Shown here: positions 1-54,609 of the stretch, piece after piece
Position numbering within the stretch: the first letter of the stretch is position 1
Layout: each line of letters opens with the position of its first letter
Origin: a virus
Direction: 5' to 3' (one strand)
DNA length: 54,609 bases
Virus record (IMG/VR): IMGVR_UViG_3300031987_000009
Location: 1 to 54,609 of that record
Notes under the pieces: model-generated
Seen by the model: only the letters and a program-made list of their open reading frames with translations
Told to the model about the DNA's origin: nothing
The model's database searches: none
Program-made: the position numbers and the translations under genes

Positions 1-55
1 TAATGGAGTTTAAACTGAAGGTGTAAATATGTATGACAATAATATTTTTTATATT
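1..55. repeat. Terminal overlap, left copy
   Basis: These 55 bases are identical to the last 55 bases of the window (54555-54609). The copy covers the end of the 54014 fibre gene and the first codons of the gene starting at 29. An exact overlap of this length is what an assembler leaves on a circular or circularly permuted molecule, so the two ends should be joined. Confidence 0.93.
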
Positions 56-358
56 AGAAGTGGTGGGACATTACCCTTAATTAGAGCGACTATAATAGAT
101 AATGAAAATGAAATAGTCGATTTAACAAACGTATCATCTGTTAAATTCACGATGTTCAATAATGACGGTAAGAAAATAGATGAATCTGACGGAGAAGTAT
201 ATGATTCTGAAAATGGTCAAGTAACATATCAAATGTCAACGGCTGATACCGATACGGTTGGGGCGTATAATGCATACTTCAAGTTGGTTTTTCAAACAGG
301 TGATATAATGTATGCACCAGCCGTAGATACATTTGATGTTGAAATAGTTAGGACATGA
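29..358 (+). CDS. BppU-like baseplate/fibre N-terminal domain protein
   Basis: A 109-residue protein that reads as a small beta-sandwich: a polarity-type opening (IRSGGTLPLIRATI), a middle with V-K-F-T-M strand residues, and a closing strand. It resembles the N-terminal domain of phage upper-baseplate (BppU-type) proteins, which attach fibres to the tail. It begins nine bases after GGTG and directly follows the 54014 fibre gene once the circle is closed, which supports a fibre or baseplate role. The family assignment rests on fold-like pattern only. Confidence 0.6.
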   Translation: MYDNNIFYIRSGGTLPLIRATIIDNENEIVDLTNVSSVKFTMFNNDGKKIDESDGEVYDSENGQVTYQMSTADTDTVGAYNAYFKLVFQTGDIMYAPAVDTFDVEIVRT

Positions 359-370
359 TTCATCCGACAT

Positions 371-380
371 ATTTATATAT
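371..380 (+). promoter_or_regulatory. Archaeal TATA box before the 411 gene
   Basis: The sequence atttatatat lies about 30 bases before the TTG start at 411, and the GGTGAT ribosome binding site is at 402-407. Placement fits an archaeal promoter with initiation near 400, giving a very short leader. No clear BRE is visible. Confidence 0.45.
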
Positions 381-410
381 AATAAAAGACGTTTATTAAT
401 CGGTGATTTT

Positions 411-1187
411 TTGAGTAAACGAATATTAGTCATAGGTGATACTCATGTTGGTGACATACATTCAATAATGCCACCTAATGTAAAATTGTATTCAGAAGAA
501 AACGGTACACGTACGGTTGTTCAACAGAATGACATACAAAAGTTCTTTTATTCTAAATGGCTTGAAATGTGTAACGAAGGACATTTCGATGCTGTCATAT
601 GTCTCGGTGACATGTGTGATGGTTCTAACTACAAAGATAATGGTAGGGAATCATGGACAACCGATTTGGATGTACAAACGGATGTTGCAGCAGAACTATT
701 GAACATGATTGATACTGACAAGTTCTTTAATGTTTATGGTTCACCGTATCATAACGGTAAAGATTATATGTGTGACAAAACTGTAATGGATAAAGTCGGT
801 GGTAATTTTAATGTCACACAAACTCTAAATATAGAAGACCTACGTTTCTACTGCAAACATACTGTCGGTGTATCTAAACGTTTGAATACACGTGGCAGTA
901 GTTTCGGTGGAGATATAGTTAACATGATTGCAGATGAGGAATCATTCGGTAAGATAGATGTTCAGTTACGTGGTCATGCACATTATTTTTATTATCAAGA
1001 AATTGATGGTGTTCTTGGTATGGTAGCACCATGTTGGAAGTCAAGAGATTCATTTTTAAAACGTGGTGACTCAATAGTAAACGATTGTGGATACATAATT
1101 TTCAATGTAGAAGATGACAATTATAGTTTTGAGAAACATCTATTCAGAGTACCACAAGAAATAGCATTTAGAGGTACAACAGTATGA
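411..1187 (+). CDS. Calcineurin-like metallophosphoesterase
   Basis: A 258-residue protein with the ordered metal-binding motifs of calcineurin-like phosphoesterases: GDTHVG near the N-terminus, GDMCDG around residue 67, a GSPYH variant of the usual GNH motif, and RGHAHYF near the C-terminus. Such enzymes hydrolyse phosphodi- or monoesters with two metal ions. The start is TTG, chosen because GGTGAT lies four bases upstream. The stop overlaps the next start by ATGA. It lies between fibre genes and terminase in the late operon; its substrate in the virus is unknown. Confidence 0.85.
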   Translation: MSKRILVIGDTHVGDIHSIMPPNVKLYSEENGTRTVVQQNDIQKFFYSKWLEMCNEGHFDAVICLGDMCDGSNYKDNGRESWTTDLDVQTDVAAELLNMIDTDKFFNVYGSPYHNGKDYMCDKTVMDKVGGNFNVTQTLNIEDLRFYCKHTVGVSKRLNTRGSSFGGDIVNMIADEESFGKIDVQLRGHAHYFYYQEIDGVLGMVAPCWKSRDSFLKRGDSIVNDCGYIIFNVEDDNYSFEKHLFRVPQEIAFRGTTV

Positions 1188-1435
1188 ATGATGCGGATAA
1201 TATATTTTTAAGAGAAAAAATAGCAACCATTGAAACAGATGTAAAATATCTTAGACAGTCATTTGAACGATACGAAGATAAACGTAGTCATGAATGTGAC
1301 GTATGTAAAGAAGAAATATGGGATAAACTAAGTTGGCTTGAATGCAACCAATACAAAGCGATTGGTGCGATTGGTCTAATTCAATTTATTATACTCATAG
1401 TTGGACAGGTTCTAATAACAAACTTTTTATTGTGA
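1184..1435 (+). CDS. Holin-like small membrane protein
   Basis: An 83-residue protein with a charged, coiled-coil-like N-terminal part (residues 1-55, with a CDVC pair) and one hydrophobic segment (about 60-82). A soluble helix followed by a C-terminal membrane helix resembles XhlA-type haemolysin/holin accessory proteins, and the place just before terminase is common for lysis genes. Lysis function is inferred; it could also be a membrane anchor. Confidence 0.5.
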   Translation: MNDADNIFLREKIATIETDVKYLRQSFERYEDKRSHECDVCKEEIWDKLSWLECNQYKAIGAIGLIQFIILIVGQVLITNFLL

Positions 1436-1439
1436 TGAC

Positions 1440-2987
1440 ATGGATGAAGCCATTGAATGTTTCATGAATGATGTTGACTTGTCTAAAAGTCAGATAGCAG
1501 AACGTTGGAGTAATCCATTTAATATAGTTACTGACATATTCCAATACAGAGATTTAAATGGACAACTTGTTAGTTACACACCTTACGATTACTCTGTTGA
1601 TTTCATGGACTATGGTTTCAGAAATATGGATACAGATAGATGTGTGCTTAAGTCCAGACAGATTGGATTCAGTACGACTGCTGAAATGGAAGCAGTTATT
1701 CTATCAATGACACTTGAAGATACAGAGATACCATTCGTTTCTAACCAGTACAGAAACGCACAGAAACTCGTAGAAGCGTGTGGTAAGATTATACAGAACG
1801 CTAAGTATCCGTTACCATTCAAAGACCGTGATATACAGAAACAGAGAATCACAAGCGAACTTGGAACTACGATAATACCATATTCATCTAAACCTTCATC
1901 TATACGTGGTGACGCTGCTGCAAGAGTTTATCTTGACGAATTTGCTTTCGTACCTAATCAGCAAGAAACGTTAGATGCTGTTGAACCAAAGTTATCAAGA
2001 GGTGGTTCAATCACTATGATGAGTACACCACTACGTGCAGATGACTTGTTCATGAAAACATTTGATGACATGAAAGAAGGTAAGATAGAAGGTAAGACTT
2101 GGTATCTACCATTGTATGATGAGAACGAAATTGATGTAAACAAACCATTGACTGCACAAGATGTAACGCCTATATGCCCAGATTTGGATATACGTAGACC
2201 TGAGAACGTACGTGCTAAGAGTATTGATAGGTTCTTACAGGAATACATGTGTCAACCAATCGATGAGATTAACGCATATTATCCATATGAACTAATACTT
2301 GAGACTACTAAGTTTGAACCAAACGACAGTACAAGTCAGGGTTATACAGTAATGGGATTAGACCATGCATTGATTAAAGATGAAACGGTATTCGTTATCA
2401 ATAACATAATAGATGGTACACGTAACAATATTGTTTATGTTGAGAGTACACAAGCAGATTATTATGAACAGTTACGTAGAGCAAAACAACTATACAAAAA
2501 TTTTAATGTTGATAAGATACGTGCAGATGCTACTTCTGAAATGGGTGCACAAGTTGAACGTGACTTGCGTAACATATTTGGCAATATCGTTGATGGTGTT
2601 AAGTACACAAATATGATTAAGAATGATATGGCTATGCGTTTAAAGTACTTAATGCAGAATACACATAATGGGTTTACACCAGATATACGTATGGTAGATG
2701 ACGCTGATTTAATTAGTCAGATACATAACATACAGGTTGAGGTAACACAGGCAGGTGTAACCAAATACAGTGGTAAGCATGGCGGTGGTTTAGATGATAT
2801 GGTTAATGCATTATGGTTAAGCATACCACCGGAAATAATTGAACGTATGGATAAACCAGTTATAACAAAAGCAGAACATGCACCTAAACGTAAAAGTAAA
2901 CCAGAGAGTAAACAAAAGGTTGGCTTTGCTATATCAAAATCATCCGGTAGAAAACTTAAGTCCAGACAGCAGAGAGGTACACTATGA
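1440..2987 (+). CDS. terL: Large terminase subunit
   Basis: A 515-residue packaging motor. The ATPase half includes the CVLKSRQIGFS stretch at the Walker A position and VYLDEFAFV as Walker B (D-E pair). The nuclease half has metal-binding acidic clusters (VMGLDHA, IRADATSEMG, GLDDMVNALW) typical of the RNase-H-like terminase nuclease. It cuts and pumps DNA into the prohead through the portal encoded next door; the genes overlap by ATGA. The small-subunit candidate is at 49504, separated by fibre genes. Confidence 0.93.
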   Translation: MDEAIECFMNDVDLSKSQIAERWSNPFNIVTDIFQYRDLNGQLVSYTPYDYSVDFMDYGFRNMDTDRCVLKSRQIGFSTTAEMEAVILSMTLEDTEIPFVSNQYRNAQKLVEACGKIIQNAKYPLPFKDRDIQKQRITSELGTTIIPYSSKPSSIRGDAAARVYLDEFAFVPNQQETLDAVEPKLSRGGSITMMSTPLRADDLFMKTFDDMKEGKIEGKTWYLPLYDENEIDVNKPLTAQDVTPICPDLDIRRPENVRAKSIDRFLQEYMCQPIDEINAYYPYELILETTKFEPNDSTSQGYTVMGLDHALIKDETVFVINNIIDGTRNNIVYVESTQADYYEQLRRAKQLYKNFNVDKIRADATSEMGAQVERDLRNIFGNIVDGVKYTNMIKNDMAMRLKYLMQNTHNGFTPDIRMVDDADLISQIHNIQVEVTQAGVTKYSGKHGGGLDDMVNALWLSIPPEIIERMDKPVITKAEHAPKRKSKPESKQKVGFAISKSSGRKLKSRQQRGTL

Positions 2988-4285
2988 ATATTAAAGATTT
3001 CATCTTAAACTTAGCAGAAGATACTAAAGATAATACAATCGCTAAATTATCTGCAAGAGTACGTAGAAGTAAAGGTACTGAGAGAGAACGACCTAACCGT
3101 AACAGTACATTATATTGGGATATATACAGAACAGATGCTTTAGCAGGTGCAGGCATAGATTATACTATCAATTTCGTATGTGGTGCAGGTTTCGATGTAC
3201 GTATCTTAGATGACGAAGGTAACGAACAAGACTTGCCTTGGTTTGACAAGATGTTACGTAACAGTAAACCTAAACAGAAAACGATAGAGTTTCTAAAGGA
3301 TGGTTTGATTGAAGGTGACGGTTACATGTACTTACAGGAATCAGAGACAGCCGATGATTGGTACGCTGGTTTCGATGTAATACCTGCTACACAAGTACGT
3401 ATTGAACGGGATGAGTTTAATAATATAAAACAATTTGTACAAGAGGTAGGTCAGGGTGAAGATGATTACCCAACGTTTGAACCTAACAGAGTTGCACATT
3501 ATCGTAACAGACCGATAAGTGGTGAAGCATACGGTAGAAGTGATATTGAACCAATCGTTGAAGCATCTGAAATACTTAGAGACATGCAGATAGATTTGGC
3601 TAACTTCATTAGTACTAAGGCATATCCACCTATACTTTGGAAACTTGGTAACTCTGAACAACCTTGGGGTGCTAACTTAGTCGAAGAATGGGCTAAGACA
3701 AGAGAAGAAATCGAACCCGGTGACCAAATCAGTGTACAAGGTGATGTAAGTTATGAAGCGGTTGGTGTAAGCAGTGAAACGCTTGATGTACAACCGTACC
3801 TATTATTCTTCGCTTCCCTCGTTGTGTCTGGACTAAGAGTGCCTGCTGCTTTAACATCACTAATTAAAGATATGGGTCAGTTTACTGCTGATAGTCAAGC
3901 GAATGCTTACGCAAGACGTATCAATGATTTGAGACAACAGTTAGCAGAGATTTTAGAAGTCGATGTATTCAATAGAATACTTAGACAGAATAACGCTGGA
4001 CAATATCATGCAGAAGTTGTATGGAGAAAGCATGACGATGAAGCAGAACGTATGGCTGTAAACAACGTTGTACAGTTAGTACAGAATGGTATCATTAGCG
4101 ATACTGAAGCACGTGAATCTGTTGGTTATCCACAGGTAGTCAAAGGTGAACTAAAGAAGCCTGTTGACAAACCAGAGAATGTTGAACCAGCGATACCAAA
4201 CGAATCTAATCAAAACACATCTGATGATGTTACTGAAGATAATCGTACAGGTTCTAAACGTATGGAAGCAACAGATGAAACATAA
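2984..4285 (+). CDS. Portal protein
   Basis: A 433-residue protein following terminase with an ATGA overlap. It has portal features: an N-terminal helix-rich region, the phrase YGRSDIEPI (conserved G-x-S-x-I/L around the stem in HK97/SPP1-type portals), a long central helical region, and a C-terminal acidic tail. Portals form the dodecameric channel at one capsid vertex. The assignment rests on length, the motif and synteny between terL and the protease/scaffold gene. Confidence 0.9.
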   Translation: MNIKDFILNLAEDTKDNTIAKLSARVRRSKGTERERPNRNSTLYWDIYRTDALAGAGIDYTINFVCGAGFDVRILDDEGNEQDLPWFDKMLRNSKPKQKTIEFLKDGLIEGDGYMYLQESETADDWYAGFDVIPATQVRIERDEFNNIKQFVQEVGQGEDDYPTFEPNRVAHYRNRPISGEAYGRSDIEPIVEASEILRDMQIDLANFISTKAYPPILWKLGNSEQPWGANLVEEWAKTREEIEPGDQISVQGDVSYEAVGVSSETLDVQPYLLFFASLVVSGLRVPAALTSLIKDMGQFTADSQANAYARRINDLRQQLAEILEVDVFNRILRQNNAGQYHAEVVWRKHDDEAERMAVNNVVQLVQNGIISDTEARESVGYPQVVKGELKKPVDKPENVEPAIPNESNQNTSDDVTEDNRTGSKRMEATDET

Positions 4286-4286
4286 T

Positions 4287-4305
4287 AACCGAAACCTTTA
4301 TATAG
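4287..4305 (+). promoter_or_regulatory. Archaeal BRE/TATA promoter
   Basis: aaccgaaacc (BRE) is followed directly by tttatatag (TATA). Expected initiation about 27 bases downstream leaves a short leader before ATG 4336. The same BRE/TATA arrangement occurs at 49461-49479. It probably boosts the head genes from within the late operon. Confidence 0.8.
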
Positions 4306-4335
4306 TATAAAAAACATATAGGAGTATGTATAATT

Positions 4336-4554
4336 ATGGCAGAATTTCAACCATGTAGATGTCTTATATATGATTGTTCTACGAGAGCAAATCTTATAGC
4401 AGGACACTACTATTGCCATAGTCTGTGGAACAAGATGAAAAGTAATCCAAACGCATACTATAAGTATACAAAGACAGAAGTACGTGCAGAACATGCACGT
4501 ATCGTAAAGTGTCTTAAGAAGAATGGCTATGAACACGATTCTCCACTGGACTGA
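4336..4554 (+). CDS. Small Cys-rich protein of the head module
   Basis: A 72-residue basic protein with CRCLIYDC near the N-terminus and YYCHSLWNKMK later, so a small zinc-binding fold is possible. It lies between portal and protease/scaffold behind its own promoter; AGGAG precedes the ATG. No family recognised. Confidence 0.75.
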   Translation: MAEFQPCRCLIYDCSTRANLIAGHYYCHSLWNKMKSNPNAYYKYTKTEVRAEHARIVKCLKKNGYEHDSPLD

Positions 4555-4560
4555 TACATT

Positions 4561-5415
4561 ATGGGTATGCAAATAAGCGGTATAGCAACTGTACCCACTA
4601 CATATTACTCAAACAGTGGTAAAGCAGTAGAGATTAGACCAGAGGATATACAAAGTGCTATTAACAATAGTGCTAACGTAAACTTCCAGATTGGTCATGA
4701 CGAACTTGCTGAACCAGTAGGTGAAGCATTTGCTTTACGTATGAACAGTAAAGGTGGTATGTACTACGGTGCAAGTATAGACAATGAATATACTGAAAAT
4801 ATGATACAATCTATTTTTGACGATGGTAAGATACCCAATGTATCAGTCAATTTAGTACCAACTGAAGATGCTACAATCGAAGTTACAGCAACAGAAGATG
4901 GTACTGAAAAATACACTGCTGACAGTTGGAGACTTGGGCATATAGGTATCGTTGATTCAGGTAGATGCAAACCAGAACAGGGATGCGGTATTTTCGATTA
5001 TCAAATATTAAATTCATCTAAAGGTGATGTAATGACAGACAACAACGATGTAGGTAAAGAAGAACTGGCACTTGAACTGAGTGAACTTAAGGACACCATT
5101 TCTAAGAAGGATGAAAAAATATCCAAACTTGAATCTGGTGTCAAAGACCTTGAGTTAGCACTCAGTGAAGCCGAAGATACAATTAAGCAGTTTAAGGAAC
5201 AGCAACTTGAAGAAAAGAGAAATGCTATCCTGAAACTCGATGACAGTATCGAAGCAGACGAACTCAAAGAGGTTAAAGACCCTAAAGCACTTGAACTTAT
5301 GTTATCTGGACTTCGTGACAGAACTTCACGTAAACACAGAGCACAAGAAGAAGACAAAGAAAATGACATTAACGATGTACTTGCTGACTTTAAGAAGGCA
5401 GTGTATGGTGCATAA
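4561..5415 (+). CDS. Prohead protease fused to scaffold
   Basis: A 284-residue protein in two parts. Residues 1-150 look like a phage prohead protease domain: IGHDELAEPVGEA contains a candidate catalytic His, and NVSVNLVP a candidate Ser. Residues about 160-240 are a charged coiled coil (ELSELKDTISKKDEKISKL) typical of scaffold. It sits directly before the decoration and major capsid genes, where protease and scaffold are expected. Fusing the two is common. The catalytic residues are inferred. Confidence 0.72.
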   Translation: MGMQISGIATVPTTYYSNSGKAVEIRPEDIQSAINNSANVNFQIGHDELAEPVGEAFALRMNSKGGMYYGASIDNEYTENMIQSIFDDGKIPNVSVNLVPTEDATIEVTATEDGTEKYTADSWRLGHIGIVDSGRCKPEQGCGIFDYQILNSSKGDVMTDNNDVGKEELALELSELKDTISKKDEKISKLESGVKDLELALSEAEDTIKQFKEQQLEEKRNAILKLDDSIEADELKEVKDPKALELMLSGLRDRTSRKHRAQEEDKENDINDVLADFKKAVYGA

Positions 5416-5438
5416 ATATTTTAAGAGAGTGATAAACA

Positions 5439-6086
5439 ATGACTGACAACACATCTGATTATGCTGGTAATTATGGTAGAGGCATAGTTATTACATGTAT
5501 TTTAAACGAAGGTGCACCTACTGTAACTGGTAGGACTTATGACGAACTTGGTGAGAACGCTAAAGGCATCGTATATGCATCTGAACTTACTGAAAACGAT
5601 TTCGTAGCCATTACTAATGACAGTGACGTAACTTTCGATGACTGTGATGGTGTACCAGTTGTAGAGAAACCATCTAACGGTGAACAACTCGTTGTAGGTA
5701 AAATCGTAGGTACTCCACGTATTGTTAAGACACCACCTAACAGTGCAGCAGCAGACACTTTATCTGAACGTATCTCTGGTGGATATTACAGGATTGCTAA
5801 CGTTGAACTGATGGCTGGAATCACATCCATACAGAAAGCAACTGTTATGTGTGATGGTTCTAACGCTACTGTACCCGGTGTTGGCACTACACTCAAACTT
5901 AACATCACATCTGAATTTGACTCTGATAGATTCGATGATGGTAACAACACAATGCAGTTAGATACTGCTGCAAGTGGTGGTACTGGTCTTATACCATTCC
6001 ATTACGTACCAGCAGGTACAGACGGTGACACCTATTCATGTCTCGTTGGTGTAACTGGACTTATTACAGCCGTAACAGGGGCATAA
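5439..6086 (+). CDS. Probable head decoration protein
   Basis: A 215-residue Gly/Thr-rich beta protein without Lys-rich tails, located between the protease/scaffold and the major capsid protein. This is the usual position of capsid-stabilising (decoration) proteins. It is preceded by GAGTGATAAACA and ATG. No exact family recognised. Confidence 0.6.
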   Translation: MTDNTSDYAGNYGRGIVITCILNEGAPTVTGRTYDELGENAKGIVYASELTENDFVAITNDSDVTFDDCDGVPVVEKPSNGEQLVVGKIVGTPRIVKTPPNSAAADTLSERISGGYYRIANVELMAGITSIQKATVMCDGSNATVPGVGTTLKLNITSEFDSDRFDDGNNTMQLDTAASGGTGLIPFHYVPAGTDGDTYSCLVGVTGLITAVTGA

Positions 6087-6109
6087 TCAAATAACGGAGA
6101 TTGATAATT

Positions 6110-7075
6110 ATGGTATCTGGAACTAATGAGAGATTTTTACAGCCTGACGTAGCGATAACAACCGCTTATCAGAAGATGGAACCGTACCTTGTATGGTTAG
6201 ATTATGTCGACCCTATGATGGAAGAAAGTAACGCTTTCCTCTATCGTTATGACGACAGTAACAAGTCTGAAGACCCAATGAAAGAAACCGCACCACTTCA
6301 CCTGCTTGGGGGTCAGTTCCCTGAACTTGACATGACCAGAGGTAATGTAACTAGTGCTGCAATCAAAGCAAAGGGATTCAGTATAAGGCTTCCACGTGAC
6401 TTACTTAAAGGTAGCAACTCTGCTGCTGAAATGATGAGGGCATACAATACAGCAGGTTTCTGGTTGGCTGAACTTATCAACACTGACATCATTACCGATA
6501 TGAAATCTGGTGCAAATACTTCTACAAGTAATTTCAGTCCAGATGTAACTTGGGATGATGCAACTGCTACACCTGTCGCTGACCTTCGTGACTTTGCAAG
6601 GGATATGATTACACCCGGTTACCCATACCGTATGACTGACATCTTTGCAGAGGAACAGAACTGGTATGAACTCATTGATTATCTTTCTGATATAGATGTC
6701 AATGAATACAAACAGAAGAACATGTTTGGTGTACCAACTGTACGTACAGACATGGTAGATGTACCGCTTGCAGGACAGGTACATATGCTCATGAGTGGTA
6801 TTGACGAAGGTGAACTTATCGGTATTGACGGTAGGAATCCAGTAGCAGAAATGCACTACTACAACGACCCACAGTACTCTGTACCACAGATTACTTACAA
6901 TACTGTCGATAGTGCATCTGGTCAGGAACGTAGTGTCACTGTACCTAACTATGGTATTAACTTCGACCAGTACGTTGAACCAGACACTAAAGACACTATT
7001 GTACAGTTCTGGACTGAGAATAAGACTGTCGTTACACATTCCAAAGGAATCCTTTACAGTTCAAGTGGTATCTAA
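6110..7075 (+). CDS. Major capsid protein, HK97 fold
   Basis: A protein of about 321 residues. The helix-rich N-terminal section is followed by a region resembling the HK97 P-domain and A-loop (AEEQNWYELIDYLSDIDVNEY, then FGVPTVRTDMVDVPL). The order protease/scaffold, decoration, capsid supports the call. The ATG at 6110 is chosen over the in-frame TTG at 6101 because GGAGA at 6096-6100 gives normal spacing to the ATG. Confidence 0.88.
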   Translation: MVSGTNERFLQPDVAITTAYQKMEPYLVWLDYVDPMMEESNAFLYRYDDSNKSEDPMKETAPLHLLGGQFPELDMTRGNVTSAAIKAKGFSIRLPRDLLKGSNSAAEMMRAYNTAGFWLAELINTDIITDMKSGANTSTSNFSPDVTWDDATATPVADLRDFARDMITPGYPYRMTDIFAEEQNWYELIDYLSDIDVNEYKQKNMFGVPTVRTDMVDVPLAGQVHMLMSGIDEGELIGIDGRNPVAEMHYYNDPQYSVPQITYNTVDSASGQERSVTVPNYGINFDQYVEPDTKDTIVQFWTENKTVVTHSKGILYSSSGI

Positions 7076-7138
7076 ACCACCTGAACTATTTTTTTATTTA
7101 TGGACTTAACCAGTACATAACATCAGGAGTTAATATTT

Positions 7139-7642
7139 ATGACTTATACAGCAACAACTGCACAGGAATTTAGACGTAAGAAAGGCACGATGTCACAGAA
7201 GTTAGCAGACGAATTTACGGATATAGATACTGAAATAGATAAAATAAAATCTAAATTTGTTATGCTTACATCATCTGATATAACCGAAGCAACTACTGGA
7301 ATTGATTTAGCAAGTGGTTCTGATATTACACAATATGGTGTATTCGTAGCACCTGTTGACATAACTGTTGTTTCAATGAAAGATTATCTTACAGAAGCAT
7401 ATGTAAAAGATACAGTCGATGCTAAAATAGAAATATACGATGATGCAGTCACACCTAACAAAATCTTTGGTAGAACTTTGGATGGAACAGGTGAAGATGC
7501 TGCAACATTTACTTCTACTAATCCAGAAACAGACGAAGAAAACATAACAGCAGGCACAAGATTAGACCTTAAAGCCGTTAACACTGCATCAAGTTCTGGT
7601 ACTGGACATGCAATTGTTATGATTGAATATATCGAACAATGA
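7139..7642 (+). CDS. Virion structural protein with beta-rich C-terminus
   Basis: A 167-residue protein. The first 40 residues are helical (RRKKGTMSQKLADEF), the rest is beta-rich with many Thr and Asp. It follows the capsid gene and uses AGGAG with ATG. It may be a second decoration or a spike protein. No family identified. Confidence 0.65.
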   Translation: MTYTATTAQEFRRKKGTMSQKLADEFTDIDTEIDKIKSKFVMLTSSDITEATTGIDLASGSDITQYGVFVAPVDITVVSMKDYLTEAYVKDTVDAKIEIYDDAVTPNKIFGRTLDGTGEDAATFTSTNPETDEENITAGTRLDLKAVNTASSSGTGHAIVMIEYIEQ

Positions 7643-7652
7643 TGTGGTCATA

Positions 7653-8343
7653 ATGACTAATTATGATGTAACGATTTATAATAGTCTTTATGAAGCAGAA
7701 CAAGCACTTGAAGGTATAGACAATGCGATAAACATTGTCGCAATACCTTTTAAAGACGGTGTGCTTACTAAAATACTACTTCTAACAGGCATAGGTGAAC
7801 AATTAGAACAAACTATAAGTGATTTAACAGTTGAAATAACAGCAACATCTGTAACTGAAGGTGCATCAATAAAAATACAGGGTACATCTGATAATGTCAA
7901 TTATGGTGATTTACACAGTTTGAACTTGCTGAATTGTATGTCCATGCTAACACAACATCTACCAGTATACCAAGTCAAAACACATGGGTAACAGTTGAAA
8001 ACTTACTTGAAGGCAACGGTAGAACACTGGAATATCATAATGATAACGGTGATACATATATAAAAATACCATCGAACCATGCAGGAAATATTGGATTACA
8101 TGGACTACTACGATAACTGGAAATCCAGTTGATATATTTGAATACGGTATATTTATAAATGAAAATATAGTTAATAAAAGTATATCACGTAATAACCAAG
8201 GTTTCGCTGGATACGGTAACTTGTCTGGTACTTCTATATTAGATTTAAGTGACGGTGATGAAATTAGGTGTGCTATACGTAACATAGAAACAGATGGTGA
8301 CATAACTATATATAATTGTAACGTTGCTATTGTACGCATATAA
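7653..8343 (+). pseudogene. Decoration/spike-like gene broken by two frameshifts
   Basis: A single protein is readable in three successive frames. Frame one from ATG 7653 runs to about 7918 (it ends at TAA 7989), frame two from about 7920 ends at TAA 8114, and frame three from 8089 ends at TAA 8341. Joined, the C-terminal part reads ELYVHANTTSTSIPSQNTW, then IFEYGIFINENIVNKSISR, then GDITIYNCNVAIVRI. This is coherent and resembles the beta-jelly-roll (C1q/TNF-like) decoration domains common in environmental phages. Both breaks equal loss of one base, so either the gene has decayed or the assembly carries two deletions. Confidence 0.7.
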
Positions 8344-8351
8344 GCACACAG

Positions 8352-8426
8352 AGAGCCATACAGAGGACTTTAGACGTTAACGAATGCCATAGTACCTATT
8401 TCAAAATAAAACTTCTGTATGGCTCT
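8352..8426. repeat. Stem-loop element E1
   Basis: Thirteen-base perfect arms, agagccatacaga (8352-8364) and tctgtatggctct (8414-8426), enclose a loop with GACTTTA, CGAATG and ATAGTACCTAT. T-rich sequence follows. Related elements lie at 18821, 38958 and 46668. It falls between a gene end and the next promoter, so it may terminate or process the upstream transcript. Confidence 0.7.
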
Positions 8427-8464
8427 TATTTTGGCTTTAATAGATTATTTGTCCAGACAGATGA

Positions 8465-8480
8465 GCGATAAGTTTATATA
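8465..8480 (+). promoter_or_regulatory. Archaeal promoter for the neck/tail genes
   Basis: gcgataag is followed by tttatata (8473-8480). Initiation about 27 bases after the TATA centre falls next to ATG 8506, so this transcript is probably leaderless. The gcgata(a/g)g box upstream of TATA recurs at 18745-18760 and twice near 37.6 kb. Confidence 0.7.
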
Positions 8481-8505
8481 ACATTAGAAACATAAGGTAG
8501 TATAT

Positions 8506-8973
8506 ATGTATTGCGATATAGATGATGTAAGACTGATGTTACCCGAAGTAACAGCAGATATACTACGTGATAGCACCATCATCTATTTCATCGAAGATGC
8601 ACAGGAACGTATTGATGTTAGGTTACGTGGAGTGTACGATGTACCATTCACGACTGCACCTGCACACATACAAAATCTTTGTGCATTGTATGCATCATAC
8701 TTAACGTTGCGTGTATATCCAGACCAAACGGTAGAGGATGATTTAGAAAGACTTTGGGATGATATAGATACACTGTTATCTAATCTAACAAATGGTAAGG
8801 ATGACTTAGGTGACAGTTATAAAGTTTCTGATAGTCTGTCTGAACCAATGTTTGTCATAACTAAATCTAAGAGATACCGTAAAAGTGATGTATATGACAC
8901 ACGTAATGAACTAATTATATCTAACGAATCTGAAGATGTATTGCTTGATACAGAAACAATAGTTAAGAAGTGA
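8506..8973 (+). CDS. Head-tail connector (gp6-like)
   Basis: A 155-residue mostly helical protein starting MYCDIDDVRLMLPEV, with a long central stretch (AHIQNLCALYASYLTL) of the kind found in phage head-tail adaptor proteins. It is the first gene after the head genes and is followed by a tail-terminator-like gene and the tail tube, the standard neck order. No ribosome binding site is seen, consistent with a leaderless start. Confidence 0.7.
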   Translation: MYCDIDDVRLMLPEVTADILRDSTIIYFIEDAQERIDVRLRGVYDVPFTTAPAHIQNLCALYASYLTLRVYPDQTVEDDLERLWDDIDTLLSNLTNGKDDLGDSYKVSDSLSEPMFVITKSKRYRKSDVYDTRNELIISNESEDVLLDTETIVKK

Positions 8974-8979
8974 TTGTAA

Positions 8980-9420
8980 ATGGCTAATATAGATTTAAGT
9001 TCATTTGAAGATAATCTAAAAAATATTTTACAGTCTAACTCAACTATTGTAAACAATACTACAAGGATAAATACTGGTATGTTTGATATTGGTTCAGTTA
9101 GAGGTATACAACTATATGTCAAAGCAGAACCATATCAGAATAGTACAGAAAGCAGGTTATTAAATGCACGTAGATATGAGATACCTGTTAATGTACATAT
9201 GGTATGTCGTAGTAGAACGTTAAGCAATCTACATTCAGACATACGTGATTTGTACCCTGAGATTGAAGAAACAATCCAGAAAAACAATAGATTAAACGGT
9301 ATCAGCAATGGTATAATTAGTTATGATGTAGAACCATATGAGATAGATGATGAGAACGGTAATCCAGAAGCATACATACTAACAATAACGGTATTGTATG
9401 ATTTCATATTAACATTATAA
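8980..9420 (+). CDS. Probable tail terminator / tail-completion protein
   Basis: A 146-residue alpha/beta protein located six bases after the connector gene and just before the tail-tube gene. The sequence has a helix, paired strands (RRYEIPVNVHMVC) and a C-terminal hydrophobic strand (YILTITVLYDFILTL), as in tail terminator folds. Role assigned mainly by position. Confidence 0.6.
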   Translation: MANIDLSSFEDNLKNILQSNSTIVNNTTRINTGMFDIGSVRGIQLYVKAEPYQNSTESRLLNARRYEIPVNVHMVCRSRTLSNLHSDIRDLYPEIEETIQKNNRLNGISNGIISYDVEPYEIDDENGNPEAYILTITVLYDFILTL

Positions 9421-9437
9421 TAAAGAGGTAATTACAA

Positions 9438-9980
9438 ATGGCAGCAACAACTAAAGAGACATATCGTGGCAGTGAATGTAAAGTTGAGATATTCATTGAC
9501 CAAGATGACCCCGGTGCAGCACCCGGTAGTTCATTAACTGCTTGGACTGATGCTATAACTGCTGGTGGTGTACATGAAGTATTCGTGGCACAATCAGTAG
9601 AAGCAAACGCAAGTACAGAAGTAACCAGAATTAATGGTATGAACCAGCGTAGACCATATGGTACTAAAGAAGGTAATATAGACTACACATGGAGTTTAGA
9701 TACCCTGTATACTATCGATACTTATGATGACGATGGTGTAACTGCAACATCTTATGATATACTTGAATTAATTGATAAAGATGGTGAAGGTTCTAAGTTC
9801 GCTATGCTCATAACTATGCAGGATGCTTCGGGTGATAGTTCAGGTGCATCAGCAGTTAAGTATATTGAGTTAACTGGATGTAATACTGAGGAAAGTAATT
9901 TCAGCGTTGGTACTGACAGTGATGCAGGTGTATCGTTGTCTGGTGCAGCAGAAGACAGAAATATATTGACACCAGCATAA
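9438..9980 (+). CDS. Major tail tube protein
   Basis: A 180-residue beta-rich protein with a loop rich in Asp/Gly (KVEIFIDQDDPGAAPGSS) and several short strands, preceding the two small tail-assembly-chaperone-like genes and the tape measure. This order and size fit the siphovirus tail tube. Start supported by AGAGGTAATTACAA before ATG. Confidence 0.7.
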   Translation: MAATTKETYRGSECKVEIFIDQDDPGAAPGSSLTAWTDAITAGGVHEVFVAQSVEANASTEVTRINGMNQRRPYGTKEGNIDYTWSLDTLYTIDTYDDDGVTATSYDILELIDKDGEGSKFAMLITMQDASGDSSGASAVKYIELTGCNTEESNFSVGTDSDAGVSLSGAAEDRNILTPA

Positions 9981-9995
9981 TCGTAAGGTGATAAA

Positions 9996-10310
9996 ATGGG
10001 AGAAGGCATATTTAGTAAACTTGCGACTACAAAGAAATTTACATATGATGATATTAATGGTATTGCACCAATATCATTCACTTACAAACTTTTGAGTGTC
10101 CAAGACCAGATAGACGCACAGAACTACGAACCTAAAGAAGATGCTGTGCTTTATTTAATCTACATTAGTATTAAAGATAACATCGATGAAGACGTAACTA
10201 TCGATGATATTCGTGATATACCAGCATGTTTAGTCGAAGCAATGTTCACGGATATTCTTGAGTTTAATAACATCGATGTAGAGAAAATAAAAGAAAGTGT
10301 TGAACAGTAA
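9996..10310 (+). CDS. Tail assembly chaperone, first part
   Basis: A 104-residue acidic helical protein between tail tube and tape measure. The position and size match gpG-type chaperones that coat the tape measure during assembly. It ends at TAA, nine bases before a second small gene, instead of the usual slippery-site fusion. GGTGATAAA precedes its ATG. Confidence 0.65.
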   Translation: MGEGIFSKLATTKKFTYDDINGIAPISFTYKLLSVQDQIDAQNYEPKEDAVLYLIYISIKDNIDEDVTIDDIRDIPACLVEAMFTDILEFNNIDVEKIKESVEQ

Positions 10311-10318
10311 GGATAATT

Positions 10319-10588
10319 ATGTACGAACTTGAACTATATCTATACTTGTTTGCTAAAGAGTTAGGTTAGGATTACGAGTTCGTACTTAATATGCCTTACA
10401 AATTCTTTAGAATGTGTGTAATAGAATTACAAGAAGAAGGTAAGGCTAACAAAGCAGCATCTAACGGTAAGAAATATAATCGTAACCCACAACACGATAT
10501 ATTATTTGAAGATGATAAAAAACGTTACGATGATATGATTAAAGCACGTAGAGAAGAAATAAGACGTTCTAAGATGTCTGGACAGTGA
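10319..10588 (+). CDS. Second tail assembly chaperone, with in-frame TAG
   Basis: Starting at ATG 10319 (AAGGA upstream) the frame reads MYELELYLYLFAKELG, then TAG at 10367-10369, then DYEFVLNMPYKFFRMCVIEL to the stop overlapping GTG 10585. Both sides of TAG look like one helical chaperone, and without read-through the first 24 codons would be lost and the 10391 ATG would lack a ribosome binding site. The C-terminal part is basic. It corresponds to the T extension of gpGT in other tails. TAG is probably decoded as an amino acid. Confidence 0.72.
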
Positions 10589-11073
10589 TTGTATTGACGC
10601 ATAGTTACGTTATAACAAGAACAGGTAACGCTTACAATACAATGCGTAGGTTTCATTTGAGTATTAATAATAATCTAAGTGAAGCGTTAAATAATGTAGG
10701 TAAGTATGCACGTTATTATTCAATGATTTCTGCACCTGTTTACAATCCTGCTAAATATCCAGACTTTTATAATTTTAAAAATCATTATACACCACCCGGT
10801 AAACTAAAGAGTTCTATACGTAAATTTAAAACCAAACGTGCCTTTGGGTTTGGTAGAGGTAACAAAGGTTTAGGTGTAGATTATTTTAGTGTACGTATAG
10901 GTTCACGTGTTAAGTATGCAAGTTATATGGAACGTGGATTTAGACATCACTTAAGCGGTAAAATAGTTAGAGGTAGACGTTTCTTACGTGGTGGTGCAAG
11001 ACTTGCTGTAAGTAGACATCATAAAATGGAGATAGAAAAGGCAGTACGTAAATCGTTCGGGAGAGTTTATTAA
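10585..11073 (+). CDS. Basic tail/minor structural protein
   Basis: A 162-residue very basic protein (many Lys/Arg in TKRAFGFGRGNKGLGVDYF and GKIVRGRRFLRGGARLAVS). The start is GTG, overlapping the previous stop. The Gly/Arg block with YASYMERG resembles the HK97 gp10-type minor tail/neck protein family, here placed just before the tape measure. Moderate confidence only. Confidence 0.55.
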   Translation: MIVLTHSYVITRTGNAYNTMRRFHLSINNNLSEALNNVGKYARYYSMISAPVYNPAKYPDFYNFKNHYTPPGKLKSSIRKFKTKRAFGFGRGNKGLGVDYFSVRIGSRVKYASYMERGFRHHLSGKIVRGRRFLRGGARLAVSRHHKMEIEKAVRKSFGRVY

Positions 11074-12773
11074 TGGCAAGTGAAACTATCACAATTCTTT
11101 TAGTATCAAATGCATCAAAGGAAGCACTTAAAATTGCTGCATCTATGAAAAGATTAGATGGTAGCATGAGCGGTGTAACCAGAGAAAGTGCTAAACAGCA
11201 AGTATCATTCGCTGGTTTGATTGCATCATATCTTGGTTTAAATAGAGCAACTCAAAGTAATACAAATGAAACACGTGAGAATACAAGAGCAAAGATGAGG
11301 AATATCGCTGCTACTGGTATTGCAGCGTTACGTAATCATTACATGGCACGTAGCAGTCATACAGCAGGTCTAAACATAGGAATGCTGTCTGTACGTATAC
11401 ACGAATGGCTTGTACCAGCGTTAGGACTTGCATACTCTGCAATGATACCAGTAATCGCTGGATTGGCTACAATAGGTGCGACTGCAATTACAGCAGCAGC
11501 AGGTTTAGTAGGTATGGCTGGTGTCGGGTTAGCAGCATGGAGTCAACAGTTAAAAGGTAAGAACCGTTTGGATATGCAGGCTAACTGGGCTTTTAGAGAT
11601 GAAGGTAACTTTGGTGATGTTGTACTTGAAGGTTTAGTAGACGCATTGCACAACCCATCTATACGTTCACGTATGGATAAAGCAGTAATGTGGACTAAAG
11701 ATATATTCCATAACATTCTACCTAACGCACTTATATCATTTGTTAAGAATGTAGATATGGGTGCAATCGGTATGATTGTAGATTTATTTAGTAAATGGCT
11801 ACCTTCTGCTATGGGTGATTTAGCAGCATGGGGTGGTCAGTTAGTTAACATATTCGGTGCACAAGCGTTAGGTATGGTCGACAGTGCTATACGTACACTT
11901 GCTGGTGCAATAACTGACTTTGCACGTTGGATGTCATCTGGTGGTTCAGAAGATGTCGTTGATTTTATGAATGTACTTGTTGAAATGCTTGGTCTCATTG
12001 GTAGGTTAGGTATGGCTACATTACCAGTGCTTAATAAGTTCTTATCTGGTATTTATCCACATCCACTTAAACCGATAGCAAATACGTTAATTGGGTTAAT
12101 GAACACACTAAATGAAAGTCCAATGGCTATGAATGCAGTACTTAAATTATCACAAGCATTGTTATATATGTTTGTTGCTAAGAAAGTAGCAGATGGAATA
12201 TTTAAACTTGCATTTTCTATTGAGAAATTATTTGGAATGTTGAATAAAATATCATTGACAGCAATTGGTAAACGTGTGTTTACAGCAGGTGCATTAAAAT
12301 TATTTGCAGCAAGTGTAGCAGGTCAGATATTCGCTGGTGTAGCAATAGGATTAGTGGGTGTAGCCGTACTTGCAAAAACTGGTATACTCAATGCTATATC
12401 TGATTTAGGTCAGGGATTTAGAGATTTCTTATCACAAGCACATATGGTACGTGATGTATTGTATTCGGTGTTTGCACCTATACTAATGTTAGGGTTATCT
12501 GCATTACGTGCTATAAGTTACATACCCGGTGTAGATGGATTAAGTTCAGAACAATATGATAGAGCAATGGGTCAAGTGTTAGGTGCACCTAAACGTTTGA
12601 TTACAGGTGGTGCTGAACACGCAAGGGAAGTAGCAGCAGGTGCTTACAGAGACAGACAAGATGTAAGCATTAACCTGACAATGGATGATGACCTTAATCT
12701 TGAAGCAGTACTTGAAGAAAAGATTAGAGATGGTAAGCGTAACAATAAAACACGTGTAACTCAGGGGTACTAA
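11073..12773 (+). CDS. Tail tape measure protein
   Basis: A 566-residue protein following the chaperones. It contains a helical N-terminus, several long hydrophobic stretches (AMIPVIAGLATIGATAITA, then AAGLVGMAGVGLAAW; later QIFAGVAIGLVGVAVLA) and Ala/Gly-rich helices, the pattern of tape measures that set tail length and may contact the host membrane. The short length predicts a short flexible tail. Confidence 0.85.
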   Translation: MASETITILLVSNASKEALKIAASMKRLDGSMSGVTRESAKQQVSFAGLIASYLGLNRATQSNTNETRENTRAKMRNIAATGIAALRNHYMARSSHTAGLNIGMLSVRIHEWLVPALGLAYSAMIPVIAGLATIGATAITAAAGLVGMAGVGLAAWSQQLKGKNRLDMQANWAFRDEGNFGDVVLEGLVDALHNPSIRSRMDKAVMWTKDIFHNILPNALISFVKNVDMGAIGMIVDLFSKWLPSAMGDLAAWGGQLVNIFGAQALGMVDSAIRTLAGAITDFARWMSSGGSEDVVDFMNVLVEMLGLIGRLGMATLPVLNKFLSGIYPHPLKPIANTLIGLMNTLNESPMAMNAVLKLSQALLYMFVAKKVADGIFKLAFSIEKLFGMLNKISLTAIGKRVFTAGALKLFAASVAGQIFAGVAIGLVGVAVLAKTGILNAISDLGQGFRDFLSQAHMVRDVLYSVFAPILMLGLSALRAISYIPGVDGLSSEQYDRAMGQVLGAPKRLITGGAEHAREVAAGAYRDRQDVSINLTMDDDLNLEAVLEEKIRDGKRNNKTRVTQGY

Positions 12774-12775
12774 TC

Positions 12776-14914
12776 ATGGATGCTACTGGTATCAATCCCA
12801 AATATAAAATAAGATTATTTAATACTAAAAATAGACCAGAAGATATTACAACATCCGCTAACATACCTGCTGGTTTCGATACTAAACGTCTTGGTTGGTA
12901 TGAGTTACAACCTGAATTATCTATATTTACAGAACTTTCAATATCAAGCAGGATAGACAACGGTTCAATCGGTAACATAAGGTTTGTAGATGATTACAAA
13001 TATCTTTATACTGCTGAGATAATGTCAGGGGCATATACACGCTTAGACAGTCCAGTGAGTGTTGATACACAGCCTACGACAGATGGTTGTAAAATATTGG
13101 TTTACGTTGACGACAACGGTGACGGTACTGACTGTACAGGAACGGTGTCAATATCTGGCACTGACCTGTCTGACCAAGCGTTGTCTGAAGACATAACCAT
13201 CGGTTCTAATTCTGGTACTTACGTTAGTTCAAATACATTTAAAACCATTGATACAGACGGTATAACAATTACAGATGTTGATTCATCATGTGTAATCACA
13301 ATATTTGGTGATATAGGTACAGAAGTTAACAGACGTGAAATACAAATATTATGTGATACAAACGATGATGATGTATATGGACTAATGTTTGGTGGTTACA
13401 TAACCATTTTACCATCTGAACATAGATATAACTATACTGCTTATACTGGTAAATTGTTTGACTATACGGATTACCTTAAAAACAACGATTATACCTGTGG
13501 GTATATGTGCAAATATAGGTGTGCAAATTATTCACAGACTGGTGCAGTTGGTTCATGTTCACAAAGTAGCGATGGTGGAGAAGGACAAGCAAATTGGCAA
13601 GTCAATTGTTTCAACGGTGATTATCAACCATCGCATCCACCATTCGGTGATTTTACTATAACAGATAATGTAGGTGAACAATACGAATGTGGTGCATACA
13701 GTCAGGGTACAGAGATATTACCGTTTGATGGTTATACTTATCTCGATGATTATTACGATGATACAAGTCAATATTACAAACCACATCCATACGATTACTT
13801 TGATGCAATGTTAGCAGTAAAAGTTTATCTTAATAATATAGAAACTGATAACGTTGTATCACGTGATTACAGTTTGTTCCCATTAGATTACGGTACTATT
13901 ACTTCAGGTAACGGTACTATGCAATCAAGTGATACAAGTGTACAGATTGAGAATGCTAACGGTTTCATAATAGACGAAAGTAAAGATTATATTGCTATAT
14001 GTGAAAATGATTTAATGGAAGTTACAGCGTTCAGTGGTACTGGTACTACACGTACACTTACTGTTACAAGAGATATTAAAAACGTAATATCACAAGACCA
14101 TGACGTTGGTACAGCGATATACATACTTGAAGCAGGTAACATAACCGATGGTATGGCTGACTTAATCAATACACTTTTACCGGGTATTGTTTATACATCG
14201 ACAGTTTATCGTACTGGTAAGAGTATCGCTGAAAACTTAAGTTACAGATTTGAGAATGAAACATGTGTGTTTTGGGTAGACGATTATAAACAATTACATA
14301 TTAATGTATTCGATGGTGCTAATCCGGGTTATAGTGCTGATTTAACATTCTCTGAAACTGATAGTGATTTCCCTATACTTAAAGCATTGGATATAAGTGA
14401 ATCTAACGTAGTAAACAAAGTTGTTTCAGATGTTGATACTGGTAACAAAACTTATAGATGTCAACTTAACTCAAGTGATATATCAACAAGTTACGGTGAA
14501 TCAGTAACTTTGTTTGGTGAGCAAACAGGTGAGTTACAGTTTGAATTAGTTAATGCGGTAGGTGAAACTAATTACACCATTGGTAGAGTTGGGTTTACTT
14601 CACATGCTTTAAGGTTCTTAAAGAAAAACTCATTCCCAAGATTTAGGCAAACATTAAGATTCTTTGGATTTGTACCAGCAGAACATCAATGGGAAAACGC
14701 TTATGACCCATTGTTTAATTACACTGACAACTATAATAACCATATTGATTTACGTGGGTTAAGATGTGAAGCACCTGATTATCATTTCGATGATAAACCT
14801 ACTGAAACTTTTATAATAGAACAAGTTAAATATGTATCTAAAGGATATGGTGTACTTTATACTGATATAACGATGAGTAGATTAAGTTCACCTTCTGATT
14901 ACGGAGTGGTATAA
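12776..14914 (+). CDS. Tail/baseplate hub protein with Cys-rich insert
   Basis: A 712-residue protein directly after the tape measure, where distal-tail and hub proteins occur. It is beta-rich with an unusual insert around residues 235-310 holding many Cys (CGYMCKYRCANYSQTG ... CSQSS ... NCFNGDY ... YECGAYSQG), which could bind metal or form disulphides outside the cell. The C-terminal part (IDLRGLRCEAPDYHFDDKPT) ends with a T-E-x-F-I-I-E strand seen in hub proteins. Confidence 0.65.
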   Translation: MDATGINPKYKIRLFNTKNRPEDITTSANIPAGFDTKRLGWYELQPELSIFTELSISSRIDNGSIGNIRFVDDYKYLYTAEIMSGAYTRLDSPVSVDTQPTTDGCKILVYVDDNGDGTDCTGTVSISGTDLSDQALSEDITIGSNSGTYVSSNTFKTIDTDGITITDVDSSCVITIFGDIGTEVNRREIQILCDTNDDDVYGLMFGGYITILPSEHRYNYTAYTGKLFDYTDYLKNNDYTCGYMCKYRCANYSQTGAVGSCSQSSDGGEGQANWQVNCFNGDYQPSHPPFGDFTITDNVGEQYECGAYSQGTEILPFDGYTYLDDYYDDTSQYYKPHPYDYFDAMLAVKVYLNNIETDNVVSRDYSLFPLDYGTITSGNGTMQSSDTSVQIENANGFIIDESKDYIAICENDLMEVTAFSGTGTTRTLTVTRDIKNVISQDHDVGTAIYILEAGNITDGMADLINTLLPGIVYTSTVYRTGKSIAENLSYRFENETCVFWVDDYKQLHINVFDGANPGYSADLTFSETDSDFPILKALDISESNVVNKVVSDVDTGNKTYRCQLNSSDISTSYGESVTLFGEQTGELQFELVNAVGETNYTIGRVGFTSHALRFLKKNSFPRFRQTLRFFGFVPAEHQWENAYDPLFNYTDNYNNHIDLRGLRCEAPDYHFDDKPTETFIIEQVKYVSKGYGVLYTDITMSRLSSPSDYGVV

Positions 14915-15777
14915 TGAGTTTACGAGACGCAATCGCTGATGTGTGTACAGATGTTATCAATAGTCTAAGCGTACTTAGGCTCAGACTACTCACGAGTGAC
15001 GGTGCTAAACCTTTAGTTATACGTCATCAATCAGGTGCTAAACTTGAATTAAAGAACGATGGTAAAGTGTACTATAACGGCACTGAGATTGGTACTGGTT
15101 CAGGTGGTGTCGAAGATCACGGTGCATTAACAGGGCTATTAGATGATGACCACACACAGTATTTACCAATTGATGGTAGTCGTGGTATGTCAGGTGATTT
15201 AGATATTGGTTTAGGTAACGATTTAAAGTTTGATACAAATGGATACATTGATGCAGGTGTTGACACATGGGATGAAACTCAGGTATATGGGTTAAATCTT
15301 AATGGTGATGACTTTATACGTCTATATGAATCTACATATGGACAGATTGCATTATTCGGATGGGACATTACATTCAATACATATCTTTCAATGAGTGGTA
15401 ATCAGATTATAAATGTATCAACGCCTACTGATGCAAACGATGCAGCAACCAAGAATTATGTTGACACATACACATATGACCACGGTGGACTAAGTGGGTT
15501 AGGTGATGATGACCATACACAGTATCTATTAGTCAACGGTACTCGTGTCATGTCTGGAAATATACAAATGAATGGCAACAAAATTACTAATCTTGCTACA
15601 CCGTCAAGTAACTCAGATGCCGCAACCAAAGAATATGTCGACAATAACGCTGGTGGAGATGTAACTAATCCAATGACATCTGATTTAGATACAGGTGGTT
15701 ACAAAATATATAATGACAGTGGTGCTGTTACATTTGAATCAAGTACAGGTGTATTCGTATTCCAGAAGTCACCCTGA
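14914..15777 (+). CDS. Tail fibre with DDHTQY repeats
   Basis: A 287-residue fibre. Two copies of a DHGxLxGLxDDDHTQYL block (near residues 68 and 190) and related NKITNLATPSSNSDAATK-type repeats (also ATKNYVDTY and ATKEYVDNN) mark a triple-stranded phage fibre shaft. TAATG couples its start to the preceding gene. It probably forms part of the receptor-binding apparatus. Confidence 0.82.
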   Translation: MSLRDAIADVCTDVINSLSVLRLRLLTSDGAKPLVIRHQSGAKLELKNDGKVYYNGTEIGTGSGGVEDHGALTGLLDDDHTQYLPIDGSRGMSGDLDIGLGNDLKFDTNGYIDAGVDTWDETQVYGLNLNGDDFIRLYESTYGQIALFGWDITFNTYLSMSGNQIINVSTPTDANDAATKNYVDTYTYDHGGLSGLGDDDHTQYLLVNGTRVMSGNIQMNGNKITNLATPSSNSDAATKEYVDNNAGGDVTNPMTSDLDTGGYKIYNDSGAVTFESSTGVFVFQKSP

Positions 15778-15786
15778 GGTCACTAA

Positions 15787-17859
15787 ATGGTTAAAACCAA
15801 ATACATCGAAAACGATACATTTGTCGAAGGTGTATATAATCCTGACACTAACTATGAGTCATCTGAATGGGAAGAAATAACCGATTATGTTTTTGCAGGT
15901 GTTTCGGAATGTGATTCTGATAAATATTTATGTAAATTCCCTATTGACAGTGACTTTGATTCAGCAAATGATGTTAGTGCTGAACTTGTTTTCTATGTGA
16001 CAACAAATGGTGCAGGTGGTTCAGTACGTGTTTAGACTCTTGCTGATGATTACACGTTCACATCTGTAACGTATAACTCATTTGATTTCACTGGTTCTTC
16101 GGATTGGACAGCGAGATTTAATATCCCAGACACTGGTGCTACGTATGATGAACAAGTGACATGTGATATAACAAGTTCAATATTTGGAAGTCCAAGTACA
16201 AACTATGGGTACGCAGTCGATGGATACGAAGAACCATCCGGTGCAACGAACCACACATTGGGTATCCGTGCATACGAATATAGTACACGTAATCCTTATG
16301 TAAAAATAACCGAACATTCTGATTATGGATATAATTACGAATCACCTACATTTGATTGGTATGACACAATCTCTGGTATGTATTATGTAACATTATATGC
16401 ATATGTAGATATTGGTAGTACTACACAATCGGGTGATTATACCACACAGTTTGATATACGTACACCGTGGTCATCTACTGTACATACTGAATATTTAGAT
16501 GGAGGGGAAACTGTAACATATACACAATCAGGAAGTGGTTATACAGAATACTACACTGTTGAATACGTGTTTACAACTTATGATAGTGAGATTGGTTACA
16601 ATCCAGTAATGAAAGCATACTGGTATCGTGATTACGATGATTCATATGTATCATTAGACGGTGATGATGACAACAATGGTTTTGATTGGGATAACGCATA
16701 CAGAACTGTAACCAAAGGAACTGCTGAGGTTGCTGACGGTTCAACTGTTTACATAGACGAAGGTATATATGAAAGTGAAACATCACCATTTCCAAACAAT
16801 AAATCATGCAACTTTGAATTACGAAACGAAATAAATGTATATTATAGTTCAGCAGGAAACTATACCGGAAAAGCGACTGGTAGCCTGCCTTCAAAATATT
16901 TATTGCTATCGTGCAATAACCGTGTACCAGCAAAAGGTAAACTAATCAAATTACGTGTCAATGCATGGGGTTCAACTAATATAAGATTAAATGTATATAA
17001 GCAAAACAATTATGGCGATGGAATCGACCCTGATTTGTCTCTTATAGGAAACACTGGGTGGTACAATGTAGGGAACTACACGTGGTCAACACAAGAAACA
17101 ATAGATTTGACAGATGAGAACATTTATTGTGATGGTGGTGAAGTTATAGGTATATGTGTAGAACCGATTAGTTCTTCGAGTATAATGAAGACCGATTACA
17201 ATATATATGACAACTATGTTGTTTATACTGGAAATGCAGAAAACATATTTGATACTGATGTGCCAGAATCAGTTATAACAAGGAGTACAACTGGATTCCA
17301 ATATTCGGTATCAGTTGAACATGAATATTCTAAACAAATGATGATAACAGGTGAAGCATCTTACAGTTATTCTAATATTGGTTTCACTTCTTCTAATATG
17401 GGTACAGGTACATATAGTAATTCCAATAATGTTGTAGTGCTTGACAAAAATTTCGCTGTTTCATCACTACCAACAAATGAATCAAATATATTCAATTGTG
17501 CAATATTAGCAGGCAGAGGTACATCCCCTCTAACACACAGTGGTCTTTATAGGATAGTTGTAGCCAGAGATGACGGTGATAATTACTTACCTGTTTATTT
17601 AAGTGATTGGCGGTACTTATATATAAATGATGACACGGTTGAATTACATAACAAAATTAGATTGGAAAGTTTACAGCCATCTGATATATTCGGGGTTGAA
17701 ATAAAAGGCATTAGTGGAACACCAATGATTAGATTAGATACAAATGGTGGTACAGATTACTCTATTAAATACGAGGGGTCGTTCACATCATCGATACCAA
17801 AATCAAACTTTGAAGATTATGCAATATCCAAGATACCAATGAGGATGTATTACACATGA
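15787..17859 (+). CDS. Large receptor-binding/tail fibre protein with in-frame TAG
   Basis: The frame runs from ATG 15787 (GAGGTCACTAA upstream) to TGA 17857, about 690 codons, with one TAG at 16033-16035. Before TAG the text reads LVFYVTTNGAGGSVRV, after it TLADDYTFTSVTYNSFDF. Both halves belong to one beta-sandwich resembling a carbohydrate-binding or DNRLRE-like domain, and there is no ribosome binding site for a restart at 16156. Later parts contain a YVSLDGDDDNNG block, as in beta-helix or adhesin-like surface proteins. The stop overlaps the next start. Confidence 0.75.
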
Positions 17860-18431
17860 GTTTAGAAGAATATCAGAGAAAATTAGCATACATACTTTAT
17901 CCAGATGTATTTGAAGATTTAGAGTATTACAAAAAACGTGTCATAGAATATCGTGACATCACTGATAGATACAACGAAATAATAGAAGAATATGACGAAC
18001 TACTACGATGGTTAACTTATCCAAAACAAGAAGAAGATGTCATAATTTCTAATGACGAACTTAAACAAATACTTGTTGAGCAACTTGGTGAAAATGTTAA
18101 GAGTGTAACAACAATTCCTGACAGTAAGTTTAAGTTAGTCAATAAAGAACATTTACAGCAATGGTTGTATAAAAATCCAGTTAATAAACGTAAGTATGTA
18201 CCAACATGGCATGACTGTAATACGTTTGCTACGATACTTAAAGGTGACTTGGATAAATGGGATAGTCAATTATGTACAGGCGAAGTATACGTTATAACAG
18301 AAAAAGGTAACGGACATGCTGTCAACATATTCGTTGATTTAAATAAAGATGTGTATATAATAGAACCACAAAACGATAGTATATTTAAGTTTCTTAACAA
18401 CTGGAAAGTTTATAGTAAATTAGATTTCTGA
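17856..18431 (+). CDS. Papain-like cysteine peptidase candidate
   Basis: A 191-residue protein. The first 60 residues are a charged coiled coil (YYKKRVIEYRDITDRYNEI). The C-terminal half has an ordered Cys-His-Asn/Glu set: HDCNTFATILKGD, then NGHAVNIFVD, then YIIEPQND. This arrangement is typical of transglutaminase/papain-like peptidases. As the last gene of the late operon it may act on the host envelope or process a fibre. The catalytic role is inferred. Confidence 0.55.
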   Translation: MSLEEYQRKLAYILYPDVFEDLEYYKKRVIEYRDITDRYNEIIEEYDELLRWLTYPKQEEDVIISNDELKQILVEQLGENVKSVTTIPDSKFKLVNKEHLQQWLYKNPVNKRKYVPTWHDCNTFATILKGDLDKWDSQLCTGEVYVITEKGNGHAVNIFVDLNKDVYIIEPQNDSIFKFLNNWKVYSKLDF

Positions 18432-18439
18432 TAGATTAG

Positions 18440-18455
18440 TGTACATATATGTACA
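18440..18455. repeat. 16-base perfect palindrome
   Basis: tgtacatatatgtaca lies just after the last late gene. Related tgtacat words are frequent at 48,420-48,680. It may be a protein-binding site; no function is shown. Confidence 0.5.
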
Positions 18456-18489
18456 TTAACGTTCAGTAATGTGTATTATAACGTTTATC

Positions 18490-18722
18490 TGTCTTTGACC
18501 AGACAGAACGAAGACACCTTTGAAACACTCATAATTAGTAAATGATTGTCTTAAGGTGTCGTTCTGCTGTCTGGACTAAGATAGTTCAAATTTATGGTAA
18601 TGTTAACGATAACTATTCTAAGCCTTCTCCCATGCTTACGTTAACATTACCTTATTTATTCTTAGTTAGCAATCGTTAATGCACGTTAACCATTGTTAAT
18701 CTCCGAAATATCTCGTTGTCTC
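18490..18722 (-). ncRNA. Candidate structured ncRNA with its own promoter
   Basis: No reading frame is evident in this interval, but a leftward TATA promoter lies at 18745-18760. Two strong hairpins follow. One has perfect 13-base arms ggtaatgttaacg (18596-18608) and cgttaacattacc (18639-18651), with a smaller TAAGC/GCTTA stem inside its loop. The other has about 22 paired bases between 18499-18521 and 18553-18574, with ccagacag/ctgtctgg at its base. The expected transcript is about 230 bases. It lies between convergent operons, so the hairpins might instead be terminators. Confidence 0.45.
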
Positions 18723-18744
18723 CATATTTCACATAGTTTTCTTT

Positions 18745-18760
18745 CTATATAAACTTATCG
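18745..18760 (-). promoter_or_regulatory. Leftward archaeal promoter without a gene
   Basis: Read on the minus strand: GCGATAAG followed by TTTATATAG. This is nearly identical to the promoter at 8465-8480. Initiation would fall near 18722 and no protein gene follows, which is the reason for proposing an ncRNA at 18490-18722. Confidence 0.6.
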
Positions 18761-18820
18761 CCTGAAATTTGAGCATACGTTAATACCAATAGTAAACATA
18801 AGCGTATATGCCTCTCAGAG

Positions 18821-18911
18821 CCACACAGAGCCATTCTAAGAGGACTTTACCCTTTACGAATGGTATAGGTTACGTAGACACTCAAAGTCTTCACAGTGAG
18901 CGTCTGTGTGG
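18821..18911. repeat. Stem-loop element E2
   Basis: Arms ccacacaga (18821-18829) and tctgtgtgg (18903-18911), with inner GACTTT (18843-18848) and AAAGTC (18884-18889). ccattctaagagga at 18831-18844 is identical to a piece of element E4 at 46676-46689. It lies just beyond the 3' end of the leftward operon and may terminate it. Confidence 0.65.
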
Positions 18912-18992
18912 ATATTTCTGAAATATCTATGTTTAATAGCAAGTATAGCAAAAAACAGAAAGATACCTAACGTTAAAAAGATGAAGTATAAT

Positions 18993-19484
18993 TCAGCCAT
19001 CACAATTACACCTCACCAAAGTATCTATTAAACCATCTATTTCCGATTGTCCATTTTCAAGTAGATGATATGGTAGTCTAATATATACATTCGGTAATAG
19101 ATATTCAAGTTCATATATATGCATCATGTCATCAAAAAATATGACATAATCATAATCTCTTGCAAGTTTGTTAACAGTATCTATTTTATACCTACCCATT
19201 TCTTGATAAAACCATTTACTACCACCTATGTGATTCATCATCTCTTGTATTGTCAAGCAGTAATCACGACAGTACACACGACAACCATACTCACGTTCTA
19301 ACTGCGTCTGTAACAACGGATGTCTATTTGTAACTATTACTTTATCTGTATTAATATCCTTAAACAGTGACATCATAACGCTAATGTCGTTATGCACTGG
19401 TTTCAGATACATTGAGTAAGCATCCTTCTGTCTGTCTGGACTAACGATTGTGTCATCTAAATCAAAAATAAAAAGTGTATCCAT
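18993..19484 (-). CDS. HAD-superfamily phosphatase
   Basis: A 163-residue protein with motif I DLDDT at the start, motif II VTN followed by RHP, a Lys region, and motif IV IFFDD. It is probably a small Mg-dependent phosphatase acting on nucleotides or polynucleotide ends. The ATG at 19484 (TAATG overlap with the methyltransferase stop, GAGGTG upstream) is preferred over the upstream in-frame start. It is the last gene of the leftward operon. Confidence 0.75.
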   Translation of the reverse strand: MDTLFIFDLDDTIVSPDRQKDAYSMYLKPVHNDISVMMSLFKDINTDKVIVTNRHPLLQTQLEREYGCRVYCRDYCLTIQEMMNHIGGSKWFYQEMGRYKIDTVNKLARDYDYVIFFDDMMHIYELEYLLPNVYIRLPYHLLENGQSEIDGLIDTLVRCNCDG

Positions 19485-20314
19485 TAAATACACCTCATGT
19501 TTTTAAATATATGCTCAATCACACCTACTGTCCATGCATTACCTAACATCTTATATCTCTGAGTAGTGCTTGCCATATCTGTGTAACCATCTGGTAGATT
19601 TTGTAATCTTTCACATTCAATTGGTGACAATTTCCTTATTCCATCATCTGTACTTATATAATTACCATTCCATGATGCATACTGTCTCGCTGTCATACAT
19701 ATTGCTTTTTCTTTATCCAATGATGAATAACATTTCTGTAATTGATAATCTTTATTTTTATCCCACCACTTCTTATGTGATTCAGTTAACCAACAATCGG
19801 TTGGGTTATCTTCCAAAACATCATTGAGTTTGATACCTAAATCTGTTGGTTGTTCAACATTTGGTATGTTAGTCCAATACATTCTTGGTCTACTCTGTGC
19901 GGATACAAGTGATGAATTTATTTCAATTGGTTCGACACCAATAGTTTCTGTTATCACATCCATATATTCTTTTTTCATTCTGACATTCTCTAACATGAAA
20001 TAGGTTGGGTTGCACTCGTTTAATATTCTTGCATACTCAAAAAATAATTTTGATTTAGGGTCTTCAAAATTCAAATGTTTACCGATATATGAAAACCCTT
20101 GACATGGACTACCGCCAATTAATAAATCTATTTTTGGTAACTCTGAACAATCAATATCTCTAACATCACCCAATTGTATTGTATCTGGATAATTTGATTG
20201 TGTCACCTTTATAGCATGTTTATCTATTTCAGATGCAAAGTAATTATCCACATCTATTCCAGCACGTTCTAACGCAACTTGTCCACATGATATTCCATCA
20301 AATAAACTCAACAC
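19484..20314 (-). CDS. DNA (cytosine-5) methyltransferase
   Basis: A 276-residue enzyme with C5-methyltransferase motifs in order: LSLFDGISCGQVAL (motif I, SAM), IGGSPCQGFSYIG (motif IV with catalytic Cys), FMLENVR (motif VI), AQSRPRMYW (motif VIII), then LSPIECERLQNLPDGYT and KMLGNAWTVGV (IX-X). The start is GTG with GGTGAT upstream. It probably protects viral DNA from host restriction. No partner endonuclease lies beside it. Confidence 0.9.
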   Translation of the reverse strand: MLSLFDGISCGQVALERAGIDVDNYFASEIDKHAIKVTQSNYPDTIQLGDVRDIDCSELPKIDLLIGGSPCQGFSYIGKHLNFEDPKSKLFFEYARILNECNPTYFMLENVRMKKEYMDVITETIGVEPIEINSSLVSAQSRPRMYWTNIPNVEQPTDLGIKLNDVLEDNPTDCWLTESHKKWWDKNKDYQLQKCYSSLDKEKAICMTARQYASWNGNYISTDDGIRKLSPIECERLQNLPDGYTDMASTTQRYKMLGNAWTVGVIEHIFKNMRCI

Positions 20315-20329
20315 ATTAATAATATCACC

Positions 20330-20656
20330 TCATAACATTCTGATTATAGCAAGAGAATCAATCATTAATCTACGCTGTTCTAAAGTCATGAACTTACCAC
20401 TAAATATTTTTGTCATGTTATCCATAAGTTCACCCTTTAGTTCATCATGTTTCTCTTGTTCTTCCTCACGTCTCATTTGTTCTGCTACTGCAAATGATAG
20501 TGTTGTCATTGACATATGTTTAACAGATTCTAACCAATCATCTGCCTTTCTATAATCAAATGGTTCACCCCATATAAAATTTTGCAACTCTTGGTATTCA
20601 CGTATGTCTTCAATTACCTTAAGTTCAGTATCACTCATCTGTCTTTTTGTTGGCAT
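20330..20656 (-). CDS. Small helical protein
   Basis: About 108 residues, charged and helical (VAEQMRREEEQEKHDELKG). The ATG at 20656 follows AGGAAGAAGA and is preferred to the longer form. The N-terminus overlaps the previous gene. No family recognised. Confidence 0.7.
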   Translation of the reverse strand: MPTKRQMSDTELKVIEDIREYQELQNFIWGEPFDYRKADDWLESVKHMSMTTLSFAVAEQMRREEEQEKHDELKGELMDNMTKIFSGKFMTLEQRRLMIDSLAIIRML

Positions 20657-21041
20657 TCTTCTTCCTCTCATTATGTTTTTTCACTTCACGTCTATTCGCT
20701 GCTCTGTAATTATTGATTGCTTTACGTAGTCTCTTATCGAAATCATCATATTTATCCCTTGCTTCTATCTCTAACCATGTAGGTAACATACCTTTTTTCA
20801 TGTCACTTTCGTTATCGTAGATTACGGTTGCACCACATTTAGTACATATGTACCATAGAGTACCTGAAGGAAATCCAAATACCATATGTGGTGTTGCACT
20901 ATTCTTAGGATTCTTAACATCATAACATTTGCCTTTACATGTCCAAAGTACATCTTCATAATCAAGGTTTTCATCAGCTATAACCCTGATTAATCCAGCA
21001 TACTTAACCATCATTTTGTTTGATTTATTGTAGTCAGCCAT
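20631..21041 (-). CDS. Zinc-ribbon-containing protein with basic tail
   Basis: A 136-residue protein. The pair VLWTCKGKC and the later YICTKCGAT suggest a zinc ribbon. The C-terminus is strongly basic (NRREVKKHNERKKNANKK), so nucleic-acid binding is plausible. The start is linked to the upstream stop by TAATG. Confidence 0.7.
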   Translation of the reverse strand: MADYNKSNKMMVKYAGLIRVIADENLDYEDVLWTCKGKCYDVKNPKNSATPHMVFGFPSGTLWYICTKCGATVIYDNESDMKKGMLPTWLEIEARDKYDDFDKRLRKAINNYRAANRREVKKHNERKKNANKKTDE

Positions 21042-21475
21042 TACTCATCATCCTCTACATTAGGTGCTATCAAAAACCATGAGTTAACTTTACCATTGTA
21101 ATGTGCTAATAACAATTCCCAATCTTTATCATCAGCACTTACAAGATACCAGTTATCAATATCACTATCGCTTGCTATTGAATCAGCAGATACATTATAT
21201 AAACATGCAAGTTCAGATTCAAGTTCAACAAGTTCAGGATACCTATTATTTAACCAATCAAAGAATGTACTGTTTTCAGTTATTTTATCAGTATCCAATT
21301 TATTCACTGAACTTATGTTATTAAACATATCAAGTATTTTATCTTTACTTTCGATAGCACATATAGTACCGGTTACGTTACATAAATAACCATCCTGTTT
21401 TATATAAGGTATCTTATCTGCTTCTTTCTTTATATATAAAGTACCATCGTCTAACATATCTTCATTTATCTTCAT
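21041..21475 (-). CDS. Hypothetical acidic protein
   Basis: A 144-residue acidic protein with a hydrophobic C-terminal strand pair (LLLAHYNGKVNSWFLIAPN). The ATG at 21475 has GGAGA nine bases upstream and is chosen over 21484. Function unknown. Confidence 0.65.
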   Translation of the reverse strand: MKINEDMLDDGTLYIKKEADKIPYIKQDGYLCNVTGTICAIESKDKILDMFNNISSVNKLDTDKITENSTFFDWLNNRYPELVELESELACLYNVSADSIASDSDIDNWYLVSADDKDWELLLAHYNGKVNSWFLIAPNVEDDE

Positions 21476-21665
21476 TATTCTCATTCTCCAAATCTCTATT
21501 CATACCCATTTCAAAATGTGTTTCGCAATAGAACTTATCATACTTATGTCGTTTACCTTTACGTCTACTACCACTTTTTAAAGTGTGTTCAAATAGTTCT
21601 ATCGGTACATCTACTGGTTCACCACATATAGCACATGCAACCCTACGTGTTTTTGGTTTACTCAT
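21462..21665 (-). CDS. Small zinc-finger protein
   Basis: 67 residues with CAICGEPVDVPIELFEHTLK followed by a basic block and FYCETHFEMG, giving a CxxC...CxxH zinc site. This resembles small DNA-binding or restriction-like treble-clef fingers. It overlaps both neighbours. Confidence 0.72.
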   Translation of the reverse strand: MSKPKTRRVACAICGEPVDVPIELFEHTLKSGSRRKGKRHKYDKFYCETHFEMGMNRDLENENNEDK

Positions 21666-22090
21666 CTACTATCACCAAACAGTTCTGGATTTTCATAGGT
21701 ATTTCCGATGACTTTAATATTACAATTGGATATTTCCTCAGCACATAATTCAGGTGCATAAGTCACATCAATATAAAAACTACCGTTGCCGAATTTAACT
21801 ACACCAACATTACCCGGTATAAGATTATCTCCAATGTAATAAGAATCGTAACTCACAATATCACTTTCACATATCTCATTGTTTTTACAATCAAGTAACC
21901 CAATGTACTCCATTATATCAATGTCTGGACACGTTACAACATCTTGGAAGTAATCAAATAGTACCAATATATCTTGGTCATCTTCCTCTTTGTAATATGA
22001 TTTATAAGAACATTTTACATCATAAACATTATCTTCTGTAATCATTACTTTATTTTTATTATCCCATGCTCGGAATTTAATATCTCTCAT
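21662..22090 (-). CDS. YopX-family protein
   Basis: A 142-residue protein starting MRDIKFRAWDNKNKVMI and containing DIMEYIGLLDCKNNEICESD, VGVVKFGNGSFYI and CNIKVIGNTYENPEL, the hallmark blocks of the YopX family found in many phages. The molecular function of YopX proteins is not established. It overlaps the preceding gene by ATGA. Confidence 0.88.
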   Translation of the reverse strand: MRDIKFRAWDNKNKVMITEDNVYDVKCSYKSYYKEEDDQDILVLFDYFQDVVTCPDIDIMEYIGLLDCKNNEICESDIVSYDSYYIGDNLIPGNVGVVKFGNGSFYIDVTYAPELCAEEISNCNIKVIGNTYENPELFGDSR

Positions 22091-22266
22091 CTACTACCAC
22101 CTGATGAATCATATATTGGCTTTTTAACTAAAAAGCGTTGACAATCGCAATCTTCGCATCCGTTTTTAGTTAGACTTTGCCACATTTTCTTAGCACCGGT
22201 GTTATCACCAAAATATTCAATTGTCTTACCACATTCATTACATCTAAATACATACATATCTTTCAT
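22087..22266 (-). CDS. FmdB-like zinc ribbon protein
   Basis: 59 residues from ATG 22266 (GAGGATGATATA upstream): MKDMYVFRCNECGKTIEYF, then CEDCDCQRF. The CNECGK and CEDCDC pairs make a zinc ribbon like the FmdB/regulatory family. TAATG couples it to the membrane-protein gene upstream. Confidence 0.72.
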   Translation of the reverse strand: MKDMYVFRCNECGKTIEYFGDNTGAKKMWQSLTKNGCEDCDCQRFLVKKPIYDSSGGSR

Positions 22267-22484
22267 TATATCATCCTCTTTATTCCAAGTATACATAGTA
22301 TCCAATATATTAAAAACATTACGGCTTGTTCTATTGCACCTAAATAAATATTGTAACCAATCAATACTGGATTAGTCACAAACCATATTTGATTGGCTTT
22401 CATACTATCGTGTTTAGCAACCATTAACGCACCCATTATGTTACCAAACACAACTATCCACATAACTATACTTAATATGGACAT
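22266..22484 (-). CDS. Two-helix membrane protein
   Basis: 72 residues with hydrophobic segments at about 3-25 and 45-68 (VLIGYNIYLGAIEQAVMFLI) separated by a short charged loop. It is an integral membrane protein of unknown role within the early operon. Confidence 0.75.
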   Translation of the reverse strand: MSILSIVMWIVVFGNIMGALMVAKHDSMKANQIWFVTNPVLIGYNIYLGAIEQAVMFLIYWILCILGIKRMI

Positions 22485-22627
22485 CTTACTTCACCAAGTC
22501 TATCATCATAATATTTATTTATCAAGACATGTGTCTATATTTGTTTAAACACTATGTTTTTATTTATCGATGTAACAACAAACTCATCGTCAACCAATGT
22601 ATACATCATCCAACTATTCTCAAACAT
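22472..22627 (-). CDS. Hidden small gene containing one TAG
   Basis: The interval between the 22484 and 22634 genes is open in one frame except for a TAG at 22535-22537. It reads MFENSWMMYTLVDDEFVVTS, continues INKNIVFKQI, then TAG, then THVLINKYYDDRLGEVRCPY, ending TAA 13 bases inside the next gene. Length is 51 codons. Filling the gap exactly in this tightly packed operon supports a real gene read with TAG as sense. Confidence 0.6.
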
Positions 22628-22633
22628 GTTTAA

Positions 22634-23035
22634 TCAGTCCAATAAATCATCAAACTCTAACCAATCGTTTGCTATACATTTGAGCAGCAAATATCCAGAC
22701 AGGTCAACGTAATCATTCTTCCGTTCAATACTGCTATTCTTAATTCTCATTAATTTATCATCCATACGATTATTAATCTGTTCGTTTGCATCAAGTTTAC
22801 TAAACACATTCAATGGTTCTATCGCTGAGTTACCGTAACGTTTGTTCTTAACCATTAAAAAGTTAAGCATTGATACACATACTCTTGCAATATCCCATTT
22901 ACTACTATCCGTATTTTGATTAAGATATAAATTATTGATGAAGGATGCTAACACATCCAAATCATCAGAATCTAATCCATCGTCTGTAACCGTTACATGA
23001 TTGAGCCTATCCAATACTTCAGTTTTTGTTACCAT
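22634..23035 (-). CDS. Phage DUF1599-type protein
   Basis: A 133-residue helical protein with NKRYGNSAIEPLNVFSKLD, RMDDKLMRIKNS and RKNDYVDLSGYLLLKCIA. These are the conserved blocks of a phage family (DUF1599 / nucleotide-modification-associated), often located with nucleotide metabolism genes, as here beside ribonucleotide reductase. Biochemical role unproven. Confidence 0.75.
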   Translation of the reverse strand: MVTKTEVLDRLNHVTVTDDGLDSDDLDVLASFINNLYLNQNTDSSKWDIARVCVSMLNFLMVKNKRYGNSAIEPLNVFSKLDANEQINNRMDDKLMRIKNSSIERKNDYVDLSGYLLLKCIANDWLEFDDLLD

Positions 23036-23039
23036 TTTA

Positions 23040-23249
23040 TCACCTTATTGTAGTCACCAATACTAAATAACCCTTTCTATCTGATTCAGTATGACCAATG
23101 ACATGTTCTGGAAATCTATCGTTTCCTAACATATTTGAATTACATGCACTGATTATTACTTTCGCATTATCATTATATTCACCCAGAACTTTCTTTAACT
23201 GTCCAACAGTCATTCTACCGGTATGTTCGTATTTATCACCATTCATCAT
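23040..23249 (-). CDS. Small hypothetical protein near NrdJ
   Basis: About 69 residues, MMNGDKYEHTGRMTVGQLKK onward, with VGQLKKVLGEYNDNAKVIIS, a pattern seen in small phage proteins of unknown role. The start at 23249/23246 lies just after the NrdJ stop. Confidence 0.7.
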   Translation of the reverse strand: MMNGDKYEHTGRMTVGQLKKVLGEYNDNAKVIISACNSNMLGNDRFPEHVIGHTESDRKGYLVLVTTIR

Positions 23250-23250
23250 T

Positions 23251-25497
23251 TTAATCACATTTGCTATAACCACATGTTCGACATTCTATACAACCACCAG
23301 CGTATGCTAATAATGTACCACAATCAGGGCACAATGTGCCTTTTTTTATGGGTTGTGATTGTTTTTGTATCATGCTCAATGGAGTACCGTCAATATCCTT
23401 TAAAGAACGCCCATTAACATCTAGATTATCATTATCAACATCTTCTTTAAATTCGAGTAATTTGCGTAACATAGAGTCACCACAATTATTTCCTTTACTG
23501 ACAATTTGTCCAGATTTACGAGCATTGCTAAATGAGTTACATGTACCGATACCTTCAAAGGCTTTCTCAATGTTAGATATATTGCCACCTAATCTAAGCA
23601 TACCAGACATTGCTACGGCTATGTTATCAAGTGAACGTTCACAACCACCTTTACCAGAGCGTTTTATCCAAAAATCAAATATTCTGTTATCTATTCTTGA
23701 ATATTCTATAAACATTTTAATTCTACCACATCCAGTATAAATATCTCTATCAGTACTTGCTAAATCGTTCGGCTTTGGTTCCCAATCACCACGTTTTAAT
23801 TCCATACCTATATCTTTATCTTCAGATATATCATTAACTGTAAGTACACCCTCACGTTTGTTACCACTTCTATGCACAGTAACACCTTTGAGACCCATTT
23901 CCCATGCATTGATATATATGTTATATACATCATGAATAGTTGCAGTTTCAGGCAAGTTTATTGTACTACTAATTGCAGCATCGGTATACTTCTGGAATAC
24001 AGATTGTGTCCTAAGCCTATCAACAGGTTCAATATCTGAAGCAGTTACAAGTTCATTACCACGTTCACCAGCATGATTATCAAACCACCATTCAAGGATA
24101 GGTGAGTTAACTTCATATACTTTGTTTTCACCATGTAAACTCTCTGTTCTACGATTATATTTAAATGCAAAGTTAGGTTCAATACCACCAGATATACCAA
24201 GCATTGTACTGATAGTTCCTGTTGGTGCTATGGACATGACTGTAGCGTTAGCCAATCCATATTCACCAATTAACCACTTTGTACTTTCATCAAGTGCATC
24301 TTTGAAAAAATCAGATTTTGCTGTTTTATTATAATCAAATTTTGGGAACAAACAATTATATTTATCAGCATATATAGCACTCGCTTTAAATGCAGCATTT
24401 GTAATCATTCCCATCAATCTGTCAGTAAATTCTATTGCTTCACTTGAACCATATATGTATCCTAATTTAATCAATAGGTCAGCATAACCCATTACACCTA
24501 ATCCTATCTGTCTCCACTTTCTTGCAGTATCACATTGTTCTTCTAAAGGATGCTTTTCAATTCCTTCATCCAATACTTCATTTAATGCATATACTGCATT
24601 TTGTACTATATCTTCAAGTTCAATCCAATCAGGTTCACCTATTGAAATATCATATCCTATGTTTGCTAAATTAATAGAACCTAATAGACAAGCACCACCA
24701 TCAGGCAATCCTTCCTCTCCGCACGGATTACATGAATTTATTTTGTAGTTATCATAAAATTGTAACAGATTATAGTCATTCATTCTATCAATATAAATCA
24801 TACCGGGTTCAGACCAATCCCATGCATTCTCTGCTATATTCCACAGTAATTCATTTGCTTCAACTGTAACTATTGTTTCATCACCTGTATGTCTCCTGAA
24901 CTTCAATGTATGGATTCTGTTGTTAATAGCATTAAAAATGAATTCATTAGAGGCTTCTACACTAATATTACATTTAGTAAGTTCATCTGTATTTGCTTTA
25001 GCATTAATAAATTCAATTATATCTGGATGTTCTGAACTTAATGATAACATCAGTGCACCACGTCTACCATCCTGACCAATGATTTTAGTAGTTTCATTAT
25101 ACAAATTGGCAAATGAAACTACACCACTTGTTACCTTAGCAGCATTGTTTATTTTAGAACCTGCTGGTGCAAGATTGGATAGTGATGTACCACATCCACC
25201 ACCATAACTAAATGTTCTTGCAAGTTTAGAGTTACATTCGTATATACTCTCTAAGTTGTCTTTCGGTGGTGTTAATACATAACAATTACTGTAACTTAGG
25301 CTTCTATCAGTGATACCTCTGTTAGCAAGTATACGACCTGCAAACATGAACTTCTTTTGTTCGATTAACATACGTACACTTTCGTTACCACCGCTAACTC
25401 TATCTAACCATTCATCGAATGATTCATTGTTCTGTCGGTATTTGTTATTCCAAATATCTATACCTAACTGACTATCAAAATATTCTTCAGCAATCAT
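23251..25497 (-). CDS. nrdJ: Adenosylcobalamin-dependent ribonucleotide reductase
   Basis: About 748 residues. Class II landmarks are visible: the N-terminal GRILANRGITDRSLSYSNCY (first active-site Cys), NSCNPCGEEGLPDGGACLLG (loop with NPCGE), IAPTGTISTMLGISGGIEPN, and a C-terminal redox tail CPDCGTLLAYAGGC followed by CRTCGYSKCD. It makes deoxynucleotides for replication using host B12, suited to anaerobic methanogens. ATG 25497 follows GGAGATGATATGG and overlaps the previous stop. Confidence 0.93.
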   Translation of the reverse strand: MIAEEYFDSQLGIDIWNNKYRQNNESFDEWLDRVSGGNESVRMLIEQKKFMFAGRILANRGITDRSLSYSNCYVLTPPKDNLESIYECNSKLARTFSYGGGCGTSLSNLAPAGSKINNAAKVTSGVVSFANLYNETTKIIGQDGRRGALMLSLSSEHPDIIEFINAKANTDELTKCNISVEASNEFIFNAINNRIHTLKFRRHTGDETIVTVEANELLWNIAENAWDWSEPGMIYIDRMNDYNLLQFYDNYKINSCNPCGEEGLPDGGACLLGSINLANIGYDISIGEPDWIELEDIVQNAVYALNEVLDEGIEKHPLEEQCDTARKWRQIGLGVMGYADLLIKLGYIYGSSEAIEFTDRLMGMITNAAFKASAIYADKYNCLFPKFDYNKTAKSDFFKDALDESTKWLIGEYGLANATVMSIAPTGTISTMLGISGGIEPNFAFKYNRRTESLHGENKVYEVNSPILEWWFDNHAGERGNELVTASDIEPVDRLRTQSVFQKYTDAAISSTINLPETATIHDVYNIYINAWEMGLKGVTVHRSGNKREGVLTVNDISEDKDIGMELKRGDWEPKPNDLASTDRDIYTGCGRIKMFIEYSRIDNRIFDFWIKRSGKGGCERSLDNIAVAMSGMLRLGGNISNIEKAFEGIGTCNSFSNARKSGQIVSKGNNCGDSMLRKLLEFKEDVDNDNLDVNGRSLKDIDGTPLSMIQKQSQPIKKGTLCPDCGTLLAYAGGCIECRTCGYSKCD

Positions 25498-26098
25498 CCA
25501 TATCATCTCCTTTCATAATATTACAATATTCTATTATTCTGCTAACATCCATCTTATAATCATCCCACTTATCTATAGTGCTTTTAGATATACTAGCACT
25601 TGATAAATTGTTTACACGACTATTAGGCAATAACCATGCATACAGAATATTTAAATCTTCCCTATTATCGAAGGCTAGACATAAGAAAAAATCGGCGGTA
25701 GTATTTCGCTTTATTATAAATACCCATCCGTTTTTACTGTTGATGCATGCAGATTTTACATCAATCTTCTTACCTTTGTTACATATGAAATCATATCCTT
25801 TGTTTCCATAAGGCATCAATTCCACATCTTTGAATGTTTTTGATAGCACACGCTCAGCGACATGTACACCCAAAAATTGTGTACATGATTTATTCTCGCC
25901 CATAGATTTGCCACCATTTCGGTAATACCTATTTCTTACGGATTTATTTGAACGCTCTTTATTATTATTCCTCCATGCACGACCTTCCTCTTTATCACAT
26001 GTCTTACATATTCTACTATTTCGCTCTGCATGAGATTTTAACCAATTAGACCTTACTGAAAGAGAGCATCCACATTTCCTACATTCTTCTGCTTTCAT
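25487..26098 (-). CDS. Zinc-finger nuclease-like protein, paralogue A
   Basis: A 203-residue protein. N-terminal CRKCGCSLS and CKTCDKEEGR form a zinc finger; the centre has GYDFICNKGKKIDVKSAC, a D...(D/E)xK-like core; the C-terminus continues with FIIKRNTTADFFLCLAFDNR. A paralogue at 31902 shares all three parts. The design suggests a PD-(D/E)xK endonuclease, possibly a free-standing homing endonuclease inserted between early genes. Confidence 0.7.
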   Translation of the reverse strand: MKAEECRKCGCSLSVRSNWLKSHAERNSRICKTCDKEEGRAWRNNNKERSNKSVRNRYYRNGGKSMGENKSCTQFLGVHVAERVLSKTFKDVELMPYGNKGYDFICNKGKKIDVKSACINSKNGWVFIIKRNTTADFFLCLAFDNREDLNILYAWLLPNSRVNNLSSASISKSTIDKWDDYKMDVSRIIEYCNIMKGDDMDDC

Positions 26099-26133
26099 TA
26101 AATATCACCTATTAAAAATAAATAAAGTAGGTA

Positions 26134-26586
26134 TTACTCACGTTTGTAATACCCTGTACTGTTGAGTGCGTCTGAACCACGACTTGTCTCAGATAGTTCA
26201 TCTACTTCATGGAATACAACATCTGGTAACTCATTCCATATACCCTGTGCTATCTTCATACCTTTATTTATAGTCATTGGTAAATCAGATATGTTATAGA
26301 GTAATACAAATACGTTACCACGATAATTCTGGTCTACTGTACCTACACCTTGTGCTACTACGATGCCATGTTTCTTAGTCATTCCAGAACGTGAACGTAC
26401 ACACAATTCTAAACCTTCCGGTATATCAAACTGTATTCCAGTATCTACCAATGCTATATCTTCTGGTTCTATTATGAAATCATCTTCAACTGAAATCAAT
26501 GGAAATCCACTGTCACCTACATGGTCGTAGTAAGGTTTAACTGCGTCATCATCTACTATTTTATATCCTATATCATATATCTGCAT
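26134..26586 (-). CDS. dut: dUTPase
   Basis: About 150 residues with trimeric dUTPase motifs in order: ALVDTGI (I), RSRSGM (II), GTVDQNYRGN (III), KIAQGIW (IV) and SRGSDALNSTG (V). It hydrolyses dUTP to dUMP, feeding the viral thymidylate synthase and keeping uracil out of DNA. ATG 26586 is preferred because GAGGTGAT precedes it at normal spacing. Confidence 0.93.
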   Translation of the reverse strand: MQIYDIGYKIVDDDAVKPYYDHVGDSGFPLISVEDDFIIEPEDIALVDTGIQFDIPEGLELCVRSRSGMTKKHGIVVAQGVGTVDQNYRGNVFVLLYNISDLPMTINKGMKIAQGIWNELPDVVFHEVDELSETSRGSDALNSTGYYKRE

Positions 26587-26593
26587 TCTCAAA

Positions 26594-26752
26594 TCACCTC
26601 AAGTCACTTGTAAATCCTTTACGTGTGTAAACATTCATACATTCGTTACACTGTACAAGACATCTCATTTTGCCATCTTCTTTAACATTAAGTACACCTA
26701 CTACTCTGCATTTACCTTCACAATCTTCATCATCACAATATATATCTATCAT
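26594..26752 (-). CDS. Small Cys-rich protein
   Basis: A 52-residue frame starting MIDIYCDDEDCEGKCRVVGV and containing MRCLVQCNECMNVYT. Cys pairs at both ends form a probable zinc ribbon. ATG follows the preceding stop directly; the gene exactly fills the gap before dut. Confidence 0.72.
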   Translation of the reverse strand: MIDIYCDDEDCEGKCRVVGVLNVKEDGKMRCLVQCNECMNVYTRKGFTSDLR

Positions 26753-26956
26753 TTATATCACATCCTCATAAATTCTATCTATCAAATCATTTATTGCTTC
26801 GTCTATTGTATCACCAAACCCAGCATGAGATAATTCAAGGTTTATAAAATCTGGTTCTGTTACACATATACTATCACCATCCGTTTTAATATCTAATTTA
26901 TCTACACATAAACAATCGAGTAATCTTTTCATTAATGTTGTATCAACAGTTCTCAT
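26753..26956 (-). CDS. Small HicB-like protein
   Basis: 67 residues. The pattern DSICVTEPDFINLELSHAGF followed by GDTIDEAINDLIDRI resembles the HicB partial RNase-H fold (a strand then a helix with E-A-...-L). No HicA partner is seen next door. Tentative. Confidence 0.5.
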   Translation of the reverse strand: MRTVDTTLMKRLLDCLCVDKLDIKTDGDSICVTEPDFINLELSHAGFGDTIDEAINDLIDRIYEDVI

Positions 26957-26968
26957 TTATATCACCTA

Positions 26969-27316
26969 TCACGAATCCACAAACATCATATCTGGATGAG
27001 AGCATACGTTGTATATTTCCTCTATGAGTTCTTCTGATTTGCCTTCTTTACTGTAATTCATTCCGTGCAATTCACTTATACCTTCATATCCACCGTATAT
27101 ATAATGTGCACGAAATACCCGACCATCGTTATCTCCTGTTTCCACTCGTTCTTTGTTGTACATATCAATTCTTTCAACATGTGTATCAAGTTCAAGTTCG
27201 TATGCGAGTTCTCGTGCTTTTCGCACTCTCCCTTCTAAATCACTAAACTCCGACCAATCACCACGTATATCATGAAGTATCCTATCCAATAGGAATATTT
27301 TTTCTTGTCTGTTCAT
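26969..27316 (-). CDS. Hypothetical charged helical protein
   Basis: 115 residues, highly charged (GDWSEFSDLEGRVRKARELA). No recognised domain. GGTGATAATATG-type site precedes the start. Confidence 0.65.
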   Translation of the reverse strand: MNRQEKIFLLDRILHDIRGDWSEFSDLEGRVRKARELAYELELDTHVERIDMYNKERVETGDNDGRVFRAHYIYGGYEGISELHGMNYSKEGKSEELIEEIYNVCSHPDMMFVDS

Positions 27317-27320
27317 ATTA

Positions 27321-27437
27321 TCACCTGCTTATCAAAGTTGCTATTGCACCTATCAATCCATACACTACCATTACTGCTGCTATTCCCATACCTATACCAA
27401 ACGTATACCAAAATGTTATCCAAAAGTTTTCTATCAT
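27321..27437 (-). CDS. Single-span membrane peptide
   Basis: A 38-residue frame, MIENFWITFWYTFGIGMGIA onward, almost entirely hydrophobic. The ATG overlaps the stop of the gene above (TAAATG) and the stop lies four bases before the next gene, so the spacing is operon-like. Confidence 0.65.
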   Translation of the reverse strand: MIENFWITFWYTFGIGMGIAAVMVVYGLIGAIATLISR

Positions 27438-27566
27438 TTATTTACTCTCCAATCGTCTATGTAACTCACTGTTTCTAATCATACTACGATAAAACTGCCA
27501 CTTCTCTGTATGTGACATTGTTCTCAATTTGCTTATAGATTTCCATAACTCATAATCTTCTTCCAT
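27438..27566 (-). CDS. Small charged protein
   Basis: A 42-residue frame starting MEEDYELWKSISKLRTMSHT with GGTGA upstream; ends RRLESK before TAA. Unknown function; fills the gap between its neighbours. Confidence 0.62.
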   Translation of the reverse strand: MEEDYELWKSISKLRTMSHTEKWQFYRSMIRNSELHRRLESK

Positions 27567-27571
27567 AAAAT

Positions 27572-27877
27572 TCACCATGAAAATATAAATACCGTATTCA
27601 TACCTGTATCTAATGTAGATATATCCTTAAGTTTTCTTGTGAAATACTCACCTGTTTCACTGTTGTGTATCGTTATATATGCATCACTATTAACTTCAAG
27701 TAATCCTGTTTTCTCATCTATACAAATGTCATGTTCATGTGACTCAATGAGTTCATATAACTTAAACCTTTCTGATAGTTTCATTATTCTAACAGTATTA
27801 CGTTTGACACCTATCAATTCTTTCTTAAAGTTCATCGGGTCACTCTTAAAGTGTATCATATTGCCTATTACATCCAT
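27572..27877 (-). CDS. Hypothetical protein
   Basis: 101 residues with alternating strands (MNFKKELIGVKRNTVRIMKL and DAYITIHNSETGEYFTRKL). No family recognised. GGAGATGTAATA precedes ATG. Confidence 0.65.
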   Translation of the reverse strand: MDVIGNMIHFKSDPMNFKKELIGVKRNTVRIMKLSERFKLYELIESHEHDICIDEKTGLLEVNSDAYITIHNSETGEYFTRKLKDISTLDTGMNTVFIFSW

Positions 27878-27879
27878 TA

Positions 27880-28023
27880 TTACATCTCCTTATTATGATA
27901 TTTGTCTGCAAGGAAATTTATACATTCATCAAATGAATTTAAATTCTCCAATATCATAATCTGTCTAAGTTCCTCTTTAGTTTCTTCTCTTACAACCTTT
28001 ATTACTATGTCGTCATTGTTCAT
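27880..28023 (-). CDS. Small helical protein
   Basis: A 47-residue frame, MNNDDIVIKVVREETKEELR onward, starting with an ATGA overlap at the thyA stop and ending where the next gene begins. Unknown role. Confidence 0.68.
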   Translation of the reverse strand: MNNDDIVIKVVREETKEELRQIMILENLNSFDECINFLADKYHNKEM

Positions 28024-28649
28024 AAATGTTCCTCTATCCAATCTTGTGCTGCATGTTCTATTATATGTGCATTCTTAATATACTGATAATAGTTACCCAT
28101 TGGTATATCTACAAGTTCACTTACTTGTTCTTGTAAGTGTCTAAATCCATAGACATCCGAAGGAAATGCGTTAAGTACATCATTACTACGCATATGTAAT
28201 ACCATATCTAACTTATCATCAACTACCTCAAACTCTACTTGGGTAGCACATGGTATCTCTCTACCATAATAAGCAGCATTCAAATCGTTATGTTCTGTTA
28301 TTGGTATACATATACGTCTACTCTTTGGATTGTCCATTAACATTTCAATCGATGATGCCAATGCAAATCTCTTACGTATCCTGTTACCATAACCATAATC
28401 AAACTCCATTCCAATAAGTTCGGCTTCATTTTTATCTACCAAACCTTTCTTAAACTTCTCTGCTATCTCACGGTGTACAGGGCACACAGACGGATATGTG
28501 AGGTCATCTGAGGTTATCTCGACCCATACGTAGTGTAGCACTCTAACAGCGTCACCACGTTCGTCTGTGTCCTTCTTACCGTAATACCACACACGTTTCC
28601 ATAACGCTTCGTAAGCAGACGGTATCGATGGTCTTTTTATCTCAATCAT
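28020..28649 (-). CDS. thyA: Thymidylate synthase, archaeal ThyA type
   Basis: 209 residues, shorter than bacterial ThyA (about 264) and similar to archaeal/viral forms. The catalytic block REIPCATQVEFEV carries the nucleophilic Cys; LHMRSNDVLNAFPSDVYGF matches the RSxDxxxxxP substrate-binding stretch; NYYQYIKNAHI is the C-terminal Y-x-H-like region. It converts dUMP to dTMP together with the neighbouring dUTPase route. Confidence 0.88.
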   Translation of the reverse strand: MIEIKRPSIPSAYEALWKRVWYYGKKDTDERGDAVRVLHYVWVEITSDDLTYPSVCPVHREIAEKFKKGLVDKNEAELIGMEFDYGYGNRIRKRFALASSIEMLMDNPKSRRICIPITEHNDLNAAYYGREIPCATQVEFEVVDDKLDMVLHMRSNDVLNAFPSDVYGFRHLQEQVSELVDIPMGNYYQYIKNAHIIEHAAQDWIEEHL

Positions 28650-28821
28650 CCAATACCTCTATTGTTATCTTTACTTTCTTATAGTGTCCAATATGTTCAA
28701 ACGTATCTCTAAGTAAATCAGATTTAACACCTTCATCTATCGTGTACTCAAATACATTATTACTGAACATACCAAAAACTGGTGTAACAGTACCAGTCAC
28801 ATGATACTTCTGTCCTTTCAT
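28642..28821 (-). CDS. Small hypothetical protein
   Basis: A 59-residue frame, MKGQKYHVTGTVTPVFGMFS onward, beta-rich, ending IEVLDD with its stop overlapping the thyA start. No family recognised. Confidence 0.68.
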   Translation of the reverse strand: MKGQKYHVTGTVTPVFGMFSNNVFEYTIDEGVKSDLLRDTFEHIGHYKKVKITIEVLDD

Positions 28822-28928
28822 TGTTTATCACTGTTTCTCCGTTCTGCTAACTTTGATGCCAATACATTTGTTGCTATATAAACAACCGCTACAATAACAC
28901 CCCAAAGTGGATTTTGAATATCAATCAT
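28818..28928 (-). CDS. Single-span membrane peptide
   Basis: A 36-residue frame starting MIDIQNPLWGVIVAVVYIAT and ending in a charged tail; one transmembrane helix. The stop overlaps the next ATG. Confidence 0.62.
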   Translation of the reverse strand: MIDIQNPLWGVIVAVVYIATNVLASKLAERRNSDKQ

Positions 28929-28929
28929 A

Positions 28930-29088
28930 TTAATCATCACATATCTTTATCATGTGATTGACTTCTGTTGGCATATCTTTTAACATTTTGCTTAGACTAT
29001 CACCTGACTTTCCTACCAATATGTATCTACCGAACAATTCAAAATATTTTACCTCATCTCCATTAACAATAAACTTAATTAATTTCAC
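28930..29088 (-). CDS. Small hypothetical protein, GTG start
   Basis: 52 residues. The GTG at 29088 lies four bases after a GGTGAT site, the same spacing as at the 411 and 51062 genes, so it is preferred to upstream ATGs. Sequence KLIKFIVNGDEVKYFELFGR; unknown function. Confidence 0.62.
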   Translation of the reverse strand: MKLIKFIVNGDEVKYFELFGRYILVGKSGDSLSKMLKDMPTEVNHMIKICDD

Positions 29089-29089
29089 A

Positions 29090-29242
29090 TTAATCACCAT
29101 TATGTAAAGCACATTGTTTTATTATATTTCCTTTATTTTCGATTATATCAGTTATCATCACCTGTCCACCCATACTTGTTGCTTCAACCTTCAGTTGAAC
29201 TTTGCAACCACATTCTAATATTGTCTCTGTTGTAAAAGTCAT
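29090..29242 (-). CDS. Small Cys-containing protein
   Basis: 50 residues from the ATG after GAGGTAACAAA: MTFTTETILECGCKVQLKVE. CGC and a later CALH may bind metal. Overlaps the methyltransferase stop by ATGA. Confidence 0.65.
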   Translation of the reverse strand: MTFTTETILECGCKVQLKVEATSMGGQVMITDIIENKGNIIKQCALHNGD

Positions 29243-29994
29243 TTTGTTACCTCTGATATTCGATCCAATATCATCTTGCAATAGTCATCTTCTTTCTCTA
29301 TTAATATAAAGTTTCTGTTTGTGTTGATACATGCTACACCTGTTGTACCACTTCCAGCACAATTATCCAATACCAAATCACCTTCATTAGAGTATGTTTT
29401 AATTAAATATTCAAACAATTCAATTGGTTTTTGTGTTGGATGAACTGTTTTTGAAGCACTCTTAAAATTCAATACACTTGTTGGGTAATTTGTATACTTT
29501 TGTACACGTTTCTCTTTATGTGACGGTCTTGCAAATTTATGTCCTTTACTATCTGCTTCACAATCACGCTTACCATTAACAACTTTGTTATACAACTTTA
29601 ATCCTTGTGGGTTATATTCAGCCCTTAATTTACATCCGTTTGCACAACTACCTTTGCTGAATACAAGTACAGATTCATGTTTATTCATTGGTTTGTGTTT
29701 TGCATTGGTAAAACCACATGCTCTACTTTTAACCCATATCCACTCATATTTAAACATATTTGGGTTACTCATAACCAATGCACTTGTGAACGGTTGCATT
29801 GCTGTCAACACTATAGCACCACTGTCTTTTATTATTCTTTTGTATTGTAACCACAGTTCATCAAACGGAATAACCGTGTCCCATTTGCATGACGTTGTTC
29901 CATAAGGCAAGTCACATAGAACCATGTCTATACTGTTATCATCTATGTCATTCATTACATCTAAACAATCTCCATTTATCAACGTATTAATCAT
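29239..29994 (-). CDS. DNA N6-adenine (or N4-cytosine) methyltransferase
   Basis: 251 residues. MVLCDLPYGTTSCKWD has motif IV (DLPYG) ahead of the SAM motif VLDNCAGSGTTGVAC, the order of beta-class enzymes; TVHPTQKPIELFEYLI is the conserved motif X region. It methylates a short DNA site, probably to evade restriction. Its start overlaps the stop of a nuclease-like gene, so the two may form a pair. Confidence 0.9.
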   Translation of the reverse strand: MINTLINGDCLDVMNDIDDNSIDMVLCDLPYGTTSCKWDTVIPFDELWLQYKRIIKDSGAIVLTAMQPFTSALVMSNPNMFKYEWIWVKSRACGFTNAKHKPMNKHESVLVFSKGSCANGCKLRAEYNPQGLKLYNKVVNGKRDCEADSKGHKFARPSHKEKRVQKYTNYPTSVLNFKSASKTVHPTQKPIELFEYLIKTYSNEGDLVLDNCAGSGTTGVACINTNRNFILIEKEDDYCKMILDRISEVTK

Positions 29995-30575
29995 TTTGTT
30001 ACCTCACATTTATTCGATATAAACTTAACTAAACTACCTTTACTTCCAATTTGATAAGCATTTGTTATTATGTCCTACGATGTAATAAACTTGTTGCCTG
30101 ATTTCCACTTATCATAAACTATTTGATGTGGTACTAAAAACACTTCATCCATACATCTAAACTCAAATGCAATCAAACCACGTCTATCTGTGCATACCAA
30201 AAATTGATGTTGTCTATGTAATTGTGATTCACCATTTTTATTGATGCGAAACAACTTACTAAAATAAAATCTTGTGTTTCTAAAGTGTTTACATTTATTA
30301 TGAAGTGGGTGTCCATCTTCATATACACTCTTACATTCAATACCTATAAACATCGAATCAAAATTATCAATCAACACATCAATCTTTTGTGTATAGTTAG
30401 GATGTATTGGATACATGTAAGCAAGTCCATTCAAACTATATGTATCCATATACTCATTAAAATATTCTGTCATGAACCATTCAAACTGTTCACCTACATC
30501 AACATTACTAATATTATTTTTCTTTTCCTGTCTGTTCAACCTACGTCTCTGAATACGTTTGGTTTTACTGTTCAT
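29991..30575 (-). CDS. PD-(D/E)xK-like nuclease with in-frame TAG
   Basis: The frame from ATG 30575 meets TAG at 30075-30077 after NKFITS, and continues DIITNAYQIGSKGSLVKFIS to TGA 29991, which overlaps the methyltransferase ATG by ATGA exactly like other pairs here. KIDVLIDNFDSMFIGIECKS gives a D-x(n)-ExK nuclease core. Full length is 194 codons. Being coupled to a methyltransferase makes a restriction-modification or replication-nuclease role plausible. Confidence 0.72.
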
Positions 30576-30828
30576 ATCTATCCAGACTCATATTATCCGT
30601 CTTCAATATTTCAAACCTATCATTAGGTATCGTAACATCTATCGGTGGACATATACCCATTGCATCAACAAACCTTAATACTATTGCACCTCGTATTTCT
30701 TCTATCAACATTACTTTGTTTACATGTGGTACATTGTTATGTTTACAAAATCTTTCATCGATACGAATTGTTTTACCTATCCACTTATTGTCTTCATCGT
30801 CTTGTGTATTGTCTATATACACTCTCAT
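30565..30828 (-). CDS. Hypothetical protein
   Basis: 87 residues, beta-rich (VNKVMLIEEIRGAIVLRFVD). ATG 30828 follows GGTGAT by four bases. An upstream in-frame extension across a TAG is possible but not needed. Unknown function. Confidence 0.65.
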   Translation of the reverse strand: MRVYIDNTQDDEDNKWIGKTIRIDERFCKHNNVPHVNKVMLIEEIRGAIVLRFVDAMGICPPIDVTIPNDRFEILKTDNMSLDRYEQ

Positions 30829-30875
30829 ATATATCACCTATGCGTTTCTACCCATTTTTAACCCTAAAAGGTATA

Positions 30876-30893
30876 GGGTTGTGGTTACAACCC
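30876..30893. terminator. Hairpin at the end of the 31298 gene
   Basis: gggttgt and acaaccc pair across a four-base loop, covering the stop of the leftward 30885 gene. A second short pairing (aaccct...agggtt) lies next to it at 30860-30880. It might slow or end transcription or protect the 3' end. Confidence 0.4.
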
Positions 30894-31298
30894 AATGATA
30901 CTTTTATCAACTTCTTCATCAGTCAATATCTGTATCTCAATTCTCTTTGTTTCTATATCAAATTCCTCAAGTTTTGGATGTAGATAACCCGCTCTACATG
31001 TGCCTGACTCAGATGGTGATGTTATATACAATTGTGCTTCTCTTTTCACCTTCGTTATCTTATTTCCAATTTCAGATTCCTTACGCTCAAGTTCACGTTC
31101 CTTCTTACGTAGTTTATTTAGTTGTTCACGTACATCAGATAGTTCTTTAGTCACACCATCACGTTCATCATACACATCTTTATTGTTTTCTTTTAGTTCA
31201 CTGAGTAGTTCTCTTACTAAATCACATCGTTGCTGTGCTCTGGTGTCTTTCATCAATTCAATCATTTTCTCTCTTGCGTACTTAGGTGTCTTTCCCAT
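30885..31298 (-). CDS. Coiled-coil protein
   Basis: About 137 residues. Most of the protein is a charged coiled coil (LRKKERELERKESEIGNKIT). N-terminal MGKTPKYAREKMIELMKD is basic. The C-terminal part has beta strands. Unknown function. Confidence 0.68.
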   Translation of the reverse strand: MGKTPKYAREKMIELMKDTRAQQRCDLVRELLSELKENNKDVYDERDGVTKELSDVREQLNKLRKKERELERKESEIGNKITKVKREAQLYITSPSESGTCRAGYLHPKLEEFDIETKRIEIQILTDEEVDKSIIGL

Positions 31299-31303
31299 AT
31301 TAA

Positions 31304-31462
31304 TCACTCCGTATCTTTATCTTCTACTATTCTAAACAAATGTGCTTCTATACCAGCATTCAATAGGTCTTGCTGGAACAGGTAAGCATTATTAACATCT
31401 TCAAATGAATACGTTTCATTTGTGCTTGGTACTTCAACCCACACAGTAGTTGTGTGTGTCAT
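31304..31462 (-). CDS. Small hypothetical protein
   Basis: 52 residues from the ATG after GTGATACG; MTHTTTVWVEVPSTNETYSF onward. Compact alpha/beta protein; unknown. Confidence 0.62.
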   Translation of the reverse strand: MTHTTTVWVEVPSTNETYSFEDVNNAYLFQQDLLNAGIEAHLFRIVEDKDTE

Positions 31463-31466
31463 CGTA

Positions 31467-31691
31467 TCACTCTTTGTCTGTATCATCAATTTCTGTTTCT
31501 TCAGTTACAATTTCATACAAATCATTGAACAATTGTTTATCTGTCTCTTTATCAATTGTGTAACCACGCATACTGATATACTCTGATTTACTTTTATTGT
31601 AATCACAATCAAGTATACGTAGCAATTGCAACGATTCTTCCAATGACATCTTAACGGTTACATCACCATTCTTCTGTATTTTACCTTTCAT
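31467..31691 (-). CDS. Hypothetical acidic protein
   Basis: 74 residues, MKGKIQKNGDVTVKMSLEES, helical with an acidic tail. The start overlaps the previous gene's stop. No family recognised. Confidence 0.65.
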   Translation of the reverse strand: MKGKIQKNGDVTVKMSLEESLQLLRILDCDYNKSKSEYISMRGYTIDKETDKQLFNDLYEIVTEETEIDDTDKE

Positions 31692-31905
31692 TATCTAACC
31701 TCTCATCTAAACTTATCTTACTCAAATTACATTCTATTGTGTTATCTTCATTAAACGTTACTGATATTAACTTTATTGGTTCATCGTATTGTTCACTTAG
31801 TTTATAACCAACCAGTGACCTAATAAACTCAGCAAAGTCAACATTATCATCATCAAATGAATCAAGTACTTCTTCAATATCCTTACTATTTATATCAAGT
31901 TTCAT
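31681..31905 (-). CDS. Hypothetical acidic protein
   Basis: 74 residues, MKLDINSKDIEEVLDSFDDD; strongly acidic, which could make it a DNA mimic or a simple regulator, but no evidence distinguishes these. Coupled to neighbours by overlaps. Confidence 0.65.
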   Translation of the reverse strand: MKLDINSKDIEEVLDSFDDDNVDFAEFIRSLVGYKLSEQYDEPIKLISVTFNEDNTIECNLSKISLDERLDNER

Positions 31906-32426
31906 TCTACTTCACCCTCATACATATTGTCTATATCCAATTCATACTTACTGTACTTATTCAAATTATTCACACTTATTGCAAGTGTCGACAAATGTGA
32001 TATTTCACCTGACGGTATCATCCAAACGTGTTCCAAGTTTAAATCGTTTCTGTTATCGAACCCCAAACATATAAAACTATCAACTTCATCATTTCGATTA
32101 ATGAAAAACATCCAACTATCGGAGTGACCTTTTCTATGTCTCAGACAAGAAGACTTAACGTTGATAAGTTTATCATCTGGAAAAACGAAATCATATTTTG
32201 GGTTCGTTGGGTTACAATGTTCAGTATAATCAAATGTATCCGACACGTACTGTTCTGCTATAACCACCCCCAAGTATGATGCACATGACCTATTTGTGTA
32301 CATGGTATTGGTTTTGTTTCTCTTTGAATGACATTTTTTACATGTATAATTACAATGTCTTGAGAATGATTCATACCAATTTAATCCCACTATTAACATA
32401 TCACCACACAAATTACAACATTTCAT
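31902..32426 (-). CDS. Zinc-finger nuclease-like protein, paralogue B
   Basis: 174 residues, related throughout to the 25487 protein: CNLCGDML and CKKCHSKRN zinc pairs, SCASYLGVVIAEQYVSDTF (compare SCTQFLGVHVAERVLSKTF), YDFVFPDDKLINVKSSC core, then SFICLGFDNRNDLNLEHVW. Two copies in one genome with conserved core residues suggest mobile homing-type endonucleases or a virus-specific nuclease family. Confidence 0.7.
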   Translation of the reverse strand: MKCCNLCGDMLIVGLNWYESFSRHCNYTCKKCHSKRNKTNTMYTNRSCASYLGVVIAEQYVSDTFDYTEHCNPTNPKYDFVFPDDKLINVKSSCLRHRKGHSDSWMFFINRNDEVDSFICLGFDNRNDLNLEHVWMIPSGEISHLSTLAISVNNLNKYSKYELDIDNMYEGEVE

Positions 32427-32998
32427 TCTATCTCACCTTCGTATGTGTCATCAATATATTTAGAAGCAAACATGTCTGCTAAATGTGTTATAATAACATA
32501 TTCGCTACTTTTGTCAAGTACATTCTGATATAGTCTATATGAAGGGTCATAATTCAATGAATGCCAACGTATTGCTAACATTTCATCTTCTGTTAAGTCA
32601 ATGTATTTGTTAGCAAGTATCACAGATTTCTCACTGTGACCCATTGGCAACTTATCGAACTTGTTGAACGGTGTCTTACCTACATTACCATTCTTTAAAT
32701 AATTAATACTGTATGTATTAATCTTACATATGTCATGTAACAATCCAATTACTCTGAGTGAATCGTTATCAAGTTCAAGTTTGTAATCATTATTCCACTT
32801 CACCAATATGTCTGCTACATTCAATGAATGTTGTGCTAACCCACCTTTACAATTCAAATGGTGTCTTGTACTTGCAGGTGATACAAAATAATCAGAGTTA
32901 TCAAGAAACTCAATGATAGCATCTGTATCTCTATTAACATTCTGTAACATCTCAATTATGTTATCTCTATTCAAATCAATATCGATTCTTGTCTTCAT
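32423..32998 (-). CDS. HD-domain phosphohydrolase
   Basis: 191 residues with HHLNCKGGLAQHSLNVADIL, then GLLHDICKIN (HD pair) and a later His in AIRWHSL. HD hydrolases cleave phosphate esters of nucleotides or nucleic acids. The place between primase and nuclease genes suggests nucleotide or end processing. Confidence 0.8.
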   Translation of the reverse strand: MKTRIDIDLNRDNIIEMLQNVNRDTDAIIEFLDNSDYFVSPASTRHHLNCKGGLAQHSLNVADILVKWNNDYKLELDNDSLRVIGLLHDICKINTYSINYLKNGNVGKTPFNKFDKLPMGHSEKSVILANKYIDLTEDEMLAIRWHSLNYDPSYRLYQNVLDKSSEYVIITHLADMFASKYIDDTYEGEIE

Positions 32999-33974
32999 TC
33001 AATACACATCCTTTACAAATATCTTCTACTATATTTTTAGACTCTGCTAAAATTCTACTACAACTATACCTATTGTAATGAATCAATGATTTAACATTGC
33101 GTCTGGTTGCTTCAATATCAAAATCCATTTGATTCATAAACACACTTAATATATCTGATTCAGTCATACCACAACAATCACGTAGTTCAGGTACTAATGC
33201 ACATCTTAAGTTATGTCCACCTGTACCGACTGCACTAATATCACCAGTCTAAACTTTCTTTAAACATGGTCTCATTGTAAGCGGTAGCACACCATTAGAA
33301 CAACCTATGTTCAGACAGTTCGAAGAGTGCTTTGTGACACTCTTACACTTACGTTTGTACACACTCGGTATGTATCTGTCTAACTTAAGTTTATGTATAC
33401 AATCACCTGAACTTGTTACGATATGTGACCAGTTATCGTTCTTCTTATTCTTACCAAATGGTAACTTAACTAAATTACCGTATGGTTTAACATCACTTAA
33501 CTTCTTCTGTTTAGGATATACTTCACACTCTATATCACCTATTATTTCCCTACCGAAACTGTATGCATCTGATACGTTAACGTTATCCATGAATATCCAG
33601 ATATGTTTAGACACGCTTGAACCAGATGATTCACATATATAATCTATACCTAACGCTTCAAGTTTTGTAATGATTGTTAACGTATCTAACTCTACATCTG
33701 TCTCATTTTGTTCATCGTTATGATGGTCTATATCAAGACATATCCACTTAACCTTACCGTCTAAACTTATTTGGTATGAACCTATCGTGATTTCACCTGA
33801 TAAGTGTTGAAGTAGTGTGTAAGTATCCAACGGTCTGTCTGACCTACGATACGAACCGTTGTCCTGTTGTATAGCATAGTCATCATAACGATTAACAAAA
33901 TGTTTGTATAACATGTTTAGTTTGTTATCTGATAACTTAATACAATCATCAGATAACTCAAACATCAATGCCAT
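32976..33974 (-). CDS. Archaeo-eukaryotic primase with in-frame TAG
   Basis: ATG 33974 (GTGATAGT upstream). Catalytic motifs WICLDIDHH, then SVSKHIWIF and LVKLPFGKN fit AEP primases. The frame hits TAG at 33249 (codon 242) after MRPCLKKV and continues TGDISAVGTGGHNLRCALVP, then ELRDCCGMTESDILSVF, matching the conserved C-terminal primase helper region (PriCT-like, GGHxxRxALVxEL). RPC and later Cys (SCSRIL, CKGC) could hold an Fe-S or zinc site. Stopping at TAG would remove about 90 residues. Full length 332 codons. Confidence 0.85.
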
Positions 33975-33978
33975 ACTA

Positions 33979-34425
33979 TCACTTGAACTCCACCTCATCA
34001 AAATAACTTATGTTATATTCATCGTATTCTTTAGCCTTAAGTGATTTACTACCGCTATTCCAAAGTGTCCATAAGTCCAATGCATCGAATGTATAAATCT
34101 GGTTTGGTCTACCTCTACCCATTCTACAAAAGACTATTATCATTGGATTTCTACCTGTTAACATAGCATAATCAATTAATCTCTGTAACTGGTGTACACC
34201 ATCTTTGTTGGTAGTGAAATCGTTGTTGAAATTCAAAGCACGTTTACCACGTTTACTTTTTATTTCTAATGCAAGATACCATCGGTTATCACTACTGTCA
34301 ACATTAATGTCACACCATTGGTCAGTAAACCTACCCTGTTTATGTCGATATGATAATGCATTGATACAATTACTATCAAAATAATTATTCAACGCATCAA
34401 CTACATCAGACTCACCGTATCCCAT
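33979..34425 (-). CDS. Hjc-like Holliday-junction resolvase / nuclease
   Basis: 148 residues. GYGESDVVDAL supplies the early Glu, WCDINVDSSDNRWYLALEIK the Asp and the ExK pair (EIKSKRG), and a Gln-rich helix follows (GVHQLQRLIDYA). The order fits archaeal Hjc-like and related PD-(D/E)xK resolvases that cut branched DNA before packaging. It lies directly upstream of the primase gene. Confidence 0.7.
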   Translation of the reverse strand: MGYGESDVVDALNNYFDSNCINALSYRHKQGRFTDQWCDINVDSSDNRWYLALEIKSKRGKRALNFNNDFTTNKDGVHQLQRLIDYAMLTGRNPMIIVFCRMGRGRPNQIYTFDALDLWTLWNSGSKSLKAKEYDEYNISYFDEVEFK

Positions 34426-34434
34426 GTTAACACT

Positions 34435-34779
34435 TCACTGATACATACTACTATCACATGATTTAGTATCGTTTATACTAAACTCAACTACTTCCATACA
34501 ATCTTCATCATCGGGTACTTTAGCATGATTTTTTGTATACATGTCATTACAATAATCTGCATATTCAGATATGCTTATCTTATATTCAATGTACTTTATA
34601 TTATCCCACGGTACATCAATCATTCTACCATCTGGTAATATCATACATTTCATTAAGTAACTACAATCTTCGTTACCTGCTGTGTAATTATAATCATAGT
34701 TAATCCTAAATTTACTGTCATCTTGTTTGAGCGTTACTTCTGCATTCACTGCATTATTCTGTAAAATCAAATCTACCAT
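34435..34779 (-). CDS. Hypothetical protein of the replication module
   Basis: 114 residues with N-terminal strands (ILQNNAVNAEVTLKQDDSKF) and an acidic C-terminus. GAGGTAACAAA precedes ATG. Position between ATPase and resolvase suggests a replication role, otherwise unknown. Confidence 0.65.
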   Translation of the reverse strand: MVDLILQNNAVNAEVTLKQDDSKFRINYDYNYTAGNEDCSYLMKCMILPDGRMIDVPWDNIKYIEYKISISEYADYCNDMYTKNHAKVPDDEDCMEVVEFSINDTKSCDSSMYQ

Positions 34780-34788
34780 TTTGTTACC

Positions 34789-36282
34789 TCATTTTGCAAA
34801 TAATTTATATACTTTGTTCTGGTCATCATAATAAATTATACCATCATCTACCATCGCTGGTATAATATCAAATGATATACCGTAATAATCTATACCATCA
34901 AGTTTATCCTGATTATCTGGATTGTTTAAAATACCGTAAGCAATCTCACTGGTATTTAAACCACCGTTATCAGAATTACTTATACAATCAATCACAAGTT
35001 CACGTATAGTTGCTTCTTTAATATTGACCTGTTTATGCTCAGACACATCATCTGTACACTCACGTATCTCATATTCTACTTCAGCATCCTTACCAAACTC
35101 AATGATGTTACTATATTCTTTACCAGTAATTACGTTTCTAACTGGACTACTGTCATGTTTGTAAATCTCATCCCAATCTACACGTACCTTTAGTATCTGT
35201 TTCTTATCGTTACCACTGTATAGATTACCTGATTCACCACCTTTACATTTAATGTAGTTTTCGTTGTACAGTTTGTCTAACCTACGACTGAGTTCAGTTT
35301 TTGTAAGTTCTGCTAAACCCATATTCTGTAAGAATCTAATTAAACTTTCAGCGTTCTGGTTAGGTTCTTTACTTAACTTTTTAAATATAGTCAAGTCAAT
35401 AATATCTATCGACATCATTGTAGCACGTAACAAATCAAACATAATCAATACGTTTGTTACATCCTGTGCATTTGCTACAAGTTTACCATCGACTGATTTA
35501 CGATTAATCCAGTTAGCACGACATGAACTCTTAATCAACGATGATATTAAACTACTATGTCGTTTACTGACAGATTTACTATGGTTAACAATATCAACCA
35601 ATGCTGTTGCAAATGGTATTGTTACTTCCATTTCAGATTGCATTAGTGAATGTATGTTATCCATAATACGTGCTTCAAGTTCTTCATCTGGTACTAACTT
35701 ATATTTAACACCCAAATACTCTACTTCATCTGCACCAAATTTGATTGCTGCTACACAACGATTGATTGTATAGTTATCCATTATTGGTATAACAAATACA
35801 CGACTTTCAAGTTCATGGTCAATCTCAACCTGTGCATACGTAGCACTATAAGGTCTTTTCTTATGTTCAATCCTCATAGTGTTACCTTTTGAAGCATTAG
35901 TTACTTCATATACAAAATCATCATCATCACCAGACAGTGATTTTAGAAACTCAATAACTGCTGGTGGTAGTTTCTGATATTCTGCAAACTGTATAAACTT
36001 GATTTTGTCATCGTTACGTAAGTCTTCTGAGTATATTGGTGCTTTATCTGAACTACTTGTGATATTAAATATACATTCATTGGGTAGCAAATATAAACCG
36101 GTACGTTGCAAATGTGTTTTACCACCGCTACTTTCACCTACTAAAAATGTAGATACATATTCTTTGGGTGAAGGTGCAAAACACGTTAGCATTGATAATA
36201 CAAATGCAAGGAATTGTTGCTCATTTCCTATGATATTATGCCTACCATACTCAATGATGTCTTCACAAAAATCACGTGTCAT
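34789..36282 (-). CDS. AAA+/helicase-like ATPase
   Basis: 497 residues. Walker A is FLVGESSGGKTH (residues about 45-56); IKFIQFAEYQ is a Walker-B-like strand; SATYAQVEIDHELESRVFVI contains the sensor and arginine region. The C-terminal third looks like winged helices (NAESLIRFLQNMGLAELTKT). It probably acts as the replicative helicase or loader with the primase downstream. Exact family (MCM-like versus SF3-like) is unresolved. Confidence 0.78.
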   Translation of the reverse strand: MTRDFCEDIIEYGRHNIIGNEQQFLAFVLSMLTCFAPSPKEYVSTFLVGESSGGKTHLQRTGLYLLPNECIFNITSSSDKAPIYSEDLRNDDKIKFIQFAEYQKLPPAVIEFLKSLSGDDDDFVYEVTNASKGNTMRIEHKKRPYSATYAQVEIDHELESRVFVIPIMDNYTINRCVAAIKFGADEVEYLGVKYKLVPDEELEARIMDNIHSLMQSEMEVTIPFATALVDIVNHSKSVSKRHSSLISSLIKSSCRANWINRKSVDGKLVANAQDVTNVLIMFDLLRATMMSIDIIDLTIFKKLSKEPNQNAESLIRFLQNMGLAELTKTELSRRLDKLYNENYIKCKGGESGNLYSGNDKKQILKVRVDWDEIYKHDSSPVRNVITGKEYSNIIEFGKDAEVEYEIRECTDDVSEHKQVNIKEATIRELVIDCISNSDNGGLNTSEIAYGILNNPDNQDKLDGIDYYGISFDIIPAMVDDGIIYYDDQNKVYKLFAK

Positions 36283-36317
36283 GTTTCACCTCATTCCATT
36301 AAAAAATAAGGGAACGT

Positions 36318-36974
36318 TTATTTGTTCCCTGCTTGTTTATCTCTTGCCTGATAATATTCTTCAACTGTACTCATTGCATCGTTGGTTGTATATCCAAGAT
36401 TATCAACGAGTATCTTTGCAGCCATGAATTTATCAGTACCATCATTGTATGCATTCTGCAAGTAATAACCTGCTGTACCCTGCTGGTTAGAGTAGTTTAC
36501 AGTTGCATCAATAGATGAGTTCTCATTAGCCTGTGTCGTTGGTTCTGCATCTTCTGGCATAGGTTGTTCTGGTTGTTCTTCATATCCCCATGCAAGTACA
36601 TGATAACGTTTACCTGCTGGCTGACCTTTACCCACCCATATTGGTACACCTTCAAACTGATGTTTCAACATAAAGTAACCTGTCTCATCATCCTGATAAG
36701 TGAATGTGTCAAGGAACTGTTTGTTGAATACAGTATTTTTACCTTCTTCATCTGGTAGAGATACTCTCATAATTTTCTGTTGCTGTTCATCAATGTCAGT
36801 GAAGAACACGTTGAGATAACTACCATACATTTCGCTTACACCTGTTCTAAATGTATCAATAGTTATGTTACGTAGACGTTGGTTTACACCAAGTTTCACA
36901 ATTGGAAGTTTCTCATCTTCGGAAAGTGGTTTGCTTGTCTGTACATTGCTCATATCAAATTCTTCTACACTCAT
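36318..36974 (-). CDS. Candidate single-strand DNA-binding protein
   Basis: 218 residues. Residues 20-130 are beta-rich (GSYLNVFFTDIDEQQQKIMR), a Gln/Asn/Pro-rich linker follows (EEQPEQPMPEDAEPTTQ), and a small C-terminal helical domain ends it. An OB-fold-like domain plus linker next to the helicase fits an SSB, but the fold is inferred only. Confidence 0.45.
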   Translation of the reverse strand: MSVEEFDMSNVQTSKPLSEDEKLPIVKLGVNQRLRNITIDTFRTGVSEMYGSYLNVFFTDIDEQQQKIMRVSLPDEEGKNTVFNKQFLDTFTYQDDETGYFMLKHQFEGVPIWVGKGQPAGKRYHVLAWGYEEQPEQPMPEDAEPTTQANENSSIDATVNYSNQQGTAGYYLQNAYNDGTDKFMAAKILVDNLGYTTNDAMSTVEEYYQARDKQAGNK

Positions 36975-37184
36975 TTATTTCATCTCCTTTACTGGTTTCT
37001 CTGGTGTAATGTATAATTCATTACTGCTACTTTTCTGGTATACAATATCAAGTTCTGTATACTCATTAATCTGTTCAATAATATAATTCATGTCATCGAC
37101 ACATCCACGTATAATCATACCGAATGTACCGTTTACATCCATGAATTTATTATCTTTAAACATCGAATTTCTCTGTTCACTCAT
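36975..37184 (-). CDS. Small hypothetical protein
   Basis: 69 residues from ATG 37184 (GGTGAAAACG upstream), MSEQRNSMFKDNKFMDVNGT. Contains a short Cys-Val region and mixed alpha/beta pattern. Unknown. Confidence 0.65.
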   Translation of the reverse strand: MSEQRNSMFKDNKFMDVNGTFGMIIRGCVDDMNYIIEQINEYTELDIVYQKSSSNELYITPEKPVKEMK

Positions 37185-37419
37185 CGTTTTCACCGTCTCC
37201 ATGTACGCTTTCAAATGCTGCATCAATGTTCCATCCAGTTACTTCATTACATACTCGAATAAGTGCTTCTTTTGCGTCTTCTTTTGTATGTGATGAGTAA
37301 ACTATGGTTGCAGCAACCATGTTTAAGCAACTCATAATGATGTCATTGACATCCTGTCCATCCATCATTTTGTTTAACTGTTCAGTCAATTCATCTACTG
37401 CGGTTTCTTCTTCTGTCAT
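37177..37419 (-). CDS. Small helical acidic protein
   Basis: 80 residues, MTEEETAVDELTEQLNKMMD, helical. It is the first protein gene downstream of the tRNA on the leftward transcript. Unknown. Confidence 0.65.
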   Translation of the reverse strand: MTEEETAVDELTEQLNKMMDGQDVNDIIMSCLNMVAATIVYSSHTKEDAKEALIRVCNEVTGWNIDAAFESVHGDGENDE

Positions 37420-37462
37420 TTTATTTACACTTCCTTATAATTAAGCATGTTTACACATGCAA

Positions 37463-37545
37463 TATGGGTGATGGGAGTCGAACCCATGAACTGCTACCAG
37501 ATATGGTCTTAAGCCATACGCATTTGACCACTTTGCTACACCCAT
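37463..37545 (-). tRNA. tRNA-Leu (anticodon UAA)
   Basis: The minus strand folds as a class II tRNA: acceptor ATGGGTG/CACCCAT, D arm starting GCAAAGTGGTCAAATGC, anticodon stem TATGG/CCATA with loop CTTAAGA (anticodon TAA), a long variable arm, T arm ATGGG-TTCGACT-CCCAT and discriminator A. There is no encoded CCA and no intron. It reads UUA, a frequent codon in this AT-rich virus. A TATA box (TTTAAATAG) lies about 40 bases upstream. Confidence 0.95.
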
Positions 37546-37579
37546 GCTCTGTTGACGTAACTCCAAGAATGCTTCAAAA

Positions 37580-37601
37580 CTATTTAAACCTATCGCTTAA
37601 C
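37580..37601 (-). promoter_or_regulatory. Leftward promoter for tRNA and replication genes
   Basis: Minus strand: GTTAAGCGATAGGT followed by TTAAATAG. The 14-base box is the left arm of a perfect inverted repeat with 37622-37635. Initiation near 37558 gives a tRNA leader of about 13 bases. Confidence 0.65.
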
Positions 37602-37621
37602 TTCGTCTGAAATTTGTGCAC

Positions 37622-37666
37622 GTTAAGCGATAGGTATTTATAGTATGATAACGTAGAGTAGTACTG
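37622..37666 (+). promoter_or_regulatory. Rightward promoter, duplicated element
   Basis: gttaagcgataggt (37622-37635) is followed by tatttatagtatg and then cgtagagtagtactg (37652-37666). The same TATA and leader words occur on the minus strand at 49414-49383. No rightward gene follows, so the product may be an ncRNA. Confidence 0.55.
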
Positions 37667-37714
37667 TCAATGTTTGGCACTGAACACCCTAAAACAACGT
37701 TTGTCCAGACAGAC

Positions 37715-37843
37715 TTAAGCATGTTTTAATATCTCGATGGTTTTGTCATAGATATATCTATCTACATCGTCATCTAATTCAAGTGCTCTTTGTATATCGC
37801 TTATACATTCATTGATTATCATTCGGTTATCTTTGTTATTCAT
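37715..37843 (-). CDS. Small hypothetical protein
   Basis: A 42-residue frame with GGAGATAATACA before ATG: MNNKDNRMIINECISDIQRA onward. Helical. It is isolated between regulatory elements. Unknown role. Confidence 0.55.
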   Translation of the reverse strand: MNNKDNRMIINECISDIQRALELDDDVDRYIYDKTIEILKHA

Positions 37844-38030
37844 TGTATTATCTCCATACTATCTTAGTCCAGACAGACTTAAGAAGACTTAAACAAATCA
37901 AAGATACATTAAGACTATCAATAATAGCCTTAGTCTGTCTTAGTTCTGTCTGGACTTAATCAGATTTAAACTATCTTAAACTAATATTGACTATCCTAAC
38001 CTAACCCCTATAATCCCCTTCCCTTTCCTT

Positions 38031-38615
38031 TCACTTGTCGAGCCATTCATTGAGTGTTCCGTGATACTCTATTTTATCAACATATTTGCCCCATAACCAA
38101 GTTTGCAGATGCCTATATGTTATCTTCTTGCCATGACACATAATGTCATATGATATGTATTCACCATTATCAACATTAGTTATTACTAATCTACTTAGAT
38201 TATCACATGTGATAATGAATGTTTGGTCACCGTATGTCACAATCGATGTAGGTTCAATATATTTATCATGGTTTATACACATACATTGCACTTTATAATA
38301 TTGTTCAATATATAAATGATTGCAACTATGTTGAATTGTTACACATTCTTTATCTATACATAAACGCTTGAGTATATTCAGCAATTGTTTTTTTGTTAAA
38401 CCATATCTTAAAGAAATACTTGGATACATCAATGTCTTACATCTCATACACTCACCATTAGATGTATTATAAAGAATTACAGCCATTCCATCAATAGTCT
38501 CAGATTTGTATATCTCCATATTATAATAATATGGGTTATCATGTACTCTCATAGGCGTTCCAAATGGCATTTCTATTTCATCACTGTTGTCTGTAAACAC
38601 ATCTACTAATTTCAT
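38031..38615 (-). CDS. Hypothetical Cys-containing protein
   Basis: 194 residues from ATG 38615 (GAGGTAATTAGT upstream). GECMRCKTLMYPS and VQCMCINHD hint at metal binding; a helical middle (GLTKKQLLNILKRLCID) and hydrophobic strands follow. No family recognised. Confidence 0.68.
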   Translation of the reverse strand: MKLVDVFTDNSDEIEMPFGTPMRVHDNPYYYNMEIYKSETIDGMAVILYNTSNGECMRCKTLMYPSISLRYGLTKKQLLNILKRLCIDKECVTIQHSCNHLYIEQYYKVQCMCINHDKYIEPTSIVTYGDQTFIITCDNLSRLVITNVDNGEYISYDIMCHGKKITYRHLQTWLWGKYVDKIEYHGTLNEWLDK

Positions 38616-38641
38616 ACTAATTACCTCTGTCAAGTCTTTGG

Positions 38642-38923
38642 TTAATGCAACTGTTCATAACATTCTTTACAATAGTTTATATCCATATATCTATCACCAA
38701 TGCATTTAAGCATTGGAACTGAACGTTCACCTTTACTAAATTTATAACCACAGTCATAGCAATATCTCTGTTTTCTTTCCGTTGGTTTTTTAACATGTAT
38801 TTCAAACGGCTCTATTATATTTTTATCTGTATCAATATACCCATTATTGACCAGTATATCTAAAATATTAGCCTGATTGATTAAATCAATGTCATCATCT
38901 TTATTTATTGTCATTAATTTCAT
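38642..38923 (-). CDS. Zinc-ribbon protein
   Basis: 93 residues from ATG 38923. The C-terminal half has YCYDCGYKFSKGE and YCKECYEQLH, a clear CxxC...CxxC ribbon. Probably binds nucleic acid or protein. The region 38924-39036 before it holds stem-loop E3. Confidence 0.75.
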   Translation of the reverse strand: MKLMTINKDDDIDLINQANILDILVNNGYIDTDKNIIEPFEIHVKKPTERKQRYCYDCGYKFSKGERSVPMLKCIGDRYMDINYCKECYEQLH

Positions 38924-38957
38924 ATTAATTACCTCTAATAACGTCATATAGCCTCAC

Positions 38958-39016
38958 TGTGAAGACTTTAGTATGCTACACGACTGATAGTACCTATAAC
39001 ACACAAAGTCTTCACA
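38958..39016. repeat. Stem-loop element E3
   Basis: Perfect 12-base arms tgtgaagacttt (38958-38969) and aaagtcttcaca (39005-39016). The loop has ATAGTACCTATAAC, matching the E1 loop. It lies between the zinc-ribbon gene and the 39192 gene. Confidence 0.7.
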
Positions 39017-39036
39017 CAATCGATTCTGAGCAATCC

Positions 39037-39192
39037 TCAGGCACTTGTGTAATATCCTCTATTGTATTTCAGATTATCTAACTCTTGCTTCATTTGTTTT
39101 ATAGCATCGTTACATCCAAATCCATCATCATCACATCCATAGTCTTTGAGTATGTTAATAGTCTGACTATCTAAATATACATCTTTACCCAT
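39037..39192 (-). CDS. Small hypothetical protein
   Basis: A 51-residue frame with GAGGTGATGAATA before ATG: MGKDVYLDSQTINILKDYGC onward, with two Cys in an acidic loop. It lies immediately after the E1-like gene and may belong to the conjugation operon. Unknown. Confidence 0.65.
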   Translation of the reverse strand: MGKDVYLDSQTINILKDYGCDDDGFGCNDAIKQMKQELDNLKYNRGYYTSA

Positions 39193-39203
39193 TATTCATC
39201 ACC

Positions 39204-39881
39204 TCAATACACAAATACGTTTCCATCTGCTGTTATCTCATTATGTTCTCTGTTAACTTCATATACAATAGGATATTCATAATCCATTAACCATGCTCTC
39301 ATATGTCTAATCATATCTGATGTAATATCCAATGCAATGTATATAATTGCCTTTGCAGTACATCTTGGTTGTTCCTGTTCAGATTGTGGGAAGAAGTATT
39401 GTTGATACTTGTATACTTCATCAGAATTATGAATATCAACCGTAAACACTTGGTAGTATTGACCACCTAATCTACCATCGATAATACATTTCACATCACT
39501 ACTTTTAGCATTACGTAGACACATCTCTCTACTACTAATGGTATCTGTACCTAACATCAATACATCACAATCAAACTTTGTGTCCTTGCCTACACGTTTA
39601 TTAACTGCATTGATTTTGATACCAGTACGTTCTCTCACAATTTCTTGCATAGCACATACCTTAAACATACCAATATGTCTCAAATCAAAGTTCTGGTTAG
39701 GTAGGTTATGTGCTTCAACTTTATCATCATCATATACCGTGATATTCTTAATACCCATTTGTGCAAGGTATAGTACCAAAAATGAACCTATACCACCACA
39801 TCCTACTACTGCAACATTCGTATCACTATACTTATCTGGATTAAACCATTCCATTTGTCGTGTGTATTCTATGCTTGTCAT
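39204..39881 (-). CDS. E1/ThiF-like ubiquitin-activating enzyme
   Basis: 225 residues. The adenylation domain has VAVVGCGGIGSF (nucleotide loop, G27-S33), VYDDDKVEAHNLPNQNF (ATP/Mg-contacting D and N-x-x-x-Q), and PRCTAKAIIYIALDIT, in which C174 fits the E1 catalytic-Cys position. Such enzymes adenylate the C-terminal glycine of ubiquitin-like proteins and pass it on as a thioester. It closes a leftward operon with Ubl, E2-like and JAMM genes. Compact size resembles prokaryotic E1s. Confidence 0.88.
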   Translation of the reverse strand: MTSIEYTRQMEWFNPDKYSDTNVAVVGCGGIGSFLVLYLAQMGIKNITVYDDDKVEAHNLPNQNFDLRHIGMFKVCAMQEIVRERTGIKINAVNKRVGKDTKFDCDVLMLGTDTISSREMCLRNAKSSDVKCIIDGRLGGQYYQVFTVDIHNSDEVYKYQQYFFPQSEQEQPRCTAKAIIYIALDITSDMIRHMRAWLMDYEYPIVYEVNREHNEITADGNVFVY

Positions 39882-39890
39882 GTTATCACT

Positions 39891-40205
39891 TCATTTTATT
39901 TCTTCAATTATATGAAACAGACCAACATGGTCTCCAAAGATAGTGTGTAATCCACCCTTATTTGTACCATAATAATTCAACCATGTTGGCAAACAATCAT
40001 TTATTCGTGCTTTAACAAACTTACCATCAGATGTCATCTCTGTTGGTTCTATTTCAACAAGTTTATTGAATTCACCTGTTCTGAATGGGTTACCACCTAT
40101 CTTACCTATACATCGTTTGCCTAAGTAGTTATTCTGAAACTCAGCCATATCATTATTTGAATACGACATATCTATATCAACACTGTTTATTTCAACTACC
40201 ATCAT
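39891..40205 (-). CDS. Unknown protein of the conjugation operon
   Basis: 104 residues with CIGKIGGNPFRTGEFNKLVE and VKARINDCLPTWLNYYGT; small beta-rich domain. TAATG couples it to the upstream gene and it is followed by the E1 gene. It could be a substrate adaptor or E1 partner; no family recognised. Confidence 0.7.
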   Translation of the reverse strand: MMVVEINSVDIDMSYSNNDMAEFQNNYLGKRCIGKIGGNPFRTGEFNKLVEIEPTEMTSDGKFVKARINDCLPTWLNYYGTNKGGLHTIFGDHVGLFHIIEEIK

Positions 40206-40780
40206 TAATCCTCCATGTTATCAAGTATGTTATATGCACCTATAATCTTATCCTCAAGTATGTTACTCAACACTACAAAATCTGTCATTCTGTAACATAA
40301 TTCTTTCATTACATCAAGTGTCACTTTTGTTCTGTTGTTGTAGATACTATTGAATACTTTACACATATCAAATGAGTGATATACATTGAATTCAAATATA
40401 GATGAACCAGTCTTAATCATAAAATCAATACAGTTATTGTATGTGAATTTTATCAGTGGATTACCAACAATATCACCCATTTTAAACGAATTTCTATTAA
40501 TTGATTTAAATGGATATTGGTTAAAGTAATCAGAATCAATATCCATGTACCCATTCTCTGTTGATAGATTATTTTTATACCCAATAAATATCACTTTCAA
40601 TCTTGTATCAATGTCAAAACCATATGTTTGTAGTCCATTTAAACAATCAGTGTGTATACATGGACTGAACAGTTCATATGGTGTATATTTGCTACCGGAA
40701 TGTGTGAATGCAGATGCTTTAGCATAACTCTTAGCCTCTCTTATCTGGTTTTGAAAGAATTGTTCCATTACATCATCCAT
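40205..40780 (-). CDS. Unknown protein of the conjugation operon
   Basis: 191 residues from ATG 40780 (GGTGATTAAA upstream). It has a helical start (QFFQNQIREAKSYAKASAFT), a middle beta region (RLKVIFIGYKNNLS), Cys in SPCIHTDCLNG and a helical C-terminus. It lies between the JAMM and E1-side genes. PRTRC-type clusters also carry unassigned partners. Function unknown. Confidence 0.7.
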   Translation of the reverse strand: MDDVMEQFFQNQIREAKSYAKASAFTHSGSKYTPYELFSPCIHTDCLNGLQTYGFDIDTRLKVIFIGYKNNLSTENGYMDIDSDYFNQYPFKSINRNSFKMGDIVGNPLIKFTYNNCIDFMIKTGSSIFEFNVYHSFDMCKVFNSIYNNRTKVTLDVMKELCYRMTDFVVLSNILEDKIIGAYNILDNMED

Positions 40781-40785
40781 TTTAA

Positions 40786-41553
40786 TCACCTAAATTGTGA
40801 ATACATTTCAACGAAACTTTCAATGTATTCATCATAATCTTCTTCACTATAATTATGCTTATCCCAATATGCATCAATTTGTTTATCTGTCATTGATTGT
40901 GCTTGTACACCATCCCATTCAAGTACTTCACGTTTGTTACTTGATGTCAACTCAACGTTGTTGTACGTTACAGTTGTTACTTTACTTTTGCCTTTCTTTT
41001 TATAGGTAAACTTCTTCTCACGTATCACACCTTCTGTATTTAACCAATCCATAACTTTTGGACTGTACCATTCTTCAACCATGACATTTACATCATCTAT
41101 CGTTACATGTTCAGGTTCAGAAGTGAACGGTGTGTCTACCAGCATATCAACTCTACCGGTAATTTCTTTCTTTTTATTTACGCATATACTAACGTAATAA
41201 TCATTATTGTAATCCAACCATTTCTCAATGTTATCATCATCGATTGAACTGAAGTTTGTATTCATATTAACATGGCTATGTACCCAACCATTTATTGGTA
41301 CATGAACATCTCTCATCAATGCTTCCGTTAATATATCATCTGTACCATATAATCCTTCATCTTGGTTCTTATCGAAATCACATGTACCACCAGTTACTTC
41401 CTGTGATGGTATAAATATTTCGTCTACTGTAATCATACCATTATCTTTATCAATACTGCAACTCATTAGTGCACCTACTTCAAGTTTACATACACTAACC
41501 ATTGTCCATATATCTGTCCATACATCTCTTGGTATATATATTCCTACTTCCAT
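40786..41553 (-). CDS. JAB/JAMM deubiquitinase-like metalloprotease
   Basis: 255 residues from ATG 41553 (GGAGATGTATAAA upstream). E25 in KLEVGAL and the exact HxH-x7-S-x2-D motif (H92, H94, S102, D105 in GWVHSHVNMNTNFSSIDDD) define an active MPN+ zinc protease. Such enzymes trim or remove ubiquitin-like modifiers; here the substrate is probably the GGG-tailed Ubl encoded upstream. The C-terminal 100 residues (EEWYSPKVMDWLNTEGVIRE and a lysine-rich stretch) are an extra domain. Confidence 0.92.
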   Translation of the reverse strand: MEVGIYIPRDVWTDIWTMVSVCKLEVGALMSCSIDKDNGMITVDEIFIPSQEVTGGTCDFDKNQDEGLYGTDDILTEALMRDVHVPINGWVHSHVNMNTNFSSIDDDNIEKWLDYNNDYYVSICVNKKKEITGRVDMLVDTPFTSEPEHVTIDDVNVMVEEWYSPKVMDWLNTEGVIREKKFTYKKKGKSKVTTVTYNNVELTSSNKREVLEWDGVQAQSMTDKQIDAYWDKHNYSEEDYDEYIESFVEMYSQFR

Positions 41554-41568
41554 TTTATACATCTCCAT

Positions 41569-42474
41569 TTATATTAATTCAAGTGTTTCCATCAAATTAC
41601 GTACGTCATTATGTAATTCAATTTCATTATAGTTTATGTCTACTAACCAATCAACTATGTTCATAATCGTTGCATCAAACACGATGGTTTTGTTGTATGT
41701 ATCATGGCAAATTACTCCATCTATACAATTAAAATCACTAAGTATATCATCCAATTGTCCTTCATAACGTTCTTCTACACCATGTATCTCTGATTTAGCC
41801 CAAGGTATATCAACAGTTGCTCTACAATTACACTCAACACATGTGAAACTATCGAAATCATCACAATCTCTGCAATAACATAACAACTCAAAGCATCCAT
41901 CATGTGTACAGTGACTACATGGATTTACACTTACTGGATTATAAAATGGATTTTCTGCTGACCATTTGCTCATGAAATCACGTAACGATAACATAAACAT
42001 AATTATATCACCGCTTTCTACGTAATCATCAATGATACCAAACGAACCACCCCAACATATATCACCATCACTACTTATGTTTGGATGTACACTATGAAAC
42101 CCACAATTTAATCCATCAGTTGGTAATACTAATAATTGTCCGCCATCAAATAAGCATACCTTATATGGAACAATACTGATATTACAATCTGAGTCATATG
42201 CATCATGTTCTTCATGTACATCTTCAATTCCAGTACAATATATTTCAAAACATTTATCCTCTAAATTATAATCAACACTATTCACGAAATCAAGCATTTG
42301 TAATTCATCACACAATTCATAGAAATCTACTTTAATTTCAATTTCAAGTGAACCATGTCCTTCACGTTTGAAATCCTTTTCGGGTATGTTCATTTGCATT
42401 TGTTTTTTGTCGATGACATTGCCATCATCATCTTCAAAATGATATGTGCATAACGTATCAATTACCAATTTCAT
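41569..42474 (-). CDS. E2-like conjugating protein fused to a Cys-rich module
   Basis: 301 residues. Residues 40-125 are strands; HPNISSDGDICWGG (H130-P-N, C140) is the E2 active-site signature (HPNI...GxIC). A helical stretch follows (MFMLSLRDFMSKWSAENPFY), as in UBC C-terminal helices. Residues 186-217 hold ten Cys plus a His (CSHCTHDGCFELLCYCRDC, then CVECNC), a zinc module not usual in E2. The C-terminus is a further 80-residue domain. It lies between Ubl and JAMM genes. Confidence 0.82.
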   Translation of the reverse strand: MKLVIDTLCTYHFEDDDGNVIDKKQMQMNIPEKDFKREGHGSLEIEIKVDFYELCDELQMLDFVNSVDYNLEDKCFEIYCTGIEDVHEEHDAYDSDCNISIVPYKVCLFDGGQLLVLPTDGLNCGFHSVHPNISSDGDICWGGSFGIIDDYVESGDIIMFMLSLRDFMSKWSAENPFYNPVSVNPCSHCTHDGCFELLCYCRDCDDFDSFTCVECNCRATVDIPWAKSEIHGVEERYEGQLDDILSDFNCIDGVICHDTYNKTIVFDATIMNIVDWLVDINYNEIELHNDVRNLMETLELI

Positions 42475-42499
42475 TTAATCATCTCCATTTAAAAATATT

Positions 42500-42525
42500 A
42501 AATGTGGGTAATTATACCCACATTT
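42500..42525 (-). terminator. Hairpin between Ubl and E2 genes
   Basis: Perfect 11-base arms aaatgtgggta (42500-42510) and its complement (42515-42525) with a four-base loop; on the minus strand TAATATTTTT follows. It looks like a terminator or attenuator that would let Ubl mRNA exceed that of the enzymes. Confidence 0.65.
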
Positions 42526-42528
42526 TAT

Positions 42529-42786
42529 TTATACTATGTGAACATTTGTGGACATACCACCACCAGATTTAGGTGCAGATACCATCACTGCTACTGTTTC
42601 ATCAGATACAATATCCGATGTGTTCTTTACACCATGATTTGTATTGACTGAATCAGCAGTTACATCAAATGCTGCATAGATGACATCGCCATATGTTACA
42701 TCAACTCTGTCAAGTTCTTCTTTGAGTTCATCCATGTTTACAAATTCTCTCTCGTTACCCATACCTACTCTAATTTCTGTTGCCAT
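42529..42786 (-). CDS. Ubiquitin-like modifier with GGG and C-terminal tail
   Basis: 85 residues. Two opening strands (ATEIRVGMGNEREFVNMDEL), a helix (DELKEELDRV) and further strands (VIYAAFDVTADSV, ETVAVMVSAPK) fit a beta-grasp fold. G75-G77 are followed by eight residues MSTNVHIV, so the protein would need trimming, which a JAMM protease could do. No Cys or extra domain. AAAGGAGAAATGAACA precedes ATG. It is the first gene of the operon, as in many modifier systems. Confidence 0.72.
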   Translation of the reverse strand: MATEIRVGMGNEREFVNMDELKEELDRVDVTYGDVIYAAFDVTADSVNTNHGVKNTSDIVSDETVAVMVSAPKSGGGMSTNVHIV

Positions 42787-42887
42787 TTGTTCATTTCTCC
42801 TTTAGTTCTTATGGATAGTATACATTGGCATTAATTGTGCTAAAATCAATGCATACATACCTTTCACAAAAATAAAAGAGATGATGA
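42787..42887. other. Leader region of the Ubl gene
   Basis: This short region holds an 18-codon open frame on the minus strand, 42858-42802 (MYALILAQLMPMYTIHKN), with only a weak site upstream. It may be a leader peptide or chance. No clear BRE/TATA was seen, so the operon promoter is not located. Confidence 0.25.
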
Positions 42888-43199
42888 TTAATTTTGGTAA
42901 TCATCCAATCTCAATTGTCCTTTACCAAACATTTCGTATTCACTCATTGCTACTTGTCCGATGTACTCACCGTTTTCCCATATTGGAAACCATAACCCCG
43001 GATTTAAATGTAATCGTACTATACTTGGATTTTCGCTTGCTTGTTCATTTATGTCATGCTATGTAGTCATCAATCCAGTATTACGAATGTACATAAACCT
43101 TTCATAATCACCCACTTCATCTGCTGCACGTCTACGTCTATTCATCCTATGCTAATACTGACTTTTAGTTATCAGTTTGTTTCTATCATCATCGTTCAT
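42888..43199 (-). CDS. Hidden gene containing two TAG codons
   Basis: A 103-codon frame in an otherwise empty interval: MNDDDRNKLITKSQY, TAG (43152-43154), HRMNRRRRAADEVGDYERFM, YIRNTGLMTT, TAG (43059-43061), HDINEQASENPSIVRLHLNP, then GLWFPIWENGEYIGQVAMSE to TAA 42888. The downstream part is highly protein-like with no other stops. The Arg-rich block may bind nucleic acid. Invisible under the standard code. It lies just upstream of the Ubl gene. Confidence 0.75.
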
Positions 43200-43234
43200 T
43201 TTATCAAATCCTCATGTTTTAGAAAGTCTATCCA

Positions 43235-43756
43235 TCAATTCCTTGTTTGTTCATTATTAGTTTCCTTTTCTTTTTCTTTGATTTTTTTTACACACTGTTC
43301 CTATGTTTCGCATAGTTCTGTTCCCCTCTGAATTCTGCCTGTTCCACCTCCATTAGGCGTACAATGAAATATAATTGATGTCCCATCCTTGGATTGTGTG
43401 CTAACTATTTTGGATATTTTTGCTCTTCTTGGTACATCATATGTACTGGGAATTGTACCAGATATACATTTGGGACATCGCAGGTATTCATCTATCCCCT
43501 CCGCCTTTACCTTGCCTGTGCCGTTACAGAAGGGACACATTTGTCTGTCCTCTGTTTCAACCGGTATCCATACTTCCTGTCCAATACTGTAATTTCTAAA
43601 TAAATCTTTGATGACTTCCTCTTTAGCATCTTTCATAGACACATGTTTTGAAGTATCTTTTTTCAATTCATGAAGTTCTTTTGACAGTTCATCACACAGT
43701 GTAAGTACATCTTCCATCGCCACTATTGCTCTGTTAAGTCGTTTATCTATTCCCAT
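43235..43756 (-). CDS. DnaJ-type zinc-finger protein with in-frame TAG
   Basis: The standard reading ends at TAG 43301-43303 after RGTELCET; in frame it continues EQCVKKIKEKEKETNNEQTR to TGA 43235. CPFCNGTGKV and later CPKCISGTI give the CxxCxGxG...CxxC zinc pattern of DnaJ central domains and phage regulators. The N-terminal half is a helical region with a Lys-rich stretch. Total about 173 codons. Confidence 0.68.
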
Positions 43757-44069
43757 TATTTTTCTCCATTGTTTCTATGAAACCTTTTATGAAATTAATT
43801 CCGTGTTTGTCTTTAATGTCTTGTAGTTTGTTTGTGCTTTCTTTAATTTCCTCTTGTTTTTCATACTCTCTGATAACATCGATGTTTTGCACACCATATA
43901 CGTGTACTTTATATGGATCTTTTATATGTATATCATCTATACGTATGAATGTATGACATATATCTTCCATTAATTTTTCATATGTCAGTTTGTTTATAAT
44001 TTTGTCTAGAGTGTCTCGTGCAGGTGGCATAAAGAATACTACATTAAATCGAAGTGAATTTTCACACAT
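43743..44069 (-). CDS. Hypothetical protein
   Basis: 108 residues, MCENSLRFNVVFFMPPARDT with mixed alpha/beta and a helical C-terminus. AGAGGTAAAAC precedes ATG. No family recognised. Confidence 0.68.
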   Translation of the reverse strand: MCENSLRFNVVFFMPPARDTLDKIINKLTYEKLMEDICHTFIRIDDIHIKDPYKVHVYGVQNIDVIREYEKQEEIKESTNKLQDIKDKHGINFIKGFIETMEKNNGNR

Positions 44070-44385
44070 GTTTTACCTCTGTTGGTTCTTGCTCATCAAA
44101 CTCTTTTATATATTCCATGAAGTCATCGTATATAACTGCAAAATCAACATAATCCATGTCAATCTGACTGTACACATCTTTATCAATGATGTATACATAT
44201 TGTCCATAATCACGTTTGATTTCGTTTATAAAATATGTTGTTTCAATGTAACATTGCAAGTCATCAGGTGATGTTATATCACCTTCCCTAAATGAATTGA
44301 TTATCCCTTGTTGTACTTCATAATTATTACGTAATGTCAATGACATTCTGTCTGTTATGTAATCTCTGAATCCATCTTCATCCAT
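44062..44385 (-). CDS. Hypothetical protein
   Basis: 107 residues, acidic, helical. Starts MDEDGFRDYITDRMSLTLRN after AAAGGTGATTAAAC. Unknown. Confidence 0.68.
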   Translation of the reverse strand: MDEDGFRDYITDRMSLTLRNNYEVQQGIINSFREGDITSPDDLQCYIETTYFINEIKRDYGQYVYIIDKDVYSQIDMDYVDFAVIYDDFMEYIKEFDEQEPTEVKHV

Positions 44386-44397
44386 GTTTAATCACCT

Positions 44398-44700
44398 TTA
44401 TTTCTGTACAAGTTTCACTTGGTCAAACATATTCTCAACAATTTTTGCCATTCTTTCATTAACTGCTTCATATACACCATCACATTCTGTCCAAATACCG
44501 TCATCTATGTAATATTCTTTGAATGATTTCTTAATCTGTTCTTGTCCTTCATCTGATTTGATGTGTTCAATCAACGCTTTCCTAACTGCATTCCTGATAG
44601 CATCCTCATACATTTCTTCTTCTATGATTAATTCAATGTCATCTTTCATGTTGTTACATATGATTTCTTTAATGTCTTGCTCTGAAATTTCAATCATCAT
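44398..44700 (-). CDS. Hypothetical helical protein
   Basis: 100 residues, MMIEISEQDIKEIICNNMKD, very acidic and helical; may be a multimeric regulator. GAGATGATTAT lies upstream. Confidence 0.66.
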   Translation of the reverse strand: MMIEISEQDIKEIICNNMKDDIELIIEEEMYEDAIRNAVRKALIEHIKSDEGQEQIKKSFKEYYIDDGIWTECDGVYEAVNERMAKIVENMFDQVKLVQK

Positions 44701-44704
44701 ATAA

Positions 44705-44971
44705 TCATCTCATGTTGTACTTCTTATTCAATTCATCAATCAATGTAGTTACATTGTCATTATTATGCCGAACTTTCTGCATATCTTCCTGTGACATACA
44801 TAATGTACGTTTGTCATATTGATAAAACCTGTTTGCTACATCATCAATGTTACGACAATTTGGATATGTAGCAATCGGTGTATCGCTACCATACTTACTT
44901 CTGTCACTATACACGTAACCAGTGTTACCTTTAATAGCAAATGATATGCTATCGTTATGTGTTAATGCCAT
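44705..44971 (-). CDS. Hypothetical protein
   Basis: 88 residues from ATG 44971 (GGGTGAATAC upstream), MALTHNDSISFAIKGNTGYV. Unknown alpha/beta protein. Confidence 0.66.
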   Translation of the reverse strand: MALTHNDSISFAIKGNTGYVYSDRSKYGSDTPIATYPNCRNIDDVANRFYQYDKRTLCMSQEDMQKVRHNNDNVTTLIDELNKKYNMR

Positions 44972-44975
44972 GTAT

Positions 44976-45125
44976 TCACCCACTATTCTGCTTACGATAT
45001 TTCAATTTACTATCATTCCATATATTACATTCACCAGTTGTATGCTCACATTTACGCATTGATATAGCACATAAAAGTGTACCACAATCGGTACACTCAA
45101 TACATGCTGGACAATACTTAGACAT
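44976..45125 (-). CDS. Small Cys-rich zinc protein
   Basis: A 49-residue frame with eight Cys: MSKYCPACIECTDCGTLLCA, then CEHTTGEC. Two CxxC knuckles indicate zinc binding. Starts two codons after the previous stop. Confidence 0.7.
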   Translation of the reverse strand: MSKYCPACIECTDCGTLLCAISMRKCEHTTGECNIWNDSKLKYRKQNSG

Positions 45126-45130
45126 TGCTA

Positions 45131-45286
45131 TCACTTCCAGAAGTTATGTTGAAGTTCCATTAATGACTGTCGTTGTTCAGACAGTCTCGAACACTGTTTT
45201 TCATCCGCTTGTTTAAGCATTTCATATCTTTGTCTACTTATCTTTTCTTCATGTACATTATATTTAAACAATGTAGTCCTTGCCAT
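45131..45286 (-). CDS. Small basic helical protein
   Basis: A 51-residue frame, MARTTLFKYNVHEEKISRQR onward, charged and helical. Overlaps the upstream gene by about 23 bases. Confidence 0.62.
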   Translation of the reverse strand: MARTTLFKYNVHEEKISRQRYEMLKQADEKQCSRLSEQRQSLMELQHNFWK

Positions 45287-45548
45287 GTTCACACAACCTG
45301 TCAATATAATTAACTGCTTTCCTGTAACTTTTAAACATCATTGAATATTCGGAATGCTTTATAGTATCGTTTGCTTCATCATATTCTCTGACAGACACAC
45401 CATAGATAGTATCGTTATTGAACCCGACACCTTCAGCAAACTCTATCAGTAAATCATCATCTGTTCTGATGTAGTCCAATGCATCTGGTGTCATGATATT
45501 GACACCTTTAACATGTCTATTCCATATTTGTTCTGCTGTTTCACTCAT
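45264..45548 (-). CDS. Hypothetical protein
   Basis: 94 residues from ATG 45548 (GGTGAATGAAT upstream), MSETAEQIWNRHVKGVNIMT. Mixed alpha/beta with FNNDTIYGVSVREYDEAND. Unknown. Confidence 0.66.
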   Translation of the reverse strand: MSETAEQIWNRHVKGVNIMTPDALDYIRTDDDLLIEFAEGVGFNNDTIYGVSVREYDEANDTIKHSEYSMMFKSYRKAVNYIDRLCEHGKDYIV

Positions 45549-45550
45549 AT

Positions 45551-45718
45551 TCATTCACCTTCCCAATTATTGACAGTAATACATGACTTAATCACGTCAG
45601 TACTACCTATTCTGTTTCTAACTTCTTTACATGCTTCAAATCTATCTGAAGCAACGATGATATATGTATGACCATACTCACCGTTTTCATTCAATGTCTT
45701 TATCTTATACATTGGCAT
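45551..45718 (-). CDS. Small hypothetical protein
   Basis: A 55-residue frame, MPMYKIKTLNENGEYGHTYI onward, strand-rich then helical. Fills the gap between its neighbours exactly. Confidence 0.68.
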   Translation of the reverse strand: MPMYKIKTLNENGEYGHTYIIVASDRFEACKEVRNRIGSTDVIKSCITVNNWEGE

Positions 45719-45720
45719 AC

Positions 45721-45969
45721 TCAATCACATCCAATAGTCATGCATTCATCAAGATAATATTTATCACCATTGTATTCAAAATACACTCTAAATGGATTAT
45801 GTTCATCGGCTTTGATAGTAGATGACATTACTTCACCTTTGTCAGCATTACTACCAAAAACTACTGAATCGGTAATGTCATAATCAACACCGTATACTTC
45901 AACTATTGTAGGATAATTGCTTTGGTTTATTGCAATTACTCTTTTACCTTCAACATATTCTGATTCCAT
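45721..45969 (-). CDS. Hypothetical protein
   Basis: 82 residues, beta-rich, MESEYVEGKRVIAINQSNYP. Unknown. Confidence 0.66.
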   Translation of the reverse strand: MESEYVEGKRVIAINQSNYPTIVEVYGVDYDITDSVVFGSNADKGEVMSSTIKADEHNPFRVYFEYNGDKYYLDECMTIGCD

Positions 45970-46071
45970 TCAAATCAACTCCATATACATTCCATTATCT
46001 GTAATCTGTACAATCATGTCGTAACATCTGTTATACAACATGTTCATGTAAGTTTCCAGTTCATATTCCAT
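45970..46071 (-). CDS. Small peptide
   Basis: A 33-residue frame, MEYELETYMNMLYNRCYDMI, with GAGGTTATTTAA before ATG and stops touching both neighbours. Unknown. Confidence 0.55.
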   Translation of the reverse strand: MEYELETYMNMLYNRCYDMIVQITDNGMYMELI

Positions 46072-46332
46072 TTAAATAACCTCATTAAACATCATTATAC
46101 CCCATAGGGTATTCTGGTGAAATTTGAATTCACCGTTATATACTTTATTATTACGCTCACTTTTTTGAACACGATTGTTTAACCATGTTCTTGTCTGTCT
46201 GAATGCTATTGAAATAGCATTATTAGGCATATTGTAACCATAATCTAAACATTCGCATCGAATGTTAAAGTAGTTGTTTGCTATTCTATGCAAGTACATT
46301 TGTGTAGTGTGTACTGTTTCCATTTCATTCAC
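46072..46332 (-). CDS. Hypothetical basic protein
   Basis: 86 residues, MNEMETVHTTQMYLHRIANN then CECLDYGYNMPNNAISIAFR; basic and helical. It may bind nucleic acid. Start ambiguous between 46332 and 46323. Confidence 0.62.
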   Translation of the reverse strand: MNEMETVHTTQMYLHRIANNYFNIRCECLDYGYNMPNNAISIAFRQTRTWLNNRVQKSERNNKVYNGEFKFHQNTLWGIMMFNEVI

Positions 46333-46803
46333 TCCATGATTAATTAAAGTAAAATTGATATAATGACAATCTTAAAAAATAATTTTTGCCGCAGAAATTT
46401 CTGCATGCACCCTGTGGTCATCCTCATATCAAATTTTATTTTTTGTCATCTATGGACATATATAGTTTGATATATACATTCAAACATATATATTCAGATA
46501 TATACATTCAAGTGTATGTATCCAGTAATTGTTAGTTCGGATACAAACAATTATTTAAGATCCATTTATTGTTAATATTTTATTCGATTTGATACTAACA
46601 ATAAATGATAAAATGCTATATCTCATATTGATGGATGAAATACAATAAGGATATAGTCTTAATAGTGTCATATATCCATTCTAAGAGGATTTTTTTAATT
46701 ATAGGTATTATACCATTCAAAAATTAAAAAGTCTTAATATAATGGATATATGAGATTATACTTATTAAAAAATAAAAATAAGTATGAGTGATTAAAAAAA
46801 TAG
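46333..46803. other. AT-rich regulatory gap
   Basis: No gene was seen in either strand. It contains the perfect palindrome gcagaaatttctgc (46391-46404), direct repeats of tgaatgtatatatc (minus-strand reading) around 46466-46510, an inverted repeat tttattgtta/taacaataaa near 46565-46606, and stem-loop E4 at 46668-46753. It probably holds operators and the promoter for the operon starting at 46332. Confidence 0.6.
46668..46753. repeat. Stem-loop element E4
   Basis: Perfect 13-base arms tcatatatccatt (46668-46680) and aatggatatatga (46741-46753), continuing as an imperfect stem to a tip near ggtattatacc. ccattctaagagga is shared with E2. Read on the minus strand, GAATGGTATA matches E2. Confidence 0.7.
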
Positions 46804-46995
46804 TTAATAAAATTCAGCATCAAGCATTTTAACTAATGCATATCTTAATATTGGCGTACTAATACCATGTCGAGTTTTTACATATTGGTTATTATCCAAT
46901 TCGTATATGCTAACTACATAATGGATTATACCACCAATTAAGCACATATCGAAAGTACTTATGCAATTGTCGTTTATCTGGATTTTTGTGTACAT
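46804..46995 (-). CDS. Small hypothetical protein
   Basis: 63 residues, MYTKIQINDNCISTFDMCLI; strand-rich with two Cys. AGAGGTATAAA precedes ATG. Its 3' end lies before E4. Confidence 0.62.
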   Translation of the reverse strand: MYTKIQINDNCISTFDMCLIGGIIHYVVSIYELDNNQYVKTRHGISTPILRYALVKMLDAEFY

Positions 46996-47050
46996 TTTAT
47001 ACCTCTTAAAATATTAAAATAAGTTAATCTGGATAAAAAAAATAGTAGCA

Positions 47051-47752
47051 TTACCTACTCTTAGGCAATGCTGAATTTAGATATTTTCTATAATCTGCTT
47101 TTAGGTATGGTTCACCTTTTCGAGTAGAACCAGATAGTTTTTGGAGTAGTTCATCACGTGTAAAACGTGTATTGCCTACTCCAGCCACTACTTTCCCGCT
47201 GGCTATGCTGACATTCAGGAATACGGTTCTATAAAAGCCAGTGTCTTTCTCCATAACAACTATGAAAGATGACGGTTCACCGTCTGGCTTAGGCATGCCA
47301 TAAGCCACCAATTCATAATTATCATTCAATTCCTCTATTGCCTCACCTACTGGAGTATGTATGGAGTAGCCATTGATAAGGTGGTATTTAGGGACTGGCT
47401 GTTGTTCGGTTTGTTGTTGTCGAGTGTTCCGTACTGGCTGATTGCTGGCAATTGGTACAAGTGTACCATTAGTATAAAGGAATTGCTGCCCATTCACTTC
47501 TTTTATGTCACCTTCCTGTAATGGTTTGTTATGTTGTTCCATTACTGGTTGTTGTTGCTGTTGTTCCATTACTGGTTGTTGTTGTTGCTGTTGTTGTCGA
47601 GTACCAACATATTGGTTGTACTCATTGAATATCCTATCATTACTCCAATTAAGGACACTACGGTAGGATTTCATGTTTTTGGAGTCTGCAATTGCTTTAC
47701 TGATATCTGTCTTAGACATGCCTATGCTATTTACTAATTCTTTCGTATCCAT
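47051..47752 (-). CDS. First early gene: polyQ linker protein
   Basis: 233 residues from ATG 47752 (GGTGAATGAAT upstream). Residues 1-50 are helical (MDTKELVNSIGMSKTDISKA), then repeated QQQQQPVMEQ blocks form a flexible linker, and a C-terminal compact domain has VAGVGNTRFTRDELLQKLSG. It is the first gene of the leftward region after the origin. The domain layout suggests a DNA-binding or scaffold protein with two globular ends. Family unknown. Confidence 0.65.
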   Translation of the reverse strand: MDTKELVNSIGMSKTDISKAIADSKNMKSYRSVLNWSNDRIFNEYNQYVGTRQQQQQQQPVMEQQQQQPVMEQHNKPLQEGDIKEVNGQQFLYTNGTLVPIASNQPVRNTRQQQTEQQPVPKYHLINGYSIHTPVGEAIEELNDNYELVAYGMPKPDGEPSSFIVVMEKDTGFYRTVFLNVSIASGKVVAGVGNTRFTRDELLQKLSGSTRKGEPYLKADYRKYLNSALPKSR

Positions 47753-47820
47753 ATTCATTCACCTATTCCATATTCGATATGCTGATTTAAAAAATCAACA
47801 TTGCCCTATACGATTGTATA

Positions 47821-47830
47821 CTATATAAAC
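47821..47830 (-). promoter_or_regulatory. TATA box for the leftward early operon
   Basis: GTTTATATAG on the minus strand, with CGATGT upstream. Initiation would be near 47798, giving a short leader for ATG 47752. Confidence 0.5.
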
Positions 47831-49060
47831 ACATCGATATATAAAAGACTATCGGTAAAAAACGATAGCAGTAACGGTGATTAAAGTTCTTTTAGTTTTA
47901 AATGTTGAAGTTTACTTTTATCCTATTTGAGACAATACGATAGTACAATTAGGATAAAATACGTTAACCTATTGGTGATTATGTGTTAACGATAGGTTAA
48001 AAATCGATAGCAGTAAGCGTAATCCAAATTATCGTGACTATTCTACTTTTAGGTTAATTCAAAATCGATAGCAGTCGACTGTTTTTTGTTGTTACTAATG
48101 TATATAGGAATAATGTAATTGGTTATGTTGTTGTTGGTTTATCTATATTTTATCTTATTGTACAATTATGTAGTCTTCTATTGATATTGGTTTTTATTAC
48201 AGATAGTATAAGAATATAGATGTAGTCTTAATATGTAACTGTTAATGTTATCATGATGTAGGTAGATGTTGGTTTATGTAGTCTTATGTAGGTTTATGTT
48301 ATCTATTCAATGGTACATTTATGCTTATGTCATCTATTCAATGAAATAACATAATTAATGTGGTATATACTATGTTATTTGTTTAATGATACATTATGAC
48401 AATACCATAATAGAATAAAAATGTACATAACATTACATCAATGTACATATGTGTACATTTACCAAATTATTACTGACAGTAATATTACATATAACCATAT
48501 ATTACCACTGGTTATATTTCATTACATGATACATGTACATAGATGTAGACTAATGTACACATGTGTACACTAATGTAGACATATAGTCATTGTTCATTGT
48601 ACATGTATGTACATTAATGTAGGTATATGTAGATATGTAATAGTATGATGTTACATAATGTACATAGGTAGGGAGTGATAGAGTACATAGATCGGGGTGA
48701 GCATGGGGTAGTTTATAAATATGATAGTACTATTTTACAACGACTTAAGAACTCAACATTACACTTGTTGTTAGCGATTGTCTGATTTTGTTACAACGAC
48801 CTAAGTGATGATAAGCGATAGTAAGATACTGTAAAGCGATAATAAGCGATTGTAAGCAAACATAAGTGAACATAAACGTTAGTATATGTACACTAATGTA
48901 GACGTGCTTTGTTATACAAACGTTAACGTAAGAAGTGTACGAACAGTGTAGGAACAGTCTTTGTCCAGACAGTCAGAGAACAACGATTTTACTATCGTAG
49001 TATATAAACATTTATAAATAAAACGTCTATTTCAAAATATACACACCTCAAAAAAGCAAC
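47831..49060. other. Repeat-rich non-coding region, likely origin
   Basis: No convincing gene. It has cgatagcagt at 47863, 48005 and 48066, each near an inverted repeat (for example ttaacctat/ataggttaa). It also has ctattcaatg repeats at 48300-48345, dense tgtacat words at 48420-48680, ttacaacgac(t/c)taag twice at 48735-48805, and several aagcgat words at 48812-48856. This density of direct and inverted repeats between divergent operons fits an iteron-type replication origin or control region. Confidence 0.6.
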
Positions 49061-49071
49061 GATGTAAAGAC

Positions 49072-49218
49072 TTAAATTTCATCTAATTTACGTAGTAAAA
49101 TTATATACGTTAAGATAATCACAGTTAAAAAATATTCATGCATGTTAACGGTATTGTACGTTATTACAATTGCTAATATAACGTCTATTGTTATTAAAAT
49201 GATAATAGTTGCAAGCAT
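49072..49218 (-). CDS. Small two-helix membrane protein
   Basis: A 48-residue frame, MLATIIILITIDVILAIVIT then NMHEYFLTVIILTYIILLRK, with two hydrophobic helices around a polar turn and a charged tail. It lies alone in the origin-proximal region, downstream of the leftward promoter at 49402-49414. No ribosome binding site is clear. Confidence 0.5.
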   Translation of the reverse strand: MLATIIILITIDVILAIVITYNTVNMHEYFLTVIILTYIILLRKLDEI

Positions 49219-49382
49219 GTATAAGATTGTTCATGTTAACTCACGACTGTACTTAGGTAGTGTGCGACTGTTCACGACTTGAACCGAAACCGAAGGTCGG
49301 TTCAGAGTTGTGTGAGTCTATGCACGTATGTCTTAGTATGTTTATGTCTATCGTAGATAGTAGTGTGTAGTGCGAAACTTGT

Positions 49383-49414
49383 CAGTACTACTCTACGACT
49401 TCATACTATAAATA
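49383..49414 (-). promoter_or_regulatory. Leftward promoter, duplicated element
   Basis: Minus strand: TATTTATAGTATG then CGTAGAGTAGTACTG, matching 37635-37666 almost exactly, including the following CAA.GTTT.GCAC stretch. It faces away from the late promoter and would transcribe the 49072 gene with a 170-base leader. Confidence 0.55.
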
Positions 49415-49460
49415 ACTTTCGTTAGAAATAGTTAACATTACAATCAAATTTAGATAGTAT

Positions 49461-49479
49461 AACCGAAACATTTAAATAG
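49461..49479 (+). promoter_or_regulatory. Main late promoter
   Basis: aaccgaaac BRE followed by atttaaatag TATA. Expected initiation near 49501 is at ATG 49504, so the first late gene is probably leaderless. Strong match to the 4287 promoter. Confidence 0.8.
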
Positions 49480-49503
49480 TATTAAGAACATAGATAGTAG
49501 CAT

Positions 49504-50301
49504 ATGACGACTAATGGTGAGTCCCAAAAGGGTGCGTTCAATATTCGTATGCGTAGGGCAACTCATCCACTAACAGGTAGGATAGACAAAACCAGAACTA
49601 ACACTAAATGGCGTGAACGTATACAGCAAATGGAGAAGACGTTAGGTTATGTAATATGTGGTGCACTTGACAGAAGTACAGGTCAACCATGTCGTAACCA
49701 ACCTATCGAAGGATACCATCGATGTAAGTTACACCAAGGAAATCCTAAGAAGGTAGAGAAACTTAAGGACAAAGTGAAAAACAATGTTTATCCACCAAAC
49801 GTAGGTTATGGTATGAATCTAAACATGTTCGTAAGATGTAGACGTTGTGAAGATTTTGAATGTAAAAATCGTATCAACGACAGTGAAAATGACGAATGTG
49901 TAATCGAGAAGCAAATCTACGATGACGTTATGGCTTTACGTGAGAAATACAAAATAGACGATGACATACTCCAAGGCGGTATGCTTGAATCTGTCGCTTT
50001 CTTATTCATAAAAAGATATAGGGCAGAGAAAGCAATCGCAGATGAAGGTATGGTACTTGAAGAAATCGTAGGGTTCGATAACAAAGGTGGTTCGTTTAAG
50101 AATAAGAAACCACATCCACTGTTAAAGAATCTTTCAGATATTAACCGTGAACTTAACAACTTTGCTAAGTCACTACAATTCTCACCAGAAGCACAGAATA
50201 AACTAAACGCAGATAAAGAGATGAATGATTCTGCTAACGTTATCGCTGGTATACTTAAAGATGCACATAAGAAAAGATTGGCAGACCAAGAGGAATCTTA
50301 A
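49504..50301 (+). CDS. Small terminase subunit-like protein
   Basis: 265 residues, first gene of the late operon. The middle has a zinc-like cluster (CRRCEDFECKNR) and CRNQPIEGYHRCKLHQG. The C-terminal block KKPHPLLKNLSDINRELNNF followed by AKSLQFSPEAQNKL resembles the P27/small-terminase ending (HPLL...LGLTP.AR.RL). A DNA-recognition role in packaging is likely. Confidence 0.7.
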   Translation: MTTNGESQKGAFNIRMRRATHPLTGRIDKTRTNTKWRERIQQMEKTLGYVICGALDRSTGQPCRNQPIEGYHRCKLHQGNPKKVEKLKDKVKNNVYPPNVGYGMNLNMFVRCRRCEDFECKNRINDSENDECVIEKQIYDDVMALREKYKIDDDILQGGMLESVAFLFIKRYRAEKAIADEGMVLEEIVGFDNKGGSFKNKKPHPLLKNLSDINRELNNFAKSLQFSPEAQNKLNADKEMNDSANVIAGILKDAHKKRLADQEES

Positions 50302-50340
50302 GTCTTCTTCTTTTTGTCTGGTCAAAGATAGAGGTGGATA

Positions 50341-50568
50341 ATGATAGAAAACATTGATATATTTTTGGTAAGCACTGTAACTCTTTTGTTCTCAACGGCA
50401 TTTACATTAGCAAAATATAATAAGTACAAAGTTTTATTTAGTGAACTCGTTGATGTCATCGTTAGTATACGTGATGCTTACGAAGACGATAATATAAGCG
50501 ATGATGAAGTACAAGAGATAATAATTGAGGCAAACAAGTTTGTAAATAAATTAAAAGGTATGAGGTAA
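50341..50568 (+). CDS. Single-span membrane protein
   Basis: 75 residues: IDIFLVSTVTLLFSTAFTLA is a membrane helix, then an acidic helical tail (DAYEDDNISDDEVQEIIIEA). It resembles phage holin-like or rz-type proteins, but role unproven. Confidence 0.6.
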   Translation: MIENIDIFLVSTVTLLFSTAFTLAKYNKYKVLFSELVDVIVSIRDAYEDDNISDDEVQEIIIEANKFVNKLKGMR

Positions 50569-50572
50569 TTAT

Positions 50573-51049
50573 ATGTCATTGGACCCAAGTTTAATAAAAA
50601 TATACCAATCGTCTGTGTTTGGTGTAGAAGATAGTACTGAAGGCGGAGACATAGATACATCATCTGAAATCCAAGATGGTGTAGATCAATCAATATTTGA
50701 TGATGTAACAAATACAGAGAGAGAATCAGGTGATATTGAATATCGTAAAGTATTTATACGAAATGAAAATGTAGATACTGCAAACGGTGTTACTGTTTGG
50801 CTATCCGCATTGACAGATAATGCCAGTACAACTATAAGTTTGGCATCCGCAACTGATTTGGGTACAGTAGGCGACGAGGGCGGCTCTGCAACATATTATG
50901 AACCAACATCAAAGGATGACATAAATGCAATTACATTGGGTGATTTGGCACAAGATGAGTATGCTGGTGTATGGATAAGACGTGATGTTACAGCAGGTGC
51001 ATTAGGTGAAAACCAAGATGGGTTCACGATTGGATACGGTACAACATAA
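50573..51049 (+). CDS. Structural beta protein
   Basis: 158 residues, N-terminus MSLDPSLIKIYQSSVFGVED, rich in Asp, Thr and Gly. Repeated strand/loop pattern and position before the long fibre suggest a fibre or virion surface protein. GAGGTAATTAT precedes ATG. Confidence 0.6.
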   Translation: MSLDPSLIKIYQSSVFGVEDSTEGGDIDTSSEIQDGVDQSIFDDVTNTERESGDIEYRKVFIRNENVDTANGVTVWLSALTDNASTTISLASATDLGTVGDEGGSATYYEPTSKDDINAITLGDLAQDEYAGVWIRRDVTAGALGENQDGFTIGYGTT

Positions 51050-51061
51050 GTGGTGATTTAA

Positions 51062-53569
51062 GTGTTCACTGTTGCTAATAATGTAGAGAGTTTAATTGTT
51101 GATGACCCATTATCGTCGTCTTCAACTACACTTAATGTTGAAACCGGTGATGGGTCACTATTCCCAGACTCATTTCCATTTGTTATAACTGTATGGGATG
51201 AATCAACTTATAGTGACCCAACAGATGATCCCAACATGGAGATAATGTATGTAACGTCCAAATCAAGTGATACACTAACGGTAACACGTGGTCAAGAGTC
51301 TACTTCGGGTGTTGAACATTCGAACGGAAGTAGAGTTGCCATGCTGTTTACAGCAGGTATCATCAATGATTCTTCAGATGGTATAATACAAAAAATAAGC
51401 GATGATATAACAACACATTCGTTAATCTCAGATGCACATCATACAAAAACTACATCTTTGTCTGATATAACAGATAGTGGTTCATTAGCAGAAAAAAATA
51501 CAATAGTTAATACAGATATAGATTCAGAGACATCTACAAATGGTGATGCACTCATTAGCAATGGGGATGGCACGGTAAGTTGGACATCACCTTCATATAG
51601 GACAGATGAAGAAATCGAAGATGTTGTTGGTGCATTCGTAGTAGGCGGAACAAATGTAACCGTTGTGTATGATGATACTGCCAATACACTGACTCTAAGT
51701 TCAAGTGATACACAGAATACCATTGATAACACTGCAACAAGTGGTAATACAGACCATTCAATAAGTAGTGATTGGGCATACATACATGAAAACGATGTAG
51801 ACGCACATCATTCAAGATACACTGGTGCCGAAGCTGTTTCAGCAGTCAATGCGGAAACATCATTGTCCGTAAACATTACTGGTGATGCGGATACTGTAGA
51901 CGGATTCCATGCCTCGGATCTTGGTAGTGATGTGTCGGATGATGGGGTACAGGTGGTTGCAAAGGCTACAGATATTAACTTTGGTAACTTCCTGTCTGTT
52001 GTTGATGATGGCGACGGCACTGTAACTGTGAATGCTGATGGTGGTACTGATGCCGATACTGTTGATGGTGCACACTTATCTGACATACAATCTGAAATAG
52101 ACAGTGATATATCAACACATACAAGTGACTCAGATGCCCATCATGCTAAATATACCGATAGTGAAGCAATCACCGCAATAAATGGAGATACAAATCACGC
52201 TACTAATGCTTCTCATAATTACTTCAGTGGTTCTCATACTGATTTAATTAATGTCGGTGCAACAGATCATCATACCAATGTAAATGATCCTACTCCTGAT
52301 GAAAAAGCAGCATTAAGTGGTGCAAATACTCCATCAAGTACCAATCCCTTTGCTACAATGGATGATGTTGGAACACTCCAGAGTATGATGCCTGTTGTGA
52401 TGCCTGTTGGTATCAAATGGGATACTGCAAGTAGTTCACCTTCACTTACACATATTGATATTAATGGTAATACCATCAATCCAGATACTTCATTTTTTGA
52501 CAATCATGCAATATGGGGCAATATTTGGAGATGTGTGGTTGACCCTGCAACAGGTGAAGTTACTTATGGAAGCAATCCTAGAGGCGATGGACTTGACCTT
52601 ACAGGTGCATCTGGAAACGTTATGGTTTCGATTCCACGTTTTCATGCTAAATTTTATGCAGATGACAGGTATCGAATGTATTGGTTGTCACCAACACAAC
52701 TTGCTGGGTTTGAGGAATTTCCAAGTCATGTCCAGCGTGGTGGAGTTAGTAAGGATAGGATATTTGTCTCTGCATATGAGGCATCAGGAATTCTTGATAC
52801 CACATTCAAACTACAATCGGCAACAGGAAAACAACCTGTCACAGGGGGAGTTGCGTATCCCGATTTGCCAAACTCGGGCAGATTTACGATAGATGATGCT
52901 GAATTGTATGCAAACAATATCGGTAGCGGATACGGGTGTATGAATATCTGGACAATGGCTGCAATCAGACTGCTGTTCTATACAGAAATGGGTAGTTTGG
53001 ACAGTCAAACCGCACTTGGCAGGGGTGTAGTAGATTTAGATGCTGGTACTGGGTTTGCCGGACTCAACACCGGTGCAGATTCGGCAGATACCAACATCGG
53101 CACAAATGGAACTGGAACAGGAACAGGTTCAAACGGATATACTCCGATTGTATACCGCGGAATCGAAAATGTATGGGGCAACGCATGGACATTCTGTATC
53201 GGATATAACGCAGTAGATTCAGAATACCGTATCACTCCACGTGACGGGACAGGAGTACTCGCAGGAGACCTTGCAGCGGGGGAATACGAGGCCAGCACAG
53301 TTGCCCCCATAACCACAGACGGCTACCAATCGGATGTGGAAACAGAGAACCTGCTAAAATATCTGCTAATCGGATCAGAAACAGCAGGCAGCAGCAGTAC
53401 ATATCTATGTGATTATTTCTATGCGCATGATGCAGGAGAACAAAATGTTGTGCTCTCCGGCGGGTTTTGGATTGACGGGTCGTCTGCGGGGGTCGGTTCT
53501 CTGAGTTCGAATAACGGGTCTTCGAATTCGTATCGGTATATCGGCGCTCGCTTCGAGTTCATCCCATGA
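51062..53569 (+). CDS. Long tail fibre with lectin-like tip
   Basis: 835 residues, GTG start four bases after GGTGAT. Residues 1-110 (LSSSSTTLNVETGDGSLFPD) form a common fibre attachment domain. The central part has DAHHxKYTxxEAxxAIN repeats. The last 350 residues include YRMYWLSPTQLAGFEEFPSH and end GGFWIDGSSAGVGSLSSNNG followed by SSNSYRYIGARFEF, which resembles the C-type-lectin (Mtd-like) tip found in diversity-generating retroelement targets. No reverse transcriptase or template repeat is present. The 3' part is visibly richer in G+C. Confidence 0.82.
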   Translation: MFTVANNVESLIVDDPLSSSSTTLNVETGDGSLFPDSFPFVITVWDESTYSDPTDDPNMEIMYVTSKSSDTLTVTRGQESTSGVEHSNGSRVAMLFTAGIINDSSDGIIQKISDDITTHSLISDAHHTKTTSLSDITDSGSLAEKNTIVNTDIDSETSTNGDALISNGDGTVSWTSPSYRTDEEIEDVVGAFVVGGTNVTVVYDDTANTLTLSSSDTQNTIDNTATSGNTDHSISSDWAYIHENDVDAHHSRYTGAEAVSAVNAETSLSVNITGDADTVDGFHASDLGSDVSDDGVQVVAKATDINFGNFLSVVDDGDGTVTVNADGGTDADTVDGAHLSDIQSEIDSDISTHTSDSDAHHAKYTDSEAITAINGDTNHATNASHNYFSGSHTDLINVGATDHHTNVNDPTPDEKAALSGANTPSSTNPFATMDDVGTLQSMMPVVMPVGIKWDTASSSPSLTHIDINGNTINPDTSFFDNHAIWGNIWRCVVDPATGEVTYGSNPRGDGLDLTGASGNVMVSIPRFHAKFYADDRYRMYWLSPTQLAGFEEFPSHVQRGGVSKDRIFVSAYEASGILDTTFKLQSATGKQPVTGGVAYPDLPNSGRFTIDDAELYANNIGSGYGCMNIWTMAAIRLLFYTEMGSLDSQTALGRGVVDLDAGTGFAGLNTGADSADTNIGTNGTGTGTGSNGYTPIVYRGIENVWGNAWTFCIGYNAVDSEYRITPRDGTGVLAGDLAAGEYEASTVAPITTDGYQSDVETENLLKYLLIGSETAGSSSTYLCDYFYAHDAGEQNVVLSGGFWIDGSSAGVGSLSSNNGSSNSYRYIGARFEFIP

Positions 53570-53631
53570 TAATTACCACATCGAGGCTGCTATATGAGTG
53601 AAGAAATAAGAAAATTCAGTGAGGTGTTATA

Positions 53632-53946
53632 ATTAAGACAGAATCTACGATTGAACCAAACGAAATCTACATCGATAAGATCAAGAACGGACGGGCTCGA
53701 TTGCTCACCCGTTGGAATATTAACTCTGTCACTCGTATTGATGAAATGTCGGGTGAAGAGCAGACTGTATACCAGTATGATGAGGCAGTGTTGTGGTGGA
53801 TTTTCCCTGACTCATATACAGATAGTTCCGGTGACACTATATACATCGACACAATGTCTGACCTACAGGCATATCTTGAACAGAACAAAACAGAAATATT
53901 ATCTTTTGCCAGGGGGACAAAAATCGATGCTGAAGTCCTTGGGTGA
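53632..53946 (+). CDS. Fibre accessory protein with unusual ATT start
   Basis: About 104 codons. The frame is open from a TGA at 53620 and has no ATG, GTG or TTG before 53701, yet the protein text before it, TESTIEPNEIYIDKIKNGRA, matches the pattern of short phage fibre-side proteins. GAGGTG (53621-53626) lies five bases before ATT at 53632, so ATT (or ATA 53629) is the probable start. The tail VYQYDEAVLWWIFPDS is conserved-looking. Confidence 0.6.
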   Translation: MKTESTIEPNEIYIDKIKNGRARLLTRWNINSVTRIDEMSGEEQTVYQYDEAVLWWIFPDSYTDSSGDTIYIDTMSDLQAYLEQNKTEILSFARGTKIDAEVLG

Positions 53947-54013
53947 TGCACATGGCTTGGGATGACAAAGATATACTGAAGAATAATAACTGTATTTGAA
54001 CTTAGGTGTAATA

Positions 54014-54580
54014 ATGTTTAACACAGCAAAGTTTAACACTTCTAAATTTAATAGTGTGAGTATAGTTGAACAACTGATCGATGTGTACCTAAGTTCAACA
54101 TATGATTTACAAATCAATTCAGAAACATCAGATATTTATGATGTACTACTGAATACCGAATTACAGACATTCTATGATATATTCACATCTCTTATAATTA
54201 GGTTGTCTACCAAATACGATATACTATTAGATGAATCAAATGAAGCAACTTATGATATATTATTTAATAGTGAATCAGATACACGCTACGATATACTATT
54301 AGATAAAATATACTTAACGTATTTTGATTTATATATCGACAAAGAAACATCAACGCTTTATGATATTTATATAAATAATGATTTATCTACATTCTATGAC
54401 ATGTTGATTAAAGATGATAAATCAACGCTTTATGATATACTAATCGATGATGAACTTACAACTTATTATGGTTTTATAACTTTAACACTTGTTTATACTG
54501 ATATAATGTTGAAGACACGCAAATTAATGGAGTTTAAACTAAAGACACGTAAACTAATGGAGTTTAAACTGAAGGTGTAA
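54014..54580 (+). CDS. Fibre protein of YDIL repeats
   Basis: 188 residues from ATG 54014 (TTAGGTGTAATA upstream). Nearly the whole protein is a chain of 12-14-residue units of the form T-x-YDIL-x(D/N), at least nine copies (for example TKYDILLDESNEA, LYDIYINNDLST). The last 21 residues are two near-copies of KTRKLMEFKL from a 30-base direct repeat (54511-54540, 54541-54570). Probably an elongated beta structure in a tail fibre. Confidence 0.7.
   Translation: MFNTAKFNTSKFNSVSIVEQLIDVYLSSTYDLQINSETSDIYDVLLNTELQTFYDIFTSLIIRLSTKYDILLDESNEATYDILFNSESDTRYDILLDKIYLTYFDLYIDKETSTLYDIYINNDLSTFYDMLIKDDKSTLYDILIDDELTTYYGFITLTLVYTDIMLKTRKLMEFKLKTRKLMEFKLKV
54511..54570 (+). repeat. 30-base tandem repeat
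   Basis: Two adjacent 30-base units (54511-54540 and 54541-54570) differ at only a few bases. They encode the repeated KTRKLMEFKL end of the 54014 fibre. A repeat at the contig junction could also confuse assembly. Confidence 0.7.
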
Positions 54581-54609
54581 ATATGTATGACAATAATATT
54601 TTTTATATT
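54555..54609. repeat. Terminal overlap, right copy
   Basis: Identical to 1-55. It includes the first nine codons of the 29-358 gene starting at 54583; that gene is not a second copy. Confidence 0.93.

Follow-up and report, generated by a model that had tools for sequence, protein, structure and literature searches.

Among prokaryotes, ubiquitin-like (Ubl) conjugation is familiar chiefly from cellular systems, those of anti-phage defence included. Bil (BilABCD) is a four-part anti-phage system composed of Ubl, E2, JAB and E1, and Hoer et al. 2024 (cited in PMC12660748) reportedly found that bacterial Bil tags phage proteins. The archaeal SAMP/UbaA/HvJAMM1 system, which is not known to include an E2, resembles the family described here in its Ubl and JAMM proteins. 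The Caldiarchaeum ubiquitin operon (CsUb, E1, E2, RING, Rpn11) possesses an HPN-type E2 with a catalytic Cys and an Rpn11-like JAMM, and its CsRpn11 is known to cut the Ub precursor precisely at the end of Gly-Gly (PMC6043591). In the type 6d/PRTRC cluster, Ubl, JAB, E1 and E2 are separate genes, and the E2 lacks the classical His and has a conserved downstream His (Iyer et al. 2006).

The window, which is the whole stretch of 54,609 nt of viral DNA analysed here, possesses six ORFs on the minus strand at 39204-42786, within a leftward block of replication and nucleotide-metabolism genes. The terminase-portal-capsid-tail block is rightward (1-18.4 kb), and the operon stands apart from it. The following features were found.

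42529..42786, minus strand: Ubl candidate, 85 aa, proposed from its position, the C-terminal GG of relatives and a weak profile match
42500..42525, minus strand: possible partial terminator (attenuator), an 11-bp perfect hairpin then U-rich sequence, between the Ubl stop and the E2 start
41569..42474, minus strand: E2-like conjugating enzyme, 301 aa, with the core at about 42-175, HPN at 130-132 and predicted catalytic Cys140
41785..41937, minus strand: Cys-rich E2 extension, CxxC...CxCxxC...CxxC, with 7 Cys invariant with L150, L002, L014 and L015
40786..41568, minus strand: JAMM/JAB metalloprotease, 260 aa, with the JAMM signature E30, H97/H99 (HxH), S107, D110
40205..40789, minus strand: gene X, 194 aa, inserted between JAB and E1
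39891..40205, minus strand: gene Y, 104 aa, inserted between JAB and E1, no family match found
39204..39881, minus strand: E1-like ThiF-fold activating enzyme, 225 aa, Pfam ThiF E=4.4e-27

The stop of the E2 gene is contiguous with the start of JAB (41568/41569); the JAB/gene X overlap is 4 nt, with 1 nt at X/Y and about 11 nt at Y/E1. The earlier note had described one leftward transcript. Transcription as a single unit is only a possibility, since a strong hairpin (z -3.3 to -4.1) followed by U-rich sequence parts Ubl from E2. A syntenic sister virus (L150), which also carries the operon, has a hairpin of different sequence and a U-run at the same place (z -1.3, not significant alone). The hairpin could act as an attenuator, giving more Ubl than enzymes.

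Judged from its sequence, the window belongs firmly to a tailed archaeal virus of methanogens (Methanosarcinaceae), because the sister virus was found inside a Methanosarcinaceae MAG and because, in one CRISPR array of another Methanosarcinaceae genome, 23 of 84 spacers match the window, 10 of them perfectly. Some of these spacers target the operon itself. Fifty-five out of the fifty-six matches of the portal protein are haloarchaeal viruses. Among the other operon carriers, TFIIB as a marker gave a weak match in L004 only, and the archaeal portal family gave weak matches in L001, L008 and L015 only. The proposal of a complete Ubl, E2, JAB and E1 set in a tailed archaeal virus is upheld by the presence of the genes, the conservation of the predicted catalytic residues and the tie to Methanosarcinaceae.

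The E2-like protein had no match in a single-sequence Pfam search. A profile of 15 sequences matched human UBE2L3 (E=8e-5), with HPN and Cys aligned. H130, P131, C140 and G142 were invariant in the alignment of 15 relatives, and among distinct E2 sequences C140 and G142 were present in 48/48 and H130 in 43/48. Conservation of Cys140 in relatives had been set beforehand as a point on which the reading depended, and the reading withstood this check. The AF2 model shows an E2-like order of elements, with a core pLDDT of about 85. Foldseek listed E2s only at E>1, a point against the cascade; the lack of significance probably stems from the low-confidence modelling of half of the chain. Direct searches with the window E2 in phages and viral contigs retrieved no relatives; the operon relatives were reached through E1 only.

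The Cys-rich extension of the E2 probably binds zinc. CxxC arrays are also present in the E2s of L003, L008, L016, L027 and L153, and within the tailed-virus operon the extension occurs in the window's clade. Pfam gave no match that would identify it as a known RING. Likewise, no RING gene was detected with Pfam among the six ORFs.

The JAB protein is predicted to participate in Ubl processing and deconjugation. Its residues E30, H97, H99, S107 and D110 are conserved in 91-93 of 93 sequences. Single-sequence scores were below threshold (Prok-JAB 0.0019, PADLOC JAB 2.2e-4), and the family profile matched the archaeal Rpn11-like 6fjv at 8.5e-10, as well as yeast RPN11. JAB adjoins E1 in most relatives, and in the sister virus genes X and Y are absent between JAB and E1. 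Gene X gave no meaningful family score in Pfam, PHROG, PADLOC or NCBIfam, and no viral relatives were found for it; the same search for viral relatives was negative for a 497-aa protein of the replication block. The gene arrangement of the relatives indicates that X and Y are insertions and not core to the system, of which the earlier note had counted both as parts.

In E1, G27, G29, D51, D53, N59 and K74 are present in 97/97 sequences and D113 in 96/97. Cys174 is present in 83/97, and 14/97 lack it; the family also lacks the usual 'NxxR' arginine, which is replaced by Asn62 in the window. Both absences count against the cascade. The E1 of the window and that of the sister are only 45% identical, though the operon is kept in both, an observation in favour of the cascade. 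The best named models for the window E1 are ThiF/MoeB-like. The Ubls of relatives are similar to ThiS and SAMP2, with E=1.4e-4 for the Ubl family profile against SAMP2. Both would suit a pathway in which Ubl and E1 supplied thiocarboxylate sulfur to modify tRNA or cofactors, with some other role for the E2-like protein. We regard such a sulfur carrier as very improbable, since a protein with HPN and an invariant Cys lies beside E1, and thiamine, molybdopterin and thiolation genes were not recognised among the genes scanned.

The Ubl fold, for which the earlier note had required beta-grasp, is the weakest link of the reading. The candidate gave no significant direct match to the families searched, Pfam among them. 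It occupies the operon slot of the GG-ending Ubls of 15 relatives. With the phage-Ubl profile it ranked top among the window ORFs at a weak E=0.084, and together with the Ubl of the sister it ranked first of 34 ortholog pairs (P=7e-4). The resemblance of the relatives' Ubls to ThiS and SAMP2 supports the candidate too, and the SAMP2 profile match is in favour of the cascade. The AlphaFold model is of low confidence (pLDDT 57), for which a MAFFT misregistration of the divergent N-terminus is the probable cause; Foldseek with this model gave no matches. The lack of a significant direct match and the poor model speak against the cascade. The C-terminus reads SGGG followed by MSTNVHIV, and the mature end is predicted after the glycine run (..KSGGG), with removal of the 8-residue tail. 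In the sister, the Ubl stops at one terminal glycine and lacks such a tail, so that JAB processing would be unnecessary there, a further point against the cascade.

The window E1 groups with viral E1s in an 18-row clade (support 96/90). In 83 sampled viral loci, picked by E1 alone, JAB was found beside E1 in 81 and a recognisable E2 in 45, which is in favour of the cascade given that selection was by E1 only. The operon was also found in crAss-like phage cr111_1 (gp_23286-23289) and Flavobacterium phage Fpv3, with the Ubl-E2-JAB-E1 order, catalytic residues and replication-gene surroundings of the window. Their genes are annotated merely as ThiF, 'metalloprotease domain' or hypothetical. These phages differ from the window in that their hosts are bacteria, their putative Ubls are larger (211 and 289 aa), and their E2 has an HS-type motif and lacks the Cys-rich extension. 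By order, catalytic residues and E1 grouping, the locus of the window is a tailed-virus Ubl-E2-JAB-E1 operon. The description of the set as unusual holds for archaeal viruses but not for tailed bacteriophages, in which the operon is common, cultured phages included, yet apparently undescribed. We found no description of it in the literature, of which subscription papers and preprints were outside the scope, and its novelty is unproven.

Kinship with PRTRC-type clusters, which had been suggested earlier, is not supported. Separate genes for Ubl, JAB, E1 and E2 are common to both. The type 6d E2 lacks the classical His, whereas the window E2 has HPN, and both PRTRC cut-offs were clearly failed: TIGR03736 (PRTRC_ThiF) gave 41.5 bits in the window and 37.4 in the sister against 144.75, and TIGR03737 (PRTRC_B) gave no match in the window and 15.4 bits in the sister against 131.45. 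CBASS type II/6A (Cap2-like) systems have a fused E1-E2, whereas the window encodes separate proteins of 225 and 301 aa; the PADLOC E1-E2 and 6A-MBL models matched only partially. In type 6e/Bub-like systems JAB is fused to E1, and here the genes are separate. The UbaA model NF047750 scored 37.9 against 450 bits, which rejects SAMP/UbaA membership. Similar to the Caldiarchaeum operon, the window combines an HPN-type E2 with an Rpn11-like JAMM and a predicted Gly-Gly precursor processing, but no separate RING protein was recognised in it with Pfam, its E1 is minimal (225 aa) and it is viral. The four-gene set of Bil is present in the window; this set is common to other types and does not discriminate, and no model named for Bil was among the matches of the window and the sister. 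The operon is virus-encoded, whereas Bil is an anti-phage system.

Genomes of the host family encode an E1 and a JAMM of their own (in G062, 1.2e-18 and 8.3e-10). This would fit an operon for counter-defence that disturbs the host Ubl system, its JAB removing Ubl or SAMP tags of the host while its Ubl, E1 and E2 serve as competitor or decoy. Borgs of methane-oxidising archaea encode numerous putative deSAMPylases, for which a role against tagging by the host has been suggested (PMC12660748). Counter-defence seems improbable to us, as an eraser does not need E1, E2 and Ubl, the family retains complete catalytic sets throughout, and JAB clusters with its own E1 at those 81 loci. Tagging of the proteins of competing viruses has a mechanistic analogy in Bil, and the host CRISPR arrays indicate that viruses of this group attack very often. 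Such superinfection exclusion, for which no competitor target is known, gains nothing in particular from the operon's place in the replication block. We consider it unlikely as well.

Ubl modification of structural proteins in virion assembly or maturation has a precedent in lambda tail-assembly proteins, which have Ubl and JAB domains with a proposed role on structural proteins (PMC1779556). We judge it distinctly improbable for the window, where the operon lies away from the structural block, and primase, uracil-DNA glycosylase or reductase genes are also near the operon in crAss-like and Flavobacterium phages.

The most probable reading, at roughly 75%, is that the operon encodes a complete ubiquitin-like conjugation cascade of the virus. 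We infer its enzymatic steps, timing and targets as follows. JAB would trim the Ubl after the glycine run, and E1 would adenylate the exposed glycine and bind the Ubl in a thioester, probably through Cys174. Cys140 of E2 would receive the Ubl next, with the HPN motif assisting, and E2 would join it to lysines of target proteins, the Cys-rich module possibly aiding substrate choice instead of a separate E3; JAB would reverse the conjugation. From its location in the replication/nucleotide-metabolism block, the operon may be expressed early and may modify proteins of the host, or those of rival viruses, while the virus takes over the cell. This is our best guess at the role, and early host modification taken alone is tentative, at somewhat less than even odds. 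A more far-reaching version, rather unlikely as a whole, is that a virus-owned Ubl tags host proteins early, perhaps for the host proteasome in archaea, as a common unrecognised takeover or conflict module of tailed viruses in both bacteria and archaea, with the E2 zinc module as a built-in E3.

If the cascade reading is true, a complete and catalytically intact viral system, retained in divergent archaeal viruses and widespread in tailed phages, would mean that protein tagging is among the tools of viruses as well. The question of what a viral ubiquitin-like system modifies would become testable in existing phage-host pairs. An E2 with a canonical HPN and a fused Cys-rich module would also bear on how E1-E2-E3 cascades arose.

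Six ORFs of a conjugation operon were found on the minus strand (39204-42786) as the earlier note had placed them, in the order ubiquitin-like (Ubl) candidate, E2-like protein, JAB, genes X and Y, and E1-like protein. In family searches the E1 is a clear ThiF-fold enzyme, JAB was only weakly recognised from the single protein, and the E2 and Ubl candidates had no match in the libraries searched. Profile searches matched the E1 family to UBA5, MccB, ThiF, Cap2 and BubCD, the JAB family to Rpn11-type enzymes, and the Ubl profile to SAMP2. The E2 profile matched human UBE2L3 in the PDB (E=8e-5), with HPN and the catalytic Cys aligned.

The window comes from an IMG/VR virus record of 54,609 bases. 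Among the phage records matching the window portal, 55 out of 56 are haloarchaeal tailed viruses. A syntenic sister contig of 46,711 bases is present in a Methanosarcinaceae MAG, sharing 62% identity in the terminase, 53% in the portal, 47-63% in neighbouring capsid-region proteins, 45% in E1, 35% in JAB and 29% in the E2 core. Among 112 genomes of Methanosarcinaceae, only the sister-bearing genome possesses a close E1 relative; the others matched with MoeB/ThiF-like E1s at 1e-19 or weaker. The Methanosarcinaceae genome G062 harbours CRISPR arrays with the repeat GTTATAATCAGACCTTAGAGGGATTGAAAT. In one array 23 of the 84 spacers match the window, ten of them full-length with zero mismatches, and the shuffled window gave no match to the same spacers. 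Spacers of this and further G062 arrays match the operon itself at these positions:
41393-41427, in JAB
42146-42181, in E2
42425-42461, in E2
42758-42793, at the Ubl start
The portal, the sister and the spacers agree with the tailed archaeal virus proposed earlier, whose host belongs to the Methanosarcinaceae or is closely related to a member of that family. Dozens of G062 spacers against this virus were found overall, in C17:3500-8000 (L193), C25 (L199) and C13 (L194, L200). Another Methanosarcinaceae genome carries 175 nt (G056:C4:130566-130740) 75% identical to window 7289-7464, a possible provirus relative.

The earlier note had named absence of the E2-like Cys140 from relatives as grounds against its claim; all 48 of 48 distinct sequences carry both Cys140 and Gly142, so the claim survives that check. 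His130 is found in 43/48. The exact HPN tripeptide is present in the window and, as read from sequence, the sister; most other relatives have HPH or HSH. JAMM residues of JAB are kept in 91-93 of 93 sequences. For E1, 95-97 of 97 sequences retain the residues of the glycine loop and the Asp and Lys positions, and 83 retain Cys174. The usual NxxR arginine is missing in the E1 family (window 39204-39881 and 96 relatives), its site being Asn, Gly or Val in nearly all. One E1 clade also lacks the Cys. L004, a likely archaeal virus contig with a TFIIB-like gene and ribonucleotide reductase, encodes at 6805-8823 an E1 without the Cys and, as a gene of its own, JAB, with no recognisable E2.

The Ubl is the weakest part of the case. 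Ubls of relatives resemble ThiS/SAMP2 and end in GG followed by 0-3 residues. The candidate is the best window ORF against a Ubl profile built without it (E=0.084), and, paired with its sister counterpart, it comes top among 34 ortholog pairs (P=7e-4) over 61 columns that extend to the GG, the runner-up being close in raw score. As a single sequence it fell outside the top matches of the profile-profile test, and its AlphaFold pLDDT is 57. The protein is a probable Ubl.

Searches with E1 retrieved tailed phages: those of Flavobacterium psychrophilum, crAss-like ones and contigs from IMG/VR. The JAB gene usually lies upstream of E1, and farther upstream are an E2-like gene and then a small or N-terminal Ubl. 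Near E1, JAB was found in 81 of 83 viral loci and a recognisable E2 in 45; as the loci were collected with the E1 pattern alone, this pairing was no selection criterion. JAB and E1 abut or overlap in about 60 of 80 loci; in the window X (40205..40789) and Y (39891..40205) intervene. These two genes, reported earlier as operon members, are present but not constant: JAB and E1 are adjacent in the sister, which identifies the intervening pair as insertions.

The E1 tree places window and sister together on a single branch (support 100/100) within an 18-row clade (96/90) of viral and bacterial MAG contigs. This nesting indicates that the archaeal viruses probably obtained the operon from a common tailed-virus pool, not from the host. 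Every carrier of a Cys-rich E2 extension falls in this clade, of which it is a shared derived feature. The extension matched no Pfam family; it may be a zinc-binding module, and might act as an E3 within the E2 protein.

The operon's parts are of the same Ubl-E2-JAB-E1 kind described in prokaryotes by Iyer et al. 2006. Kinship with PRTRC clusters, suggested by the earlier note, was not upheld on testing, and fused CBASS-type, fused Bub-type and SAMP systems were rejected. The openly available journal papers searched contain no description of such a tailed-virus operon.

The E2-to-E1 genes are tightly packed. In the Ubl/E2 gap a perfect stem of 11 bp is predicted, with a U-rich stretch after it (z -3.3 to -4.1); the sister has a hairpin and U-run of unrelated sequence at the same site, not significant alone. 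Attenuation, inferred at this hairpin, would yield Ubl in excess of the enzymes.

Other window genes include a primase-like protein (33249-34001) that matched the archaeo-eukaryotic primase of TOTE conflict systems (AEP-TOTE, 6e-21) and two DNA methyltransferases (19484-20314 and 29239-29994), one C5-cytosine and one N6/N4 type. The ribonucleotide reductase gene (23251-25506) is matched in the sister by two ORFs about 690 nt apart (G001:C12:23814-26876, L176), possibly through an intron or intein-like insertion. A calcineurin-like phosphoesterase gene (411-1187) lies in the rightward arm; in the sister it is inverted and sits in the leftward block. The window encodes a tRNA-Leu (TAA) on the minus strand (37463-37545), and the sister a tRNA-Thr instead.

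Counter-defence against host SAMP tagging is a possible function, given that E1 and JAMM are also encoded by the host family itself and that Borg elements encode many deSAMPylase-like proteins (PMC12660748). In the window, as in two distant phage groups, the operon is set among replication and nucleotide-metabolism genes. This context speaks more for a role early in infection, directed at host or rival proteins, than for one in virion maturation, and we hold such early action as a tentative reading, with a probability of about 0.4.
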